NCBI RefSeq assembly: GCF_900156025.1
Contig: NZ_FTMO01000001.1
Span: 372,001-436,000, forward strand
DNA length: 64,000 bases
Direction: 5' to 3'
Source: Allobosea sp. TND4EK4
GTDB lineage: Bacteria > Pseudomonadota > Alphaproteobacteria > Rhizobiales > Beijerinckiaceae
Below are positions 1-64,000 of this stretch, one piece after another (within the stretch, counting starts at the first letter, position 1; each line of letters opens with the position of its first letter). The notes under the pieces were generated by a model that saw only the letters and a program-made list of their open reading frames with translations, searched no databases and had not been told where the DNA came from. A program made the position numbers and the translations under genes.

Positions 1-485
1 CGACGGCGCGACGCTCCAGGGAAATCGATTCGAGAGGCGGACTATTTCAGATGCTTTGCTCGATGCGTGGGCGGGTCCGGCTGTCGATAACGCCCCCTGC
101 TACGCCCTCCGCCGAGCTGTCCCCGTGATTTTTTGCTCGACCTGGGGACGCGCATTCTGAGCAGCAAAATGGATGGCGGGGTTTCGAGCGGCGCTATGGT
201 TAGGGCGGAATTGAGTAGGATCATTAGGAATACTAGTTCCTAGCAGGCCCAGCGGCGACAATGCCGGCGGGGCAGGCGGATGCGAGATCGAGGCCGGACG
301 CGTCATCCATAGCGGGTGGCCTGGCTGGTATGAGCAACGTATTCGGCGACGCTGCGGAGGCGATTGGCGCCGCGGCCAAGACGTTCTTCGACGTTGATCT
401 GGCCGGCTACGAAAGTGGAGGTGGGTTGTCGGTTGCACTGGCTCGGCGCATTGACCGGCCCTGCACTGCCCTGCCATAAGCAGGT
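1..485. other. Leading stretch without a supportable gene
   Basis: No reading frame here has convincing family resemblance. A 72-codon frame at 261-479 (+) has an Ala/Gly-rich product and no clear ribosome binding site, so it is not called. The only structured signal is the dyad at 225-242, listed separately. The stretch may hold the promoter region of the AraC-type gene or the end of a decayed gene. Confidence 0.4.
225..242. promoter_or_regulatory. Inverted repeat TAGGAA-N6-TTCCTA
   Basis: The sequence TAGGAATACTAGTTCCTA has perfect 6-bp arms around a 6-bp centre. It stands in an otherwise featureless region about 245 bp upstream of the AraC-type regulator. A dimeric repressor site is one reading, but no adjacent gene explains it. 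Confidence 0.3.
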
Positions 486-1376
486 ATGGTGGCTATACAG
501 GCGTCAGCACCACACATCTCTGCCATCGATAGCTTGGGCTGTCCGGTGAGCGTGCTGACGCGAAATGAGCGTCTCCAGGCCGGCCGGGCGGTGGTCATGC
601 GGAAGACCAGCAGGCGGGCCATGGGCCGTGTGGAAACCGCAGGATGCCACCGCGGCACGCTGCTGGGAATCGCTCTTTCCGGTATTCACCGGCGATCCAT
701 CGTCGTCGGCGGGCGGGAGCGTTCTTATGACTTTTGCCCTGGGAAGATCTATCTGCGCGACTTCGCTGAACCTTATCTCGCGAACCTTCTGACGTCGTTC
801 GACTTTCTGCTGGTGGAAATTCCTCACGACGAGACGGGAGACGAGGCGCGGGAAGCCCGGCGCCTGCCCACCCTGCCTCAGCTGCAGGCGGAAGCCGATC
901 CCGTCCTCCCTCATCTCGCCGCGGCTTTGCTGCCGGCGCTTGCTGAGCCGCGCGCCACCGCGACTTTGTTCATTGATCAGATCGTCCTGGCCATGCAGAC
1001 GCATCTGACGCGCTCGTTCCACGGCGGGCAGCCTGCGTTTCGGCCTAGGGCGTTCCTGTCCCATGCGCAGGAGGCGCGCGCCAAGGAACTGCTCGCGGCC
1101 CATCTCGACGGCGATGTCCTCGTCGGGGAAGTCGCGGCCGCCTGCGGCATGTCACGCAGCAGCTTCATGAGAGGGTTCCGCGCGACGACGGGAACCAGCC
1201 CCATGCAGTGGCTGACGGGTCTGCGCATTGACAAGGCCAAGGCACTACTGGCCGGGAGCTCTCTCTCACTGGCTGAGATCGGCGCGCATTGCGGTTTTGC
1301 TGATCAGAGCCATTTTACACGGGTGTTTTCGGCCCGAACCGGAACGTCCCCGGGAGCGTGGCGGCGCAGCGCCTGA
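486..1376 (+). CDS. AraC family transcriptional regulator
   Basis: This 296-residue protein ends in a typical AraC/XylS DNA-binding domain at about residues 195-296. The first helix-turn-helix lies around VAAACGMSRSSFMRGFR. The second lies around IGAHCGFADQSHFTRVF, followed by the family signature TGTSPGAWRR. The N-terminal 190 residues have no recognisable fold, and a cupin-like effector domain is only presumed. The ATG at 486 lacks a strong ribosome binding site, and a GTG at 546 or an ATG at 597 are alternatives. It is convergent with the HxlR gene. Its target is not visible. Confidence 0.85.
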   Translation: MVAIQASAPHISAIDSLGCPVSVLTRNERLQAGRAVVMRKTSRRAMGRVETAGCHRGTLLGIALSGIHRRSIVVGGRERSYDFCPGKIYLRDFAEPYLANLLTSFDFLLVEIPHDETGDEAREARRLPTLPQLQAEADPVLPHLAAALLPALAEPRATATLFIDQIVLAMQTHLTRSFHGGQPAFRPRAFLSHAQEARAKELLAAHLDGDVLVGEVAAACGMSRSSFMRGFRATTGTSPMQWLTGLRIDKAKALLAGSSLSLAEIGAHCGFADQSHFTRVFSARTGTSPGAWRRSA

Positions 1377-1425
1377 AGCCGATCGCACTTGGCCGGACTA
1401 TCCGGCAATAAGCCGGGACGATTGT

Positions 1426-1836
1426 TCAAGACGGCGCCCGACCACTGGGGCCAAGTGAGACCCTGCCGCCCGCCAGAAGCTGCTCGCTGCGGGCCAAAGC
1501 CGCATCGACCGCATGCCCAGCAGCCGTGAGGGAGTACTCGACATGCAGGACGCGTCCGCTCAGGTCGTGGCGATCGACATAGCCGGCGGCCTGCAGTGCT
1601 TTCAGCCGGGCAGAGAGAACGCGCGCCGAAACCCCCGGTGGCAGGTGCCGACGCAGCCCCCCGAACCGCAGCGAGCCGTGGCGCGCCAGAGCGAGGACGA
1701 TGTGGCTCATCCATTCCTGCGAAATGAATTTGAGGAAGCCGTCCGCAGCGCATTCGGCTGCAGGCGCCGCGTCGGCAGTTTCGGCAGAGATGTCCTCGAC
1801 GACCGGTATCCCGGCGGTAACTAATGGCTTCCGCAT
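1426..1836 (-). CDS. HxlR family winged-helix transcriptional regulator
   Basis: The 136-residue product has the HxlR winged-helix domain (about residues 30-125). Landmarks are QEWMSHIVLALARHGSLRFGGLRRHLPPGVSARVLSARLKAL (here split over helices 1-3) and the wing RVLHVEYSLTAAGH. It lacks the usual N-terminal Cys that aldehyde- or redox-sensing members carry; its only Cys is at about residue 29 (AAECAADG). It is divergent from the alpha/beta hydrolase at 2020, so it is the obvious candidate regulator of the hydrolase-XapX-amidohydrolase-exporter run. No clear dyad is seen in the shared intergenic region. Confidence 0.85.
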   Translation of the reverse strand: MRKPLVTAGIPVVEDISAETADAAPAAECAADGFLKFISQEWMSHIVLALARHGSLRFGGLRRHLPPGVSARVLSARLKALQAAGYVDRHDLSGRVLHVEYSLTAAGHAVDAALARSEQLLAGGRVSLGPSGRAPS

Positions 1837-2019
1837 CTCAGACTCGTTAAAGCGATACCGCTAGGCTTTCGCGACACGGCGCATGAATGGAGACTATTGA
1901 ATCAGACGATAACTCGGCCTGATGACATAAATGAAGCGCGCATCGGCCCTCTGGACGATGAGTTCAATCGCATCATTGGTGAATACCATCAACATCCTGA
2001 AGATCGAGAGGAATTCGGT

Positions 2020-2856
2020 ATGCCATTCGTCAAAACAGGTGACGGCGTCGACATCTTTTACAAGGATTTCGGCCCGAAAGAAGCCCGGCCCGTCGTCTTT
2101 CATCATGGTTGGCCGCTATCGTCGGACGACTGGGATGCGCAAATCCTGTTCTTTCTCCAGCAGGGCTTTCGCGTCGTCGCACATGACCGCCGGGGTCATG
2201 GTCGCTCCGCCCATGTCTGGCAGGGGCACGACATGGATCACTACGCGGCCGATGCGTCTGCCGTGGTCGAGGCGCTCGACCTGCGCGACGCCGTCCATAT
2301 CGGCCATTCCACCGGCGGCGGCGAAGTCGCCCGCTATGTCGCCAAATACGGGGAGCCGGCCGGGAGGGTCGCCAAGGCCGTGCTCGTCAGTGCCGTGCCG
2401 CCTTTGATGCTCAAGACCGCCGCCAACCCCGGCGGCCTGCCGCTCGAAGTGTTCGACGGCTTCCGCAAGGCGACCGCCGGGAACCGCGCGCAGTTCTTCC
2501 TCGATGTCCCCGCCGGCCCCTTCTACGGCTTCAACCGCGAGGGCGCGGCGGCTTATCCGGGCGTCGTTCAGAACTGGTGGCGGCAGGGGATGATGGGCAG
2601 CGCCGTCGCCCATTACGAAGGCATCAAGGCCTTTTCCGAGACCGACCAGACTGAAGACCTGAAGGCGATCTCCGTCCCTACGCTCGTGCTGCATGGCGAG
2701 GACGACCAGATCGTGCCGATCGACGCCTCGGCCCATGCCGCGATCAAGCTGCTGCGGAACGGCACACTGAAGACCTATCCCGGCTTCAGCCACGGCATGC
2801 TGACGGTGAACGCCGAGGTGCTCAACGCCGATCTGCTCGCCTTCATCAAGGGCTGA
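2020..2856 (+). CDS. alpha/beta hydrolase, cofactor-free haloperoxidase/arylesterase type
   Basis: This is a 278-residue alpha/beta-hydrolase fold enzyme. The oxyanion region is HHGWP (about 28-32), the nucleophile elbow is GHSTGG with Ser97, the acid is in HGEDDQIVP, and the catalytic His is in GFSHGML near the C terminus. The HDRRGHGRS segment and overall length match the non-haem chloroperoxidase/esterase family. The ATG at 2020 is chosen because GAGAGGA precedes it at good spacing. The frame stays open back to a TTG at 1897, which would add 41 non-conserved residues. Substrate is unknown. A strong hairpin follows the stop. Confidence 0.88.
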   Translation: MPFVKTGDGVDIFYKDFGPKEARPVVFHHGWPLSSDDWDAQILFFLQQGFRVVAHDRRGHGRSAHVWQGHDMDHYAADASAVVEALDLRDAVHIGHSTGGGEVARYVAKYGEPAGRVAKAVLVSAVPPLMLKTAANPGGLPLEVFDGFRKATAGNRAQFFLDVPAGPFYGFNREGAAAYPGVVQNWWRQGMMGSAVAHYEGIKAFSETDQTEDLKAISVPTLVLHGEDDQIVPIDASAHAAIKLLRNGTLKTYPGFSHGMLTVNAEVLNADLLAFIKG

Positions 2857-2860
2857 CGCA

Positions 2861-2897
2861 ACGGTCCGCGGCGGGCAGGACTCCCGCCGCGGACCGT
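2861..2897 (+). terminator. Perfect 15-bp stem hairpin after the hydrolase
   Basis: ACGGTCCGCGGCGGG at 2861-2875 pairs perfectly with 2883-2897 across a 7-nt loop. There is no U-run. It starts 4 nt after the hydrolase stop and ends 21 nt before the XapX gene. It may act as a terminator, an attenuator or an mRNA-stabilising stem between the first gene and the rest of the run. Confidence 0.55.
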
Positions 2898-2918
2898 GTC
2901 CAAGCAGCGGAGCGGACC

Positions 2919-3197
2919 GTGAAACTCTATCTGACGTCGCTCGGCGCCGGTTTGCTGGTCGGCGTAATCTACAGCCTCATCAATGTGCGGTCGCCGGCAC
3001 CACCCGCGATCGCGCTCATCGGGCTGCTCGGCATCTTGATCGGCGAGCAGTTGCCGCCGCTGTTGCGGAGCTTCTGGACCAAGACCCCTGCCGCCCAATC
3101 CTGGCACCACCAGGTGAAGCCGCATCTCTTCGGCCATCTGCCGGGCGGCAAGGCGCCCGGCGACGATCTGCGCCCCGATAAGCGCGAGCGTGGCTGA
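2919..3197 (+). CDS. XapX domain (DUF1427) small membrane protein
   Basis: The 92-residue product starts with GTG. It has two predicted membrane segments (about residues 5-21 and 30-45) with the XapX signature SLGAGLLVGVIYSLINVRSPAPPAIALIGLLGILIGE, shown here only as its landmarks YSLINVRSPAPP and GLLGILIGEQ. A hydrophilic tail of about 40 residues follows. XapX proteins are known as short membrane proteins of unknown function that often sit beside amidohydrolases and hydrolases, exactly as here. Confidence 0.82.
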   Translation: MKLYLTSLGAGLLVGVIYSLINVRSPAPPAIALIGLLGILIGEQLPPLLRSFWTKTPAAQSWHHQVKPHLFGHLPGGKAPGDDLRPDKRERG

Positions 3198-3283
3198 TGC
3201 CGACCCGATCGTCCTGAGCGGGGTTGCCGTACCCGGCCCCACCCTTGGCCCCGAGCCAGACCTCAGCACCGGGAGACAAGCCG

Positions 3284-5161
3284 ATGTCCGCCGATCTCAT
3301 TTTCCACAGCGGCCTCATCACCACACTCGACCGCGGCAATCCTGCCGCCAGCGCCGTCGCGATCCGTGAAGGCCGTTTCCTCGCCGTCGGCGATGAGGCC
3401 GAGGTCATGGCCAATGCCGGGCTGCAGACGAAAATTGTCGATCTCAAGGGCAAGTGCGTTCTGCCCGGGCTGATCGACAACCATCTCCACATCATCCGCG
3501 GCGGCCTGAACTTCAACATGGAGTTGCGCTGGGACGGCGTGCGCTCGCTCGCCGACGCGATGAGCATGCTCAAGCGCCAGGTCGCGGTGACGCCGCCGCC
3601 GCAATGGGTGCGTGTCGTCGGCGGCTTCACCGAGCACCAGTTCGCCGAGAAGCGCCTGCCGACGATCGAGGAGATCAATGCGGTCGCGCCCGAGACGCCC
3701 GTCTTCCTGCTGCATCTCTACGACCGCGCGCTGCTCAACGGCGCGGCGCTGCGCGCCGTCGGCTATACGAAGGAGACGCCGAACCCGCCGGGCGGCGAGA
3801 TCACCCGCGATGCGGCGGGCAACCCGACCGGTCTGCTCCTCGCCAAGCCCAATGCCGGCATCCTCTATGCGACGCTGGCCAAGGGGCCGAAGCTGCCTTT
3901 CGACTATCAGGTCAATTCCACACGCCATTTCATGAGGGAGCTCAACCGTCTCGGCGTCACCGGCGCGATCGATGCCGGCGGCGGCTTCCAGAATTATCCG
4001 GACGACTACGCCGTCATCCAGACGCTCGCCGACGAGAACCAGCTCACCATCCGCCTCGCCTACAACCTGTTCACGCAGAAGGCCGGGCAGGAGAAGGACG
4101 ACTTCCTCAACTGGACGAAGACCTCGACATACAAGCAGGGCGACGACTATTTCCGTCACAACGGTGCCGGCGAGATGCTGGTGTTCTCGGCTGCCGATTT
4201 CGAGGATTTTCGTCAGCCGCGGCCGGACATGTCGCCGCAGATGGAGGACGACCTCGAGGGCGTGGTGCGCATCCTCGCGGAGAACCGCTGGCCCTGGCGG
4301 ATGCACGCCACCTATGACGAGACGATCTCGCGCGCGCTCGGCGTCTTCGAGAAGGTGAACCGGGACATCCCGCTCGCGGGGCTGAACTGGTTCTTCGACC
4401 ATGCCGAGACCATCTCGGAGCGCTCGATCGACCGTGTCGCGGCGCTGGGTGGCGGCGTCGCCGTGCAGCATCGCATGGCCTTCCAGGGCGAATATTTCGT
4501 CGAGCGCTACGGGCTGGGCGCCGCGGAAGCGACGCCGCCGGTCGCGCGCCTGCTGGAGAAGGGCGTCAAAACCTCCGCCGGTACGGACGCGACCCGCGTC
4601 GCCTCCTACAACCCTTGGGTTTCGCTGGCCTGGCTGATCACCGGCCGCACGCTCGGAGGCTTGCGCCTCACGCCGGAGCGCAACTGCCTCGACCGCGAGA
4701 CGGCGCTGCGCATGTGGACCGAGAACGTCACCTGGTTTTCCAATGAGGAGGGCAAGAAGGGCCGTATCGTGGTCGGCCAGCTCGCCGATCTGATCGTGCC
4801 GGACCGCGACTTTTTCTCCTGTCCGGAGGATGAGATCTCCTACATTTCCGCCGAGCTGACGGTCGTCGGCGGCCGGGTCGTCTACGGCGCCGGCCATTTC
4901 GCGTCGCTCGACGAGACCAAGCTGCCGCCGGCGATGCCGGACTGGTCGCCGGTGCGAACCTTCAGGGGTTATGGCGCCTGGGGCGAGCCGGACGGCGCGG
5001 GCAAGAACTCCCTGCGTCGGACCGCGATGACCGCCTGCGGCTGCGCGCGTTCCTGCGGCGTCCATGGCCACGACCATGTCGGCGCCTGGGCGAGCACGCT
5101 GCCGATCTCCGACCTAAAGAGTTTCTGGGGCGCGCTCGGCTGCGCCTGCTGGGCCGTCTGA
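3284..5161 (+). CDS. Amidohydrolase family protein (YtcJ-like) with Cys/His-rich tail
   Basis: This 625-residue enzyme shows the metal-dependent amidohydrolase plan. There is an N-terminal composite domain, the HxH motif in DNHLHII near residue 65, later metal-ligand candidates in MHATYDE and DHAETIS, and the Asp of SAGTDATR. The fold ends with GQLADLIVPDRD, typical of YtcJ-type exoenzymes. The last 70 residues carry an unusual tail with CGCARSC, HGHDH and GCACWAV. GGGAG before ATG 3284 supports the start. It lies 9 nt upstream of the exporter gene, so the two are probably co-transcribed. Substrate is unknown. Confidence 0.87.
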   Translation: MSADLIFHSGLITTLDRGNPAASAVAIREGRFLAVGDEAEVMANAGLQTKIVDLKGKCVLPGLIDNHLHIIRGGLNFNMELRWDGVRSLADAMSMLKRQVAVTPPPQWVRVVGGFTEHQFAEKRLPTIEEINAVAPETPVFLLHLYDRALLNGAALRAVGYTKETPNPPGGEITRDAAGNPTGLLLAKPNAGILYATLAKGPKLPFDYQVNSTRHFMRELNRLGVTGAIDAGGGFQNYPDDYAVIQTLADENQLTIRLAYNLFTQKAGQEKDDFLNWTKTSTYKQGDDYFRHNGAGEMLVFSAADFEDFRQPRPDMSPQMEDDLEGVVRILAENRWPWRMHATYDETISRALGVFEKVNRDIPLAGLNWFFDHAETISERSIDRVAALGGGVAVQHRMAFQGEYFVERYGLGAAEATPPVARLLEKGVKTSAGTDATRVASYNPWVSLAWLITGRTLGGLRLTPERNCLDRETALRMWTENVTWFSNEEGKKGRIVVGQLADLIVPDRDFFSCPEDEISYISAELTVVGGRVVYGAGHFASLDETKLPPAMPDWSPVRTFRGYGAWGEPDGAGKNSLRRTAMTACGCARSCGVHGHDHVGAWASTLPISDLKSFWGALGCACWAV

Positions 5162-5170
5162 GGGGGCACG

Positions 5171-6775
5171 ATGAGCACGCCCGAGAGCAAGCCGGCCCAG
5201 GCATCGGCCCTCGCGCCGCTGCGCGGGCGCGTCTTTGCCGTGCTCTGGGCGGCGACGATCATCGGCAATATCGGCTCCTTCATGCGGGACGTCGCCAGCG
5301 CCTGGCTCGTCACCGACCTGTCGGGAGCGCCGGCGGCCGTGGCGCTCGTCCAGGCGGCCGCGACGCTGCCGATCTTCCTGCTCGCGATCCCAGCCGGCGT
5401 GCTCTCCGACATTCTCGACCGGCGCAAATTCCTGATCGCGATCCAGATCCTGCTCGGGCTCGTCAGCCTCTCGCTGATGCTTCTCTCGACCGCCGGCCTG
5501 CTCAGCGTGAGTTCGCTGGTCGGCCTGACCTTCCTCGGCGGGATCGGCGCCGCCTTGATGGCGCCGACCTGGCAGGCGATCGTGCCCGAACTCGTCGAGA
5601 AGTCCGATCTGAAGAGCGCGGTGGCGCTCAATTCGCTGGGCATCAACATCTCGCGCGCGATCGGCCCGGCGCTGGGCGGCCTGATCCTGGCCACGCTCGG
5701 CGCCGGCTTCACCTATGGCGCCGACGTGCTGAGCTATGTCGTCGTGATCACCGCCCTGATCTGGTGGCGCCGTGCGCCGCGGGCCGACGATGCCCTGTCC
5801 GAGCGCTTTACCGGCGCCTTCATCGCCGGGCTTCGCTATGCGCGGGCGAGCCGCGAATTGCATGTCGTGCTGCTGCGCGCCGCGATCTTCTTCGCCTGCG
5901 CCAGCGCCGTCTGGGCGCTGCTGCCGCTGATCGCGCGCAATCTGCTGGGCGGCGGCGCGGGCTTCTATGGCATCCTGCTCGGCGCCGTCGGGGCGGGCGC
6001 CATCCTCGGCGCCTTGCTGCTGCCGCGGTTGCGGGCGCGGCTGGACGCAGATGGCCTGCTGCTGCTCGCAGGGATCGTCACCGCGGCGGTGATGGTCACG
6101 CTCGCCCTTGCGCCCCCGCAAGGCATCGCGGTCGCGATCCTGCTGCTGCTCGGCGCGGCCTGGATCGTCGCGCTCACGACCCTGAACGGCGTGGCACAGT
6201 CAATCCTGCCGAACTGGGTGCGCGGACGGGCGCTGGCGGTCTACCTGACCGTGTTCAACGGCGCGATGACGGCCGGGAGCCTGGGCTGGGGCGCGGTCGC
6301 CGAAGCCGCAGGGCTGCGGGGCACGCTCGTGATCGCGGCGGGCAGCCTGCTGGTCGCCGCGGTCGTCATGCACCGCGTCAAGCTCCCGGCCGGCGAGGCC
6401 GATCTGGCGCCCTCCAACCACTGGCCCGAGCCGCTGGTCGCGAGCAGCGTCGCGCCTGACCGCGGCCCTGTCCTGATCCTGATCGAATATCAGGTGCAGG
6501 CGACAGATCGCGATGCCTTCGTCAGGGCCGTCCATCGCCTTGCCGTCGCCCGCCGTCGCGACGGCGCCCATGATTGGGGCATCACCGAAGACACCGCCGA
6601 CCCGGAGAAGCTGGTCGAGTGGTTCGTCGTCTCGTCCTGGGCCGAGCATCTGCGCCAGCACAAGCGAGTCTCGAAAGCCGATGCCGAGCTGCAGCAGCAG
6701 GTCAGGCGCTTCCATCTCGGCGACGATCCGCCCGTGGTGCGCCACTTCCTCGATCTGCGCCCGTCCCCCGCGTGA
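5171..6775 (+). CDS. MFS transporter of the MFS_3/EntS exporter type
   Basis: The 534-residue protein begins with about 12 hydrophobic segments (residues 20-400), including FAVLWAATIIGNIGSFMRDVASAW (shown here in part) and the loop SDILDRRKF typical of the enterobactin-exporter-like MFS_3 family. A soluble C-terminal domain of about 110 residues follows, with EYQVQATDRDAF and VVSSWAEHLRQHKRVS. Members of this family commonly carry it and it resembles antibiotic-biosynthesis monooxygenase (ABM) folds. Position suggests export of a compound handled by the neighbouring hydrolases. Substrate is not known. Confidence 0.87.
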   Translation: MSTPESKPAQASALAPLRGRVFAVLWAATIIGNIGSFMRDVASAWLVTDLSGAPAAVALVQAAATLPIFLLAIPAGVLSDILDRRKFLIAIQILLGLVSLSLMLLSTAGLLSVSSLVGLTFLGGIGAALMAPTWQAIVPELVEKSDLKSAVALNSLGINISRAIGPALGGLILATLGAGFTYGADVLSYVVVITALIWWRRAPRADDALSERFTGAFIAGLRYARASRELHVVLLRAAIFFACASAVWALLPLIARNLLGGGAGFYGILLGAVGAGAILGALLLPRLRARLDADGLLLLAGIVTAAVMVTLALAPPQGIAVAILLLLGAAWIVALTTLNGVAQSILPNWVRGRALAVYLTVFNGAMTAGSLGWGAVAEAAGLRGTLVIAAGSLLVAAVVMHRVKLPAGEADLAPSNHWPEPLVASSVAPDRGPVLILIEYQVQATDRDAFVRAVHRLAVARRRDGAHDWGITEDTADPEKLVEWFVVSSWAEHLRQHKRVSKADAELQQQVRRFHLGDDPPVVRHFLDLRPSPA

Positions 6776-6827
6776 CGGCCGCAGTTGCCCCTGCATCAAC
6801 CTTCCATCCCAGCCTCAGGAGACGACC

Positions 6828-7508
6828 ATGTCCGGCTATCTCGAAGTCCTCACGCCCCAGAACAGCCAGATCATCTTCATCGACCAGCAGCCGCAGATGG
6901 CCTTCGGCGTGCAGTCGATCGACCGTCAGGTGCTGAAGAACAATGTCGTCGGCCTGGCCAAGGCGGCGAAGGTCTTCGGCATCCCGACCACCATCACCAC
7001 CGTCGAGACCACGAGCTTCTCGGGGCACACCTATCCCGAGCTTCTCGCCGTCTTTCCTGAGAGCAAGATCCTCGAGCGGACCTCGATGAACTCCTGGGAC
7101 GACCAGAACGTCCGCGACGCGCTGGCCGCCAACGGCCGCAAGAAGGTCGTCGTCTCCGGGCTCTGGACCGAGGTCTGCAACACCACCTTCGCGCTCTGCG
7201 CCATGCTGGAGGGCGGCTATGAGATCTACATGGTCGCCGACGCCTCCGGCGGCACATCGATGGACGCGCACAAATATGCGATGGACCGCATGGTGCAAGC
7301 GGGCGTGGTGCCGGTGACCTGGCAGCAGGTGCTGCTCGAATGGCAGCGCGACTGGGCCCGGAAAGAGACTTACGACGCGGTCGTCGCCATCGCCAAGGAG
7401 CATTCCGGGGCCTATGGCATGGGCATCGATTACGCCTACACCATGGTCCACAATGCGCCGGAGCGCGCCAGCCATGGTGAGACGATCGGCCCCCGCCCCG
7501 CCACATGA
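6828..7508 (+). CDS. Isochorismatase-like cysteine hydrolase
   Basis: The 226-residue product has the cysteine-hydrolase triad pattern: Asp in IFIDQQP (about residue 18), Lys in NGRKKVVVSG, and Cys in WTEVCNTTF. The cis-peptide region is typical of nicotinamidase/isochorismatase relatives. The ATG at 6828 follows AGGAGACG. The gene is 52 nt downstream of the exporter and is the last member of the same-strand run. Family members hydrolyse amides, ureas or enol ethers, which fits a cluster that degrades and exports nitrogenous compounds. The actual substrate is open. Confidence 0.87.
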   Translation: MSGYLEVLTPQNSQIIFIDQQPQMAFGVQSIDRQVLKNNVVGLAKAAKVFGIPTTITTVETTSFSGHTYPELLAVFPESKILERTSMNSWDDQNVRDALAANGRKKVVVSGLWTEVCNTTFALCAMLEGGYEIYMVADASGGTSMDAHKYAMDRMVQAGVVPVTWQQVLLEWQRDWARKETYDAVVAIAKEHSGAYGMGIDYAYTMVHNAPERASHGETIGPRPAT

Positions 7509-7700
7509 CGGCTTCCATAGATCGAGGCGAGAGCGGTCGACGGCAGTGTTACGCCATCGAAACAGATGCCCATCGTGCGGCCCAGGGGCCAGCGCCGTCG
7601 TCGGCGGCACCCGACCCGCACGATGATCGATCCGATCTGCGCTTGTCATGAGACAGCGGCGCGGCGATGCCGCTAATCTCTTCCCGCTGGAGGAGCCATC

Positions 7701-8150
7701 ATGTCCGAGATCACGATTCGCCCGCTGACCGCCGCCGACCGCGAAGCCTGGCTGCCGCTCTGGCATGGCTATCTGACATTCTACAAGGCGACGCTGCCGG
7801 CCGAGATCGACGACGTCACCTTCGGGCGGCTCACCGGGGGCGCCGAGCCGATGGGAGGCTTCCTCGCCGAGCGGGACGGCCAGGCACTCGGCATGACCAA
7901 CTGGGTGATCCACCGCACGACCTGGAGCGAGAAGAACATCTGCTACCTGCAGGACCTCTTCACCGTGCCGGAGGCGCGCGGAACCGGGGTCGGGCGCAAA
8001 CTGATCGAGGCGGTCAACGCCATGGCGCGCCAGAAGAACTGCTTCCGCGTCTATTGGCAGACGCATGAAACGAACCTGCAGGGCCAGGCGCTCTACGACA
8101 AGGTGGCCGACAAGTCGGGCTTCATCGTCTACCGTCAGCCGCTGGTCTGA
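7701..8150 (+). CDS. GNAT family N-acetyltransferase
   Basis: This 149-residue acetyltransferase has the acetyl-CoA loop in PEARGTGVGRKLIEAVN (about residues 95-110) and the preceding beta strand CYLQDLFTV. The ending ALYDKVADKSGFIVYR is the usual GNAT C-terminal motif. Its start is preceded by GGAGGAGCC. The 192-nt gap from the hydrolase suggests a separate transcript. The acceptor is unknown. Confidence 0.85.
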   Translation: MSEITIRPLTAADREAWLPLWHGYLTFYKATLPAEIDDVTFGRLTGGAEPMGGFLAERDGQALGMTNWVIHRTTWSEKNICYLQDLFTVPEARGTGVGRKLIEAVNAMARQKNCFRVYWQTHETNLQGQALYDKVADKSGFIVYRQPLV

Positions 8151-8472
8151 GGCGTCCGCCTCCTCAGCCGCAGCCGTCGTCCTGATGAGGTCCGCAGGGC
8201 TGTTTCGAAGGATGGCTCAGGAAGCTGCGGAAACACCGGGATCATCCTTCAGGACGTCGCCGCGCGGAGCTCGGGATGTTTCCGGTGATCCGAGCCGCCC
8301 GCGCGCCGTCTGCCAAATCATGTGGTGAAACCGCCTCGATGCACATTTGAGCTTGCGCCGGTGCAATGCCGGCGAGAGGGAGCGTGCCTATATTGGCATC
8401 AGGCGTCCCGGATGATCTGCGGGGCCTCCCCTTCCGACGCGCCCGCATGCGCCAGCCCGAGACCTTTGCACC
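8151..8472. other. Intergenic stretch, no gene seen
   Basis: The 322 bp between the GNAT and the oxidoreductase hold no convincing frame on either strand. A TATATT hexamer near 8389 could be a -10 element for the downstream gene, but no good -35 accompanies it. Short partial repeats around GGAAACACCGG and GGATGTTTCCGG are too diverged to call. Confidence 0.4.
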
Positions 8473-9495
8473 ATGAAAAAGATCGGCTTTCTCTCCTTCG
8501 GCCATTGGAACCCGTCTCCTCAATCGGGCACGCGCTCGGCCGGTGACGCGCTGCTGCAGTCGATCGATCTCGCCGTCGCGGCGGAAGAACTCGGTGCGGA
8601 CGGCGCCTATGTCCGCGTCCATCATTTTGCCCGGCAACTCGCCTCGCCCTTCCCGCTGCTGGCCGCCATCGGCGCCAGGACGAGCCGCATCGAGATCGGC
8701 ACAGCCGTGATCGACATGCGCTACGAGAACCCCCTCTACATGGCGGAGGATGCCGGCTCGGCCGACCTCATCGCTGGCGGGCGGCTGCAACTGGGCCTGA
8801 GCCGCGGCTCGCCCGAGCAGGTGATCGAGGGCTTTCGCCATTTCGGCTACGAGCCGGCGGAAGGCCAGAGCGACGCCGATATGGGACGGCGCCATGCGGA
8901 GGTCTTCCTCGACGTGCTGCGCGGCGAGGGCTTCGCGAGACCCAATCCGCGGCCGATGTTCCCGAACCCGCCGGGACTGCTCAGGCTGGAGCCGCATTCG
9001 GAAGGCCTGCGCGAGCGCATCTGGTGGGGTGCCGGCTCGAACGCCACTGCGGTCTGGGCTGCGAAGCTCGGCATGAACCTACAGAGCTCGACGCTGAAGG
9101 ACGACGAGACCGGCGAGCCCTTCCACATCCAGCAGGCGAAGCAGATCCGCGCCTATCGCGAAGCCTGGAAGGAGGCGGGACACGCCCGCGCGCCGCGCGT
9201 TTCGGTCAGCCGCAGCATCTTCGCGATCGTCGATGATCGCGACCGCGCCTATTTCGGCCGCGGCGGGCAGGAGCAGGACAGCATCGGCTTCATCGACGAG
9301 AGCACGCGCGCGATCTTCGGCCGCAGCTACGCGGCAGAGCCCGACAGGCTGATCGACGAACTGAAGAAGGACGAGGCCGTCGCCGAGGCCGACACCCTGC
9401 TGCTCACCGTGCCGAACCAGCTCGGGGTCGAGTACAACGCCCATGTCATCGAGGCGATCCTGAAGCATGTCGCGCCGGGGCTCGGCTGGCGCTGA
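8473..9495 (+). CDS. LLM class flavin-dependent oxidoreductase
   Basis: The 340-residue product is a bacterial luciferase-like monooxygenase. It starts with the first TIM-barrel strand KKIGFLSFGHWNP. It continues with AEELGADGAYVRVHHFARQ, split by helix 1, and IEIGTAVIDMRYENP, followed by LQLGLSRGSPEQV, the typical flavin-side strand. Enzymes of this family use FMNH2 or F420 and act on small organic substrates. There is no partner flavin reductase nearby. A GC-rich hairpin lies about 35 nt after the stop. Confidence 0.86.
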   Translation: MKKIGFLSFGHWNPSPQSGTRSAGDALLQSIDLAVAAEELGADGAYVRVHHFARQLASPFPLLAAIGARTSRIEIGTAVIDMRYENPLYMAEDAGSADLIAGGRLQLGLSRGSPEQVIEGFRHFGYEPAEGQSDADMGRRHAEVFLDVLRGEGFARPNPRPMFPNPPGLLRLEPHSEGLRERIWWGAGSNATAVWAAKLGMNLQSSTLKDDETGEPFHIQQAKQIRAYREAWKEAGHARAPRVSVSRSIFAIVDDRDRAYFGRGGQEQDSIGFIDESTRAIFGRSYAAEPDRLIDELKKDEAVAEADTLLLTVPNQLGVEYNAHVIEAILKHVAPGLGWR

Positions 9496-9531
9496 GCTTC
9501 GCCCGCTATCGCAAGCAGCGGGCCGACCCTT

Positions 9532-9550
9532 GCCAAGCGGAGCGCTTGGC
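9532..9550 (+). terminator. Perfect 8-bp hairpin after the oxidoreductase
   Basis: GCCAAGCG and CGCTTGGC form a perfect stem around a GAG loop, 37 nt after the stop codon. No U-run follows, so its role as a terminator is only likely. Confidence 0.4.
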
Positions 9551-9636
9551 GGCAGTGTGCGCTCCGCAAAAACGTCCGGCTGTACGCTGCCGGAGCGCGC
9601 TCTCGTCGAGCATCGGAATATGGGACACTGCCAATC

Positions 9637-10335
9637 ATGATCATGGATGGTCGGAATGCCGGCCCGGGCCATATCTCGCTCGGACGCCGCCCTGAACTCG
9701 TGAGCCGCCGCGCCTTCCTGGTCGGCTCCGCCGTCAGCGTGGGCGCGCTCGGCCTCGCCGGCTGCGCCGCGACGGACGGGATGTCACTCGCCGAGGCCCA
9801 GAAGGTCTATGGCCCCGTGCCGGACAAGAAGTTCGCGATCCCGGCAGCCGACATCAACAAGGTCGATCCGAAATACTGGCGCCGCACGGTTCGCTACGAG
9901 AGCAAGGAAGCGCCGGGCACGATCATCGTCGATCCGGCCAACTATTACGTCTATCGCATCGAGGGCGACGGCAACGCGACCCGCTACGGCGCCAATGTCG
10001 GCCGCGACGGCTTCCGCTGGAACGGCGATGCCTATGTCGGGCGCAAGTCGGAATGGGCGACGTGGACCCCGCCGCCGGAAATGATCAAGCGCCAGCCGGA
10101 GGCCGCGAAATACGCCCGCGGCATGCCCGGCGGCCTCGAAAACCCGCTCGGCGCGCGCACGCTGCATCTCTACCAGAACGGCCGCTACACGCTCTACACG
10201 ATCTACGCCTCGCTCGATGAGGAATCGATCGGCTCCGGCATCACCAGCGGCTGCGTCGGCCTGCTGACGCAGGACATGATCGACCTCTACGACCAGACGC
10301 CGGTGAAGACCAAGGTCGTCGTGCTGCCGGCCTGA
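9637..10335 (+). CDS. L,D-transpeptidase (YkuD)-like lipoprotein, atypical active site
   Basis: The 232-residue product has a twin-arginine-like and lipoprotein-like leader: SRRAFLVGSAVSVGALGLAGC, split here as SRRAFLVGS and GLAGCAATDG with a lipobox Cys near residue 47. The body follows the YkuD family: GTIIVDPANYYVYRI, TRYGANVGRDGFRW, and a C-terminal segment with ITSGCVGLLTQDMIDLY. The catalytic Cys is present. However, the usual IHG histidine is replaced (TIYASLDE) and the Arg after the Cys motif is Gly. This may be a subfamily variant or an inactive paralogue. Presumed role: peptidoglycan cross-linking in the periplasm. A start at 9643 is equally possible. Confidence 0.82.
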   Translation: MIMDGRNAGPGHISLGRRPELVSRRAFLVGSAVSVGALGLAGCAATDGMSLAEAQKVYGPVPDKKFAIPAADINKVDPKYWRRTVRYESKEAPGTIIVDPANYYVYRIEGDGNATRYGANVGRDGFRWNGDAYVGRKSEWATWTPPPEMIKRQPEAAKYARGMPGGLENPLGARTLHLYQNGRYTLYTIYASLDEESIGSGITSGCVGLLTQDMIDLYDQTPVKTKVVVLPA

Positions 10336-10346
10336 TGAGCGCCCTG

Positions 10347-10373
10347 TCGAATGAGCCGGCACGGCTCATTCGA
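10347..10373 (+). terminator. Perfect 12-bp hairpin after the transpeptidase-like gene
   Basis: TCGAATGAGCCG (10347-10358) pairs perfectly with CGGCTCATTCGA (10362-10373) around a GCA loop, 11 nt after the stop. The stem is strong but has no U-run. It is a probable terminator for the plus-strand gene. Confidence 0.6.
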
Positions 10374-10461
10374 CCCGCTTTCGATCTGTGCCGCCACGAC
10401 ATCAGGCAGTGCAGATCGCGGCTTCTCTGTCTGCGATACGGTTCTGGTTTCCCGGCGGCGT

Positions 10462-10566
10462 TCAGCCGAAGGTCGCGAGCGGGTGAGCATAAAGCGTGGC
10501 CGTCACCACCAGGTTGATCGCGACCGCCAGCCAGAGCAAGGCATCCAGGGAGATCCGGACCATCAT
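10462..10566 (-). CDS. 34-residue predicted membrane microprotein
   Basis: This short frame reads MMVRISLDALLWLAVAIN, then LVVTATLYAHPLATFG, and stops. It has a short charged head (Arg4, Asp8) and a single hydrophobic segment at about residues 9-27. GGAGGG lies 7-8 nt upstream of the double ATG. It is the only coding-looking element in the 355-bp gap, and a CtrA-like GTTAAC-N6-CTAACC site lies about 90 nt upstream. No family is recognised. The evidence is composition, the ribosome binding site and position, so it needs homologues for proof. Confidence 0.55.
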   Translation of the reverse strand: MMVRISLDALLWLAVAINLVVTATLYAHPLATFG

Positions 10567-10655
10567 CGAGCTGCCCTCCGTGATGAGAGGACAATCCGCT
10601 TGAGGCCAGCCCCGTTCCAGCAAGCCGGGCATTTGAGCCAAATGCCGCGGATCTT

Positions 10656-10673
10656 GGTTAGCGCCTGGTTAAC
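10656..10673 (-). promoter_or_regulatory. CtrA-like site GTTAAC-N6-CTAACC
   Basis: Read on the minus strand, the site is GTTAACCAGGCGCTAACC, close to the alphaproteobacterial CtrA box (TTAA-N7-TTAA, here TTAA-N7-CTAA). It is upstream of the 34-residue microprotein and downstream of rnhA on the same strand. The same spaced motif recurs at 36149-36166. Confidence 0.4.
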
Positions 10674-10690
10674 AGGGGTCCGGGCCCGCT

Positions 10691-11137
10691 TCAGCGGCTC
10701 GGCTTGAACGGCGCCATTCCGGCGCGGGCGAGAGCGTCGGCGCGCTCATTCATCTCGTCCCCGGCATGGCCCTTGACCCATTTCCACTCGATCTTATGGG
10801 TGCCGAGCGCCGCGTCGAGACGCTGCCAGAGCTCAGCGTTCTTCACCGGCTTCTTGTCGGCCGTCCGCCAGCCATTCTTCTTCCAGCCATGGATCCAGCC
10901 CGTGATGCCCTGGCGCAGATACTGGCTGTCGGTGTGCAAAGCGACGGTGCAGGGGCGCTTCAACGCCTCCAGCGCGGCGATCGCCGCCATCAGCTCCATG
11001 CGGTTGTTGGTGGTCTGCGCCTCGCCGCCGGAGAGCTCCTTCTCGACCCCGCCATAGGACAGGATCGCCCCCCAGCCGCCGGGGCCGGGGTTTCCCGAGC
11101 AGGCGCCGTCTGTCCAGACGTCTACGGTCGCGCTCAC
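10691..11137 (-). CDS. rnhA: Ribonuclease HI
   Basis: The 148-residue enzyme degrades RNA in RNA-DNA hybrids. Its four acidic active-site residues are all visible: Asp10 (TDGAC), Glu48 (MELMA), Asp70 (HTDSQYL) and the Asp in NERADALAR near 134, the same spacing as in E. coli RNase HI. The GTG start at 11137 overlaps the thrB stop as GTGA, so the two genes are translationally coupled. A longer reading to 11296 would only add residues antisense to nothing conserved and is rejected. Confidence 0.95.
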
Positions 11138-12099
11138 CGCTTCAGCCCGTATTCGCGGGCATCGACCACGCGCTGGTGGAAGGCGAGCTTGCGGTCGTAT
11201 TCGAGCGGGTCGTGCGGCTTCACCAGCGCGCCCGGCGGCACGTTGAGCCAGTCCACCAGCCGCGTCAGCAGGAAGCGCAGGGCCGAGCCACGGCAAAGCT
11301 GGGGCAGCGCCTCGACCTCTGCCGCCTCCAGTCCACGGACGCTTTCATAGCCCGCCAATAGCGCCTGGCCCTTCGTCAGGTTGAATGATCCGTCAGCCTC
11401 GAAGCACCAGGAATTCAGGCAGATCGCGACGTCATAGGCGAAGGCGTCGGTGCAGGCGAAGTAGAAGTCGATCAAGCCCGAGAGCCTGTCGCCGACGAAG
11501 AAGACGTTGTTCGGGAAGAGATCGGCGTGGATGACGCCTCGCGGCAGGCCCTGCGGCCAACTCGCCTCATGCACTGCGATCTCGACCGCGACGCGCTTTG
11601 CCAGGCCCGGCGACACCTTGTCGGCATCCGGGCCCGCCTGCTCGGCGAGCGGGCGCCAGCCCGGCACCGAGAGAGCATTGACGCGCTCCATCGTAAAATC
11701 GGCGCCGGCCTCATGCAGTTGCGCCAGTCCCCGGCCGAGCTCCTGGCAATGCTGAGCGGTCGGGCGCCGCACCGAGAGCCCGTCGAGGAAGGTGACAATC
11801 GCGGCCGGCCGCCCGGCGAGATGACCCAGCATCTGGCCGCGGCTGTCCTCGACCGGCTGCGGGCAGGTCAGCCCCCGCCCGGCCAGATGCTGCATCAGCC
11901 TCAGGAAGAACGGCAGGTCGGCAGGGTTCACCCGCTTCTCGTAGAGGGTGAGGATATAGGCGCCCCGGGTGGTGTGGAGCAGGTAGTTCGAGTTCTCGAC
12001 GCCCTCGGCGATGCCCTTGGCGGAGGTGAGATCGCCGATGCCATAACGCGCCACAAAGGCGGCCAGCTCGTCATCGGGTACTTCGGTATAGACGGCCAA
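11134..12099 (-). CDS. thrB: Homoserine kinase, choline-kinase-fold (ThrB type II)
   Basis: The 321-residue protein phosphorylates homoserine in threonine synthesis. It belongs to the aminoglycoside-phosphotransferase-like homoserine kinases, not the GHMP type. The catalytic loop is HADLFPNN at residues 191-198 and the metal-binding Asp is in LIDFYFA at 211. The N-terminal [12 protein letters not shown] is characteristic of this family. It lies between ispH and rnhA, an order common in Hyphomicrobiales, with a 4-nt overlap to rnhA. Confidence 0.94.
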
Positions 12100-12123
12100 G
12101 GTCGAACGCTTTCGTATCGGGGC

Positions 12124-13095
12124 TTATTCGGCGGCGGCCGACGAGGCATCGCCGCGCAGTTCGCGCGGCAGCGGGAAGAACACGTCCTCGCTGGCCGTGG
12201 AGACCGTCTCGACGCGGACATCGTAGCGTTCGGCGAAGGCGTCGATGATCTCCTCCACCAGCACTTCGGGCGCGCTGGCCCCAGCCGTGATGCCGAGGCT
12301 GCGGATGTTGCCGAAGGCCGACCAGTCGATCTCGTCGGTCCGCAGCACGAGGCGCGCGACCGGGCAGCCGGCGCGCTCGGCCACCTCGCGCAGGCGCTGC
12401 GAGTTCGAGGAATTGGGCGAGCCGACGACGATCAACCCCTCGACCAGCGGGGCGACGCGCTTCACCGCCTCCTGCCGGTTGGTGGTGGCGTAGCAGATGT
12501 CTTCCTTGTGGGGTGCGATCAGCTCCGGAAAGCGGGCCTGCAGCGCCTCCACGATCTCGCGGGTGTCGTCGACCGAGAGGGTGGTCTGGGTGACATAGGC
12601 GAGCGGCGCGCCGGTGGGCGGGTTCAGCGCCGCGACATCGGCCAATGTCTCGATCAGCGTGATCGCGCCCTCGGGCAGCTGCCCCATCGTGCCGATCACC
12701 TCCGGGTGGCCGGCATGGCCGACCAGGAGGATGTGGCGGCCGCGCTTGTGGTGGACCTCCGCCTCGCGATGCACCTTGGTGACCAGCGGGCAGGTCGCGT
12801 CGATGGCGAAGAGACTGCGGGCCTTTGCTGCGGCCGGAACGGCCTTGGCCACGCCATGGGCCGAGAAGATCACGGGGCGTGTCTCGTCCGGCACCTCGTC
12901 GAGCTCGGCCACGAAGACAGCGCCCTTCCGCCTCAGCGATTCGACGACGTATTTGTTGTGGACGATCTCATGGCGGACATAGACCGGGGCGCCGTGGAGC
13001 GAGAGCGCCTTCTCCACCGCGTCGATGGCGCGCACGACCCCGGCGCAGAAACCACGCGGGGCACAGAGCAGGATATCGAGCGGCGGCTTGGTCAC
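12124..13095 (-). CDS. ispH: 4-hydroxy-3-methylbut-2-enyl diphosphate reductase
   Basis: This is the last enzyme of the MEP isoprenoid pathway, an iron-sulfur reductase. With the GTG start at 13095 it has 323 residues. The three cluster cysteines are at about 17 (APRGFCAGV), 102 (DATCPLV) and 201 (DICYATTN). The substrate motif [11 protein letters not shown] is intact. The frame is open to 13182, but the extra 29 residues are not conserved and run into the MarR operator, so the GTG next to the core is preferred. It sits upstream of thrB on the same strand. Confidence 0.93.
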
Positions 13096-13184
13096 GCGCC
13101 TTCGCACTCCGGTCGGGGATGGAGCGCCTTCTTTCGGCGGGATGGCCGTGATGTCAAGGAAACCTGTGGCGGGCCACCGCATAA

Positions 13185-13196
13185 GTTGATATCAAC
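13185..13196. promoter_or_regulatory. Palindromic operator GTTGATATCAAC (MarR gene)
   Basis: This perfect 12-bp palindrome ends 3 nt before the MarR ATG at 13200. On the minus strand it continues as GTTGATATCAACTTAT, which is identical over 16 nt to the site at 57244-57259. Position and symmetry suggest autoregulation by the MarR protein, and it also lies upstream of ispH. Confidence 0.65.
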
Positions 13197-13199
13197 ACA

Positions 13200-13694
13200 A
13201 TGATGGAGCCACGGATACCAGTTGTGCCCTTCGCGACCACGCTGATGGTTCGCGATCGCTGCCTGTGCCTGCATGCGCAGCGCGCGGCCCGCGTGCTGGC
13301 ACGCCGTTTCGACGACGCGCTGCGCCCGCATGGGCTGACCAACGAGCAGTTTTCCCTGCTGATGGCGCTCAACCGGCCAAAGCCGCCCTCCATCGGGGCG
13401 GTCGCGAAGACGCTGGGGGCTGATCGCACGACGCTCACGGCCGCGCTCAAGCCGCTGGCGCGCGAGGGATTGGCGGATGTCTCGCCCGATCCGGAGGACC
13501 GGCGCTCGCGCCGGGTGGCACTGACGGCCGCCGGCCATGCGCGGCTGCTGGCGGCGCTGCCGGTCTGGCTTGCCCTGCACGAGGATCTGGAAGCGCGCCT
13601 CGCTGCCCCGGACGCGCAGGAGATCCGAAAGGGCATGGAGACACTGGCCCATTGGTCGACCGAAACAAGAACAACGGAGGAGACAACGCCATGA
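13200..13694 (+). CDS. MarR family transcriptional regulator
   Basis: The 164-residue product is a MarR winged-helix regulator. The recognition region is SIGAVAKTLGADRTTLTAAL, followed by LAREGLADVSPDPEDRRSRRVALTAAG, here the wing with the family DxRxR signature. It is a dimer that normally dissociates from DNA on ligand binding or cysteine oxidation; Cys residues lie in DRCLCLHAQ. Its stop overlaps the GST start as ATGA. No ribosome binding site fits before ATG 13200 because the operator occupies that place. An internal ATG at 13245 or leaderless translation are possible. Confidence 0.9.
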   Translation: MMEPRIPVVPFATTLMVRDRCLCLHAQRAARVLARRFDDALRPHGLTNEQFSLLMALNRPKPPSIGAVAKTLGADRTTLTAALKPLAREGLADVSPDPEDRRSRRVALTAAGHARLLAALPVWLALHEDLEARLAAPDAQEIRKGMETLAHWSTETRTTEETTP

Positions 13695-14341
13695 CCATTC
13701 AGGTTTCAGCCTTTCGCTGGGTTCCACCCTTCGCACAGGGCCATGTGCGCGACCTCAGGGTGCGCTGGGCCCTGGAAGAAGCCGGCCTGCCCTATGAGGC
13801 CTCGCTCATCGGCCGCGAGGACCAGGCTTCTCCCGAATACCGGGCCTGGCAGCCCTTCGGGCAGGTGCCAGCGTATCGGGACGGCGAGGTGGAGCTGTTC
13901 GAATCCGGCGCGATCGTGCTCTATCTCTCGCGTCAATCGCCCGCTCTGGCGCCCGAGAACGAGGCTGGCCGCGCGCGGGTCGCGAGCTGGATCCTGGCGG
14001 CGCTGAATTCAATCGAGCCGCAGGTCGCGCAGCTCGCTCTGACGGACATCTTCCACAAGGGTGAGCCCTGGACGCTGGCGCGGCGCCCGCAGATCGTCGA
14101 GATGGTCGAGAAGCGCCTGACGCAGCTCGAGGCCTGCCTCGGCGACAAGGCGTATCTCGAAGGCGTTTTCTCGGCCGGCGACCTGATCATGGCCAGCGTG
14201 CTGCGCAGCGTGCCGGACGACATCCTCGCCGGCTTCCCCAAGCTCGCGGCCTATCGGGCCCGCTGCCTCGGCCGGCCAGCCTTCGGGCGCGCGCTGGAGG
14301 CGCAGCTGGAGCCGTTCCGCAAGCACGCGCCGGCGGCGTGA
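13691..14341 (+). CDS. Glutathione S-transferase family protein
   Basis: The 216-residue product has an N-terminal thioredoxin-like GST domain (residues 5-85) with DLRVRWALEEAGLPYEASL, seen in part, and the conserved FGQVPAYRDGEVELFESGAIV cis-Pro/Ser-Gly region, also in part. An all-helical C-terminal domain follows, with FSAGDLIMASVLR. GSTs conjugate glutathione to electrophiles. It is translationally coupled to MarR, and GGAGGAG upstream gives a strong ribosome binding site. The pair looks like an electrophile-responsive detoxification operon. Confidence 0.9.
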   Translation: MTIQVSAFRWVPPFAQGHVRDLRVRWALEEAGLPYEASLIGREDQASPEYRAWQPFGQVPAYRDGEVELFESGAIVLYLSRQSPALAPENEAGRARVASWILAALNSIEPQVAQLALTDIFHKGEPWTLARRPQIVEMVEKRLTQLEACLGDKAYLEGVFSAGDLIMASVLRSVPDDILAGFPKLAAYRARCLGRPAFGRALEAQLEPFRKHAPAA

Positions 14342-14458
14342 ACCGGCGGCGGCATCGCGATCAGGGCGAGAGACGCTTGCCTCTCGCGCTCTGCGGGCGG
14401 AGCCCCTAGATAGGGTCGTCGGCGCATCGAGCCGCCACTCCTTCCAGCGTGAGCAGCC

Positions 14459-16333
14459 ATGGCCGAAGCAGCCGCCCAAGTCGCCTCCCATGCCAGCTAT
14501 CTGCCACCGATCCTGACCTTCTGTGCCGGTGCCGTCATCGCGGTGCCGATCTTCCGCAAGCTCGGGCAGTCGGCGGTGCTGGGCTATCTGGCGGCCGGCA
14601 TCGTCATCGGCCCCTCGCTGCTCGGCGTCATCCAGGATCCGGACGCGATTCGCGGCACGGCCGAGATCGGCGTCGTGCTGCTGCTGTTCCTGGTCGGGCT
14701 CGAGCTGCAGCCCTCGCGCCTCTACTCGATGCGGCGCGACATCCTCGGCTCCGGCATCACGCAGATGGCGGTCAGCGCGGCGGGGATCGGGCTCGCCGGC
14801 TGGTGGCTCGGCCTGCCGCTGGCCGGTGCGATCGCGGTCGGCATCTCGCTGGCGCTGTCGGCGACGTCCATCGCCCTGCAGTTGCTGGAAGAGCGCGGCG
14901 ACGGCAGCGAGCTGTACGGCCGCCGCACCTTCTCGATCCTGCTGTTCCAGGACATCTCGATCGCGCCCGTGCTGGCGCTCATCCCGCTGCTGGCGACGAC
15001 GGGCCCGCAATCGGGCGGGCCGGGCAAGGCGTTTGCCGCGATGGGCGTCGCGCTGGCGGCGATCGTCGTGGTGGTCTTCGCCGGGCGCTATCTGCTCAAC
15101 CCGTTCTTCCGCATCCTGGCGCATAGCGGCGCCAAGGAGGTGATGACCGCCGCGGCCCTGCTGATCGTGCTCGGCGCGGCGCTGCTGATGGAGCATGTCG
15201 GGCTGTCCATGGCGATGGGCGCCTTCATCGCCGGCGTGATGCTGGCGGATTCGCATTTCCGGCACGAGCTGGAGGCCGATATCGAGCCCTTCCGCGGCGT
15301 GCTGCTCGGCCTGTTCTTCATGGCCGTCGGCATGTCGCTGGATCTCAGGATCGTGGCGGAGAACTGGCTGCTGCTCGCGCTGGCCGCGCCGCTTCTCGTG
15401 CTGTTCAAGATCGCAGTGGTGGCGACCATCCTGCGCGTGTCCTGCTCGTCCTGGATGGAAGCGGTGCGCGCCGGAGCGCTGCTTTCGCCGGCCGGCGAGT
15501 TCGCCTTCGTGCTGCTGCCGCTCGCACTCGCCAACGGGCTGCTCGACGCGCGCCAGGCGGCCATCGTCACGGCTCTGGCGGCGATCAGCATGCTGCTGGG
15601 CCCGATCGTCGCAAAGGCGATCGACTCCGTCCTGCTCAGCCGGATCAAGCCGGAGACGATCGACGAGGATTTCGACGGCGCTGACGGCAGCGAGGTGCTG
15701 GTGATCGGCTTCGGTCGCTTCGGCCAGGTGGTAACGCAGGCGCTGCTGCTGCAGCATATCGACGTGACCATCATCGATTCCGATGTCGAGCGCATCCGCT
15801 CGGCCGCGAAGTTCGGTTTCAAGATCTATTACGGCGATGGAACGCGGCTCGACGTGCTGCGCGCCTCCGGCGCGGCGCGGGCGCGGATCATCTGCATCTG
15901 CATCGACAACAAGGAGGCCGCGTTGCGCATCGTCGAGATGGCACGGGCCGAGTTCCCGCATGCACGGCTGCATGTGCGGGCCTATGACAGAGTTCACGCC
16001 ATCGACCTGATGAAGGCCAATGTCGACTATCAGCTGCGCGAGACCTTCGAGTCCGCTCTCGGCTTCGGCCGCGTGACGCTGGAAGCCGTCGGCCTGACGC
16101 GCGACGAAGCGGAACTCGTCATCGACCATGTCCGCGACCGCGATTCGCAACGCATGGAGATCCAGTACAACGAGGGCATCGCGGCCGGCCTCAGCCAGGT
16201 GCCGCGCGTCACGCCCGAGCCGCTCGTCAGGCCGAAGGGCAAGTCGCGGGCCCTGACGGCGGAAACGCAGGAGGTGATCGAGGATGGCGGGGCCGAGGTC
16301 GCGGTGGGCGGCGTCGGCGAGCCGGAGCGCTGA
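14459..16333 (+). CDS. Monovalent cation:proton antiporter-2 (KefB/KefC type)
   Basis: The 624-residue membrane protein has about 12-13 hydrophobic segments (residues 15-390) of the Na+/H+ exchanger fold. It then has a RCK/TrkA-N domain beginning with VLVIGFGRFGQVV near residue 416, a Rossmann GxGxxG nucleotide-binding motif. The family exchanges K+ for H+, and Kef members are gated by glutathione adducts during electrophile stress. Here it follows a GST gene by 117 nt, which suits that role, but no KefF/KefG ancillary subunit is adjacent. Confidence 0.9.
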   Translation: MAEAAAQVASHASYLPPILTFCAGAVIAVPIFRKLGQSAVLGYLAAGIVIGPSLLGVIQDPDAIRGTAEIGVVLLLFLVGLELQPSRLYSMRRDILGSGITQMAVSAAGIGLAGWWLGLPLAGAIAVGISLALSATSIALQLLEERGDGSELYGRRTFSILLFQDISIAPVLALIPLLATTGPQSGGPGKAFAAMGVALAAIVVVVFAGRYLLNPFFRILAHSGAKEVMTAAALLIVLGAALLMEHVGLSMAMGAFIAGVMLADSHFRHELEADIEPFRGVLLGLFFMAVGMSLDLRIVAENWLLLALAAPLLVLFKIAVVATILRVSCSSWMEAVRAGALLSPAGEFAFVLLPLALANGLLDARQAAIVTALAAISMLLGPIVAKAIDSVLLSRIKPETIDEDFDGADGSEVLVIGFGRFGQVVTQALLLQHIDVTIIDSDVERIRSAAKFGFKIYYGDGTRLDVLRASGAARARIICICIDNKEAALRIVEMARAEFPHARLHVRAYDRVHAIDLMKANVDYQLRETFESALGFGRVTLEAVGLTRDEAELVIDHVRDRDSQRMEIQYNEGIAAGLSQVPRVTPEPLVRPKGKSRALTAETQEVIEDGGAEVAVGGVGEPER

Positions 16334-16404
16334 GCATCGTCGATTTGCCAGCGCACAGGCGGCTGCTATCGTCGCCACAGGTGCATTGATCCGGGAGGCG
16401 CATC

Positions 16405-17283
16405 ATGATGAACCTGTTCGAGATCATGCAATCGGCCCAGAACGGCCAGGCGATGCAGAATATCGCCCGGCAATACAGCCTGAGCCTGCAGCAGACCCAG
16501 GCCGCGATAGACGCCCTGCTGCCGGCCTTCTCGATGGCCTTGCAGCGCCAGACGCAGGACCCTTACGCCTTCGGCTCGCTGGCGCAGATGATGACGGCCT
16601 CGCCCTATGCGCGTTTCTTCGAGGCTGCGGGGAGCGGCATTCCGCCCGGCGCCAACACCGCCGGCCAGGACGTGCTGAGCCGCGTGTTCGGCTCGCAGGA
16701 GGTGGCCCAGGCCGTCGCCGCGCAGGCGGCCGCGACCAGCGGCGTCAGCATGGCGATCCTGAAGCAGATGCTGCCGGTGATCGCGGCGATGCTGATGGGC
16801 GGGCTGTCTAAGACAGCCAGCAACGAAGGCTTCGGCGGCATTCTCGGCCAGTTCGCGGAGATGATGCGGGGCCAGGTGCCCGGCATGCAGCCGCCTGCGC
16901 AGCCGGCCCCGCAGCAACAGGCGCCGCTCAATCCGATGGAGGCGATCCTGCGCGGCATGTTCGGACAGGCCAATGCCGCGCCGCCGCCGCAGGGCCAGAC
17001 CGGGGCCAGCCCGAACGACCCGTTCGGCGGCATGTTCGGGCAGATCCTCGGCGGAATGTTCGGCGGGGCGGCCCCCGGCACGGGCGCGGCGAACCCCGCA
17101 TCCCCGCCGCCTGCGCCCGAACCGCAAACGGCAGGGGGCGAGCTGCCGCCGGGGCCGGGCTCGATCGGCCTCGACGCACTCAACCAGATGTTCGAGCATG
17201 GGCGGCAGATCCAGGACGACCACCAGAAGGCGATGAAGTCGATCCTCGACGCCATGCTCGGCGGCGGCCAGCAGGCGCGCTGA
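16405..17283 (+). CDS. DUF937 domain-containing protein
   Basis: The 292-residue product has an N-terminal DUF937 region (residues 1-140): MNLFEIMQSAQNGQAMQNIA, then repeated helical segments QTQAAIDALLPAFSMAL and ILKQMLPVIAAMLMGGL. The second half is low complexity, rich in Pro, Gln, Gly and Ala, with repeated GGMFGQ and LRGMFGQ units. A YidB-like relative is known, but its function is not settled. GGGAGGCG precedes the ATG. The protein appears cytoplasmic, with no signal peptide. Confidence 0.82.
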   Translation: MMNLFEIMQSAQNGQAMQNIARQYSLSLQQTQAAIDALLPAFSMALQRQTQDPYAFGSLAQMMTASPYARFFEAAGSGIPPGANTAGQDVLSRVFGSQEVAQAVAAQAAATSGVSMAILKQMLPVIAAMLMGGLSKTASNEGFGGILGQFAEMMRGQVPGMQPPAQPAPQQQAPLNPMEAILRGMFGQANAAPPPQGQTGASPNDPFGGMFGQILGGMFGGAAPGTGAANPASPPPAPEPQTAGGELPPGPGSIGLDALNQMFEHGRQIQDDHQKAMKSILDAMLGGGQQAR

Positions 17284-17294
17284 CGCAGCACCAC

Positions 17295-17324
17295 AAAAAA
17301 GGGCGGAAGCCGAAGCTCCCGCCC
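17295..17324 (-). terminator. Rho-independent terminator of the DUF1127 gene
   Basis: On the minus strand a GGGCGG/CCGCCC stem with a short internal mismatch is followed by six T. It lies 45 nt beyond the DUF1127 stop. It also sits 12 nt after the DUF937 stop and could act on both strands, although only the minus direction has the U-run. Confidence 0.75.
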
Positions 17325-17368
17325 GCAGGGACGCCGCGCCAAGGGGTCAGGCGCGGCGCAAGCTCAGC

Positions 17369-17728
17369 TCAGGCACAGCGCGCCAGAACATGGTCCGCAT
17401 GGCCCGCCATGACCGGACCGCTCTCGGAGAGGCGGACCGCCTGTTCGCGGCGGGCATTGGCGACATCGGCCCCGGCGCGCGAGCGCGCAGCCAGAATCGT
17501 CGAGGGGTCGGTCAGCCAGGAGGTGGCCAGCGCACCGTTCACATCCGAGCGGACAAGGCCGATATCCTTCAGCTCACGCTCGTCGAGTTCGCCGAGGCGC
17601 ATCACCTCGCGGCGGTGCAGCATCGCTCGCCCAAAGCCCGCCAGCTGCGTCACGACCGTGCCGGCAACGCGCACGATCCCCGCCGGAGCGGATGAGAGCG
17701 ACTTCGCAGCGATGGTCATGAACAACAT
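17369..17728 (-). CDS. DUF1127 domain-containing protein (extended)
   Basis: The 119-residue product contains the DUF1127 (YjiS-like) motif in the middle: RREVMRLGELDERELKDIGL, with the conserved LxxLDxRxLxDIGL pattern. It is longer than the usual 50-75 residues because of a C-terminal extension of about 50 residues. GAGGAGG before the ATG at 17728 is a strong ribosome binding site. It is divergent from a LysR gene. In other Hyphomicrobiales, VtlR/LsrB-type LysR proteins control small DUF1127 genes, so regulation by the neighbour is plausible. Confidence 0.85.
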   Translation of the reverse strand: MLFMTIAAKSLSSAPAGIVRVAGTVVTQLAGFGRAMLHRREVMRLGELDERELKDIGLVRSDVNGALATSWLTDPSTILAARSRAGADVANARREQAVRLSESGPVMAGHADHVLARCA

Positions 17729-17903
17729 GGCACCCTCCTCGGGGCAGGATCGAATTCGGGACGCTCGCCGCCGGCCCGGACGCACCTTCTGGTCGGCTTG
17801 TTGGTGAACGGCCTCCGATTTAGCGAGAGGCTGGTCATCAGCCAAACGAATGGTTATGATCCTTCACAACACGGATATTGATAGTCCGGCGACGGGGGAT
17901 GTC

Positions 17904-18785
17904 ATGGCCCATGTGCTCGATGCCGATCAGCTGAAGACCTTCGTCGCCATCGCCGATACGGGCTCCTTCACCCGTGCAGCCGAGATCGTGTTCAAGACGC
18001 AATCGGCGGTCTCGATGCAGATGAAGCGCCTCGAGGAGCGCGTCGGCCGGCCGCTGTTCGGCCGCGACGGGCGCCATGCGAAGCTGACGGAGGATGGCGA
18101 GCGACTGCTCGACTATGCCCGCCGCATCGTCAGGCTGAATCTCGAATGCGTGGCGAGCTTCACCGATGCCGACCTGAAGGGCCGCATCCGGCTGGGGGTC
18201 CCCGACGACTATGCCGACCGATACCTGCCCGAGATCCTGGCCCGCTTCGCCCATTCCAATCCGCGTGCCGAGGTCACGGTCGTCTGCGAGCCCACCCCGA
18301 TGCTGGCCGAGCGGATCGCGACCGGGGACATCGACCTCGCCATCATCACCCATGTGGAAAGCCGCGGCCAGGGCGAGATCATCCGCATCGAGCCGCTGCT
18401 CTGGGTCACCTCGGCCCGCCATACCGTGCATGAGGAAGACCCGCTGCCGCTGGCGCTGGGGCGGCCCACCTGCAACTGGCGGCAGGCAGCCGTCGATGCG
18501 CTGGAAGCGAAGGGGCGGCGCTTCCGCGTGCTCTATGCGAGCTGGAACTCGACCGCTGTCGGCGCCGCCGTCGTCGCAGGGCTGGCCGTCTCGGTGCTGC
18601 CGGAAAGCGCGGTGCGGCCCGGCATGCGCATCCTCGGGCCGGCCGAAGGGTTCGCCACCCTGCCCTCCTGCAAGATCGGGCTGCTGCGAACGCGCTTCGA
18701 CCCCTCCGTGCTGTCGAACGCGCTGGCCGAGCACATCATCCAGAGCCTGGACAATCTGGCGAGCTTCAAGGTGGCGGCGGAATAG
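17904..18785 (+). CDS. LysR family transcriptional regulator (possibly VtlR/LsrB-like)
   Basis: The 293-residue product has the LysR HTH at residues 4-62 (LDADQLKTFVAIADTGSFTR, then FKTQSAVSMQMKRLEERVG) and a periplasmic-binding-like effector domain from about 90. The HTH resembles that of the LsrB/VtlR group. The ATG at 17904 follows GGGGGA, and longer readings from 17850 are less likely. It is divergent from the DUF1127 gene, with a 175-nt shared promoter region. Confidence 0.88.
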   Translation: MAHVLDADQLKTFVAIADTGSFTRAAEIVFKTQSAVSMQMKRLEERVGRPLFGRDGRHAKLTEDGERLLDYARRIVRLNLECVASFTDADLKGRIRLGVPDDYADRYLPEILARFAHSNPRAEVTVVCEPTPMLAERIATGDIDLAIITHVESRGQGEIIRIEPLLWVTSARHTVHEEDPLPLALGRPTCNWRQAAVDALEAKGRRFRVLYASWNSTAVGAAVVAGLAVSVLPESAVRPGMRILGPAEGFATLPSCKIGLLRTRFDPSVLSNALAEHIIQSLDNLASFKVAAE

Positions 18786-18817
18786 GCCTCGGTCGGCTTT
18801 TCTGCAGAGGCTCAGGC

Positions 18818-18994
18818 TCAGTGCGAGAGCGCGCTGGCCGCAGACTGGAAGAAACCGAGCACCGACTGGCCGATCTGTGTCGCCCACGTGACGATCGTCA
18901 ACGAGATCAAGCTGACGACGAGGCCGTACTCGATCGCCGTCGCACCGTTCTGGTCGCGGCAAAAATCAGCAATGCTGGCGCAAATTCTGACCAT
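18818..18994 (-). CDS. Flp/Fap-type IVb pilin, isolated
   Basis: The 58-residue product is a Flp pilin. A short N-terminal leader is followed by NGATAIEYGLVVSLISLTIV, the conserved prepilin peptidase region (G/A-TAIEYGL) and hydrophobic helix. The rest is short and polar-hydrophobic. The start is uncertain because neither 18994 nor 19057 has a good ribosome binding site. No tad/cpa assembly genes are nearby, so it must depend on machinery elsewhere or be vestigial. Confidence 0.8.
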   Translation of the reverse strand: MVRICASIADFCRDQNGATAIEYGLVVSLISLTIVTWATQIGQSVLGFFQSAASALSH

Positions 18995-19108
18995 GTCGCG
19001 ATCATTAGCGCCGAGATTGTGCCAAAGCGTTAATGCGCGCACTGCAATGCAGCGCATCCGCCAAATTGTGCGGTCCGGATCGCCAGGCGACTGAGGATCG
19101 GCTCCTGG

Positions 19109-20491
19109 CTAAAGCGCGAATTCCGTCATCACCGGCTCGACCCTGCCCTGCCAGGCATCGCGGTAACGTGCTTCGAGCCGCTGTGCGAGCGTCTCGCCCT
19201 TGGAAACGATCTCGGCAACCGGCGCGAGGTAATGGCTCTCGTCGCGGCCTGACGCGTCCAGCCGAGCCCGGCGGGCCAGGCCGGCGCGCGACAGTTCGAG
19301 AATCTCGACCGCGATGTCGGCCAGCTTTCGGCGCGCGATGGTTGCCGCAAGTCCCTGCTTCGGCACGGTGTCGCGCAGCGCCTGCCGCTCCTCGGCGCTC
19401 CAGCCTTTGACCAGATCCCACGCCGCGTCGAGCGACTGGCGATCGTAGAGGAGCCCGACCCAGAAGGCCGGCAGAGCGACCAGCATGTCGGGGGGGCCGG
19501 CATCGGCGCCGCGCATCTCCAGAAAGCGCTTGAGACGCACCTCCGGGAAGATCGTCGAGAGATGGTTGGCCCAGTCCGAGATCGTCGCACGCTCGCCCGG
19601 CAGTTGCGGCAGGCGCCCGCCAAGCAGGTCGCGGAAGGAGGCGCCGGCCACGTCGTGATAGATGTCGCCACGCTTGACGAAATACATCGGCACGTCGAGC
19701 GCATAGTCGACATAGCGCTCATAGGACATGCCCTCGTCGAATGCGAAGGAGAGCATGCCGGAGCGGGCCTTGTCGGTGTCGCGCCAGATTTCGGAGCGCA
19801 TCGACTGGAAGCCGTTGAGCTTGCGCTCCAGGAAGGGCGAGGAGGCGAAAAGCGCCGTCGCCAGCGGCTGCAGGGCCAGCGAGACGCGCAGCTTGCGCAC
19901 CATGTCGGCCTCGGTCGCGAAGTCGAGATTGACCTGGACGGTGCAGGTGCGGAACATCATGTCGAGGCCCATCGTGCCGACCTTCGGCATGTAGTTCGCC
20001 ATGATCTTGTAGCGCCCCTTCGGCATCACCGGCGTCTCCGCCCGCGTCCACAGCGGCGATGCGCCGAGCGCGACGAAGCCGATCTCGTGCGGGGCGGCGA
20101 CCGCCTTCACCTGCGCGATATGGTCCAGGAGCTCGCGGGACGTCTCATGTACGGTCTCCAGCGGCGCGCCCGACAGTTCGAACTGCCCACCCGGCTCCAG
20201 CGAGATCGCGCCGCCGACATCGTCGGGGCCGGCCAGGCCGATGATGTTGCCGTCATCGACGATCGGCTCCCAGCCGAGACGCTGCTGCATCCCCTCGAGC
20301 AGAGCGCGAATGCCGCCGGCGCCGGGCCGGCCCTCATAGGGAACGGGCGCGAGATCCGAGCGGTAGAACGGAAACTTCTCGTGCTCCGTGCCGATCCGGA
20401 AGCGAGACTCCGGCTTCTCGCCAGCGGCGATCCAGGAGACCAGCTCTTCCTTGGAGCCGACCGGGGTCGAATCGGACACGTCGCGGGCCAT
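19109..20491 (-). CDS. gshA: Glutamate-cysteine ligase, plant/alphaproteobacterial type
   Basis: The 460-residue enzyme makes gamma-glutamylcysteine, the first step of glutathione synthesis. It matches the proteobacterial-plant type GCL: IGTEHEKFPFYR near residue 35, ISLEPGGQFELSGAPLETVHE in part near 95, and MFRTCTVQVNLDFATEADM in part near 185. GGAGCG before ATG 20491 fixes the start. It lies downstream of ybdK on the same strand, but a strong hairpin separates them. Confidence 0.95.
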   Translation of the reverse strand: MARDVSDSTPVGSKEELVSWIAAGEKPESRFRIGTEHEKFPFYRSDLAPVPYEGRPGAGGIRALLEGMQQRLGWEPIVDDGNIIGLAGPDDVGGAISLEPGGQFELSGAPLETVHETSRELLDHIAQVKAVAAPHEIGFVALGASPLWTRAETPVMPKGRYKIMANYMPKVGTMGLDMMFRTCTVQVNLDFATEADMVRKLRVSLALQPLATALFASSPFLERKLNGFQSMRSEIWRDTDKARSGMLSFAFDEGMSYERYVDYALDVPMYFVKRGDIYHDVAGASFRDLLGGRLPQLPGERATISDWANHLSTIFPEVRLKRFLEMRGADAGPPDMLVALPAFWVGLLYDRQSLDAAWDLVKGWSAEERQALRDTVPKQGLAATIARRKLADIAVEILELSRAGLARRARLDASGRDESHYLAPVAEIVSKGETLAQRLEARYRDAWQGRVEPVMTEFAL

Positions 20492-20520
20492 AGGCGCTCC
20501 GGCAGAAAAGACGAAAGAAG

Positions 20521-20560
20521 GCCTCGAGCCGGGCCGCCCGCTGGCGACCCGGCTCGAGGC
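20521..20560 (-). terminator. 13-bp stem hairpin with pyrimidine tail between ybdK and gshA
   Basis: GCCTCGAGCCGGG pairs perfectly with CCCGGCTCGAGGC across a 14-nt loop. On the minus strand it is followed by CTTCTTTCGTCTTTTC. It lies 105 nt after ybdK and 30 nt before the gshA start. It is best read as the ybdK terminator, but a leader structure on the gshA transcript is possible. Confidence 0.6.
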
Positions 20561-20665
20561 ACGGGAGGACAGACATAGGCGAGCGCCGGACGCTCGACAA
20601 CGACCGCGCCCTTGCATTCGTGAAAGCCCGGCCGGCGTTTTAGGCAGGGCGGCCGCCGGCCGGCG

Positions 20666-21826
20666 TCAGCATCCCGCCAAAGGCACCGCCGGCTGGGTCG
20701 CGTTCGCTGCATCGGTGGTGTTGGCGAGCCAGTCGATGACGGCGGCGAGCGCCGCCTGATCCGTCGCGCCGCATTCGCGCGACCGTTCGAAGACATGAAG
20801 CTGCTCATCGGCGCTGGTTCCCTCGGCGACGATGTCAGCGCAGCGGGCGAGCTCGGGCGCGCAGCCGAGGGCTTCGGCATCCTCCGCCAGTTCTGCCGTC
20901 AGTTCGGCCACGAGATCGGAGATCGTCCGCATGCCGGAGCCGTCGGAGGCGATCAGGCCGCCATGGACGCCATAGCGCTGGGCGCGCCACATGTTCTCGA
21001 CAGCGATGCCACGCGTGGCGGGCGTCATCCGGGCGTGGATGCCGGGCTTGCGCAGCAGATGGCGCACCAGGCAGCGATAGAGCGCCGCAATCGCGAGCGT
21101 GTCCTCCAGCCGCGTGCAACTGTCGGCGACGCGCAGCTCCAGCGTCGGATGCCGCAGCGAGGGGCGAATCGCCCACCAGATATAGCTGGCATCCTTGATC
21201 GCGCCCGCTTGCGACAGCGCGGAAACGTAGGCGCGGTAGTCCTGCGGCTCGGTGAACAGCTCCGGCAGGCCGGTGCGCGGCAGCTCGTTATAGGCGGCGA
21301 GCCGGTAGCCGAGCAGGCCCGTCGCCCGCCCCTGCCAGAAGGGCGAGGAGGTCGAGAGCGCCAGCAGCAAGGGCAGATAGGGCATCAGCCGCGCCATCAG
21401 CCTGATCCGCTCATCCTCGTCGACGACCTCGACATGGACATGCAGGCCGCAAAACTGATTGCGTCTCCCGATCATCTGCAGATCGCGCATCAGCGCGTCG
21501 TAGCGAGCGGCATCCGTGAGTTGCTGGCGATCCCAGACGGCGCACGGATGGGTGCCGCAAGCGAGGAGCAGCATTCCATGCTCGGCCGCCATCGCCGCGA
21601 GGCCTTGCCGCAGCCGGCCGAGCGACTGCCGAGCCTCGTTCATGCTGCCAAGCACCGGCGTCGCGACCTCGATCTGGGACTGCAGCATCTCGCGCTGCAC
21701 CTCGTCCGGAAACGCGCTCTGGGCGGAATCGATGAATGCCTGCGGCATCGCCTGCACCGCTCCGTGGTGCCGCGCATCCGCCAGGAAATACTCTTCCTCG
21801 ATCCCGAAGCGGAACGTCGATGCCAT
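20666..21826 (-). CDS. ybdK: YbdK-type carboxylate-amine ligase (GCS2 family)
   Basis: The 386-residue protein belongs to the GCS2 family. It starts with TFRFGIEEEYFLADARH, with the catalytic-site EEEYFL. Other landmarks are ACGTHP, GLHVHVEV and ALSTSSPFWQGRATGLLGYR, the last spanning a conserved helix. Family members have weak glutamate-cysteine ligase activity and their true substrate is uncertain. It is upstream of gshA, giving two GCL-fold enzymes side by side. Confidence 0.9.
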   Translation of the reverse strand: MASTFRFGIEEEYFLADARHHGAVQAMPQAFIDSAQSAFPDEVQREMLQSQIEVATPVLGSMNEARQSLGRLRQGLAAMAAEHGMLLLACGTHPCAVWDRQQLTDAARYDALMRDLQMIGRRNQFCGLHVHVEVVDEDERIRLMARLMPYLPLLLALSTSSPFWQGRATGLLGYRLAAYNELPRTGLPELFTEPQDYRAYVSALSQAGAIKDASYIWWAIRPSLRHPTLELRVADSCTRLEDTLAIAALYRCLVRHLLRKPGIHARMTPATRGIAVENMWRAQRYGVHGGLIASDGSGMRTISDLVAELTAELAEDAEALGCAPELARCADIVAEGTSADEQLHVFERSRECGATDQAALAAVIDWLANTTDAANATQPAVPLAGC

Positions 21827-21971
21827 CAGCGCCTCCCTTGGGCCGCGTCACCTTGCGCAGCCTGCCGGAGGCGCGGGCCTTAAGGCCGGCGTCGTTCCCC
21901 CCGCGGTCCGGCAACGCCGCAAGGGTCAGAGCCGTTCCCTGTCCAGCCTGCGCAGGGGGAAGCCCGATATG

Positions 21972-22718
21972 TCAGGCACGAGACCAATCGCCGAGGACGG
22001 CCTGCACAACCGCGAGCGCGGCAACAGCCGCGGTGTCGGCCCTCAGGATGCGCGGCCCCAGCGAAATCGGCAGGGTCTTCGGCCTCGCCCGGATGAGCCG
22101 CCGCTCGCTCTCATCGAAGCCCCCTTCCGGCCCGATCAGCACGGCGAGCGGGGCCGGCTCGCAGGCGGAGAGCGCTGCGATCGGGCTCTGCTGCGCCAGA
22201 TCCTCGTCGCAGAAGATCAAGAGCTGCTCCGCAGGCAGGGCGGCGAGCGCGGCCTCGAGCGGCTGCTCCGGCTCGATCAGCGGCAGGCTCAGGATGCCGC
22301 ATTGCTCCGCCGCTTCCACTGCATTGGCGCGCAATCGCTCGAGATTGATCCGGGAAACCTGGGTGCGGCGGGTCAGCACGGGCTGCAACAGGCCGGCCCC
22401 CATCTCGATCGCCTTCTGGGCCATATAGTCGAGCCGCGCATGCTTCAGAGGCGCAAAGAGATAACGCAGCGTGGGCTGCGGCGGCTGGGGCTTGACCTGC
22501 TCGACCAGAGCCAGCGTCGCCTGCTTGCGCCCCTCCGGCGCGACACGCGCCAGCCATTCACCGTCCCGGCCGTTGAAGACGCGGATGGGGTCGCCGGCCT
22601 TCAGGCGCAGGACGTTCAGCAGGTAATTGGCCTGGTCGCGTTCGAGCGGCAGGGCGGCCCCAACGGCAAAGCCTGCGTCGATATGAAGCCTGTGGCGGGC
22701 GAAATCCGGCGTGGACAT
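21972..22718 (-). CDS. rsmE: 16S rRNA (uracil(1498)-N(3))-methyltransferase
   Basis: The 248-residue SPOUT enzyme methylates U1498 of 16S rRNA. The C-terminal knot is visible: VLIGPEGGFDESE (about 192-204) and SLGPRILRADTAAVAAL near the end. The N-terminal PUA-like part includes LNVLRLKAGDPIRVFNG. The ATG at 22718 is chosen at the conserved MSTPDFARHRL. Upstream codons to 22883 are open but unconserved. It is divergent from a secreted protein and ubiA, the usual order in this order of bacteria. Confidence 0.94.
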   Translation of the reverse strand: MSTPDFARHRLHIDAGFAVGAALPLERDQANYLLNVLRLKAGDPIRVFNGRDGEWLARVAPEGRKQATLALVEQVKPQPPQPTLRYLFAPLKHARLDYMAQKAIEMGAGLLQPVLTRRTQVSRINLERLRANAVEAAEQCGILSLPLIEPEQPLEAALAALPAEQLLIFCDEDLAQQSPIAALSACEPAPLAVLIGPEGGFDESERRLIRARPKTLPISLGPRILRADTAAVAALAVVQAVLGDWSRA

Positions 22719-22931
22719 GGGCGCGAGCGCTGCTCCGAGATCGACAGGGCCGTTGAAGGCGCCGCGAAAACCGCCACAATCGCCGTCTAAGGGCAAGGCT
22801 ATTCCTTGAAATGATCCGCGCTCGCTCGAAGCTTCCATGGACTCGGAAGGCTTTTTGGCGTTAACAGCCCTGTTGTTAAGCATAGCGCGGAGACCGGCCA
22901 GCGGCGGCCGGATATCTGGAGAAGGACGGCA

Positions 22932-23420
22932 ATGCGGCGAAGGATGGCTTCAGGAATGCTCGCGACCCTCGGTCTGGCCGCGGCGTCGCTGTGGAGCGCC
23001 GGCCCGGCCCAGGCGCAGGGCGCCTCCGGCTGCGAGCCGATGCAGAAGCTTCTGATGGAGCGCAAGGCGATGGTCGATCGCATCGCCGCCTCGCAAAAAT
23101 CGAAGAAGAAGCTGACCCCGCAGGACGCCTGCTCGCTCTTCGGGCGGCTGGCGAACAATGGCGAGGCGACCCTGAAATTCGCCACCGCAAACAAGGATTG
23201 GTGCCAGATTCCCGATTCCTTCATCGAAGGGATGACCGTCGACAACAAGAAGATCGTCGGTGTGCGTGGCCAGGCCTGCAACGCGGTCAAGCAGCAGGCG
23301 GCGATGCAGAAGCGCGCCCAGCAGCAGGCGCAGCGGGGCGCCGCCAACCCCTTCGGCGGGGCTGATTCAGTGACAAGCGGCGCCGGCGGCGGCCTGCGGA
23401 TTCCGCAGGGCGCTCTCTGA
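22932..23420 (+). CDS. Secreted four-cysteine hypothetical protein
   Basis: The 162-residue product has a signal peptide: MRRRMASGM, a hydrophobic core, then AGPAQAQG with a likely AQA cleavage site near residue 29. The mature part has four Cys (SGCEP, DACSLFG, DWCQIP, GQACNA), suggesting two disulfides, and a Gln/Ala-rich tail. GGAGAAGG precedes the ATG. I recognise no named family. The position between rsmE and ubiA and the likely periplasmic location are all that can be said. Confidence 0.78.
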   Translation: MRRRMASGMLATLGLAAASLWSAGPAQAQGASGCEPMQKLLMERKAMVDRIAASQKSKKKLTPQDACSLFGRLANNGEATLKFATANKDWCQIPDSFIEGMTVDNKKIVGVRGQACNAVKQQAAMQKRAQQQAQRGAANPFGGADSVTSGAGGGLRIPQGAL

Positions 23421-23436
23421 GCCAGGACGGCACGGC

Positions 23437-24423
23437 ATGCCGAACCCCGTCCATGCCGGCCGGCTTCCAGATGCGGACACGCCCCCGTCGGACGCTCCCC
23501 TGCCCGACGCCCTGACCGGGCATTGGGTGGACAGGCGCGCCCCGCGCGCCGCGCGGCCCTTTCTCAAGCTCGCCCGCATCGAGCGGCCCATCGGCTGGTG
23601 GCTTCTGTTGCTGCCCTGCTGGTGGTCGGCGGGGCTGGCGGCCATCGCCGCCGGGCGGCCCTATCCCGACCCGTGGCACTGCCTGCTCTTCCTGATCGGC
23701 GCCGTTCTGATGCGCGGGGCGGGCTGCACCTTCAACGACATCATCGACCGCAAGCTCGACGCCGAGGTCGCCCGCACCCGCGGCCGTCCGCTGCCCTCTG
23801 GACAGGTCACGGCGAAGGCGGCGGCCGTGTTCATGGTCGCGCAGGCGCTCTGCGGCCTCGTCGTGCTGCTGCAGTTCAACCGCTTCACGATCCTGCTCGG
23901 CATCGCCTCGCTGGCGATCGTGGCGGTCTACCCGTTCATGAAGCGGGTCACGAACATGCCGCAATTCGTGCTCGGGCTCGCCTTCTCTTGGGGGGCACTG
24001 CTGGGTTGGAGCGCAGTGTTCGGCCGGCTCGATGCGCCGGCGCTGCTGGTCTATGCCGCGTCAGTCGCCTGGACCGTCGGCTACGACACGATCTACGCGA
24101 TGCAGGATCTCGAAGACGACGTCATTGCCGGCATCAAGTCGAGCGCACGCTATTTCGGCGAGCACACGCAGGCGGCGGTGGGGCTATGTTTCGCGCTGGC
24201 GGTTCTGCTCCTTGTGGGCGCGATCTGGCTCGTCGGCGGCGGCATTCTCGCCTGGGCGGGGTTTACAGCCTTTGCCGCGCATCTGGCCTGGCAGGTCGCC
24301 CGCATTCCCGGCGCGACGGCGCAGGAGGCGCTGGCGCTGTTCCGCTCCAACAAATGGGCCGGGCTCGTCCTCGCCGCCGGGCTGGCGCTCGACGGCGCCG
24401 GCCGGGCCTGGACCGGCCTCTGA
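23437..24423 (+). CDS. ubiA: 4-hydroxybenzoate polyprenyltransferase
   Basis: The 328-residue integral membrane enzyme prenylates 4-hydroxybenzoate in ubiquinone synthesis. The two Asp-rich motifs are present: FNDIIDRKLD (99-108) and YAMQDLEDD near 222-230. About eight hydrophobic segments follow the soluble 40-residue N terminus, with RIERPIGWWLLLLPCWW at the first. It starts 16 nt after the secreted protein, so the two may share a transcript. It converges on the DUF6101 gene with 3 nt between the stops. Confidence 0.94.
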   Translation: MPNPVHAGRLPDADTPPSDAPLPDALTGHWVDRRAPRAARPFLKLARIERPIGWWLLLLPCWWSAGLAAIAAGRPYPDPWHCLLFLIGAVLMRGAGCTFNDIIDRKLDAEVARTRGRPLPSGQVTAKAAAVFMVAQALCGLVVLLQFNRFTILLGIASLAIVAVYPFMKRVTNMPQFVLGLAFSWGALLGWSAVFGRLDAPALLVYAASVAWTVGYDTIYAMQDLEDDVIAGIKSSARYFGEHTQAAVGLCFALAVLLLVGAIWLVGGGILAWAGFTAFAAHLAWQVARIPGATAQEALALFRSNKWAGLVLAAGLALDGAGRAWTGL

Positions 24424-24426
24424 TCG

Positions 24427-24948
24427 TCAGTCGGTCAAGCGATCACCCGACACCATCACCGGCAGTTCCGGCAGGCGGCCGGGCTTGCGGCGCGTCAGGA
24501 AGCGCGGACGGCGACCGTTCAGCATGGCGTAGCGGCGCCGGATCCGCGTCGGGCCGAGCATGACGCGACCGAGTTGCGGGAAGGGTTCGGAGACGGTCCC
24601 GTCAACCGTTTCCAGCAGCAAAGGCAGGCCGCTGACCCGCCCGAAATCCCGCCACAGGGCGACGGCATCGTCCTGATCGGCGCTGGCGACGACGACGGAA
24701 CGCCCGTCCCCTGCTGTCAAGGCGAGTTCGAAGCGCTGATCGTCGCCCGTCTGGTTCGCCAGACGAAGGGCTACGCCGCGCCATGCGGCCGAGGCGCGCA
24801 GGATGCGCACGGAGCCGATCCGCTCCAGGCCCGGCGCCGAAGGCTGCCGGGGCATCGGGTTGCAGGATACGATCGCTGTTGAGGTCGGACCGCCGGGGAG
24901 CCGCGGCGCAAAGCCACTCCCTCCGGCGGCCGGCGTGACGCTGGCCAT
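24427..24948 (-). CDS. DUF6101 family protein
   Basis: The 173-residue product matches the DUF6101 proteins of Hyphomicrobiales. The core is SVRILRASAAWRGVALRL through WRDFGRVSGLPLLLET, then a basic tail RIRRRYAMLNGRRPRFLTRR. There is no signal peptide or membrane segment. It is convergent with ubiA. Function is unknown and the family assignment rests on sequence pattern and synteny. Confidence 0.72.
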   Translation of the reverse strand: MASVTPAAGGSGFAPRLPGGPTSTAIVSCNPMPRQPSAPGLERIGSVRILRASAAWRGVALRLANQTGDDQRFELALTAGDGRSVVVASADQDDAVALWRDFGRVSGLPLLLETVDGTVSEPFPQLGRVMLGPTRIRRRYAMLNGRRPRFLTRRKPGRLPELPVMVSGDRLTD

Positions 24949-25050
24949 CGGTTATAACGCCTCTCTAATCCCTGCTGCAACGGAGCCCTCTGTCGATGCC
25001 GGGGCTCTCGTGCTTGCCACATGAAACTGGAGGCGCGGGGTGTCCGAGCG

Positions 25051-25069
25051 CTTAACCCGCTAGGTTAAG
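25051..25069. promoter_or_regulatory. Inverted repeat CTTAACC-N5-GGTTAAG
   Basis: Perfect 7-bp arms flank CGCTA. Both arms contain TTAACC, a CtrA-type half site, but in opposed orientation and with 9 rather than 7 bp between TTAA cores. It lies 127 nt upstream of the CysQ-like gene. Confidence 0.35.
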
Positions 25070-25195
25070 GGAGGGTGTTTTCCGCGTTTCCGGCGCCGAA
25101 ACGGCCGCTTTCGAACCGGATGCTTGACGGAGTGTTTCGATCGGCCCCGGCATTTTCGGCTTGTATCCCAGTCCGCCGGGGCCGATACGAAAGCC

Positions 25196-26020
25196 ATGAG
25201 CGCATCAACGCTACCCATCGCCGCCGATCTGATGAAGGCGGTGAGCGAGAGCTGCCTGGAAGCGGGCGCGATCGCCTTCGACCTGTTCCGCCCGGGTGAG
25301 AAGACCGCCGCGCGGACCTGGTCGAAGAGCGGCGGCTCGCCGGTCACCGAAGCCGATATCGGGGTCGATACCTTTCTCCGGGTGCGGCTTTCGGCCCTGC
25401 TGCCGGAGGCAGCCTGGCTTTCGGAGGAGACGGCCGACGATGCCCAGCGGCTCTCGCGCCGGCTCGTCTGGGTGGTCGACCCGATCGACGGAACGCGCGC
25501 CTTCATGACCGGCCTGCCGGACTGGGCCGTCTGCGTCGCGCTGCTCGACGAGGGCGAGCCGGTGCTCGGAGTCGTGCATGCGCCGGCCTGCAATGCGACC
25601 TATGGCGCCATCCGGGGCGCAGGCGCCAGGCGCAACGGGAAGCCGATCCGGACGACCGAGCACGAGACGCTCGATGAGGCCCGCATCGCGGGCCCCAAAC
25701 CGATGCTCGACGCGCTCGGCCGCGTGTCCCGGTTCACTCCGGTGGACAAGATTCCGTCCCTGGCGCTGCGGCTTGCGCGCATCGCCGACGGCTCGATCGA
25801 CGCCGGGCTGATCTCGCAGGATTCCCGCGACTGGGACCTGGCGGCGGCCGACCTCGTCCTGCGCGAGGCGGGCGGCGTGCTCAGCGGCGGCCAGGGCGAG
25901 CCCGTGATCTACAACCGGCCGAGCCCGGTCCATGGCATGCTGATGGCAAGCGGAGGGATGTTGGCCCCTTCCCTGCTGCAGGCGCTGCGGCAGTTGCGCG
26001 AACACAGCCAGCCGAGCTGA
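25196..26020 (+). CDS. Inositol-monophosphatase family, 3'(2'),5'-bisphosphate nucleotidase (CysQ-like)
   Basis: The 274-residue enzyme has the Li+-sensitive, Mg2+-dependent phosphatase motifs: SEETADD (77-83), WVVDPIDGTRAF (92-103) and SRDWDLAAADLVLREAGG near 215. These bind the metals and substrate. CysQ homologues hydrolyse 3'-phosphoadenosine 5'-phosphate; other IMPases act on inositol or histidinol phosphate, so the substrate is not certain. ATG 25196 is chosen because residues before it are not conserved. DUF4170 follows 72 nt downstream. Confidence 0.88.
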   Translation: MSASTLPIAADLMKAVSESCLEAGAIAFDLFRPGEKTAARTWSKSGGSPVTEADIGVDTFLRVRLSALLPEAAWLSEETADDAQRLSRRLVWVVDPIDGTRAFMTGLPDWAVCVALLDEGEPVLGVVHAPACNATYGAIRGAGARRNGKPIRTTEHETLDEARIAGPKPMLDALGRVSRFTPVDKIPSLALRLARIADGSIDAGLISQDSRDWDLAAADLVLREAGGVLSGGQGEPVIYNRPSPVHGMLMASGGMLAPSLLQALRQLREHSQPS

Positions 26021-26092
26021 TTTTTTCGCGGCTGCAGCATTCCGCCGTCTCGCGCCTGCCGCTCCGATGGCTTATGGAGGCGCGATACGGCC

Positions 26093-26347
26093 ATGGAGAC
26101 AACGATGAGCGCGGAACCGGACCAGAAGCAGCTTCTTCACCTCGTCTTCGGCGGCGAGCTCGCCTCGCTCGACGGCGTGACCTTCAAGGACCTCTCGAAG
26201 CTCGACATCGTCGGCATTTTCCCGAATTACGCCAGCGCGCACAACGCCTGGAAGGCGAAGGCGCAGCAGACGGTCGACCAGGCGCAGACGCGCTATTTCG
26301 TCGTCCACCTGCACCGGCTGCTCGACCCCGACGCCACAAAGGCCTGA
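26093..26347 (+). CDS. DUF4170 domain-containing protein
   Basis: The 84-residue product matches the small DUF4170 family: LLHLVFGGELASLDGVTFKD, then IVGIFPNYASAHNAWKAKAQ, then RYFVVHLHRLLDP. It could start at 26093 or 26105. It is cytoplasmic, with no known function, and in Hyphomicrobiales it is regularly found just before the acyltransferase-waaA-lpxK group, as here, 16 nt away. Confidence 0.85.
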   Translation: METTMSAEPDQKQLLHLVFGGELASLDGVTFKDLSKLDIVGIFPNYASAHNAWKAKAQQTVDQAQTRYFVVHLHRLLDPDATKA

Positions 26348-26363
26348 CGGGCGCAAACGGACC

Positions 26364-27119
26364 ATGGGCTTCTCGATCCTCAAGACGAAGGTGGCGCAGG
26401 AGACGCTGGGCCGGCTGCTCGCCGGCTATCTGCGCCTCGTGCGCCGCACGAACAGGATCGTCCTGGAGCCCGCCGATATCTACGATGAGGTCCGGCCCGA
26501 GCTGCCCCTGATCTATGCGATGTGGCACGGCCAGCACATCATGATCCCCTTCGCAAAGCCCGACTGGATGCCCGCCGCATCGCTGGTCTCGCGCCATGGA
26601 GATGGCGGGTTCAATGCGATCGCGCTGCGCGAGCTCGGCATCGGCGCCATCCGCGGCTCGGGGGCGCTCGGCAAGAAGATCAGGGAGAAGGGCGGCGCCA
26701 GCGCCTTCCTCGCGATGGTGCGCAAGCTCGCCGCCGGCGAATCCATGGTGCTCACCGCCGACATTCCCAAGCGCGCGCGCATCGCCGGGCCCGGCATCGT
26801 CGCGCTGGCGCGCGCTTCCGGCCGCCCGATCCGGGCCGTGGCGGTGGTGACGAGCCGTCGCATCGACTTCAAGAGTTGGGACCGTGCCTCGATCGGCCTC
26901 CCGTTCGGGCGCGGCGCGATCGTCGTCGGCGAGCCGATCCATGTCGCGCGCGATGCCGACGAGGCGACGCAGGAGGCGGCGCGGCTCGCCGTCCAGGCGA
27001 GCCTCGATGCGGTCCACGCCCGGGCCTACGAGCTGGTCGGCGGCCGCGACCCCGGCGCAGGCCTGCGCGACTTGAATACCACCGCGCCCGCTCTCGCCGC
27101 CGGGGATGCGGCGCGATGA
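26364..27119 (+). CDS. Lysophospholipid acyltransferase family protein (DUF374)
   Basis: The 251-residue product is of the DUF374 branch of LPLAT/LpxL-like acyltransferases. The HG-containing motif is YAMWHGQHIMIPFAKP near residue 54, with SRHGDGGFNAIALRELGIG after it and VLTADIPKRARI near 130. It probably acylates a lipid A or phospholipid intermediate at the inner membrane. Its stop overlaps the waaA start as ATGA, which ties it to lipopolysaccharide synthesis. Confidence 0.87.
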   Translation: MGFSILKTKVAQETLGRLLAGYLRLVRRTNRIVLEPADIYDEVRPELPLIYAMWHGQHIMIPFAKPDWMPAASLVSRHGDGGFNAIALRELGIGAIRGSGALGKKIREKGGASAFLAMVRKLAAGESMVLTADIPKRARIAGPGIVALARASGRPIRAVAVVTSRRIDFKSWDRASIGLPFGRGAIVVGEPIHVARDADEATQEAARLAVQASLDAVHARAYELVGGRDPGAGLRDLNTTAPALAAGDAAR

Positions 27120-28420
27120 GCCGCAAGGGCCTGCCTCTGCGCGTCTACCGGGTGGCCAGCGCGTTGCTGGAGCCCGCGGCCGCCGCGCTTCTGCTGGTGC
27201 GCAAGCGCCGCGGCAAGGAAGACCCCGAGCGACTGGCGGAGCGGCGCGGCACGGCCAGCGTCAAGCGGCCGAACCGGCCGCTGGTCTGGCTGCATGGCGC
27301 CAGCGTCGGCGAGACCGTGACGCTGCTGCCGCTGATCGCGAAGCTGCAGAAGCGGGGCCTTGCCGTGCTGGTCACCTCCGGCACGGTCACCTCGGCGCGG
27401 CTGATGGCCGCGCGGCTGCCGGCTGGGGCGATCCATCAATATCTGCCGCTCGACGTGCCGCGCTATATGCGCCGCTTCCTCGACTATTGGCATCCCGAGC
27501 TCTGCCTGATCTGCGAATCCGAGATCTGGCCGAACCTGCTGATCGAGGCGCAGCGGCGCGCCCTGCCGGTGGTGATGGTCAACGGCCGGATGTCAGAGCG
27601 CTCTTTCGCGCGCTGGTACAAGATGCCGCGCTCCTCGCGCTTCCTGCTCTCCTGCTTCGAGGCCTGCCTCGCGCAGTCACAGGCCGATGCTGAGCGGCTG
27701 GCCCAGCTCGGCGCGCCCCGCGTCAGCGTCGCCGGAAACCTCAAATTCGATGTGCCGGCTCCGCCGGCCGACCCCGATACGCTGGCGATCCTCGACGGGA
27801 TGACAACGGGCCGGCCGGTCTGGATCGCGGCCAGCACGCATCCCGGCGAGGACGAGCTGGTTCTCGGCGCCCATCTTGCGCTGAAGCGCCACCTGCCCAA
27901 GCTTCTGACCATCATCGCGCCGCGCCATCCGCAACGCGGGAGCGATATCGCGGCTCTGGCGGAGGCCAATGGCGTCCCGGTGGCTCGCCGCGCCGGCGGC
28001 GGAAGCCCCGAGCGCGACATCGATCTTTATGTCGCCGACACGCTGAACGAGCTCGGCTTGTTCTATCGCTTGTCGCAGGTCGCCTTCCTCGGCGGCTCGC
28101 TGATCGACGGGATCGGCGGACACAATCCGATCGAACCCGCCAAGCTTGGCTGCGCGCTGCTGCATGGGCCGTTCGTCCACAACAATGCCGAGATCTTCGC
28201 TGCCTTCGACCAGGGCGGCGGGTCGCGCGAGGTGGCGGATGCCCAGGCGCTCGCCGGCGCGGTTCACCGCTGGCTGAACGATCCGGCGAGCGCGCGGCAG
28301 GCGGCGCGCGCCGCCGCCCAGACGGCCCACCAACTCGGCGGGGCGATCAACCGCACGCTGCAGGCGATCGAGCCGTTGCTGATGCGGGCCGCGCTGGAGC
28401 AACGCGAGACCGCGCCCTGA
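27116..28420 (+). CDS. waaA: 3-deoxy-D-manno-octulosonic acid transferase
   Basis: The 434-residue glycosyltransferase adds Kdo to lipid IVA. Landmarks are WLHGASVGETVTLLPLI with the active-site Glu (about 57-73), ESEIWPNLL near 140, AASTHPGEDELVL near 240 and GGSLIDGIGGHNPIEPAKLG in the nucleotide-binding half near 330. A single N-terminal hydrophobic anchor is present. It is coupled to its neighbours on both sides: ATGA with the acyltransferase and TGATG with lpxK. Confidence 0.95.
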   Translation: MSRKGLPLRVYRVASALLEPAAAALLLVRKRRGKEDPERLAERRGTASVKRPNRPLVWLHGASVGETVTLLPLIAKLQKRGLAVLVTSGTVTSARLMAARLPAGAIHQYLPLDVPRYMRRFLDYWHPELCLICESEIWPNLLIEAQRRALPVVMVNGRMSERSFARWYKMPRSSRFLLSCFEACLAQSQADAERLAQLGAPRVSVAGNLKFDVPAPPADPDTLAILDGMTTGRPVWIAASTHPGEDELVLGAHLALKRHLPKLLTIIAPRHPQRGSDIAALAEANGVPVARRAGGGSPERDIDLYVADTLNELGLFYRLSQVAFLGGSLIDGIGGHNPIEPAKLGCALLHGPFVHNNAEIFAAFDQGGGSREVADAQALAGAVHRWLNDPASARQAARAAAQTAHQLGGAINRTLQAIEPLLMRAALEQRETAP

Positions 28421-29436
28421 TGCCGGCGGCGCCGGCCTTCTGGTGGCGTGAAAAGCCTTCGCCGCTCGCCCGGCTGCTCGCACCTCTCGGCGCGCTCTAT
28501 GGCCGGATCACCTTGCGGCGCATGCGCCGGCAGGGCGAGGATTGCGGGGTACCCGTGATCTGCGTCGGCAATTTCATCGCCGGTGGGGCCGGCAAGACAC
28601 CCACTGCGATCGCCATCGCCGGCCGCCTCGCGCAACGCGGGGAGGCGCCCTTCGTGCTGATGCGGGGCTATGGCGGTCGGCTCGCCGGCCCGGTCGAGGT
28701 CGACCCCGCGCATCATGCGGCAGCCGATGTCGGCGACGAGCCCCTTCTAATGGCGCGCCACGCGCGCACGGTGATCGCGCGCGACCGCAAGGCGGGCGCG
28801 GCGCTGGCACGGCAGGCTGGCGCCAGCGTCATCGTGATGGATGACGGCCTGCAGAATCCGGCTCTTGCCAAGACCCTGAGGCTCGCAGTCGTCGATGGAG
28901 GCAGCGGCATCGGGAACGGGCTATGCCTGCCGGCCGGGCCGCTCAGGGCTCCACTGGCGGGGCAACTCGAGCAGACCGATGCGCTGGTCCTGATCGGGAG
29001 CGGGACCGCGGGGCAAAAGGTGGGACGGCAGGCGCCGGGCAAGCCGCTCCTGCGCGCCCGGCTCCAGCCGGATGCGGCGGCGGCCGAGCGCCTGTGCGGC
29101 CAGCGCGTATTGGCGCTGTCGGGAATCGGGCGGCCGGAGAAGTTCCGGGAGACGCTGGACCTGATCGGTGCCGATATCGTCGCCGAGCAGCCTTTCGGCG
29201 ATCATCACGCCTATACGGCGGCGGATGTGGACGATGTCGTGGCGCAGGCCCGGACGCTCGGCGCGCTGGTCGCGACCACAGAGAAGGACATGACAAAGCT
29301 CGCCGCTCTCTGGCCGGCGCAAGCCGCTGCGATGCTGGTGGCGGTGCCGGTGACGCTCGTCTTCGAGGAGCCGGCGGCGATCGAGGCTCTGCTGGATGCC
29401 GTTTCAGGCACGGCCCGCGCGACGGAGCCGCAATAG
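28420..29436 (+). CDS. lpxK: Tetraacyldisaccharide 4'-kinase
   Basis: The 338-residue membrane-associated kinase phosphorylates the lipid A disaccharide. The Walker A loop is GGAGKTPT at 55-62. The catalytic region includes VMDDGLQNPALAKTLRLAVV in part near 145, and ATTEKDMTKL lies near the C terminus. The start shares one base with the waaA stop. The end overlaps the antisense DUF2093 gene by 33 nt. Confidence 0.95.
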   Translation: MPAAPAFWWREKPSPLARLLAPLGALYGRITLRRMRRQGEDCGVPVICVGNFIAGGAGKTPTAIAIAGRLAQRGEAPFVLMRGYGGRLAGPVEVDPAHHAAADVGDEPLLMARHARTVIARDRKAGAALARQAGASVIVMDDGLQNPALAKTLRLAVVDGGSGIGNGLCLPAGPLRAPLAGQLEQTDALVLIGSGTAGQKVGRQAPGKPLLRARLQPDAAAAERLCGQRVLALSGIGRPEKFRETLDLIGADIVAEQPFGDHHAYTAADVDDVVAQARTLGALVATTEKDMTKLAALWPAQAAAMLVAVPVTLVFEEPAAIEALLDAVSGTARATEPQ

Positions 29437-29625
29437 CGCGGCCTCGGGCGTGGCGTAGGGCTCCTGCCATTCCACCGACCAGTAGCGCAGGTCGTCGAGG
29501 CGGATCGGCGCGCCGGTCACGGCGCAGCGCACGAACGAGCCCGGCCTGACCACGCGGAACTCGCCATGGCCATAATCGAGGGCGGCCTCGGGGCCGGGTG
29601 TCGGAGGCCGTTCGCTGATGTTCAT
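29404..29625 (-). CDS. DUF2093 domain-containing protein
   Basis: The 73-residue product matches DUF2093: DYGHGEFRVVRPGSFVRCAV, then TGAPIRLDDLRYWSVEWQEP and YATPEAALLR. It is a small cytoplasmic protein without known function. A gene of this kind commonly lies antisense next to lpxK in this order. The C-terminal codons overlap the lpxK end. Confidence 0.85.
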   Translation of the reverse strand: MNISERPPTPGPEAALDYGHGEFRVVRPGSFVRCAVTGAPIRLDDLRYWSVEWQEPYATPEAALLRLRRAGRA

Positions 29626-29718
29626 CAAACTTGCATCAAATCGTTGATTTGCGACGCGGAAAGCCGGAATAGTCAACCTCCCGGTCCCTCTTGGAACTTC
29701 ATAAACCTCTCGTTGGCG

Positions 29719-30561
29719 ATGTCCAGTCTGTGGCGCCTCCTGGCGTGCATGTTCAGTCTCGTGCTCACCGTCCCGCTGGCGCTTGCCAGCGGCTACGAGC
29801 GCGTCGAGATTCCAATGGATGGCGGCCTTCTCGACGGGGTGATGTTCCGCCCGGCGGGGACAGGTCCCTTTCCCGCCGTCGTCGCGCTGCATGGCTGCGG
29901 CGGGCTTTGGCGCGAACCCGGAAAGCTGTCGCTGCGCCACAGCGACTGGGGCGAGAGGCTCGCGGCGACCGGCTTCGTCGTGCTGATGCCGGACAGCTAC
30001 GGCTCGCGCGGGCTGGGCTCGCAATGCGGCGTCAAGGATCTCACCGTGCGGGCCGGGCGCGAGCGCACCGGCGATGTCGCGGCCGCGCGCCTTTTCCTGC
30101 AGCAGCGCGCCGACGTCAGGCCGGCGGCCATCTCCCTGATCGGCTGGTCTGGCGGCGGCTCGACCGTGTTGAACGCGGTGCGGAAGGACAAGGCGCCGAA
30201 CGACGGCAAACCGGATTTCCGCCGGGCGGTCACCTTCTATCCCGGCTGCCGGGCGCAATCGGAGACGCCGAGCTTCGCGGTCAGGATGCCGCTGCTGATC
30301 CTGATGGGGGCGGATGACGACTGGACGCCGGTCGCGCCCTGCAGCTACCTTACAAGAGCTGCGCAGATGCGCGGCGAGGCGGTCGAACTCGTGACCTATC
30401 CGGGCGCCGTGCATGATTTCGACCATCCGCGGCTCGATCTCAAGGAGCGCGAGAACGTCGCCTTCTCCGCCAGCGGCACCGGCAAGGTGACGGTGGGCAC
30501 CAACCCGGCCGCGCGCGCCGACGCGCTGAAGCGGGTGGAGAGTTTCCTGAAGGCGAACTGA
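29719..30561 (+). CDS. Secreted dienelactone-hydrolase-like protein
   Basis: The 280-residue product has a signal peptide (MSSLWRLLACMFSLVLTVP, cleavage near ALASG, about residue 24). An alpha/beta-hydrolase domain follows with VVALHGCGGLWREP, the nucleophile motif IGWSGGGST, the acid in LMGADDDWTPV and the His in AVHDFDH. The pattern fits the dienelactone hydrolase family, though the nucleophile is Ser rather than Cys. It probably acts in the periplasm on esters. It is divergent from DUF2093. Confidence 0.87.
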   Translation: MSSLWRLLACMFSLVLTVPLALASGYERVEIPMDGGLLDGVMFRPAGTGPFPAVVALHGCGGLWREPGKLSLRHSDWGERLAATGFVVLMPDSYGSRGLGSQCGVKDLTVRAGRERTGDVAAARLFLQQRADVRPAAISLIGWSGGGSTVLNAVRKDKAPNDGKPDFRRAVTFYPGCRAQSETPSFAVRMPLLILMGADDDWTPVAPCSYLTRAAQMRGEAVELVTYPGAVHDFDHPRLDLKERENVAFSASGTGKVTVGTNPAARADALKRVESFLKAN

Positions 30562-30611
30562 GCCGGCCCGGCTGACGTCATGCCCGGGTGCCGAGCCCGA
30601 GACTAACGCTC

Positions 30612-32222
30612 TCAGAACAGATCGCCCTGGGCCGTCTTCGGCATCTCCTTGCGCGCCGGCCGCGGCTGCGGGCGGCTCACCTTGCCCGTGCCGATGCTGG
30701 TGCCCGCGCCACCCGCGACGATCGCGCCGAAATGGCCGTCGCTGACCTGCACGTCGAGAAGCCGGCCGGGTTCCGCCTGTGCCACTCCGCGCACCAGGGC
30801 GCCGCTCTCGTCCCGGATGAGTGCATAGCCGCGGGCGAGCACGGCCGCAGGCCCGAGCGAGCGGATCAGCGCCCAGAGCGAGGCCAGCCGCTCGGTCCGC
30901 TTCGCCAGCGCCTGGGCGAAGGCGCGTTGCCCCCTCTCAGCGATCTGCGCGCTGCGCTCGCGGCGTCTCAGGAGGGACTGGGCGAGCGCGTTGCGCATCC
31001 GCGTGTCCAGCACCTCGATGCGGGCGCGCTCGGTCGCGATGCGGGTGCGCTCGGCCGCCACCGCGTTGCTGCGGGCCGCTGCGAGCACGCGGCCGAAGCC
31101 CGCGAGTTCGGCGCGCAGACGCGCCAGCCGCACACGCGGCGAGTTCTCTGCGAGGCGACGCGCGACATTCTGAAGCTGGATTTCATGAGCGCGGGCATTG
31201 CGGGCCAGCGCCGGCGCGAGCCGCGTTGCTGCAAGGTCGAGGCGCTGGCGCGGGCCGGACAGCACCGCCTCCGGCCCAGGCAAGGCGCGGGCCAGCGCGC
31301 GCAGGTCGCCGCGGCGGCGGTCGGAGAGGCGGCGCATCGCGCCGGCATGGCGGCGGGCGAGATCGGCGATGGACGCCATCAGCTCGGCGCGAACCGGCAC
31401 GACCTTCTCGGCCGCGCCAGTCGGGGTGGGCGCCCGCAGATCGGCGGCATGGTCGATCAGCGTCCAGTCGGTCTCGTGTCCTACCGCCGAGACCAGCGGG
31501 ATGCGAGAGTCGGCGGCGGCGCGAACCACCACTTCCTCGTTGAAGCCCATCAGATCTTCGAGCGAGCCGCCGCCGCGCGCCACGATCAGCACGTCCGGCC
31601 GCGGAATGCGGCCCTGCTCGGCCAGGGCATTGAAGCCGGTAATGGCGTTGGCGACTTCGGCCGCGCTGGTCTCACCCTGCACCCTGACCGGCCAGACCAG
31701 GACATGGCGCGGAAAGCGGTCCTCCAGCCGGTGCAGGATATCGCGGATGACGGCGCCGGTCGGGGATGTGACGACCCCGATCACGCGCGGCAGATAAGGG
31801 ATGGCGCGCTTGCGCTCCTCCGCGAACAGGCCTTCCGCCGCCAGCCGCTTGCGGCGCTCGTCGAGCAGGGCCATCAGCGCGCCGATGCCGGCAGGCTCCA
31901 GCGAATCGATGACGATCTGGTAGCTCGACTTGCCGGCGAAGGTGGTGATCTTGCCGGTGGCGATGACCTCCAGACCTTCCTGGGGCCGGGTCTTCAGCCG
32001 CGCGAAGACGCCCTTCCAGATCACCGCGTCGATCTTGGCGTTGGCGTCCTTCAGCGAGAAATAGACATGGCCCGAGGAGACAGGGCCGCGATAGCCGGAG
32101 ATCTCGCCGCGTACGCGCACGAAGCCGAAGGAATCCTCGATGGTGCGCTTCAGCGCGCCCGATAGATCGGAGACCGACCATTCGGGGGCGTTGCCGGCGG
32201 GCTTCTGCGACTCGCTGTCCAT
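30612..32222 (-). CDS. xseA: Exodeoxyribonuclease VII large subunit
   Basis: The 536-residue protein is the catalytic subunit of exonuclease VII. It has an N-terminal OB fold ([20 protein letters not shown] and [17 protein letters not shown]), the catalytic domain with [15 protein letters not shown] and [23 protein letters not shown] in part, a long Arg-rich coiled-coil (about 290-440), and a C-terminal tail with [12 protein letters not shown] 32222 matches the conserved N terminus. It is divergent from purD. An antisense extension of the frame as far as 34106 is not coding. Confidence 0.95.
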
Positions 32223-32345
32223 GGACGGACCATAGCGGCGGGAAAGCGGAGGCAGAAGCGTTGCGGCAGCAGCGGCGGGGCGGTATTGCGGCGCACGAGC
32301 CGTCATCCCCAAGATGAGGCTCGCCCAGTCAGCGGAGGCGGCGCC

Positions 32346-33623
32346 ATGAAGATTCTTCTGATCGGGTCCGGGGGACGCGAGCATGCGCTGGCCTGGGCGA
32401 TCTCGGCCTCGCCGCTCTGCGACCAGCTCTTCATCGCGCCGGGCAATCCCGGCACGGCGCAATGCGGCGAGAACGTGGTGATCGACATCGCCGATCACCA
32501 GGCGGTCGTCGCCTTCTGCCGCCTCCAGGGCGTCGGCCTTGTCGTGGTCGGGCCGGAGGGACCCCTGGTCGCCGGTATCGCCGATGATCTCCGCGCCGCC
32601 GGCATCAAGACCTTCGGGCCTTCCAGGGACGCAGCACAGCTCGAAGGCTCCAAGGGCTTCACCAAGGAGCTCTGCGCACAGTTCAATATTCCGACCGCCG
32701 CCTTCGGCCGCTTCTCGACCGCCGATACGGCCAAGGCCTATGTCGCGCGGCAAGGCGCGCCCATCGTGATCAAGGCGGACGGGCTCGCCGCCGGCAAGGG
32801 CGTGGTGATGGCGGAAACGCTGGACGAAGCCAATGCCGCGATCGAGATGATGTTCGCCGGCGGGCTCGGCGCCGCCGGAGCCGAGGTCGTGATCGAGGAG
32901 TGGATGCAGGGCGAGGAGGCGAGCTTCTTTGCGATCTGCGACGGCGCGCACGCGCTGCCGCTCGCCTCGGCTCAGGACCACAAGCGTGTCGGCGAGGGCG
33001 ACACCGGCCCCAATACCGGCGGCATGGGCGCCTATTCGCCCGCCCCGGTGATGACGCCGGAGCTGGAGCAGCGGGTGATGACCGAGATCATCCACCCGAC
33101 GCTGGCCGGCATGGCCAAGCGCGGCATGCCGTTCCAGGGCGTGCTCTTCGCCGGGGTGATGATCACGGCGCAGGGGCCGAAGCTGATCGAATACAATGTC
33201 CGCTTCGGCGATCCGGAATGCGAGGTGCTGATGCCGCGGCTGATGAGCGACATCGTGCCGGCGCTGCTCGCCGCCTGCGATGGCGTGCTCGGCTCGGTCG
33301 ACCTGCGCTGGAAGGATCAGGCGGCCCTGACGGTGGTCATGGCGGCGAAGGGCTATCCGGCCAGGCCCGAGACCGGCAGCGTGATCCGCGGTGTCGACAG
33401 GGCGGAGGCGCAGGGCGACGTGCTGGTCTTCCATGCCGGGACCGCGCAAAAGGGCGGCGATCTCGTCTCGGCCGGCGGTCGCGTGCTCAACATCGTCGCA
33501 ATGGGCAAGAGCGTCAGCGAGGCGCAGGCGAAGGCTTACCGGGCTGTGGATGCCATCGATTGGCCGGAAGGCTTCTGCCGCCGCGACATCGGCTGGCAGG
33601 CGGTGAAGCGCGAGCAGGGCTGA
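32346..33623 (+). CDS. purD: Phosphoribosylamine-glycine ligase
   Basis: The 425-residue ATP-grasp enzyme carries out the second step of purine synthesis. Landmarks are the N-terminal [13 protein letters not shown] (4-16), the ATP-grasp parts [20 protein letters not shown] and [21 protein letters not shown] in part, and [13 protein letters not shown] near 290. GGAGGCGGC precedes the ATG. Full length and intact. Confidence 0.96.
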
Positions 33624-33635
33624 GCCGAGCCGCTT

Positions 33636-34541
33636 GTGAGCCACGGCGCGGAAGGCCAGATTGCGGTCATGGCCAGCGCGATCGACAGCTCCTCTCCTGC
33701 CGCAGTGGGCACCGGCTCTCAGCTCGCCCTGGTGCTGGGTGCGGGCGGCGCGCGGGGGCTGAGCCAGATCGCAGTTCTGGAAGCGCTGGACGAGCTGGGC
33801 GTGCGGCCGGCGCTCATCGCCGGCTGCTCGATCGGCGCGATCATCGGCGCGGCCTATGCGGCGGGGATTTCGGGCGCGGCGCTGCGCGCGCATGTGCTGT
33901 CCAGCTTCGGCGACCGCGCGCGCGTCATCCAGAGGCTCCTCGACGCCCGCATCGGCAAGCTCGCGGACCTGATGCGCGGTCTTGGAAACCCGGTGCTGAT
34001 CGATGGCGAGAGGCTGCTCGACCTGTTCTGGCCGGAGGCCGTGCCGGACCGCTTCGAGGAGCTCGATATCCCCTTCACCGCAACCGCGGCCGATTATCAC
34101 CGCCATACCGAGGTGAGGCTGTCGCAGGGGCCGCTGACTCCGGCTGTCGCCGCCTCGCTCGCGATTCCGGGGCTCGTGCGGCCGGTTTCTCTGGGCGGGC
34201 AGGTGCTGATCGATGGCGGGGCGATCAATCCCCTGCCCTATGAAGCGCTGCTGGCGCCGGACCGGGTCGTGCTCGCGGTCGATGTCAGCGCGCCGCCTTC
34301 GGGCAGCGGCGAGGCGCGCATTCCCGGCGCGGTCGAGGCCATCGTCGGCGCCTCGCAGATCCTGACCCGCTCGCTCGTCCAGCGCATGGTGGTCCGCCAG
34401 CCTCCGGACATCCTGATCCGCACGGCGCTGGAAGGCATTGGCGGGCTCGACTTCTTCAAGGCGAGGGCGATCCTGGCAGCAGCCGAGCCGCTGAAGGACG
34501 AGGTCAAGCGGGCTCTGGAAGCCGCGCTCTCATTGCGCTGA
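33636..34541 (+). CDS. Patatin-like phospholipase family protein
   Basis: The 301-residue product has the patatin catalytic dyad: oxyanion loop GAGGARG (36-41), nucleophile motif GCSIG with Ser at about 65, and the Asp in LIDGGAINPL. It resembles the RssA/YlbK type of cytoplasmic or membrane-associated lipases. The GTG at 33636 and the ATG at 33669 are both possible starts. It starts 12 nt after purD, and its 3' end overlaps the convergent ArsR-type gene by 38 nt. Confidence 0.88.
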   Translation: MSHGAEGQIAVMASAIDSSSPAAVGTGSQLALVLGAGGARGLSQIAVLEALDELGVRPALIAGCSIGAIIGAAYAAGISGAALRAHVLSSFGDRARVIQRLLDARIGKLADLMRGLGNPVLIDGERLLDLFWPEAVPDRFEELDIPFTATAADYHRHTEVRLSQGPLTPAVAASLAIPGLVRPVSLGGQVLIDGGAINPLPYEALLAPDRVVLAVDVSAPPSGSGEARIPGAVEAIVGASQILTRSLVQRMVVRQPPDILIRTALEGIGGLDFFKARAILAAAEPLKDEVKRALEAALSLR

Positions 34542-35268
34542 CCGCTTCCTCCGGCGCATCGCAGCGAAAACCGGGCAGCGCCTCCGCCAGCGCCGCGCGG
34601 CCTGCCTCGGTCAGGATCAGCGCACGGCTGTCCTTGAGGCGGAGCGTCCAGCCCGCCTCGAAGCAGCGGCAAGCCAGCGCCGCCGCCAGATGCCCGGCCA
34701 GATGCGGGCGGCGCTCGCTCCAGTCGAGGCAGGGGCGCAGGGCGGCTCGGCCGGGCCTCGCCCGCGCCTCCGGATCGACGCCCAGCGCGGCAAAGACGGC
34801 CTTGCCCGAGGCTGTCAGCGCATAGCCGCCCTCCCCGGCTGAGAGATGGCCTCCCGACATCAGCGCATCATGGATGGCGATGCCGAGCCGCCCGGCGAAA
34901 TGGTCGTAGCAGGTGCGGGCCTGCGCCAGCTGCGCGCCGACGCGCTGTGGCAGGCGTCGGCCGCCATCGCGGTTTGCCAGCACCATCAGCCCCTCCAGCG
35001 CCGCGGCGACCTCCAGGCCGGCCAGCCGGAAATACCGGTGGCGCCCCTGGCTCGCGACCTCGATCAGCCCGCCCTGCATCAGCTTGGCGAGATGGCCGCT
35101 CGCCGTCTGCGGGGCGACGCCGGCCAGCCAAGCCAGCTCCTTGGCCGTCAAAGCGCGCCCGTCCATGAGGGCGTGCAGCATATTGGCCCGGGCCGGATCG
35201 CCCATCAGATGGGCGATTTCGGCTAGAGAGGGAGAGGCATGGGCGCTTGGCTTGCTCATGGCCGCCAT
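34504..35268 (-). CDS. ArsR-type HTH transcriptional regulator, two-domain
   Basis: The 254-residue product has an ArsR-type winged helix at about 15-90: IAHLMGDPARANMLHALMDG, then KELAWLAGVAPQTASGHLAK, then the wing ASQGRHRYFRLAG. It is followed by about 150 residues with a second region containing ALTASGKAVFAALGV and LTEAGRAALAE. It is twice as long as a simple ArsR protein and has no obvious metal-binding CxC. It is divergent from the TSUP permease, and the intergenic region holds a 26-bp dyad at 35300-35325. Start at 35259 is an alternative. Confidence 0.83.
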   Translation of the reverse strand: MAAMSKPSAHASPSLAEIAHLMGDPARANMLHALMDGRALTAKELAWLAGVAPQTASGHLAKLMQGGLIEVASQGRHRYFRLAGLEVAAALEGLMVLANRDGGRRLPQRVGAQLAQARTCYDHFAGRLGIAIHDALMSGGHLSAGEGGYALTASGKAVFAALGVDPEARARPGRAALRPCLDWSERRPHLAGHLAAALACRCFEAGWTLRLKDSRALILTEAGRAALAEALPGFRCDAPEEAVSAMRARLPEPA

Positions 35269-35299
35269 GATGCGTGGAACGGCTCCGGCTTCAAGCGCG

Positions 35300-35325
35300 G
35301 ACGCTACGGCCGCCGCCGTAGCGTC
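35300..35325. promoter_or_regulatory. 26-bp dyad in the ArsR/TSUP divergent promoter
   Basis: GACGCTACGGC and GCCGTAGCGTC are perfect 11-bp arms around CGCC. It lies 32 nt before the regulator start and 41 nt before the permease start, so a single dimer bound here could control both genes. It is the best operator candidate for the ArsR-type protein. Confidence 0.6.
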
Positions 35326-35365
35326 GGCCGACGACAAGACGGTCCGGCAATGCCAGAAACGAGGC

Positions 35366-36109
35366 ATGGACAACACGGCTCTGCTCCTCTTCATCACCGC
35401 GACCTTCGTGCTCGCCGGCTTCGTCAAGGGCGTGATCGGGCTCGGCCTGCCGACCATCGCGGTCGGAATCCTCGGCGTGGTGATGGCGCCGGCGCAGGCG
35501 GCCGCGCTGCTCGTCATCCCCAACCTCGTCACCAATGGCTGGCAGATCGCGAATGGGCCGAGCCTGAAGCCGATCCTGAGGCGGCTCTGGCCGATGCTGC
35601 TGACGATCTGCCTCGGCACCTGGGCCGGCGCCGGCCTGCTGCAACAGACCAAGGGCGGCGCCGCGACGCTGTGGCTGGGGCTCGCGCTCATCGCCTACGG
35701 ACTCGTCGGGCTGAAGGCGGCGAAGCTGCGGGTGCCGGCGGGCTGGGAGGCCTGGCTCGGCCCTGTCGTGGGATGTTCCACGGGCGTGGTCACGGCAGCG
35801 ACCGGCGTCTTCGTATTGCCGGCCGTGCCCTATCTGCAGGCTCTGGGCTTCGACAAGGACGAGCTGGTGCAGGCGCTCGGCCTGTCCTTCATCGTCTCGA
35901 CGCTGGCGCTGTCCTTCGGGCTCTTCGGTGCGGGCGCGCTCACCTTGACCGTCGGCTGGCAATCGGCCCTCGCGCTGCTGCCAGCGCTGGCCGGGATGGC
36001 GGCCGGCCAGTTCGTGCGCAACCGGATCTCGCCGGCCGCCTTCAAACTCTGCTTCTTCGCGGGCCTGCTCGCGCTGGGCGGCTATCTGTGCTGGCGCGGC
36101 CTCACCTGA
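35366..36109 (+). CDS. TSUP family permease (TauE/SafE-like)
   Basis: The 247-residue membrane protein has about eight hydrophobic segments. The family signatures are FVLAGFVKGVIGLGLPTIAV in the first repeat and VVGCSTGVVTAATGVFVLP in the second. TSUP proteins are proposed to move sulfite, sulfoacetate or other organosulfur or carboxylate anions across the inner membrane. The divergent ArsR-type gene is the likely regulator. Confidence 0.88.
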   Translation: MDNTALLLFITATFVLAGFVKGVIGLGLPTIAVGILGVVMAPAQAAALLVIPNLVTNGWQIANGPSLKPILRRLWPMLLTICLGTWAGAGLLQQTKGGAATLWLGLALIAYGLVGLKAAKLRVPAGWEAWLGPVVGCSTGVVTAATGVFVLPAVPYLQALGFDKDELVQALGLSFIVSTLALSFGLFGAGALTLTVGWQSALALLPALAGMAAGQFVRNRISPAAFKLCFFAGLLALGGYLCWRGLT

Positions 36110-36148
36110 CGGCCTGGCTTGCTTGCGACTTTCAAAGCGCGCCGGGCC

Positions 36149-36166
36149 GTTAACGCTCCACTAACC
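36149..36166 (+). promoter_or_regulatory. CtrA-like site GTTAAC-N6-CTAACC
   Basis: GTTAACGCTCCACTAACC has the same arms and spacing as the site at 10656-10673 and matches TTAA-N7-CTAA, near the CtrA box. It lies 43 nt upstream of ATG 36210, in the right place for a promoter of the small gene. Confidence 0.42.
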
Positions 36167-36209
36167 ATGTCGGCGCAGCCTCTCGATGCAGCAATGGGAG
36201 CTGAGCCGG

Positions 36210-36461
36210 ATGGACGCCTTCACCATGGTCATCGTCGCCTGCATCTCGGGCGAGCCGAACTGCATCACCTCACGCATCAACGAATCCGTATTCACGACCG
36301 CGCAGGCCTGCGAGGCCAGGATCGACGACATCACCCGAAGCATGACGCTGGAGTTCGGCAGGAGGCCGGGCTTCGAGGGCCGCGAGGTGACCTATGACGT
36401 CTCCTGCATGAACCGCACCCAGCTCGCGCAGAAGCTCGGCATCGTCACCTCGGAGACGTGA
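36210..36461 (+). CDS. Small hypothetical protein, three Cys
   Basis: The 83-residue product reads MDAFTMVIVACISGEPNCIT at its start and contains ACEARIDDITRSMTLEFGR and YDVSCMNRTQLAQKLG. A short hydrophobic N terminus could be a weak signal or simply a core strand. An ATG at 36186 would add eight residues. No family is recognised. The codon use resembles the neighbours and a promoter-like CtrA-type site lies just upstream. Convergent with tadA, 3 nt between the ends. Confidence 0.65.
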   Translation: MDAFTMVIVACISGEPNCITSRINESVFTTAQACEARIDDITRSMTLEFGRRPGFEGREVTYDVSCMNRTQLAQKLGIVTSET

Positions 36462-36464
36462 GCC

Positions 36465-36923
36465 TCAACGGCGCGCGCGGAAGAACTCCTTCAGCAGCGC
36501 CGCCGCCTCGCTCTCGCGCAGGCCGCCATAGACCTCGGGGGCATGATGACAGGTCGGGCTGTCATAGAGCCTGACGCCGCTCTCGACCGCTCCGCCCTTG
36601 GGGTCGACGGCTGCAAAATAGAGCCGCCGGATGCGGGAAAATGAGATCGCCGCGGCGCACATCGGGCAGGGTTCGAGGGTGACGTAGAGATCGCAGCCGA
36701 TCAGCCGCTCGCTGCCGATCGCCTCGCAAGCGAGGCGCAACGCGAGCATCTCGGCATGGGCCGTGGGGTCCTTCAGCTCCAGCGTGCGGTTGCCGGCTGC
36801 CGCCAGCACCGCGCCATCGCGCACCACCACCGCGCCGACCGGCACCTCCCCGCGCGCCGCCGCCGCCTTCGCCGCGTCGAAGGCGAGGGCCATGGCATCC
36901 GTGGGAGCGGAAGGCTGCGACAT
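36465..36923 (-). CDS. tadA: tRNA-specific adenosine deaminase
   Basis: The 152-residue zinc enzyme converts A34 to inosine in tRNA-Arg(ACG). The zinc and proton-shuttle residues are His56-Ala-Glu58 (TAHAEMLAL) and Cys86/Cys89 (EPCPMCAA). Length and motif spacing match TadA; a guanine or cytosine deaminase relative is less likely. The ATG at 36923 is set at MSQPSAPTDAM. Divergent from the rluB-like gene. Confidence 0.9.
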   Translation of the reverse strand: MSQPSAPTDAMALAFDAAKAAAARGEVPVGAVVVRDGAVLAAAGNRTLELKDPTAHAEMLALRLACEAIGSERLIGCDLYVTLEPCPMCAAAISFSRIRRLYFAAVDPKGGAVESGVRLYDSPTCHHAPEVYGGLRESEAAALLKEFFRARR

Positions 36924-36996
36924 CGAAAAATCCCTGTTTTGGAACTCGCAGCCGGAAAAGCCCTCTGCTACAAGCGCCGGCATCGGTTTCATCATC

Positions 36997-37042
36997 GCAT
37001 CGGATCCGTCCGAAAAGTGGATTCCACTTTTCGGTCCGATGC
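36997..37042. repeat. Imperfect palindromic repeat unit in the tadA/rluB gap
   Basis: Arms GCATCGGA (36997-37004) and TCCGATGC (37035-37042), together with CCGAAAAGTGGA (37010-37021) and TCCACTTTTCGG (37023-37034), pair around a single T, with a 5-nt bulge on the left arm only. I recall closely similar palindromes scattered in intergenic regions of Hyphomicrobiales genomes. Only one copy lies in this window, so its repeat nature cannot be shown here. Confidence 0.55.
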
Positions 37043-37107
37043 TCTAGCGAATAAGCGAGCCTGGCCTTCCTGCAAAGCGGACGTGCTCGGCCGGCTCAGG
37101 AGTCATC

Positions 37108-39264
37108 ATGGCAGACGACGACAACAGCAAAGGCCGCGGCCCCCGCAAGGGCGGCGGCGGCGGCAGCCGTGGCGGTCAAGGATCGGGCGGCCCGGGCTCT
37201 GGCAGCAGAGGCTTCGGCAGCGACAGGGCCGGCGGCAAGAGCTTCGGTGGCAAGAGCTTCGGCGCCAAGCGGCCTGCCGGAGCCGGAGCACGCAGCTTCG
37301 GAGAGCGTGGCGGGGAAGGCCGCTCCGCCCCGCCCCGCGACGGCGCCGAACGCAAGGATTCTCGCGAGGAAGGCGAACGCAGGCCGTTCCGCGGCCCGGC
37401 GGAGGGTATGGAGCGCCCCGCACGCCGCTTCGACAAGCCGGCCGGCGATCGCCCGCCCCGCCCCCGCAGCGAAGGCGAGGCCCGTCCCTTCCGCGCCCGT
37501 AGCAGCGAGGACCGTCCCCGCAGCGCCGAGCGCGGGGCCGAGCGGGGCTTCCGCCCGCGCGGCGAGACGGCCGAACGGCCGGCACGCGCCGCCGGACCGC
37601 GCCGCGAAGGCGGCGAGCGCAGCTTCGACCGCCCGAGGACCGAGCGTGGCCCGCGGCCCGAGCGCAGCGAGCGAGCGAGCCGGAGCCGCGAGGAGGCTCC
37701 CGCCGAGAGCAAGCTGATCGTCGCGCAGGAACCCGAGCGCATCGCCAAGGTGATGGCGCGTGCCGGCGTCGCCTCCCGCCGCGACAGCGAGGCGATGATC
37801 GCGGAAGGCCGCGTCAGCGTGAACGGGCAGGTGCTGGAGAGTCCCGCCTATGACGTGAAGCCGACCGATGCCGTTCTGGTCGATGGCGAGCCGCTGCCGG
37901 CGCGCGAGCGCACAAGGTTGTGGCTGTTCCACAAGCCGCGCGGCGTGGTGACCACGAATTTCGATCCCGAAGGCCGCCCGACGGTCTTCGATACGTTGCC
38001 GGAAGACCTGCCGCGGGTGCTCACCATCGGCCGCCTCGACATCAACACCGAAGGCCTGCTGCTGCTTACCAACGATGGCGGCCTTGCGCGGGTGCTGGAG
38101 CTGCCGGAAACCGGCTGGCTCAGGCGCTACCGCGTGCGCGCCTTCGGCGAGGTGACGCAGGACGTGCTCGACACGGTCAAGGACGGCGTCACCATCGAGG
38201 GCGTGCATTACGGACCGGTGGCGGCACGCTTCGAGCGCCAGCAGGGCTTCAACACCTGGCTGACCGTCGATCTGCGCGAGGGCAAGAACCGCGAGGTCAA
38301 GACCGTGCTCGAGCATCTCGGGCTGACGGTCAACCGGCTGATCCGCATCTCCTTCGGCCCGTTCCAGCTCGGCGACATGCCGGAAGGCGAGGTCGAGGAG
38401 ATCCGGTCCAGGGTGCTGCAGGACCAGCTGGGTACGGAACTCACCGCAAAAGCCGGTGCCGATTTCGAAACGCCGCGCCGCGACGCCCTGCCGACCGCGC
38501 CGCCCCGCCGCGAGGCCCCGGCAGCAGAGGATCGCCCGCGCCGCCGCAACGACGGAGCCCGCCGCGACGAGGCACCTCCGACGCAGCGCCCGCGCGGCGA
38601 CAAGCCGTGGACGCGCGGTGTCTGGCGCGACGAGGACGAGGCGCAGCGCCCGCGCAAGGCGCCGCCCCGCCGCGGCGCCGATCCCAAGCTCGAGCGCGAG
38701 AGCCGGGAGGCCAGCGGCGAGGTCGCGCGCAGGCGCGACAAGGCGATCGCCGATCCGAAGGGCCGGCGCGTGCTGGTCGAGCGCGTCAGCAGCACACGCG
38801 AGGAGGCTCCCGCCGAACCGGAGAGCCGGCGCAGGCCCGACCGCAAGCCGCGCAACGAGCGCGGCGAGGCCCGCCCCGCCCGCAGCGTCGAGCGCAGCTC
38901 CGGCGACAGGCCGGTGCGTCGCCCGCGCGAGGAGGCCGGCGGACGCGACCGGACCGACGAGCGGCCTTGGCAGGAACGACCTGGGCAGGAGCGACGTGGG
39001 CAGGAGCGACCTCGGCAGGACCGCGCGCCGCGCAGCGACCGACCCGCCCGCGACGGCGCCGAGCGCCCGGCGCGCCGCTTCGGCGACAAGCCGGCAGGCG
39101 ACAGGCCGCGTGGCCGCAGCTTCGGCGACAAGCCTGCGGGCGGGCGCCCCTTCGGCGGCAAGCCGGGCGGTGGACGTCCTGGTGGGGGCCGCCCCGGCGG
39201 TGGACGCCCGAGCGGCGCCGGCAAGGGGCCCCGTCCGGGTGGTCCCCGAGGCCAGCGCGACTGA
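37108..39264 (+). CDS. Pseudouridine synthase, RluB/RsuA type, with long RG-rich tails
   Basis: The 718-residue protein has a catalytic core at about 210-445: an S4 RNA-binding domain (ERIAKVMARAGVASRRDSEA) and an RsuA-type synthase domain with GRLDINTEGLLLLTNDG, whose Asp is the catalytic residue. It isomerises uridine in 23S or 16S rRNA. The N-terminal 200 and C-terminal 270 residues are low complexity, rich in Arg, Gly, Pro and Glu, with KSFGGKSFG, GDRPPRPRSEG and GGGRPGGGRP repeats. Such tails probably bind RNA. Divergent from tadA, 3 nt before rsmD. Confidence 0.93.
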   Translation: MADDDNSKGRGPRKGGGGGSRGGQGSGGPGSGSRGFGSDRAGGKSFGGKSFGAKRPAGAGARSFGERGGEGRSAPPRDGAERKDSREEGERRPFRGPAEGMERPARRFDKPAGDRPPRPRSEGEARPFRARSSEDRPRSAERGAERGFRPRGETAERPARAAGPRREGGERSFDRPRTERGPRPERSERASRSREEAPAESKLIVAQEPERIAKVMARAGVASRRDSEAMIAEGRVSVNGQVLESPAYDVKPTDAVLVDGEPLPARERTRLWLFHKPRGVVTTNFDPEGRPTVFDTLPEDLPRVLTIGRLDINTEGLLLLTNDGGLARVLELPETGWLRRYRVRAFGEVTQDVLDTVKDGVTIEGVHYGPVAARFERQQGFNTWLTVDLREGKNREVKTVLEHLGLTVNRLIRISFGPFQLGDMPEGEVEEIRSRVLQDQLGTELTAKAGADFETPRRDALPTAPPRREAPAAEDRPRRRNDGARRDEAPPTQRPRGDKPWTRGVWRDEDEAQRPRKAPPRRGADPKLERESREASGEVARRRDKAIADPKGRRVLVERVSSTREEAPAEPESRRRPDRKPRNERGEARPARSVERSSGDRPVRRPREEAGGRDRTDERPWQERPGQERRGQERPRQDRAPRSDRPARDGAERPARRFGDKPAGDRPRGRSFGDKPAGGRPFGGKPGGGRPGGGRPGGGRPSGAGKGPRPGGPRGQRD
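38969..39023 (+). repeat. 15-bp tandem repeat inside the rluB-like gene
   Basis: About 3.6 copies of GGCAGGA(A/G)CGACCTG encode a run of QERPG-like pentapeptides in the disordered C-terminal tail. The units differ by one or two bases. Copy-number slippage here would keep the frame. Confidence 0.75.
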
Positions 39265-39267
39265 GCG

Positions 39268-39828
39268 ATGCGGATCGTCGGCGGACGATTGGGCGGGCGG
39301 CCACTGGCCGGGCCGAAACCGGGGATCGGCAGCATCCGGCCGACCTCGGATCGCTTGCGCGAATCCCTCTTCAACGTGCTCGCTCACGCCTATGGTGGCG
39401 CGGTCGAGGGCGCGCGCGTGCTCGATCTCTTCGCCGGCACGGGCGCGCTCGGCTTCGAGGCGCTCTCGCGCGGCGCGGGATTTGCGCTGCTGGTCGATGA
39501 CGGCACCGAGGCCCGCGGGCTTATCCGCGCGAACCAGATGGCGCTGGGGCTCGCGGGCCTGAGCCGCATCTTCCGCCGCGACGCCACGAAACTCGGCCCC
39601 ATCACCGGCATGGCGTCGTTCGGACTCGTCTTCTGCGATCCTCCGTACCGCAAGGGCCTCGGCGAGAAGGCGCTCGCCTCCGCCCGCGACGGCGGCTGGC
39701 TGGAGCGGGATGCTCTGGTCGTGCTGGAAGAGGCCGCCGACAGCGAGATCAGCCTGCCCGAGGGCTTCGAGGAGATCGAGCGGCGCGCCTATGGCGAGGC
39801 GCAGGTGCTGATCCTGCGCGCGAACTGA
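39268..39828 (+). CDS. rsmD: 16S rRNA (guanine(966)-N(2))-methyltransferase
   Basis: The 186-residue enzyme methylates G966 of 16S rRNA using S-adenosylmethionine. Landmarks are RPTSDRLRESLFNVL (24-38), VLDLFAGTGALGFEALSRGA as the cofactor site (51-70), and CDPPYRKGL with the DPPY catalytic motif (near 125). It follows the pseudouridine synthase by 3 nt and is probably co-transcribed, joining two rRNA modification genes. Confidence 0.94.
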   Translation: MRIVGGRLGGRPLAGPKPGIGSIRPTSDRLRESLFNVLAHAYGGAVEGARVLDLFAGTGALGFEALSRGAGFALLVDDGTEARGLIRANQMALGLAGLSRIFRRDATKLGPITGMASFGLVFCDPPYRKGLGEKALASARDGGWLERDALVVLEEAADSEISLPEGFEEIERRAYGEAQVLILRAN

Positions 39829-39918
39829 AACGCCTGCCCGGAACGCCGTCCAGGCTCGTCCTCCAGCACCGCCCAGCCCTCTCGCCGGAGCGATCGGTGA
39901 GGCCCGTTCCGGCGGCGC

Positions 39919-40812
39919 TCAGAGCCCGTTGAGCGGCACCTTGAGGAAACGCTTTCCACTCGAGTCCGGCGCCGGCAATTCCCCGGCTTTCATGTTGACC
40001 TGCAGCGAGGGGATGATGAGCTTGGGCATGGCGAGCGTGCGGTCGCGCGCTTCGCGCTTCTCGACAAACTCGTCCTCGCCGATGCCATCATGCACATGGA
40101 TGTTGTGCGCGCGCTGCTCGGCGACAGTGGTTTCCCAGCGGATCTCGCGGCCATTCGGCCCGTAATCGTGGCACATGAACAGCCGCGTCTGCGGCGGAAG
40201 CGACAACACACGCTTGATCGAGCGGTAGAGGGTGCGGGCGTCCCCGCCGGGGAAATCGGCCCTGGCCGAGCCGCCGTCCGGCATGAACAGCGTGTCGCCG
40301 ACGAAGGCCGCGTCGCCGACGACATGCGTCATGCAGGCCGGCGTATGCCCCGGCGTGTGCATGGCGAAGGCGGTCATGCTGCCGATTGTGTAGGTATCGC
40401 CATCAGCGAAGAGCCGGTCGAACTGGCTGCCGTCGCGCTGGAACTCGGTGCCCTCGTTGAAGACCTTGCCGAAGGTTTCCTGGACGACGGTGATCTGGTC
40501 GCCGATCCCGATCCTGCCGCCGAGCTTGCCCTGAATATAAGGCGCTGCCGAGAGGTGGTCGGCGTGGACATGGGTCTCGATCAGCCATTCGAGCGTGAGA
40601 GCGTGCTCGCGGATGAAGGCGATGATCTCGTCCGCCGATTCATAGGCGATCCTGCCGGCGGCGTAGTCGATGTCCATGACCGAGTCGATGACCGCGCAGG
40701 CCTGCGAGGCCGGATCCTTGACGACATAGCTCACGGTGTTCGTCGCCTCGTCAAAGAAGGCGGTCACCTCCGGCCTGGTCGCGAGGTCGACGGCGCGGGG
40801 AACGCTTTGCAT
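39919..40812 (-). CDS. MBL-fold hydrolase, ETHE1/Blh persulfide dioxygenase-like
   Basis: The 297-residue metallo-beta-lactamase-fold protein has the metal site THVHADHL with His81, His83, Asp85 and His86. Further ligands lie in HTPGHTP, VGDTLF and MCHDYG. The ETHE1/Blh group oxidises glutathione persulfide to sulfite. It closes an operon with two YeeE/YedE halves and DUF2892, the same set seen in bigR-type sulfide-detoxification operons, but no regulator or rhodanese is present here. Confidence 0.9.
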   Translation of the reverse strand: MQSVPRAVDLATRPEVTAFFDEATNTVSYVVKDPASQACAVIDSVMDIDYAAGRIAYESADEIIAFIREHALTLEWLIETHVHADHLSAAPYIQGKLGGRIGIGDQITVVQETFGKVFNEGTEFQRDGSQFDRLFADGDTYTIGSMTAFAMHTPGHTPACMTHVVGDAAFVGDTLFMPDGGSARADFPGGDARTLYRSIKRVLSLPPQTRLFMCHDYGPNGREIRWETTVAEQRAHNIHVHDGIGEDEFVEKREARDRTLAMPKLIIPSLQVNMKAGELPAPDSSGKRFLKVPLNGL

Positions 40813-40823
40813 GGGAAATCTCC

Positions 40824-41282
40824 TCAGCTGCGAGGTAATGGCAACGGCGGCGGCAGGGCGTGACGGATGGCGAGCCGGCGGGCGAGCGCCATGCCGATCA
40901 GCATGGCCGCGACGAAGACAAGGGCCGGCAGCCCGCCGGTGACGACGGAGACCAGCGCGGGCCCGGGGCAGAAGCCGGCGAGCCCCCAGCCGATGCCGAA
41001 TAGCGCCGCCCCGGTGACGAGCCGGACATCCGGACGATTGGCGGGAGGCAGCGCAAAGCGATCCGCCAGCAGCGGCCGGCTTCGCCCGAGCACGAGGCGG
41101 TAACCGATCATCGTCACTCCGATGCCACCGGCCATGACGAAAAGGAGACTGGGATCCCAGTTGCCGCCCGGGATGGCTCCCAGATCGAGAAAGGCCAGGA
41201 CCTTGGCCGGATCGGCCATGCCGGCGACGATCAGCCCCGTGCCGAAGACGAGCCCGACCAGAAATTGGATGGCGACGGACAT
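40824..41282 (-). CDS. YeeE/YedE-type (DUF6691) membrane protein
   Basis: The 152-residue protein has about four hydrophobic segments, with VGLVFGTGLIVAGMADPAKV at the start and the conserved GWGLAGFCPGPALVSV (about 104-119) carrying the single conserved Cys. YeeE/YedE halves are thought to carry thiosulfate or sulfur compounds. It is 11 nt upstream of the MBL gene and 7 nt downstream of the other half. Confidence 0.88.
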   Translation of the reverse strand: MSVAIQFLVGLVFGTGLIVAGMADPAKVLAFLDLGAIPGGNWDPSLLFVMAGGIGVTMIGYRLVLGRSRPLLADRFALPPANRPDVRLVTGAALFGIGWGLAGFCPGPALVSVVTGGLPALVFVAAMLIGMALARRLAIRHALPPPLPLPRS

Positions 41283-41289
41283 GACAGGC

Positions 41290-41718
41290 TCACAGCAGGT
41301 GACGGGCGATGAAGACGGTCGCGATCGCGGTTGCCATGAAGACGGCCACCGCGACGGCCGAGCGCAGGGAGAAGCGGGACAAGCCGCAGATTCCATGGCC
41401 CGACGTGCAGCCATTGCCCCAGACCGAGCCGAAGCCGACCAGGAGCCCCGCCACGACCAGAACCGGCGCACTCGCGCCGATCTGCGGGACAGGCCAGGTG
41501 CCGGTGATCGTCACATAGGCGACGGGCGCCGCGACGAGCCCCAGGACCATCGCGATCCGCCCGGCGACCTGGCCATCGCGCTCCGGCGGCAACAGCCGCG
41601 AAACGATGCCGCTGATCCCGGCAATGCGGCCCTGGAACAGCATCAGCATCACGGCAGAGAGGCCGATCAGGGCGCCGCCCACCAGCGAGGCGAGCGGCGT
41701 GAAGCCGCTGACGGTCAC
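41290..41718 (-). CDS. YeeE/YedE family membrane protein, partner half
   Basis: The 142-residue protein has about four hydrophobic segments. Its hallmark is [20 protein letters not shown] with two Cys (about residues 104 and 112), the complement of the DUF6691 half. Together they form a split YeeE-type sulfur transporter. The GTG start overlaps the DUF2892 stop as GTGA. Confidence 0.88.
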
Positions 41719-41942
41719 GACGCCGGCCCGGTCCGGCAGGTCTTGATGCCCAGCAGGCTATAGGCAGGGCAGAAACGGATGGCGGCCGTCAGGAGCATCA
41801 CCACTCCCCAGGCCGTCAGCGCGTACTTCCACGCTCCCAAGGGCGCCACCCAACCCGCCAGCGGCGGCACGAAGGCAGCGGCGACGAGCAGGGCGCCGAC
41901 GATGAACCGAAGCATGCGATCGAGCGAACCGACATTGACCAT
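41715..41942 (-). CDS. DUF2892 (YgaP-like) membrane protein
   Basis: The 75-residue product has two hydrophobic segments and the DUF2892 pattern: MVNVGSLDRMLRFIVGALLV, then FCPAYSLLGIKTC near the end, with conserved Cys. It resembles the membrane part of the YgaP rhodanese without the rhodanese domain. AGGAGG precedes the ATG at good spacing. It is the first gene of the sulfur operon. Confidence 0.87.
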   Translation of the reverse strand: MVNVGSLDRMLRFIVGALLVAAAFVPPLAGWVAPLGAWKYALTAWGVVMLLTAAIRFCPAYSLLGIKTCRTGPAS

Positions 41943-41977
41943 GGCCGCCTCCTTTGGCGTTTCACAATATCCGACCA

Positions 41978-42005
41978 CTCATATATAAATAACTGAATAT
42001 GTCAA
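41978..42005 (-). promoter_or_regulatory. Sigma70-type promoter with AT-rich dyad for the sulfur operon
   Basis: On the minus strand TTGACA (42000-42005) and TATGAG (41978-41983) are 16 bp apart. A CATAT-N12-ATATG dyad (41980-42001) overlaps both elements. An ATTC half-site resembles that of the persulfide sensors SqrR/BigR, but the second half does not match. The site could bind a repressor encoded elsewhere. Confidence 0.6.
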
Positions 42006-42036
42006 TCCGGCGGCCCGATTTTCCGGAGGGCGCTGT

Positions 42037-42380
42037 CAGGCAGGCTTGATCGGCTCCAGTTCCATCGGCACGGCGAAGGTGTCGCCCTTCTGGCCGATCA
42101 GCATGACGGTGAAGTCCTGCGTCTCCCTGACGAAGGCGGAATGGGGGCGCGGTGCCGCGCATGCGCCATGTTCTTGGCGGCGGCGCGCGCATGTTCGCGA
42201 GCACCTGAAGCTTCATCCGGCCGACATCGCATCACTCCGCGAAGGTCAGGTGGAGGTTGAGATGGCGGCCGGCGCGGGCCGCCGTGCCGGCCGGAATCGC
42301 GACGGTGGTGCCCTGCTGCGCGACCACGGCCGGATCGAGCGCTTCGCCGCGCCGGGCGCACGAGGTCGCCCGGCCGCGTC
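42037..42380 (-). pseudogene. Possible decayed coding remnants, family not recognised
   Basis: Two protein-like tails with in-frame stops lie on the minus strand in different frames. One ends near 42037 with FVRETQDFTVMLIGQKGDTF then AVPMELEPIKPA. Another ends near 42237 with GTTVAIPAGTAARAGRHLNL then HLTFAE. Neither has a full-length frame, and the stretch between them reads well only across frame changes. This looks like one or two broken genes, but no family was recognised. Confidence 0.3.
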
Positions 42381-42410
42381 CTGACCGGGCGGCGCCATCG
42401 ATCGGCCCGC

Positions 42411-42438
42411 TTGTAACATTTCACAACATATCTATAAT
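42411..42438 (+). promoter_or_regulatory. Promoter of the sugar-type ABC operon
   Basis: TTGTAA (42411-42416) and a perfect TATAAT (42433-42438) are 16 bp apart. It would give a leader of about 200 nt before the substrate-binding protein gene. An imperfect hairpin (42486-42512, GGAGAGCGCGCCTG/CAGGCGCTCC) lies in that leader. Confidence 0.65.
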
Positions 42439-42643
42439 GCCCGGCACCGCACCCGGCCCCCGAGGCCGAGAAGAAGCGGGCCTTGGGAGAGCGCGCCTGT
42501 TTCAGGCGCTCCGAGAACCCACGACTGTTCAGGCGATCTGCGCCAACGCCGCCACCGGTTCGCCCGCTGGCGGCTCTGCGCGCCGGCGCCTCGCATGGCC
42601 AATCAATCGGTCCCGGGCAACGGGCATTTCGGAGGACGTCACC

Positions 42644-43873
42644 ATGAAACTGACGCGACGCACCATGCTCGCGGCCGCCGGAGCGACAGCAGCGCTCGGT
42701 GCCACCCACGCCTTCGCGCAGGGCAAAACGACCATCACCTTCGCTGCCGCGACCTTCGCGGAAGCCGGCCGGGGCGACAAGCTCAAGGCCTGGATCGAGA
42801 AATTCAACGCCTCGCAGGACAAGGTCGAGGTGCAGCCGGTGGCGATCCCGTTCTCGCAGCTCGCCAATACCGTCTTCACCCAGATGGGCGGCGGCGGCGG
42901 GCCCGACCTCGTCCGCTTCGACCAGACCGATTTCTTCGCGGCCCTTCCGGCCAAGCGGATCCTGCCGATCGACGATCTGGTCGAGCCCGGCAAATACACC
43001 TTCCAGGCGCCCGACAAGTTCCTCAACGTCGAGGGCAAGCGCTATGGCGTGGTGTTCGAGCTTGCCAACTACCAACTCATCTACAACCCGGCGCTGCTGA
43101 AGGGCGGCGAACCGCCGAAGACCTTCCAGGAGTTCCTCGCCGCCGCCAAGGAAGCGACCGGCAAGGGCAATTTCGGCTACGCCTTCCGCGCGACCATGCC
43201 CGAGCGTTCGGGCTTCTGGCAGGACCTGACGAACTACGTCTACGGCTTCGGCGGGAACTGGGCCGACGGCAAGCAGCTCACCCTCAACAGCCCCAAGGTC
43301 GTCGAGGCGATCACCGCCTACAAGCAGGTCTATGACGCCGGCGTGATCCCGAAGGGGGCTGATGCGGCGACCTATCGCCGGATGTTCTGGGAAGGCAAGA
43401 TCGCCATGAACATCGACAATGGCGGCGTCGCCGGCATCTTCGCCGCGCAGAACCCGAACCTCGGCTTCAAGGCGGCGCCCTCGCCCTTCCCGAACCGGCA
43501 GCAGGGGCTGATCCTGACCGCGCTCTCGGTCAACGCCAACACCAAGAACAAGGCGGCCTGCGGGGTCTTCATCAACTGGATGCTGCAGCAGGCGGCGCAG
43601 AGCGAATTGCAGGGCATCCTCGGCGCGGCCAGCGTGGCCACGGCGGTCGAGCGGCCCAAGGCCGATCTGGAGCGGTCGCCCTGGCTCGGCGTCTACGATG
43701 CGCAGACTCCCTATGCGCTCCCGCAGCTCGTGCTCGGCTTCGAGACCAAGACGCTGGAGATCCAGCAGATCGTGGTCGAACAGGTGCTGAAGATCCTCGT
43801 CGGCAATGCCGATGTGAAGAAGACCATGGACGAGGTGCAGTCCCTGGCGCTGAAGCGCATCGAGCGGCAGTGA
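42644..43873 (+). CDS. ABC transporter substrate-binding protein, sugar type
   Basis: The 409-residue periplasmic protein has a signal peptide MKLTRRTMLAAAGATAALGA with a cleavage site after HAFA (about residue 25); the RR is Tat-like but weak. The mature protein is of the SBP_bac_1 (MalE/UgpB) type, with WIEKFNASQDKVEVQPVAIP and GGGGGPDLVRFDQTDFFAAL in part. GGAGG before ATG 42644 supports the start. It is the first gene of a four-gene importer. The sugar or glycoside is unknown. Confidence 0.92.
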   Translation: MKLTRRTMLAAAGATAALGATHAFAQGKTTITFAAATFAEAGRGDKLKAWIEKFNASQDKVEVQPVAIPFSQLANTVFTQMGGGGGPDLVRFDQTDFFAALPAKRILPIDDLVEPGKYTFQAPDKFLNVEGKRYGVVFELANYQLIYNPALLKGGEPPKTFQEFLAAAKEATGKGNFGYAFRATMPERSGFWQDLTNYVYGFGGNWADGKQLTLNSPKVVEAITAYKQVYDAGVIPKGADAATYRRMFWEGKIAMNIDNGGVAGIFAAQNPNLGFKAAPSPFPNRQQGLILTALSVNANTKNKAACGVFINWMLQQAAQSELQGILGAASVATAVERPKADLERSPWLGVYDAQTPYALPQLVLGFETKTLEIQQIVVEQVLKILVGNADVKKTMDEVQSLALKRIERQ

Positions 43874-43877
43874 GCCC

Positions 43878-44828
43878 ATGAGCAACACCGCCAGCCCCGC
43901 GACGGCGACGGCCGGGCGCGTCCCCCGTCTCGGGGGGCGCGACCGGGAGAGCCGCTGGACGCCCTATCTGTTCATCGCGCCCGTCGCGCTCTACCTGGCG
44001 GTGTTCCAGGGTTACCCGCTGATCAGCGAGTTCATCCTCAGCTTCCAGCAGAGCTCGCTGCTCGCGCCGCAGGATGCCCGCTTCGTGGGCTTGCGCAACT
44101 ACCACGACCTCGCCTCCTCCAGCGATTTCGCATCCGTGCTCTGGACCACGCTGATCTACACGATCGCCTGCGTCGTCTTTGCGATCTCGCTGGGGCTGGG
44201 AGCGGCGCTGCTGCTCGACCGGCCGTTTCGCGGGCGGGGGCTGGCGCGGGCGCTGGTCACCGTGCCCTGGGCCGCGCCGCCGGTGGCGGTCGCGACCATC
44301 TTCGCCTGGATGCTCAATGCCCAGTACGGCATCTTCAACCATGTGCTGAAGCTGATGGATCTCGAGATCGGCTATGAGAGCTGGCTCGACAACCCGAAGC
44401 TCGCCTTGCCGGCCGTGCTGTTCACCACCGTCTGGCAGATCTTTCCCTTCTCCTCGGTCGTGCTTCTTGCGGCACTGCAGGGCGTCTCGGAAGAGGTGCG
44501 CGAGGCGGCGCAGATGGACGGGGCCGACCGCTTCAGCATCTTCAAGGTCGCCGTCTGGCCGACGATCCAGCCGACGGTGGCGCTGCTGGCGCTCTTCGTC
44601 ACGATCTGGTCGCTGCGCCGTTTCGACCTGATCTGGGTGATGACGCAGGGCGGGCCGATCGGAGCCACCAAGACGCTGGTCATCGAGCTCTATACGCGCG
44701 GCTTCGTCGCCCGCGAGCTCGGCGAGGCGGCCGCCGTCGGCATGATCGGGCTGACCATCGCCCTCGTCGTGACCTTCGTCTATTTCTGGTACACGCAGCG
44801 CACCGAGCGCGCGCAGGGGCGCCGCTGA
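43878..44828 (+). CDS. Sugar-type ABC transporter permease (MalF/UgpA-like)
   Basis: The 316-residue inner-membrane protein has six predicted membrane segments. The EAA loop that contacts the ATPase is EEVREAAQMDGADRFSIFKV, followed by WPTI, near residue 210. A hydrophilic N terminus of about 30 residues precedes the first segment. It starts 4 nt after the binding-protein stop and shares a base with the next permease start. Confidence 0.93.
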   Translation: MSNTASPATATAGRVPRLGGRDRESRWTPYLFIAPVALYLAVFQGYPLISEFILSFQQSSLLAPQDARFVGLRNYHDLASSSDFASVLWTTLIYTIACVVFAISLGLGAALLLDRPFRGRGLARALVTVPWAAPPVAVATIFAWMLNAQYGIFNHVLKLMDLEIGYESWLDNPKLALPAVLFTTVWQIFPFSSVVLLAALQGVSEEVREAAQMDGADRFSIFKVAVWPTIQPTVALLALFVTIWSLRRFDLIWVMTQGGPIGATKTLVIELYTRGFVARELGEAAAVGMIGLTIALVVTFVYFWYTQRTERAQGRR

Positions 44829-45655
44829 TGAAGACCCCCGCCTCCCATGCGCTGCGCATGGCGCTGATCATGGTGCTGCTCAGTGCTGCGCTGTTCCCGA
44901 TCTACTGGATGGTCGTGACCTCGCTGACCTCCTCGGCGAACCTCTTCGCCGACCGTCCCCAGATGGTCCCCGATCCTGCCCAGGCCTTCAACTATGCCGA
45001 GACCTTCGCCAAGACCGGCGTGCTGCTCTGGCTGAAGAACAGCGCGATCGTGGCGATCGGCACGATGGTGCTGTCGATCCTGCTGGCCATCCTGCCCGCC
45101 TATGCGCTCTCGCGCTTCAGGTTCCACGGCAAGGGCGTGCTCGGCTTCGTGCTGTTCGCGACCCAGATGCTGCCCGAGGCGATGCTGGTGGTGCCGCTGT
45201 ACGCCATCTTCGCCAAGCTGCTGCTGCTCGACACGCTGGGCGGGCTTATCCTGGCGAATGCCGCCTTCACGGTCCCGGTCATCACCTGGATCCTGAAGGG
45301 CGCGATCGACGGCGTGCCGCTCGAAATCGAGGAAGCTGCCCGCATCGACGGCTGCTCGCGGCTCGACATCGTGCTCGGCATCGTGCTGCCCATTGTTGCG
45401 CCGACGCTCGCGGCCGCATCGGTCATCGCCTTCTTCCATGGCTGGAACGAGTACGTCTTCGCCCAGACGCTGATCCTCAGCCAGGAGCTCCGCACCGCCT
45501 CGGTCGGCCTCGCCAGTTTCGTCGGCGAGCTTTCGACCCCGATCCACACCGTCATGGCGATCGGCGTGATGTACACGCTGCCCGCCGTCGCCTTCTACCT
45601 GATGGTCCAGCGCTATGTCGTGGCCGGCATGACCGCCGGCAGCGTCAAGGGCTGA
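44828..45655 (+). CDS. Sugar-type ABC transporter permease (MalG/UgpE-like)
   Basis: The 275-residue permease has six membrane segments. Its EAA loop is EIEEAARIDGCSRLDIVLGI with VLP following, near residue 162. It forms the heterodimeric channel with the preceding permease. The stop-start overlap TGATG at 44826-44830 couples their translation. Confidence 0.93.
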   Translation: MKTPASHALRMALIMVLLSAALFPIYWMVVTSLTSSANLFADRPQMVPDPAQAFNYAETFAKTGVLLWLKNSAIVAIGTMVLSILLAILPAYALSRFRFHGKGVLGFVLFATQMLPEAMLVVPLYAIFAKLLLLDTLGGLILANAAFTVPVITWILKGAIDGVPLEIEEAARIDGCSRLDIVLGIVLPIVAPTLAAASVIAFFHGWNEYVFAQTLILSQELRTASVGLASFVGELSTPIHTVMAIGVMYTLPAVAFYLMVQRYVVAGMTAGSVKG

Positions 45656-45669
45656 GGAAAACAAGCATC

Positions 45670-46854
45670 ATGGCCTCGATCACGCTCAACCACGTCGCCA
45701 AGCATTTCGGCCCCAAGGTCGCGATCGCCGATATCGACCTGAATGTGAAGGACGGGGAGTTCCTCGTCCTGCTCGGCCCCTCCGGCTGCGGCAAGTCCAC
45801 CTTGCTGCGCATGCTGGCCGGGCTGGAGACCGTCACCTCCGGCGAAATCCATGTCGGGGGCAAGCGCGTCGACCAACTGCCGCCGAGCGCCCGCGACATG
45901 GCCTTCGTCTTCCAGTCCTATGCGCTGTACCCGCATATGACGGTGCGCCGGAACATCGCCTTCCCGCTGATCATGCGGCAGTTCAAATGGTGGTTCCACC
46001 TTCCCGTCATCGGCGGGCTAGCCAAGCGCCGCATCGAGCGCTCGCCGGCCGTGAGCGACCTCGTCGAAAAGACGGCGAAGACGCTGTCGCTGACCGAGAT
46101 GCTCGACCGCTACCCGCGCACGCTCTCGGGCGGCCAGCGCCAGCGCGTCGCGCTCGGGCGCGCCATGGTGCGCCAGCCCGAGGTCTTCCTGATGGACGAG
46201 CCTCTTTCCAACCTCGACGCCAAGCTGCGCTCGGCGATGCGGGCGGAAATCACGCGCCTCCACCAGCGCGTCGGCGGCACCTTCGTCTATGTGACTCATG
46301 ACCAGGTCGAGGCGATGACCATGGGCACGCGCATTGCCCTGATGCGCGACGGCGTCATCCAGCAATTCGGCACGCCGCGCGAGATCTACACCTCTCCCGC
46401 CAACACCTATGTCGCCCGCTTCATCGGCACGCCGCCGATGAACCTGATCGAGGGCCGGATCGAGGGGAATGCCATCCGCATCGGCGAAGCGCTGCTGCCC
46501 CTGCCCGCCCGGCTGCTGGCGGCAGCGCAGGCGGCCAAGGCGCCTTCCGTCCTGCTTGGCATCCGCCCCGGAGCGCTTGCGATCGGGCCGGCCGGCGCGG
46601 CGGGCGGGCTGGCGGGCAGCGTCAGCTTCGTCGAGCATGTCGGAGCGGAATCCGTCATCGCCGTCGGACTCGCGCAGGCGCGCACCGCTCATCCCGAGGA
46701 GGGCGAGGTTCCCGGCGAGATCATGGTCACCACCTCCGGCTACAGCGAGCTGGCGCGGGGCGAGGCCGTTTCCCTCTCGCTCGACCTGTCGGAAACCGTC
46801 CTGTTCTCTGCAGAGACCGGCCACCGCCTGGACCCCGGCCCCGCCTTTGGCTGA
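45670..46854 (+). CDS. Sugar-type ABC transporter ATP-binding protein (UgpC/MalK-like)
   Basis: The 394-residue ATPase has Walker A GPSGCGKSTLLRML (36-49), the signature LSGGQRQRVALGRAMVRQP, Walker B VFLMDEPLSNLDAKLR, and the H-loop VTHDQVEAMT. A C-terminal TOBE/MalK-type regulatory domain follows (from about 245). A 20-residue insert (RQFKWWFHLPVIGGLAKRRI) lies between the Q-loop and the signature, which is unusual in MalK relatives. It completes the importer. Confidence 0.93.
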   Translation: MASITLNHVAKHFGPKVAIADIDLNVKDGEFLVLLGPSGCGKSTLLRMLAGLETVTSGEIHVGGKRVDQLPPSARDMAFVFQSYALYPHMTVRRNIAFPLIMRQFKWWFHLPVIGGLAKRRIERSPAVSDLVEKTAKTLSLTEMLDRYPRTLSGGQRQRVALGRAMVRQPEVFLMDEPLSNLDAKLRSAMRAEITRLHQRVGGTFVYVTHDQVEAMTMGTRIALMRDGVIQQFGTPREIYTSPANTYVARFIGTPPMNLIEGRIEGNAIRIGEALLPLPARLLAAAQAAKAPSVLLGIRPGALAIGPAGAAGGLAGSVSFVEHVGAESVIAVGLAQARTAHPEEGEVPGEIMVTTSGYSELARGEAVSLSLDLSETVLFSAETGHRLDPGPAFG

Positions 46855-46913
46855 TACCGGAAGGCCTGCGGCTCAGGAACCCCTCCCCATCCTCGCGGGT
46901 TGCGGTTGGTGGC

Positions 46914-46933
46914 AGGCGCCCAGTCGCCTTTTT
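46914..46933 (+). terminator. Weak intrinsic terminator after the ABC operon
   Basis: AGGCG and CGCCT form a 5-bp stem around a 6-nt loop, followed by TTTT, 60 nt after the ATPase stop. The stem is short, so confidence is low. Confidence 0.35.
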
Positions 46934-46995
46934 GCGAGCCCCGATATGGTTCGGGAGGTTGCGGCTTGGCTGGGCGCCGAAAGGGGTTGTTGGAG

Positions 46996-47289
46996 ATGTC
47001 CGAACTGAACGAGGCCGAAGCCTCTCTGGTCGAGCGCCTGCTCGACATCATCGCGCGGGAAGGCCTGGTCGATCGTGCGAAGCTCGAGATGTCTGCGGAT
47101 GTTACGGACATCGGGTTGTCGCAGGACGACCTGACGCTCGTCGGCAATGCGATCGAGCGCGAGTTCGATCGCGACATGCTGCATGATGATGCGCTTCATG
47201 CCTGCAAGTCGGTGCGGGAGCTCATCGAACTGATCGCCGGCCGGGTGGCTGAAACAGACACGCCATTGCCGAACAGCCCCGGCGCCTGA
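46996..47289 (+). CDS. Acyl carrier protein-like, lacks the DSL phosphopantetheine motif
   Basis: The 97-residue product has an ACP-like helical pattern: ASLVERLLDIIAREGL, then VTDIGLSQDDLTLVGNAIER and the acidic EFDRDM. In true ACPs the region after DxG reads DSL with the Ser that carries 4'-phosphopantetheine. Here it reads LSQDDL, so the Ser is displaced by one and DSL is missing. Either it is a variant carrier or not modified. TTGGAG precedes the ATG. No acyltransferase or ketosynthase lies nearby. Confidence 0.7.
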   Translation: MSELNEAEASLVERLLDIIAREGLVDRAKLEMSADVTDIGLSQDDLTLVGNAIEREFDRDMLHDDALHACKSVRELIELIAGRVAETDTPLPNSPGA

Positions 47290-47333
47290 GCGGAGCCGTC
47301 CTCAAGCGGAGCAAAGGCGCTTGAGCGCCTCCT

Positions 47334-48206
47334 TCAGCGATAGAAGGTCCAGAGCAGGCTCTCGCTCAGTTCCTTGAGCGCTTCCACCGCATCGGGCCTT
47401 TCCCTGGCGATGGCCGCAATCAGCGCGTCGGCCAAGGCGAGGATCGCCGTCGGCGAGTTGGGCAACAGGCGGCTCCGCGCCGGCGCGAAGAGCGCGACAT
47501 CGGCGATCGGCGCCAGGGGCGATGTCGGGCTGTCGGTCAAGGCCAGCACCGAGGCGCCGCGCTTCTTGGCGAAGGTCGCGAGGTCGAGCGTCGCCCGCGA
47601 ATAGCGCGGCACGGAGATGGCCACGACGAGGTCGTCCGGCCTGGCCGACATCATGTGCCGGATCGCCCGCTCCGGGCCGGTGCGCGAGGAGGCGAAGGTC
47701 ACATCCGCGTCGAGATAGAGCGCCAGTCCATCTTCCAGGAACGACGCGACATGGTGGCTCGCGCCGGAGGCCGCGATGAAGACCCGCGACGCCTTGAGCA
47801 GCAGCGCGACGGCCTGAGTCACAGCCGCCTCGTCGAGGCTGTCGCGTGCCGCCTGCAGATTGGTTGCCTGATCGGCGAGCGCGGCGGTGAAGGTTGCGAA
47901 GGTCGAGCCGGGCGCGGCGCGGGCTCCGGCGAAATTGTCCACCGGCTCGTGAGCGAATTTCAGCGCGGCAGACAGGGCCGCGCGGAATTCGCCGTAGCCA
48001 CCATAGCCGAGTGCCCTGACGAAGCGCGTGACGGTCGCGTTCGAAGTCCCGCTGCCCTCGGCCAGCCCCTCGATCGTCATCGTCGCGACGTCGAGCGGAT
48101 GCTGGAGCACGAAATCGGCAGCGCGGCGGTGGCCATTGCTCAGCGACGGATAGATCCGCGCGATCCGGTTCGAGAGATCGGTGGAGGGTTTCAGGCCTTG
48201 GGACAT
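47334..48206 (-). CDS. MurR/RpiR family transcriptional regulator
   Basis: The 290-residue product has an N-terminal RpiR HTH (residues 5-75) with TIEGLAEGSGTSNATVTRFV and RALGYGGYGEF, then a SIS sugar-phosphate-binding domain (about 125-265) with SRVFIAASGASHHVASFLED and VVAISVPRYSRATLDLATFA. RpiR proteins usually sense phosphosugars. It is divergent from the dipeptide-type importer, whose promoter holds an AAAATTTT core, and is the likely regulator of it. Confidence 0.9.
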   Translation of the reverse strand: MSQGLKPSTDLSNRIARIYPSLSNGHRRAADFVLQHPLDVATMTIEGLAEGSGTSNATVTRFVRALGYGGYGEFRAALSAALKFAHEPVDNFAGARAAPGSTFATFTAALADQATNLQAARDSLDEAAVTQAVALLLKASRVFIAASGASHHVASFLEDGLALYLDADVTFASSRTGPERAIRHMMSARPDDLVVAISVPRYSRATLDLATFAKKRGASVLALTDSPTSPLAPIADVALFAPARSRLLPNSPTAILALADALIAAIARERPDAVEALKELSESLLWTFYR

Positions 48207-48232
48207 CCGCCCTTTTCCATCGCTCTCGCCGG

Positions 48233-48262
48233 TTGACGTTCAAAAATTTTCATGTTTGCTAA
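48233..48262 (+). promoter_or_regulatory. Promoter with AAAATTTT palindrome before the dipeptide-type ABC operon
   Basis: TTGACG (48233-48238) and a weak TGCTAA (48257-48262) are 18 bp apart. The spacer holds an 8-bp palindrome AAAATTTT (48243-48250) within TTCAAAAATTTTCATG. This is the place where an RpiR repressor would bind. It is 47 nt from the first gene. Confidence 0.5.
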
Positions 48263-48308
48263 CCGACGAAAATAAACCTGTCAAAGATGAACGGGAGCGG
48301 GTCTCATC

Positions 48309-49922
48309 ATGCGTCGGTCGATCTTCGCCCTGGCCCTGGCCACGGCATCCTTGTCCTCGATCTGCGCCTCGGCGCAGACTCTGCGGATCGCGCTCGCCTC
48401 CGAGCCGACGGCGGTCGATCCGCATTACCACGATCTGACGCCCAACAACGCGCTGGCGCAGCATATCTTCGATTCGCTGGTGCGTCAGGACGAGCAGCAG
48501 AAGCTGCATCCGAGCCTCGCATCCTCCTGGGAAAACGACGGCAAGAACCGCTGGACCTTCAAGCTGCGCGATGGCGTCACCTTCTCTAACGGCAAGCCGT
48601 TCACCGCCGAGGACGTGGTCTTCACCTTCTGCCGCACGCTGAAGAACGAGACCAAGGTTTCCGATTCCTTCGCCGACGTGACCGGCAATTTCGCCTCAGT
48701 CGAGGCGCCGGATCCCAAGACCCTGGTGATCACGACCACCAACCCCGAGCCGCTGCTGCCGAACCTGCTATCGGCGCTGCCGATCCTCTCGGCTAGCATC
48801 GTCGAGCATGGGCCGATCAGCTACGACATCGCCAAGAATTGCGGCGTGACCGGCCCTTGGCCGACCGTCAGCGGCTTCAATGACGGCACGCTCGCCATCG
48901 GCACCGGCCCCTACAAGCTGAAGTCCTATTCGCGCGGCTCGTCGATCGAGCTCGAGCGCAACCCAAGCTATTGGGGCAAGGCCGAGCCCTGGGCGAACGT
49001 GCGCCTGCTGCCGGTGACCAATGCCGGCCCGCGCCTCGCCGGCCTGCTCGCCGGCGACTACGACGTGATCGAGAACCCGGCGGCGCGCGATCTCGGCCGC
49101 ATCAAGAACGACAAGCGGTTCGCCTCGGTGGTCACGCCCTCGACCCGCGTGATCTATTTCCAGCTCGATGTTGCCCGCGACCAGAGCCCTTTCGTCAAGG
49201 CCGAAGACGGTAAGAGCCCGCTGAAGGATGTCCGCGTCCGCAAGGCGATGTCGCTCGCCATCGACCGCGACGCCATCGTGAAGCGCATCATGGATGGGGC
49301 GGCTGAGCCGGCCTATCAGTACCTGCCGACCGGCATGTTCGGCACGCAGGCCAAGCCGGAGAAGCTGGCCTACGACCCCGCCCAGGCGAAGAAGCTGCTC
49401 GCCGAGGCCGGCTACGAGAAGGGCTTCCAGCTTACGCTCTCGAGCACCAATGACCGCTACATCAACGACAGCCAGATCACCCAGGCCGTCGCCCAGTACC
49501 TGACGCAGATCGGCATCAAGACCGAGGTCGATGCGATGACCCGCGCGATCTATTTCCCGCGCCGGGCCAAGAAGGAGTTCTCCGTCGCGCTCGGCGGCTG
49601 GGGTTCCGGCACCGGCGAGGCGGCCTCCTTCCTTCGCCAGTGGCCGCCGACCCCCAACGAGGCCAAGACCATCGGCGGCTCGAACTATGGCGGCTACAAG
49701 AACGACAGGTTCGACACCCTGATCCGCGAGGCGATCACCACCCTCGACGACGCCAAGCGCGACCAGCTCCTGCAGGAGGCGGGCAAGATCGTGCTCGCGG
49801 ACTACGCCTTCATCCCGATCCATTTCGAGAGCGGCATCTGGGCGTTCAAGTCTGAGCTCGATGTGAAGGGCCGCGCCGACCAGCTCATGCTGGCGATGTC
49901 GGTGAAACCGAAGGCGAAGTAG
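48309..49922 (+). CDS. ABC transporter substrate-binding protein, dipeptide/oligopeptide type
   Basis: The 537-residue periplasmic protein has a signal peptide ending in ICASAQ (about residue 22). It is of the SBP_bac_5 family, with ASEPTAVDPHYHDLTPNNAL at the start of the mature protein and the conserved SNGKPFTAEDVVFTFCRTL near 97. The family binds peptides, nickel, opines or glycosides, so the ligand is open. RpiR control suggests a sugar-like or amino-sugar ligand such as a muropeptide. First gene of a six-gene operon. Confidence 0.92.
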   Translation: MRRSIFALALATASLSSICASAQTLRIALASEPTAVDPHYHDLTPNNALAQHIFDSLVRQDEQQKLHPSLASSWENDGKNRWTFKLRDGVTFSNGKPFTAEDVVFTFCRTLKNETKVSDSFADVTGNFASVEAPDPKTLVITTTNPEPLLPNLLSALPILSASIVEHGPISYDIAKNCGVTGPWPTVSGFNDGTLAIGTGPYKLKSYSRGSSIELERNPSYWGKAEPWANVRLLPVTNAGPRLAGLLAGDYDVIENPAARDLGRIKNDKRFASVVTPSTRVIYFQLDVARDQSPFVKAEDGKSPLKDVRVRKAMSLAIDRDAIVKRIMDGAAEPAYQYLPTGMFGTQAKPEKLAYDPAQAKKLLAEAGYEKGFQLTLSSTNDRYINDSQITQAVAQYLTQIGIKTEVDAMTRAIYFPRRAKKEFSVALGGWGSGTGEAASFLRQWPPTPNEAKTIGGSNYGGYKNDRFDTLIREAITTLDDAKRDQLLQEAGKIVLADYAFIPIHFESGIWAFKSELDVKGRADQLMLAMSVKPKAK

Positions 49923-50001
49923 GCCTGCTCCACCAGAACGAGAACGGGCCGCCCCGTGAGGACGGTCCGGATGCGATGCGCCACGGAGCCGGCCCAAGCC
50001 C

Positions 50002-50979
50002 ATGACCGCCTATGTCCTGCAACGGCTGATCCAGAGCGTCTTCGTGCTGCTCGCGGTCTCGGTCGTCGTCTTCTTCGCCGTCTACGGCATCGGCGATCCC
50101 GTGGAGCTGCTGGTTTCGCCATCCGCGAGCGCCGCCGAACGCGAGGCCCTGATCCGGCGGCTCGGCCTCGACCTGCCGATCTGGCAGCAGTACTTCGTCT
50201 TCATGGGCAATGCGCTGAAGGGCGATCTCGGGCGCTCCTTCGTCCATGGTGTGCCGGCGATCGAGCTCATTCTCGCCCGCCTGCCCGCCACCTTCGAACT
50301 GGTGCTGCTTTCGATGACGCTCGCCATCGTCGGCGGCGTTCCGCTCGGCCTCTATGCAGGGCTCGATCCGGACAGCCGCCCGTCCCGCATCATCATGGGT
50401 GGCACGCTGCTCGGCTTCTCGCTGCCGAGCTTCTGGAAGGGGATGATGCTGATCCTCCTCTTCGCCGTGCTGCTCGGCTGGCTGCCGACGGCCGGTCGCG
50501 GCGAAACCGTCTCGCTTTTCGGCGTCAAGACGAGCCTGCTGACGCTCGACGGGCTGAAGCACCTCGCCCTTCCCGCGATCAACCTCGCCATTCCGCAGAT
50601 GGCGCTGATGATCCGCCTCGTCGCTGCCGGCACCACCGAGACGATGACGCAGGACTACATCAAATATGCCCGCGCCAAGGGCGTGCGGCCGCGCCGCATC
50701 GTCGGCCGCCATGTGCTGCGCAACATCCTGATCCCGGTCGTCACCGTCGTCGGCATCGAGTTCGGCAGCCTCGTCGCCTTCTCGACCATCACCGAGACCG
50801 TGTTCGCCTGGCCGGGCATGGGCAAGCTCCTGATCGACTCGGTCTACCAGCTCGATCGGCCGGTGGTGGTGGCCTATGTGCTGCTGGCGACGCTGCTCTT
50901 CGTTACGGTCAACTTCCTCGTCGACATCCTCTACGCCGCGCTCGACCCGCGGGTGAAGCTGGCGGGAGAGATGGCGTGA
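50002..50979 (+). CDS. Dipeptide-type ABC transporter permease (DppB-like)
   Basis: The 325-residue inner-membrane protein has the DppB N terminus, ending in YVLQRLIQSVFVLLAVSVVV. Its domain includes the LGLDLPIWQQYFVFMGNALKGDLGRSF lead-in, given here in part. The conserved loop YIKYARAKGVRPRRIVGRHV lies near residue 220. Its stop overlaps the next gene as GTGA. Confidence 0.93.
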   Translation: MTAYVLQRLIQSVFVLLAVSVVVFFAVYGIGDPVELLVSPSASAAEREALIRRLGLDLPIWQQYFVFMGNALKGDLGRSFVHGVPAIELILARLPATFELVLLSMTLAIVGGVPLGLYAGLDPDSRPSRIIMGGTLLGFSLPSFWKGMMLILLFAVLLGWLPTAGRGETVSLFGVKTSLLTLDGLKHLALPAINLAIPQMALMIRLVAAGTTETMTQDYIKYARAKGVRPRRIVGRHVLRNILIPVVTVVGIEFGSLVAFSTITETVFAWPGMGKLLIDSVYQLDRPVVVAYVLLATLLFVTVNFLVDILYAALDPRVKLAGEMA

Positions 50980-51884
50980 GCCCCGAAGCGAAAGCCTTCG
51001 CCGTGCCGGCCGGCGCCGATACTCCGCTGCGCGACAAGGTGCTGCGCCGCATCCGCAGCAGGCCAACCACGCGCGGGGCCGCGGTCCTGCTCGGCATCAT
51101 GGTCGCCCTGGCGGTCCTCGCGCCGTTCATTACACCGCAGAACCCGCATGATCTCGCCGCACTCAGCGTGATGGACAACCGGCTGGCTCCGGGCGAGGCC
51201 GGCATGAACGGCATGACCTACTGGCTCGGCACGGATTCGCAGGGGCGCGACATGCTGAGCGCGATCCTCTACGGCCTTCGCACCAGCCTGATGGTGGGGC
51301 TGACGGCAACGGCCGGGGCACTCTTCATCGGCATCTCGGCCGGATTGCTGGCGGCGCAGTTCGGCGGGGGCGTCGATGCCGTGATCATGCGCGTCGTCGA
51401 TTTCATGCTCGGCTTCCCCTCGATCCTGATCGCGCTGGTGCTGCTGGCCTCGATCGGACGCGGCGTCGACAAGGTCATCCTCGCGATCATCCTCGTGCAA
51501 TGGGCCCAGTATGCCCGGCTGATGCGCGCCTCCGCGCTGGTCGAGCGGCGCAAGGAATATATCGAGGCGGCGCTGAATTTTGGCCTGCCGACCCGTCACA
51601 TCATGCTGGCGCATCTGCTGCCGAACTCCGTCGGCTCGGTCCTCGTCGTGGCCTCGATCAGCATCGCCAGCGCGATCACGCTGGAGGCGACGCTCTCCTT
51701 CCTCGGCGTCGGCGTGCCGGTGACGCAGCCCTCGCTCGGCCTGCTGATCGCCAACGGTTTCGAGTTCCTGCTCTCGGGCGAATACTGGATCGCGGTGTTC
51801 CCCGGCATCGCGCTGGTGCTGCTGATCGTCTCGCTCAACCTCGTCGGCGACCGGCTGCGCCGCAGCTTCAACGTGCGCTCATGA
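50976..51884 (+). CDS. Dipeptide-type ABC transporter permease (DppC-like)
   Basis: The 302-residue permease uses a GTG start inside the dppB-like stop. It has about six membrane segments and the conserved LGTDSQGRDMLSAILYGLRT motif (about 84-103) of DppC proteins. The EAA loop lies in EYIEAALNFGLPTRHIMLAH. The stop overlaps the next gene as ATGA. Confidence 0.93.
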   Translation: MSPEAKAFAVPAGADTPLRDKVLRRIRSRPTTRGAAVLLGIMVALAVLAPFITPQNPHDLAALSVMDNRLAPGEAGMNGMTYWLGTDSQGRDMLSAILYGLRTSLMVGLTATAGALFIGISAGLLAAQFGGGVDAVIMRVVDFMLGFPSILIALVLLASIGRGVDKVILAIILVQWAQYARLMRASALVERRKEYIEAALNFGLPTRHIMLAHLLPNSVGSVLVVASISIASAITLEATLSFLGVGVPVTQPSLGLLIANGFEFLLSGEYWIAVFPGIALVLLIVSLNLVGDRLRRSFNVRS

Positions 51885-52873
51885 CCGATCCCGCGACCGA
51901 TCCCCTGCTCGAGGTCCGGGGCCTCAGGACCGTCTTCCACGCGCTCGACGGCGCATGGGCCGCCGTCGAGGGGGTCGATCTCAGCATTGCGCGCGGCGAG
52001 GTGCTGGGGCTCGTCGGCGAGTCCGGCTCCGGCAAATCAGTGACGGGCTTCTCGCTGGTGCGCCTGATCGACCCTCCGGGCGAGATCGTCGCCGGCACGA
52101 TCTCGTTCGCCGGCGAGGATTTGCGGACCGCCTCGGAGGAGCGGCTGCGGAGCCTGCGCGGCGACCGCATCGCGATGATCTTCCAGGACCCGCTGATGAC
52201 GCTGAACCCGGTGCTCAGCATCGGCGAACAGATGAGCGAGGCGATCCTCGAACATCGCCAATGCAGCCGCGACGAGGCACTGAAAGAAGCGGCCAAGGCG
52301 CTGTCGCGGGTCGGCATCTCCTCGCCCGAGGCGCGACTGAAGCAGTTTCCGCATGAGTTTTCCGGAGGCATGCGCCAGCGCGTCGCCATTGCCACCGCCA
52401 TGCTCAACGCCCCGGACCTGATCATCGCCGACGAGCCGACCACGGCGCTCGACGTGACCATCCAGAGCCAGATCCTGTTCGAGGTGCAGAAGCTCGCCCG
52501 CGAGACCGGCACGGCCGTGCTCTGGATCACGCACGACCTCGCGGTGGTGGGCGAACTCGCCGACCGGGTGGCGGTGATGTATGCGGGGCGCATCGTCGAG
52601 ATCGGGCCCGTGGACGCGGTCCTGGATGCGCCGCATCACCCCTATACGCTCGGCCTGCTCCATTCCTCGGCCGCCAACGTCATGCCCGGCCAACGCCTCA
52701 ACCAGATCGACGGCGTCGCGCCGCGCATCGATTCGCGTCCGAGCGGCTGCCCCTTCCGGCCGCGCTGCCCCCGCGCCCTGCCGGTCTGCGCGGAGCACGA
52801 TCCCGCCCCGACCGAGGACGGCGCGCGCAGTTTCCGCTGCCACAACCCCGTGCTTGTCGGAGAAGCGGCATGA
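51881..52873 (+). CDS. Dipeptide-type ABC transporter ATP-binding protein (DppD-like)
   Basis: The 330-residue ATPase has Walker A GESGSGKSVTGFSL (46-59), the signature FSGGMRQRVAIATAML, Walker B LIIADEPTTALDVT and the H-loop ITHDLAVV. The C-terminal oligopeptide-ABC extension ends with CPFRPRCPRALPVCAEHDP, whose Cys motif may bind an iron-sulfur cluster in homologues. Coupled by ATGA overlaps on both sides. Confidence 0.94.
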   Translation: MTDPATDPLLEVRGLRTVFHALDGAWAAVEGVDLSIARGEVLGLVGESGSGKSVTGFSLVRLIDPPGEIVAGTISFAGEDLRTASEERLRSLRGDRIAMIFQDPLMTLNPVLSIGEQMSEAILEHRQCSRDEALKEAAKALSRVGISSPEARLKQFPHEFSGGMRQRVAIATAMLNAPDLIIADEPTTALDVTIQSQILFEVQKLARETGTAVLWITHDLAVVGELADRVAVMYAGRIVEIGPVDAVLDAPHHPYTLGLLHSSAANVMPGQRLNQIDGVAPRIDSRPSGCPFRPRCPRALPVCAEHDPAPTEDGARSFRCHNPVLVGEAA

Positions 52874-53889
52874 ACGCCTCGACCAGCGTGCCGATCATCG
52901 AACTCAGGGGCATCACCAAGCATTTCCGGCGAAAGCCGACCTTGGCCGAGCGCATCCTGATGGCGACCGGCAGGGGCAAGGCGCCTCCGGTGCTGCGCGC
53001 CGTGGACGGCGTCGATCTCAGCGTCGCGCGCGGCGAGGTGCTGGGGCTCGTCGGTGAGTCGGGTTGCGGCAAGTCCACCCTCGCGCGGATCGTCACCGGA
53101 ATCCTCAGGCCGACACAGGGTGAGGTGGTCTACGAGCAGCGGCCGGTGGCCGGGCTGAGGGGCAAGGAGCGGCTCGACTTCCTCCTCAAGGTCCAGATGA
53201 TCTTCCAGGACCCCTACGCGTCGCTCGACCCGCGCATGAAGGTCAGCCGCATCGTCGGCGAGGCGCTCAGCGTCCACAAGCTGCTGCCCAAGGCCGAGAT
53301 CGATGGGGCGGTGGATCAGGCGCTGAGCGAGGTGGGGCTCGATCTTGCCTACCGCGAGCGCTATCCGCACCAGTTCTCGGGTGGCCAGCGCCAGCGCATC
53401 GGCATCGCCCGCGCCCTCGCCGTCAAGCCGGATTTCCTCGTCTGCGACGAGCCGGTCTCGGCCCTCGACGTCTCGATCCAGGCGCAGGTCATCAACCTGT
53501 TCATGGATGTGCGTGCGCGGCACGGCCTGACCTATCTCTTCGTCAGCCATGATCTCGGCCTCGTGCGCCATATCAGCGACCGGGTCGCGATCATGTATCT
53601 CGGCCGGATCGTGGAGATCGGGGCAGCGGCGTCGATCTTCGCGGAGCCGGCCCATCCCTACAGCGCGGCACTGATCGCAGCGATCCCCTCGGCCAAGCGG
53701 CGCAAGCGCGCCTTCGAGCCGCTGAAGGGCGAACTCCCCTCTCCGCTTGCACCGCCGCCCGGCTGCCCGTTCCATCCGCGCTGCCCGCAGGCGATGTCCG
53801 TCTGCCGCGAAATCCGCCCGGCCCTCGCCGAAATCTCGCCTGGGCGCAGCGCCGCCTGCCATCTGCACACGGCTCCGGAGGCCGCATGA
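52870..53889 (+). CDS. Dipeptide-type ABC transporter ATP-binding protein (DppF-like)
   Basis: The 339-residue ATPase pairs with the DppD-like subunit. It has Walker A GESGCGKSTLARIV, the signature FSGGQRQRIGIARALA, Walker B FLVCDEPVSALDVS and a C-terminal CPFHPRCPQAMSVCREIRP motif. The ATG overlaps the preceding stop, and its own stop overlaps the hydrolase start. Confidence 0.94.
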   Translation: MNASTSVPIIELRGITKHFRRKPTLAERILMATGRGKAPPVLRAVDGVDLSVARGEVLGLVGESGCGKSTLARIVTGILRPTQGEVVYEQRPVAGLRGKERLDFLLKVQMIFQDPYASLDPRMKVSRIVGEALSVHKLLPKAEIDGAVDQALSEVGLDLAYRERYPHQFSGGQRQRIGIARALAVKPDFLVCDEPVSALDVSIQAQVINLFMDVRARHGLTYLFVSHDLGLVRHISDRVAIMYLGRIVEIGAAASIFAEPAHPYSAALIAAIPSAKRRKRAFEPLKGELPSPLAPPPGCPFHPRCPQAMSVCREIRPALAEISPGRSAACHLHTAPEAA

Positions 53890-54761
53890 CCGCCACCACC
53901 ACGCTCGACCCGCAGGTCGGCCGCAGCACGCTGCCTTTCGTCGACGGCTTCCATCCGGAGCGGCCGCTCGTCGTGAATTTCTACCGCCCCGCGCGCCACC
54001 AGCCGAACGACCCGGTGGTGGTCGTGCAGCACGGCATGATGCGCAATGGCGACGATTATCGCGATTTCTGGATTGAAGCTGCCGAGAAACACAACCTGCT
54101 GATCGTCGCTCCGACCTTCCCCGATTCCGAATTTCCAAAAGCGGAGGGCTACAATAACGGCCTCCTCGTTGCGGGGGATGGTTCCATCGCGCCGCGCGGG
54201 CAGTGGCTCTACGCCGTGCCCGGACGCGTTCTCGATGCGCTGCGGGCCGGCGGCGTGGTCGACAATCCTGCCATCCGCATCTTCGGCCATTCTGCCGGGG
54301 GCCAGTTCGTGCACCGGATGCTGGCGACGTTCGGCATCGGCCCCTTTGCCGACGCGATCGCGGCCAATCCCGGCTGGTATACGCTGCCGACGCTGGAGCG
54401 CCGTTTCCCCGAAGGGCTCGGCGGACTCGGGCTCGGCGAGGAAGAACTGGTTGCCTGGCTCGCCACGCCGATGGTTCTGCTCGCCGGCGACCAGGACATC
54501 GCGACCGACGATCCCAACCTTCCTTCCAACCCCGAGGCGCTGGCGCAGGGGCCGAACCGCTTCGGCCGCGCCCATTTCATGCTGGAATTCGCCCAGGCGG
54601 AGGCAAGGCGCCGCGGAACGCCATGCCATTGGACCCTCGTCCCGGTCGGGGGCGTCGGCCATGACGGAGCCGCGATGTCGCGCGCGGCCGCGGCCTTCTG
54701 GTTCGAGGATCGCATTCCTCCCGTGGATGAACTCAGGCCGGAAGGCGCCGCGGTGGCTTGA
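53886..54761 (+). CDS. Alpha/beta hydrolase, last gene of the importer operon
   Basis: The 291-residue cytoplasmic protein has an alpha/beta-hydrolase fold. The oxyanion loop VVVQHGMMRNGDDY is near 39, and the nucleophile motif FGHSAGGQF with Ser is near 137. The acid is probably in LLAGDQDIATDD and the His in VGGVGHDGAAM. It resembles PHB-depolymerase/esterase relatives rather than a known peptidase. Its ATGA overlap with the ATPase suggests it hydrolyses the imported ligand. Substrate unknown. Confidence 0.87.
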   Translation: MTATTTLDPQVGRSTLPFVDGFHPERPLVVNFYRPARHQPNDPVVVVQHGMMRNGDDYRDFWIEAAEKHNLLIVAPTFPDSEFPKAEGYNNGLLVAGDGSIAPRGQWLYAVPGRVLDALRAGGVVDNPAIRIFGHSAGGQFVHRMLATFGIGPFADAIAANPGWYTLPTLERRFPEGLGGLGLGEEELVAWLATPMVLLAGDQDIATDDPNLPSNPEALAQGPNRFGRAHFMLEFAQAEARRRGTPCHWTLVPVGGVGHDGAAMSRAAAAFWFEDRIPPVDELRPEGAAVA

Positions 54762-54876
54762 CCGCCATCGCGCGCGCATGAGTTCGGAGCCCGGCACATC
54801 GCCGAGCTCCGTTGTGAAGTCGCCGCGCCTGCCCGCTCCGCCTATGCGACGGCGGTGCTGCGCAGCCTGCTTGGGC

Positions 54877-55536
54877 TCAGCAGGCCAGACAGGGCTCGCC
54901 CCGCCCGGCGCTCGCCGCTTCCATCTGCGGCTCCTCCGGCAACGGCGCCCAGCCGCTCGCGCGCCAGTTCTTCAACGCCGACCAGGTCGAGCGGTCGAGC
55001 CGGAACTGCTCGCAGGGGAAGAGCCCTCCCCGCGCCGGCAGCGACTTGAGGAACGAGCCTTCCGCCCGGAAGCCGGACTTCTCCAGCACCCGCCGCGAGG
55101 CCGGGTTGATGACGCGGGTATCGGCGTCGATCGCCGGGATGTCGACGAGAGAAAATAGCGTGTCGATCAGCCCCTGCGCAGCCTCGGTCGCATAGCCCTT
55201 GCCCCAATGCGAGGTACCGAGCCAGTAGCCGATGAACGGAACACCCGAGGCCTGCCGGTGCGCGCCGATAATGCCGATCAGATCGTTCGGCTTGGCGCTG
55301 GGCGTGATCGCCAGCACGAGATGCTCGCCCAGCGCATTGCCCTTGCGGGTCGCGAAGATGAAGGGATCGACCGCTTCCGGCGGATAGGGATGCGGGATGT
55401 TCGCCGTCATCTCTGCCACGGCCTTCTCACCGGCCTGACGCAGGATGGCATTGGCATCCGCCATACGCGGCCAGCGCAGCCAGAGACGGCGGGTCTCGAG
55501 CCGGAAGACATCGTCGCGGGTCAGTTCGGGGAACAT
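54877..55536 (-). CDS. GNAT family acetyltransferase (RimJ/RimL type)
   Basis: The 219-residue product resembles ribosomal-protein-type N-acetyltransferases: ETRRLWLRWPRMADANAILR at the start, then IGYWLGTSHWGKGYATEAAQ and the C-terminal NPASRRVLEKSGF. The usual Q/RxxGxG/A loop is in WGKGYATEA. The C-terminal 25 residues are variable. It follows rpmA on the same strand, after a terminator. In related genomes such a gene lies between rpmA and obgE, but obgE is not seen here. Confidence 0.88.
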   Translation of the reverse strand: MFPELTRDDVFRLETRRLWLRWPRMADANAILRQAGEKAVAEMTANIPHPYPPEAVDPFIFATRKGNALGEHLVLAITPSAKPNDLIGIIGAHRQASGVPFIGYWLGTSHWGKGYATEAAQGLIDTLFSLVDIPAIDADTRVINPASRRVLEKSGFRAEGSFLKSLPARGGLFPCEQFRLDRSTWSALKNWRASGWAPLPEEPQMEAASAGRGEPCLAC

Positions 55537-55560
55537 CTTGTCTCTCCGTCGGCGCAAACG

Positions 55561-55599
55561 AAAAAAGGGAGCTGGGACTTTGGTCCCATCTCCCCTTTC
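55561..55599 (-). terminator. Rho-independent terminator of rplU-rpmA
   Basis: On the minus strand GGGGAGATGGGAC pairs with GTCCCAGCTCCC, with one mismatch, around a CAAA loop, then TTTTTT. It lies about 95 nt after the rpmA stop and is followed 25 nt later by the GNAT gene. Confidence 0.85.
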
Positions 55600-55692
55600 G
55601 CTGACCTTCGGGAGACCCGTTTCGGGCCCTGCATCCCTTGATCCGTTCGGTTCGATGGAACCGGCGGATCGAGAGATTTCCCTATCCGCCTT

Positions 55693-55959
55693 TTACTCTG
55701 CGGCCTCTTGGGCCGGCACTACGTTCACGAAAGCTCGGCCGAGTTTCGTCGTGAAACGGACGCGGCCGTTCGTCGTCGCAAAGAGGGTATGGTCTTTGCC
55801 CATGCCAACATTGGCGCCGGCATGCCACTTGGTGCCGCGCTGACGAATAATGATGTTGCCGGAAACGACAGCCTGGTCGCCGAAGCGCTTCACGCCCAGA
55901 CGCTTGCTTTCGGAGTCGCGGCCGTTGCGGGACGAGCCGCCTGCCTTTTTGTGAGCCAT
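55693..55959 (-). CDS. rpmA: 50S ribosomal protein L27
   Basis: The 88-residue protein is intact L27: [20 protein letters not shown] at the N terminus, then [20 protein letters not shown] and a C-terminal [14 protein letters not shown]. The N terminus lacks the extra residues removed in Firmicutes. It sits in the peptidyl transferase region of the large subunit. It is downstream of rplU, separated by 169 nt. Confidence 0.97.
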
Positions 55960-56128
55960 AACGCCCTACCTCAAAACTTGTCGTGTCTCTCTAACCCGAA
56001 TCGGCGGCGTTGACCACCCGTCTCGGATACGAAATGCCGGAACACCATCCTGTCAGGAGCGACAGGCCGGGACGATCAGTCTCGGCAATGGTGATCCGGC
56101 GCGAATGATGACGCCGGGAAATCCGGGA

Positions 56129-56620
56129 TCAGGCCTCGGACGCCTCGTCCTTGGCCTTCTTGGCAGGCGCCTTCTTGGCGGCAGCCTTCTTCGGCGCCTC
56201 CTCGGTGGCAGCCTCGGCCTTGGCGGCCTTCGCGGGCTTGGCAGCGGCCTTGGTCTCGACAGTGGCAGCCGCGGCGACCTCACCCTTCCTCATCTCCGGC
56301 TGCTTGCCGCCGGTGAGGATGTCGGTGATGCGGATGACGGTCAGCTCGGCGCGGAAGCCGCGCTTGCGCTTCGAGTTCTGGCGGCGGCGCTTCTTGAAGG
56401 CGATGACCTTCTCGCCACGGGCCTGCTCGACGATCTCGCCGGCCACGGTGACCTCGCCCAGCGCCTTGGCGTCGAGCGTGGTCTTCTCGCCCTCGGTGAG
56501 CATCAGCACGGAACCGAAAGCGACGGTATCGCCCGGGTTGCCTTCGATCCTGGCGACGGTGATCTTGTCGTTGGCGGCGACGCGGAACTGCTTCCCGCCG
56601 GTCTTGATGACTGCGAACAT
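56129..56620 (-). CDS. rplU: 50S ribosomal protein L21
   Basis: The 163-residue product starts with MFAVIKTGGKQFRVAANDKI and contains the conserved FKKRRRQNSKRKRGFRAEL that binds 23S rRNA. After the normal 100-residue core there is an Ala/Lys-rich tail of about 55 residues (AAAKKAPAKKAKDEASEA), common in alphaproteobacteria. GGAGG before the ATG at 56620 gives the start; the open stretch to 56797 is leader. A minus-strand promoter is at 56785-56813. Confidence 0.96.
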   Translation of the reverse strand: MFAVIKTGGKQFRVAANDKITVARIEGNPGDTVAFGSVLMLTEGEKTTLDAKALGEVTVAGEIVEQARGEKVIAFKKRRRQNSKRKRGFRAELTVIRITDILTGGKQPEMRKGEVAAAATVETKAAAKPAKAAKAEAATEEAPKKAAAKKAPAKKAKDEASEA

Positions 56621-56784
56621 TTTGTCCTCCATGTTCGGCCCCGCTCCGTCACGGCCTCCGGTCGGAAGCGCCTGCGGAACGGCTTTTTGGCAGTCGATTG
56701 CGTGGTCGGTTCGCTGCTCATGGCCAGCGACGCATCGCGCAGGCCAAAACAGATCGGCGCGGGTTTCCCCACGCCGGATGGGGC

Positions 56785-56813
56785 TCGATAGTCGCAAGCC
56801 GCTCCAAGGTCAA
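56785..56813 (-). promoter_or_regulatory. Promoter of rplU-rpmA
   Basis: On the minus strand TTGACC (56808-56813) and TATCGA (56785-56790) are 17 bp apart. It gives a leader of about 155-160 nt before rplU, long enough for translational feedback, though no specific structure was recognised. This and the tRNA promoter are all that the 56621-56928 gap holds. Confidence 0.65.
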
Positions 56814-56871
56814 GCCGAGAGGCCCGCTGCGGCGCTGATTCCTCCAATGCGAGGCCCGTGGACAAGAAGGC

Positions 56872-56900
56872 TTGCCCCACGCGGGCGGCTTGTGTAGTAA
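56872..56900 (+). promoter_or_regulatory. Promoter of tRNA-Ser
   Basis: TTGCCC (56872-56877) and TAGTAA (56895-56900) are 17 bp apart, about 29 nt upstream of the tRNA 5' end. Diverges from the rplU promoter. Confidence 0.45.
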
Positions 56901-56928
56901 CCACCCCGCTTCGACCGAAGGCGACCGC

Positions 56929-57018
56929 GGACAGGTGGCAGAGTGGTTGAATGCACCGCACTCGAAATGCGGCATACCTGCAAGGGTATCGGGGGTTCAA
57001 ATCCCTCCCTGTCCGCCA
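56929..57018 (+). tRNA. tRNA-Ser (anticodon CGA)
   Basis: The 90-nt gene folds as a class II tRNA. GGACAGG pairs with CCTGTCC in the acceptor stem, followed by G and an encoded CCA. The anticodon stem and loop is CGCA-CTCGAAA-TGCG with anticodon CGA (reads UCG). A long variable arm lies around ATACCTGCAAGGGTAT, and the T arm contains GGGTTCAAATCCC. All serine tRNA features are present. Confidence 0.97.
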
Positions 57019-57323
57019 TCATCCCGCCAAGGGATTGAGTCTCCGAGGCAACATTCCGATTGGAACTGGCGGGCCTGCCGGAATCAGGCGTCCTGCTCCC
57101 GCAGCCTGACCGTCTTTCCAGCAGCCTTTGCGGCTGCATCGGAACGCTCGAGCTGGCGGCATCGCCGCGCGTTTTTGGACCGGCAGCGATCTTCGATTCG
57201 CCCGCAGCTCCAGCCGCTCGCTTGACAGCCCCGCCTCATATGCGTTGATATCAACTTATATCTTGTGAGGTTCCAGCCTGGCTTAGCAGTAGCCCTGCGG
57301 CCACAGATCGAAGGGAGACGTTC
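57019..57323. other. Gap between tRNA-Ser and the VOC gene
   Basis: No gene is supported in these 305 bp. The last 100 bp hold a TTGACA -35 element and the GTTGATATCAAC operator, listed separately. Confidence 0.5.
57222..57259 (+). promoter_or_regulatory. Promoter and GTTGATATCAAC operator of the VOC gene
   Basis: TTGACA at 57222-57227 is followed 17-18 bp later by a degenerate -10 (TTGATA or TGATAT). The perfect palindrome GTTGATATCAAC (57244-57255) overlaps the -10. The 16-nt GTTGATATCAACTTAT is identical to the minus-strand reading at the MarR gene (13181-13196). Binding of the MarR protein here would block transcription of the VOC gene. Confidence 0.68.
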
Positions 57324-57767
57324 ATGAAGGTGGTGACCAGCCTGAGCTTTCAGGGACAGTGCCGCGAGGCTTTCGAGTTCTATGCGAAGGTGCTCGGCGG
57401 GAAGATCACGGCGGCCTTCCCGTATAGCGATGCGCCCCCCGAGATGCCGATCACCGACGAGAAATACAAAAGCTGGCTGATGCATTGCTGGCTGGAGATC
57501 GGCGATCAGGCCCTGATGGGGGCCGACATGGATTCCGGCTGGGCGCCGAACATCGAGAAGCCCAAGAACGGCTTCGACGTTTCCGTGCATACGCAAGACA
57601 AAGCCCAGGCCGAGCGCTGGTTTGCTGGGCTCGGCGAAGGCGGCAGGGCGATCATGCCTTTCGCCGAGACGTTCTGGTCCCCGGGGTTCGGCTCGCTGGT
57701 CGATCGCTTCGGCGTCCCCTGGATGATCAACACCGTCCCCTCCCCTGACTGGAAGCCGCAAGGCTGA
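57324..57767 (+). CDS. VOC family protein (PhnB-like)
   Basis: The 147-residue product is of the glyoxalase/bleomycin-resistance fold: VVTSLSFQGQCREAFEFYAK at the start, KSWLMHCWLEIGDQALMGAD in the middle, and FWSPGFGSLVDRFGVPWMIN at the end. It resembles PhnB/3-demethylubiquinone methyltransferase-like VOC proteins, whose function is often unknown. It is preceded by a MarR-type operator shared with the GST gene, so an electrophile or aromatic-response role is plausible. Confidence 0.9.
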   Translation: MKVVTSLSFQGQCREAFEFYAKVLGGKITAAFPYSDAPPEMPITDEKYKSWLMHCWLEIGDQALMGADMDSGWAPNIEKPKNGFDVSVHTQDKAQAERWFAGLGEGGRAIMPFAETFWSPGFGSLVDRFGVPWMINTVPSPDWKPQG

Positions 57768-57806
57768 GCGGCCGCCTAAGCGCCACGACAGACGACGGAG
57801 CAGGCC

Positions 57807-59018
57807 GTGGAGCAAACCTACCGGTGGGTCATCGTCGGCGCAGGCGGCCTGCTCGGCTGCGTCGCGGCAGGGTCCATGTTCTCGCTGCCGGTCTTCCTGC
57901 GGCCGATGTCGCAGGAGACCGGCTGGTCGGTGACCGGGATATCGACGGCGATGACGATCGGCTTCCTCGCCATGGCTTTCGGGAGCATGGCGTGGGGGAG
58001 CCTCGCCGACCGCTACGGGCCGCGCCCGGTCGTTCTGACAGGCTCCATCGCCCTGTCGGGCAGCCTTGCTCTGGCGAGCCGCGCAACCTTGCTGGTCGAG
58101 TTCCAGCTGTTGTTCGGACTGTTGGTGGGGGCCGCCACCGCGGCGATCTTCGTGCCGATCATGGCGTGCGTCACTGGCTGGTTCGAGACGCGGCGGGCGC
58201 TCGCCGTCTCGCTCGTCTCGGCCGGCATGGGCATGGCGCCACTGACGATGGCGCCGCTTGCCGCCTGGCTGGTCACAATCCATGACTGGCGCAGCGCGAT
58301 GCTGATCGTCGCCGGCACGGCCGCAGCGCTGATGATCCCCGCGGCGCTGCTGATCCGGCGCCCGCCAGCCGCGGACAGCGCACCAGCGGCTGCCGCCGTC
58401 GAGGATATGACCCCTCAGACGAGCGTGCGAGACGCCGTCAGGTCTCCCCAGTTCATCACCCTGATGCTCGCCAATTTCTTCTGCTGCGCCACGCATTCGG
58501 GACCGATCTTCCACACTGTCAGCTATGCCGTGACCTGCGGCATCCCGATGGTCGCGGCCGTCTCGATCTACAGCGTCGAGGGGCTTGCCGGCATGTTCGG
58601 GCGGATCGGGTTCGGCCTCGCCGGCGACAGGATGGGCGCGCAGCGTATCCTCGTCCTGGGCCTGCTGGCCCAGGCCTTCGCCGTGACCGCCTACGCAATG
58701 GTCGGGCAGCTCGGCGGCTTCTATGCCGTCGCGGCGCTCGTCGGTTTCATCTATGCCGGAACGATGCCGCTCTATGCCGTGATCATCCGCGAAAACTTCC
58801 CGATGAGGATGATGGGGACGATCATCGGCGGGACCGCCATGGCCGGAAGCCTCGGCATGTCAGCCGGCCCCATTCTCGGCGGGCTAATCTACGACCGGTT
58901 CGGCACCTATGCCCCGCTCTATGTCGCCGCCTGGGGACTTGGGCTGGCCGCGACCCTGATCCTGGCGACGTTCAAGCCGTTCCCCGCAGCAAAACAGCCG
59001 GAGCCGGCCGTGGCCTAA
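57807..59018 (+). CDS. MFS transporter
   Basis: The 403-residue carrier starts with GTG and has 12 predicted membrane segments. The loop GSLADRYGPRPVVLTGS after segment 2 is the MFS A motif, and segments 7-8 carry the loop GFGLAGDRMGAQRILVLG. It is closest in pattern to monocarboxylate or aromatic-acid carriers of the OFA/MCT type, but the substrate cannot be read from sequence. It lies 39 nt after the VOC gene and may be co-transcribed with it. Confidence 0.87.
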   Translation: MEQTYRWVIVGAGGLLGCVAAGSMFSLPVFLRPMSQETGWSVTGISTAMTIGFLAMAFGSMAWGSLADRYGPRPVVLTGSIALSGSLALASRATLLVEFQLLFGLLVGAATAAIFVPIMACVTGWFETRRALAVSLVSAGMGMAPLTMAPLAAWLVTIHDWRSAMLIVAGTAAALMIPAALLIRRPPAADSAPAAAAVEDMTPQTSVRDAVRSPQFITLMLANFFCCATHSGPIFHTVSYAVTCGIPMVAAVSIYSVEGLAGMFGRIGFGLAGDRMGAQRILVLGLLAQAFAVTAYAMVGQLGGFYAVAALVGFIYAGTMPLYAVIIRENFPMRMMGTIIGGTAMAGSLGMSAGPILGGLIYDRFGTYAPLYVAAWGLGLAATLILATFKPFPAAKQPEPAVA

Positions 59019-59118
59019 GCGCCCTCGCCTCCCGCTTGCGACGGATCGGCCTTGCGGCAGGCGCACAGCGCCCGCCGCACTTTTGCGACATGGTGATCGG
59101 CCAGGAGAGTCCGACCTC

Positions 59119-61470
59119 ATGAACATGCATGCGCCCAAGCCAGCGACCGCCCCGAGCCCGACCGGGATCGGGCAGCGGGTCCCCCGCAACGAGGACGGCA
59201 TGCTGGTGCGCGGCGGCGGGCAGTATACCGACGATCTCTCGCTCGACGGGCAGCTGCATGCCGCCTTCGTGCGCAGCCCCTACGCGCATGCGATCATCCG
59301 CGGCATCGATGCTTCCGGCGCACGGGCGATGAAAGGCGTCGTGGCGATCTACACGGCAGAGGACCTCGCGGATCAGGGCTACGGCTCGCTCAAATGCATC
59401 GTCGACCTGCCGAATCGGGACGGCAGCCCGATGCGCAAGCCGGTCCGGAATGCCCTTGCTTCGGGCAAGGTCCGCTATGTCGGCGATCCCGTCGCGATGG
59501 TCGTCGCCCGGACGGCCGCTCAGGCGCGCGACGCGGCGGAGGCGATGACGCTCGACCTCGAGGCGCTGCCCGCGGTGACTTCGACCGAAGAGGCGCTGGC
59601 GCCTGGCGCCCCGCAGCTCTTCGACGACGTGCCCGGCAATCTCATCATCGACTACCATTTCGGCGATGCCGAGAAGGTCGCCGCGGCGTTCGAGAGCGCC
59701 GCGCATGTCACCAGGCTGCGCATCGTCAACAACCGCATCGTGGTCAACCCGATCGAGCCGCGGGCCGCGCTCGGCGTCTACGACTCCAAGAGCAGGCGCT
59801 ACACGCTGCATGCGCCGAGCCAGGGCGCCTTCGGCCTGCGCAACAGCCTCGCTGCGGCGATGGGCGTAGGGCCTGAGCGGATGAGGCTATTGACCGGCCA
59901 TGTCGGCGGCTCCTTCGGGATGAAGTCGGCCGTCTTCCCCGAATATGTCGTGCTGCTGCATGCCGCGCGGCTGCTCAAAAAGCCGGTGAGATGGACCGAC
60001 CAGCGCTCCGAGAGCTTCGTCTCGGACCATCACGGACGGGACATGGTGTTCGAAGCGGAACTCGCGCTCGACAAGCGCGGCCGCTTCCTTGCCACACGCT
60101 TCACCGGGTTTGGCAATATGGGCGCCTATCTCTCCCCGGTAGGGCCGATGATGGCGACCACGAATATCGGCAAGAACAGCCTCGGCATGTACCGCACGCC
60201 TCTCGTGGAGGTGCAGACGCGCTGCGCGGTGACGAACACGACGCCGATCGCCGCCTATCGCGGCGCCGGGCGACCCGAAGGCAACTACTTCATGGAGCGG
60301 CTGATCGACGCCGCGGCAGCGGAGACGGGCATCGACAAGGTCGAGCTCAGGCGCCGCAACCTGGTGCAGCCCGGGCAACTGCCCTGGAAGACGCCGGCCG
60401 GCACGGTCTATGACAGCGGCGACTTCCCCACGCTGCTCGAGCGCGCATTGGGGGCGGCCGACTGGAAAGGCTATGCGGCGCGCCAGCGTCAGAGCCGCAA
60501 GGCCGGCAAGCTGCGCGGGCGTGGTATCGGCTGCTATCTGGAGGTGACCGCGCCTCCGAGCAACGAGATGGGCGGCATCCATTTCGAGGCCGATGGCAGC
60601 GTCACCATCGTCACCGGCACGCTGGATTACGGCCAGGGCCACTGGACCCCCTTCGCGCAGATCCTGAGCAGCCAGCTCGGCGTGCCCTTCGACCAAATCC
60701 GGCTGGTGCAGGGCGACAGCGACCGACTGATCGCCGGCGGCGGCACCGGCGGATCCAAATCGATCATGGCGAGCGGCTCGGCGATCATCGAGGCGAGCGA
60801 GCTGGTGATCGAGAAGGGCAAGGCGCTCGCGGCGCATGTCCTGGAGGCTGCGGTCGCGGATATCGAGTTCGAGGCCGGGGACTTCCGCATCGCCGGAACC
60901 GACCGTTCAATCGGCATCATGGAGCTGGCCGCTAGACTGCGCGCCGGCGCGCAGCTGCCGGAGGGCCTGCCGCAGACCCTCGACGTCGACCATGTCTTCA
61001 AGGCGGCGCCCTCCGCCTATCCGAACGGTTGCCACATCGCGGAGGTCGAGATCGATCCGCAGACCGGCGCGATCGAGATCGCCCGCTATGTCATGGTCAA
61101 CGATTTCGGCACGCTGGTGAACCCGATGCTGGTCGAAGGCCAGCTGCATGGCGGCATCGTGCAGGGCATCGGCCAGGCGATCGGCGAGATGACGCGCTAT
61201 GACGAGGCCGGCCAGCTGATGACCGGCTCCTTCATGGATTATGCCCTGCCGCGCGCGGCGGACGTGCCGTTCTTCGACTTCATCAGCCACAGCGTGCCGA
61301 CGGCGACCAACCGCGTCGGCGCCAAGGGCTGCGGCGAGGCAGGCTGCGCCGGCTCCCTGCCCTCGGTGATGAACGCGATCGTCGATGCGCTCTCGGCCTA
61401 TGGCGTCGCGCATGTCGACATGCCGGCGACGCCGCAGGCGATCTGGAAGCTGGTGCAGTCGCGCGCCTGA
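59119..61470 (+). CDS. Xanthine dehydrogenase-family molybdopterin-binding subunit
   Basis: The 783-residue protein has an N-terminal Ald_Xan_dh domain (GIGQRVPRNEDGMLVRGGGQ, then DLSLDGQLHAAFVRSPYAHA) and the long Mo-binding domain, including AYRGAGRPEGNYFMERLID near 385 and the C-terminal RVGAKGCGEAGCAGS with the catalytic Glu. It lacks the VAYRCSFR of true CO dehydrogenase, so it is of the aldehyde/aromatic-hydroxylase type. GGAGAG precedes ATG 59119. The [2Fe-2S] and FAD partners are not adjacent, an orphan arrangement. Confidence 0.9.
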   Translation: MNMHAPKPATAPSPTGIGQRVPRNEDGMLVRGGGQYTDDLSLDGQLHAAFVRSPYAHAIIRGIDASGARAMKGVVAIYTAEDLADQGYGSLKCIVDLPNRDGSPMRKPVRNALASGKVRYVGDPVAMVVARTAAQARDAAEAMTLDLEALPAVTSTEEALAPGAPQLFDDVPGNLIIDYHFGDAEKVAAAFESAAHVTRLRIVNNRIVVNPIEPRAALGVYDSKSRRYTLHAPSQGAFGLRNSLAAAMGVGPERMRLLTGHVGGSFGMKSAVFPEYVVLLHAARLLKKPVRWTDQRSESFVSDHHGRDMVFEAELALDKRGRFLATRFTGFGNMGAYLSPVGPMMATTNIGKNSLGMYRTPLVEVQTRCAVTNTTPIAAYRGAGRPEGNYFMERLIDAAAAETGIDKVELRRRNLVQPGQLPWKTPAGTVYDSGDFPTLLERALGAADWKGYAARQRQSRKAGKLRGRGIGCYLEVTAPPSNEMGGIHFEADGSVTIVTGTLDYGQGHWTPFAQILSSQLGVPFDQIRLVQGDSDRLIAGGGTGGSKSIMASGSAIIEASELVIEKGKALAAHVLEAAVADIEFEAGDFRIAGTDRSIGIMELAARLRAGAQLPEGLPQTLDVDHVFKAAPSAYPNGCHIAEVEIDPQTGAIEIARYVMVNDFGTLVNPMLVEGQLHGGIVQGIGQAIGEMTRYDEAGQLMTGSFMDYALPRAADVPFFDFISHSVPTATNRVGAKGCGEAGCAGSLPSVMNAIVDALSAYGVAHVDMPATPQAIWKLVQSRA

Positions 61471-61492
61471 GCGGGCTGCCGCACGCACGGCA

Positions 61493-62389
61493 TCAGGCCA
61501 ACGCGGCTTCCGGCGGTTCCCGGCAGACCGCTGCGAGCGCTTGTGCCGCGCGCGACAAGGGCCGGTCGGCGTGGTGCAGCAGCACGAAGTCGCGCGGCTT
61601 CAGCGGCAGGTCGATCACGGCGAGATCGCCACGCGCCACGAAGGGTGCGACCACCGCCTCCGACAGGGCCGTCGCGCAATTGCCGCTGCTGCGGACGGCG
61701 GTGAGCACTGCCTCGTTGGAGGGCAGCGTCATCGCGACCTTGAGCTTCTCTGGCGCGAGACCCAGTGCGCGCAGCCCGTCCTCGAACATCGCGCGCGTGC
61801 CCGAGCCGGGTTCACGCATGATCCAGTCCAGCGCCAGCACGTTCTCCTCCATCGAGCTCCCGGCGAGAGGCGCGGCCGCAGGCAAGACGACCACCAGGCG
61901 GTCACTGGCGACTGTGATGACCGTGAGCCGCGGCTCGGTGATCGCTCCTTCGATGAAGCCCAGCTCCGCCTGCCCCTCCGCAACGGCCCGTGCCACCGTC
62001 TGCGTGTTGCCGAGCTGCAGCGCGATCTCGATGCGTGGATATCGGCGGCGGAAGCGCGCCAGGCGGGCCGGCAGCCAGTAATTGGCGATGGTCTGGCTCG
62101 CCTGGACCACGACCTCACCCCGATCGAAGCTGCCGAATTCGGTCAACGCGGCTTCGGCGCGCCGAGCCTCCGCGATGACGGCTTTGGCGAGCGGCAGGAA
62201 CTGACGCCCGGGCGCCGACAGCACCATGCCGCGGCCCACACGGTCGAACAGGGCGACCCGGTAGCGCGCTTCCAGTGCGCGCACTGCAGCGCTGACGGCC
62301 GAAGGCGACAGATGCAGGGCCTCGGCAGCTCGGGTGAGGTGCTCCCGCTCGGCGACGGCAACGAAAATAGTCAGCTGCTCGAGCGTCAC
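61493..62389 (-). CDS. LysR family transcriptional regulator
   Basis: The 298-residue product has a LysR HTH at residues 1-60 (MTLEQLTIFVAVAEREHLTR, then ALHLSPSAVSAAVRALEARY) and an effector domain from about 90. GTG 62389 is preferred because the core starts there; a GTG at 62422 would add 11 residues. It is divergent from the YeiH-like gene and convergent with the molybdopterin subunit gene. In other bacteria a LysR (YeiE-like) gene commonly lies next to yeiH, so it is the likely activator. Confidence 0.9.
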   Translation of the reverse strand: MTLEQLTIFVAVAEREHLTRAAEALHLSPSAVSAAVRALEARYRVALFDRVGRGMVLSAPGRQFLPLAKAVIAEARRAEAALTEFGSFDRGEVVVQASQTIANYWLPARLARFRRRYPRIEIALQLGNTQTVARAVAEGQAELGFIEGAITEPRLTVITVASDRLVVVLPAAAPLAGSSMEENVLALDWIMREPGSGTRAMFEDGLRALGLAPEKLKVAMTLPSNEAVLTAVRSSGNCATALSEAVVAPFVARGDLAVIDLPLKPRDFVLLHHADRPLSRAAQALAAVCREPPEAALA

Positions 62390-62433
62390 GGAATCATTCG
62401 CCTTTACCGCATAGATCGTCACTTATTATGCGA

Positions 62434-62463
62434 TGGAAACGGACGTTCCAGAAGAATATTCTT
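62434..62463. promoter_or_regulatory. Two dyads in the LysR/YeiH divergent promoter
   Basis: TGGAA-N7-TTCCA (62434-62450) has the spacing of a LysR binding site, and AAGAATATTCTT (62452-62463) is a perfect 12-bp palindrome right next to it. Both lie between the LysR start and the YeiH-like start, within 55 nt of the latter. Confidence 0.5.
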
Positions 62464-62488
62464 TCGCCGACTTTTTCAGAGACCTGAC

Positions 62489-63502
62489 ATGCCATCACTC
62501 CCCGCGTTATCTCGCAACCTCCCCGGCCTCGCTGCGGCCATCGCGGTCACCCTCGCGGCCTTTGCGGTCGAGCGGCTGGAACTGGCCGCCTTCGGCTACC
62601 CTTGGGTCGATGCGCTGGTGGTTGCGATCCTTCTCGGCGTTGGCGTGCACTCGCTGTTCGGCATGCCGAAAGCGGCAGCGCCCGGCATCAAGTTCGCGTC
62701 GAAAACCTTGCTGGAGATCGCCATCGTTCTGCTGGGAGCCTCGATCAGCTTCGCGACGATCGCTCATTCGGGGCTGTTCATGGTCGGCAGCGTCGTCGTG
62801 ATCGTTTTCCTCTCGCTGATCGCCAGCTATGGCATTGCCCGGCTGCTCGGGCTGCCGAGCCATCTGGCGACTCTCGTCGCCTGCGGCAACTCGATCTGCG
62901 GCAATTCGGCCATCGTCGCCACGGCGCCGGTGATCGGGGCGAAGGCCGACGATGTCGCCGCCGCGATTTCCTTCACCGCCGCGCTGGGTATCCTCGTGGT
63001 GCTGCTGCTGCCCTCTCTGGTGCCGCTGATCGGCCTCAGCGACTGGCAATATGGCGTGCTCGCCGGCATGACCGTCTATGCCGTGCCGCAGGTGCTGGCG
63101 GCGACGGTTCCCGTCAGCGCCGCCAGCACGCAGATCGGCACCATCGTCAAGCTGCTGCGCGTGCTGATGCTGGGCCCGGTGGTGCTGCTGCTCGGCCTGA
63201 TCAGCGGGCGGCAGGGCGGCGCCAGGCCGAAGCTCTCAAGCCTCGTGCCCTGGTTCATCATCGGCTTCCTCGGGATGATGATCCTGCGCTCGCTCGGCCT
63301 GATCCCGGCAGAGGCGCTGAAGCCGATCGCGACGGCGGCCTCCGTGCTGACGATCATCTCGATGGCGGCGCTCGGGCTTTCGGTCAATCTGCGCACGGTG
63401 CTGGCGGCCGGCGGGCGCGTACTGCTGGCCGGCGCGCTCTCGATCGCCGTTTTGGGCGGCCTCGCCGCGATCGTGCTGGCGCTTTCGCCGGCCGTGCCCT
63501 GA
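62489..63502 (+). CDS. yeiH: YeiH family putative sulfate exporter
   Basis: The 337-residue protein has about ten hydrophobic segments and the YeiH/UPF0324 signature: GIKFASKTLLEIAIVLLGAS and ACGNSICGNSAIVATAPVIG near 130-150. Pfam Cons_hypoth698; related to putative sulfate exporters. Function is not proven in most bacteria. The divergent LysR gene is the usual partner. Confidence 0.88.
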   Translation: MPSLPALSRNLPGLAAAIAVTLAAFAVERLELAAFGYPWVDALVVAILLGVGVHSLFGMPKAAAPGIKFASKTLLEIAIVLLGASISFATIAHSGLFMVGSVVVIVFLSLIASYGIARLLGLPSHLATLVACGNSICGNSAIVATAPVIGAKADDVAAAISFTAALGILVVLLLPSLVPLIGLSDWQYGVLAGMTVYAVPQVLAATVPVSAASTQIGTIVKLLRVLMLGPVVLLLGLISGRQGGARPKLSSLVPWFIIGFLGMMILRSLGLIPAEALKPIATAASVLTIISMAALGLSVNLRTVLAAGGRVLLAGALSIAVLGGLAAIVLALSPAVP

Positions 63503-63510
63503 GGCGCTTC

Positions 63511-63972
63511 TCAGGCTTCCCCCTGCCCTCGGCTTCCGGCCGGCACCCGACGGGACGTTCGGGCAGTCTCGCGCCGCACAGCCGCATCGAGCAGCCGGCG
63601 AAACGTCGGACACTCCAGATGGGACGGGGCCGGACAGTCCGCGACATGCCGCAGCGTGTCGCGCAAGGCCGTCAGTTCCCCGATCTGCTGCTCGATCTCG
63701 TCGGCCTTCTGGCGGATCAGCGGACGCGAGAGCGCCGGTACGCCATCCGAGCCGAACATCCCGGCGATGTCGTCGAGCGAGAAACCGGCCATCCGCCCTA
63801 ACGCGATCAGCTTGAGCTGCAGCAGGACTCGGGGCTCGAATTGCCGGCGCAGGCCATGCCGGGATACCGAGGCGATCAGGCCGATCTCCTCATAATAGCG
63901 CAGCGCGGAAGGCCTGATCCCGGTCGCAGCAGCGACCTCGCCAATATCCAGTCGTTTCACGCTTGACCTCAA
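63511..63972 (-). CDS. MerR family transcriptional regulator
   Basis: The 153-residue product has an N-terminal MerR HTH (VKRLDIGEVAAATGIRPSAL, RYYEEIGLI) and a coiled-coil linker KADEIEQQIGELTALRDTL. A Cys-containing end follows with DCPAPSHLECPTFRRLL, which may bind a metal or sense thiols. GTG at 63960 would give an N terminus at KRLDIGEV and is a real alternative. A perfect dyad lies across its upstream edge. Confidence 0.88.
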   Translation of the reverse strand: MRSSVKRLDIGEVAAATGIRPSALRYYEEIGLIASVSRHGLRRQFEPRVLLQLKLIALGRMAGFSLDDIAGMFGSDGVPALSRPLIRQKADEIEQQIGELTALRDTLRHVADCPAPSHLECPTFRRLLDAAVRRETARTSRRVPAGSRGQGEA

Positions 63973-63982
63973 GTTGACTTGA
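63969..63982. promoter_or_regulatory. MerR operator-like dyad TCAAGT-TG-ACTTGA
   Basis: This 14-bp perfect dyad sits at the MerR start and next to TTGACC/TTGACT elements. MerR proteins bind such dyads in over-long promoter spacers. The controlled gene may be MerR itself or a divergent gene beyond the right edge of the window. Confidence 0.6.
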
Positions 63983-64000
63983 ATTCGTAGCCTGCTCCCG

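Follow-up and report, generated by a model that had tools for sequence, protein, structure and literature searches.

A conserved palindrome as the predicted common operator of a MarR-GST operon and a distant VOC-MFS gene pair

Do two detoxification loci that lie 44 kb apart answer to the same regulator? The question is raised by a window of 64,000 nucleotides (the whole stretch of DNA analysed here), in which the plus strand reads ATAAGTTGATATCAAC (reverse complement GTTGATATCAACTTAT) at 13181-13196 and GTTGATATCAACTTAT at 57244-57259. An earlier note on this DNA had pointed out this identity over 16 nt and the perfect 12-bp palindrome within it, and both are present as described, the palindromic core being GTTGATATCAAC in each copy. 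There is no third copy of GTTGATATCAAC with two or fewer mismatches in the window. The note had also placed the second copy over the -10 region of a TTGACA promoter; TTGACA is indeed followed, after a gap of 17 bp, by a TTGATA that lies within the site. From these observations it was proposed that the MarR protein encoded beside the first copy runs a small regulon with a glutathione S-transferase (GST), a VOC protein and perhaps an MFS carrier. Two exact sites, the pairing of MarR genes with the palindrome and the presence of the palindrome at VOC-MFS genes support this proposal. On the sequence evidence assembled below, the palindrome is very probably a docking site for a repressor that would switch two detoxification operons together, and we consider it highly likely that the MarR protein encoded at 13200-13694 has GTTGATATCAAC as its operator and would autoregulate MarR-GST and repress VOC-MFS. 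A switch of this kind is ordinary for bacteria; the operator is strikingly conserved.

Table 1. Positions of the genes and predicted control elements of the two loci in the window.
Feature	Position	Strand	Basis
Putative MarR-family repressor, 164 aa	13200..13694	+	Pfam MarR_2 38.2 bits (cut-off 27), MarR 37.1 (24.6)
Glutathione S-transferase gene	13691..14341	+	Pfam GST_N 46 bits (cut-off 20.9)
VOC-superfamily (PhnB/YjdN-like) protein, 147 aa	57324..57767	+	Pfam PF06983 35.1 bits (24), Glyoxalase 30.4 (20.6)
MFS carrier, 403 aa	57807..59018	+	Pfam MFS_1 193.9 bits
Operator 1 (predicted), palindrome GTTGATATCAAC	13185..13196	.	Directly 5' of marR; core also found 5' of MarR relatives
Operator 2 (predicted), palindrome GTTGATATCAAC	57244..57255	.	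Covers the likely -10 TTGATA (57245-57250)
TTGACA, likely -35 of the VOC-MFS promoter	57222..57227	+	TTGACA-like element at equal distance in 21 of 26 distinct VOC promoters

All four proteins pass Pfam cut-offs, and none of them reaches a named NCBIfam cut-off; against the YjdN model the VOC protein scores 76.6 of 122, under the cut-off. The marR start codon is the ATG at 13200 or that at 13203, and Cys21 and Cys23 are the only cysteines of the protein. The GST gene overlaps the marR stop by 4 bases, and the two genes are probably co-transcribed. The MFS gene lies 3' of the VOC gene on the same strand, and the pair, which recurs in loci of the genus, is likely to form an operon. The gene neighbouring operator 1 is one that we take, from the translated letters by eye, to encode IspH. 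Its ORF start, as listed at 13182, almost touches the operator; the likely start is a GTG at 13095, a minus-strand TTGACA at 13157-13152 could serve the gene, and its control by operator 1 is not favoured. A defence function for the MarR was considered and dropped, PADLOC having given one weak CARF match (E 4.7e-4).

The association between the palindrome and these genes was examined at loci picked for their protein, regardless of any site, taking 300 bp 5' of each gene and 30 bp past its start. The best 80 of 575 MarR relatives in the species genomes come from Alpha-, Beta- and Gammaproteobacteria and Acidobacteria (Caulobacter, Rhizobium, Sphingomonas, Microvirga, Roseicyclus, Bordetella, Pigmentiphaga, Paraburkholderia and Salinicola, besides acidobacterial records), and 77 of these 80 have the palindrome upstream with zero to two mismatches. 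In 53 cases it is exact, in 8 it has one mismatch, and in 16 it has two; all 16 of the last have the form ATTGATATCAAT and belong to records with Rhizobium or Rhizobiales in the title. The siteless members are two from Bosea and one (L219) with almost no upstream sequence. In a control stretch of equal length about 1 kb farther 5', available for 78 of the 80, the best match had two mismatches once, three mismatches six times and four to six in the other 71. The MarR has, at the level of sequence, a palindromic candidate operator at its own promoter that is conserved 5' of its relatives. The best 28 MarR loci at family level (27 from other genera, 1 from Bosea) comprised 24 with an exact site and 4 with one mismatch, and among the best 30 loci within the genus, the window's own included, 20 were exact, 1 had one mismatch and 9 were siteless.

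The VOC orthologs at 30 of the 33 genus loci divided into 14 with an exact site, 4 with one mismatch, 8 with two and 4 without a recognisable site. The 30 DUF1428 loci examined included 10 exact sites and 2 with one mismatch (one in G012, the other in G040, which is without the MarR), the remaining 18 being siteless, 16 of them in MarR-positive genomes. The siteless MarR, VOC and DUF1428 loci say that membership of the regulon shifts; they do not thereby make the pairing false. In Alsobacter soli (L210) a single palindrome lies between a subfamily MarR gene and a divergent VOC-MFS pair. A plasmid collection held 230 records with a match, and VOC genes were near the site in all three that were examined: Sinorhizobium meliloti pSymB (exact), Paracoccus denitrificans plasmid 1 (exact) and Paroceanicella (ATTGATATCAAT).

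A consensus was derived from promoters selected for a site with at most two mismatches, 113 distinct ones of MarR genes and 26 of VOC genes. TTG...CAA is invariant throughout this set. Flanking bases are favoured as well: T at -2 (93 of 113 MarR and 24 of 26 VOC promoters), A at -1 (92 and 21), T at 14 (85 and 11) and A at 15 (86 and 24), and the operator is therefore better written in extended form, approximately TANGTTGATATCAACNTA. At each site in the window, one extended half (TAN-GTTGAT) is perfect and the other shows a single departure, which explains why 16 rather than 12 bases are identical there. The two promoter classes place the operator differently. In 21 of the 26 VOC promoters a TTGACA-like element (at least 5 of 6 bases) starts 22 bases before the operator, so that the -10 falls inside it, and the window copy conforms. 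In 81 of the 113 MarR promoters such an element starts 11 or 12 bases before the operator, which consequently fills the spacer; in 22 of the 113 the best -35 match is the operator's own TTGATA. The bases 3' of the operator also form the -10 in MarR promoters, the two signals overlapping. The stretch around the site before the window marR (13140-13199) has, in contrast to most relatives, no good TTGACA-like -35 at 11-12 bases before the operator, and since the start codon comes 3 bases beyond the site, the transcript may be leaderless or may arise from another promoter.

The co-occurrence of regulator and site was followed in 61 Bosea genomes, the MarR subfamily being called at E <= 1e-20. Exact sites were found in 40 of these genomes, 64 sites in total, compared with one match in each of 3 genomes for the reversed control. 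Both MarR and exact site were present in 38 genomes and both absent from 19, with four discordant cases (MarR without an exact site in G012 and G052, an exact site without MarR in G011 and G054). The resulting Fisher P of 1.4e-11 overstates independence because the genomes of a genus are related. VOC orthologs (E below 1e-80) were present in 33 of 40 MarR-positive genomes and in 0 of 21 MarR-negative genomes. As to surroundings, 27 of the 64 sites are at a subfamily MarR without VOC, 5 lie between a subfamily MarR and a divergent VOC (L020, L037, L041, L093, L104), and 12 are 5' of VOC with no MarR in the adjoining stretch examined. The other 20 adjoin neither a MarR nor a VOC ortholog, and 13 of these lie 5' of a DUF1428 gene; this call rests on domain matches beside all 13 sites, one protein having been scanned directly. 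Three sites (L019, L081, L085) are between a second type of VOC gene and an isochorismatase-like gene, L089 is between a PhnB-type VOC and a TauE-type permease, and L075 has a GFA-like ORF about 260 bp away. The only exact sites in MarR-negative genomes, L023 (inside a long ORF; G011 and G054 are the genomes concerned) and L040 (no ORF passing the filter), look like background. In the window's own genome DUF1428 has no match, and the second VOC type is matched only weakly (27% identity, E 8.6e-4).

Four of the Bosea genomes (G001, G008, G020, G033) have two subfamily MarRs. The first is found next to ispH-GST and the second is divergent from VOC; the core is the same at both. The window arrangement looks like the outcome of losing the second, VOC-side MarR, which would leave one regulator for two operons. 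The genome of the window holds 11 MarR-type matches at E <= 1e-3, but the window MarR is the only one at E <= 1e-20 and the second best is 34% identical; it is thus the only subfamily candidate for both sites, and we infer that one regulator serves both in the source strain. A MarR dimer would bind the palindrome 5' of its own gene, giving autoregulation of MarR-GST, and a dimer at the VOC-MFS promoter would cover the -10 and block RNA polymerase. Release of the MarR, whether through a small ligand or through the effect of an oxidant or electrophile on the conserved Cys21-x-Cys23, would then induce GST, VOC and MFS together.

What might the MarR sense? The Cys-x-Cys at window positions 21 and 23 is present in 68 of 68 distinct MarR relatives aligned, and its columns are invariant in an alignment of 21 sequences. 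The predicted model has a winged helix-turn-helix (pLDDT 88.5). The pair is at the start of helix alpha1 and aligns with the redox pair of MosR (Rv1049), an oxidation-sensing MarR repressor of Mycobacterium tuberculosis. MosR is the best PDB sequence match to the window MarR (E 2.6e-19), and its DNA-bound form 4fx4_B is the best structural match to the model (rmsd 1.3 A, 36% identity). The accessible part of PMC5823404 links the loss of DNA binding by MosR to a disulphide that joins Cys10 to Cys12 in helix alpha1. MosR shares with the window MarR the Cys-x-Cys at the start of this helix, the likeness being one of sequence and fold only; it comes from a distant phylum, and its target as given in that part of the source is a secreted oxidoreductase (PMC5823404). 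Given the conserved Cys-x-Cys, the likeness to MosR and the GST and VOC targets, an oxidant or electrophile is the likeliest signal, and by this analogy the chances that the MarR works as a thiol switch appear about evenly balanced. A cysteine alone is not proof of redox sensing: in S. meliloti, according to the available portion of the published account, four other cysteine-bearing MarR genes were deleted in turn, and each deletion raised a neighbouring gene, but only 2 of the 4 neighbours answered to oxidants. It is quite possible, if short of probable, that the MarR responds to a small ligand such as a phenolic and not to thiol oxidation, the Cys-x-Cys being structural. Most MarR proteins are ligand-responsive, as stated in the same part of PMC5823404, and Saro_0803 of Novosphingobium is released by resveratrol in the extract seen of PMC10046596; the occurrence of Cys-x-Cys in every aligned relative, in register with the MosR redox pair, and the presence of GST and VOC proteins among the targets count against a ligand.

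Other known systems resemble the predicted thiol switch in part. The one-Cys and two-Cys redox regulators OhrR, EstR and SydR of rhizobia and agrobacteria are, in the sections available of PMC11633110 and PMC5201249, autoregulated through palindromic operators that lie over promoter elements, as here, and have an N-terminal sensor cysteine. Their operators as quoted in those sections (SydR, TATCGCGATA; EstR, GTTATCGCGATAAC; Agrobacterium OhrR, TACAATT-AATTGTA) differ from GTTGATATCAAC (PMC11633110, PMC5201249). The resolving cysteine that two-Cys OhrR has in its C-terminal helix is absent from the window MarR, which has only Cys21 and Cys23 in its 164 aa, and against the NCBIfam model of Vibrio OhrR (NF052638) this protein scores 28.2 of 200 bits, below the cut-off. 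Saro_0803, which regulates nov1, is likewise an alphaproteobacterial MarR with an A/T-rich site near the -10, but that site is described in the same extract as an inverted repeat GCAATA...TATTGC (PMC10046596); with its family (NF053777) the window MarR scores 33.4 of 200 bits, below the cut-off. In the open-access searches made we found no description of this regulon: judged by the titles listed, no paper dealt with a MarR operator with TTGATATCAA, and none came up on a MarR tied to DUF1428, to glyoxalase and GST, or to these two with isochorismatase.

Two further readings concern operator 2. It is unlikely, in our estimate, that a divergent MarR paralog, since lost, left the VOC-MFS copy behind as a relic without working control in this genome, the palindrome serving as operator at marR. 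Such a history is suggested by the four genomes with two MarRs, of which the window's genome has kept one; yet the site and its -35 spacing are intact at the window VOC promoter, the remaining MarR belongs to the subfamily that owns this operator, and in other genomes 12 exact sites are kept at VOC orthologs that have no MarR beside them. That another regulator uses the palindrome at VOC-MFS is still less credible, and we hold it to be very improbable. The genome does have its 11 MarR-type matches, and the survey covered MarR-type regulators; against this, the remaining MarRs are at most 34% identical among the matches listed, none of them has an exact core beside it, both exact cores being accounted for, and MarR and site are gained or absent together across the genus.

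The rarity of the site bears on the common-operator reading too. The earlier note had called a shared 16-mer in 64 kb very unlikely, and in this form the claim does not hold, since the window holds 30 distinct pairs of places with a 16-mer in common. In a window of 68% GC, the operator pair is the most AT-rich of the 30, at 25% GC, the next lowest being 50%. A search of the whole genome, as the note had suggested, found exact GTTGATATCAAC twice in 4,718,307 bases (60 contigs), both times within the window, and the reversed control had no exact match in the same bases. The note had held that many unrelated hits would speak against it; with only two exact sites in the genome, the result favours its reading. 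The count expected is 0.027 from base composition, 0.023 and 0.044 from first- and second-order Markov models of the window, and about 0.10 from the rate in the 21 MarR-negative genomes of the genus (2 sites in 97.8 Mb). Sites with at most two mismatches number 71 in the genome, versus 7 for the reversed control, and the inner core TTGATATCAA is kept only at the two window sites. Further targets were sought at one site with a single mismatch and two TTGRTAYCAA sites, and none was adopted, two lying inside ORFs and one about 300 bp past a gene end. Chance identity of two AT-rich promoter stretches, for which the 30 pairs sharing a 16-mer might be cited, deserves practically no credence and was rejected on the rarity of the site (2 found versus 0.02-0.10 expected), the recurrence of the 12-mer 5' of the same genes in many genomes and its co-occurrence with the MarR in the genus.

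The pairing may extend well beyond this genome. We lean neither for nor against the wider idea of a widespread, unnamed thiol-switch regulon, in which one MarR subfamily with an invariant Cys-x-Cys would act through a near-invariant TTGATATCAA in Alpha-, Beta- and Gammaproteobacteria and Acidobacteria on a changeable set of GST, VOC/PhnB-like, DUF1428, isochorismatase-like and MFS genes, one Bosea subclade seeming to have dropped autoregulation and to have moved its VOC operators towards ATTGATATCAAT-like forms. If so, DUF1428, a family of unknown function, would gain a regulatory context, one that the poorly understood YjdN-like VOC proteins and DUF1428 would have in common with glutathione transferases. 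A motif first seen by eye would become a regulon open to test, its regulator named, its list of targets short and its operator summed up in an 18-bp consensus; many soil and plant-associated bacteria could be annotated with it, and the inducing chemical could be searched for with a reporter.

Several loci depart from the common arrangement. In the Bosea subclade the MarR is without a recognisable upstream palindrome (L117, L122-L124, L129, L130, L133-L135; also L207 and L220, in which an isochorismatase-like gene is divergent from the siteless MarR). In six genomes of this subclade (G018, G022, G044, G051, G055, G060) the VOC promoter has a two-mismatch site in which TTGATATCAA is intact, and DUF1428 has exact sites. 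Judging from these promoters, autoregulation was possibly lost there and the operator shifted. At L278, in the MarR-less genome G040, GTCGATATCAAC lies 58 bp 5' of the DUF1428 gene and is possibly a decayed operator. Finally, a VOC relative with 72% identity was found at L246, in a 2.5-Mb genome of another family (G237); it is the sole match at E <= 1e-35 in 189 other genomes of the class, and horizontal transfer is a possible explanation.
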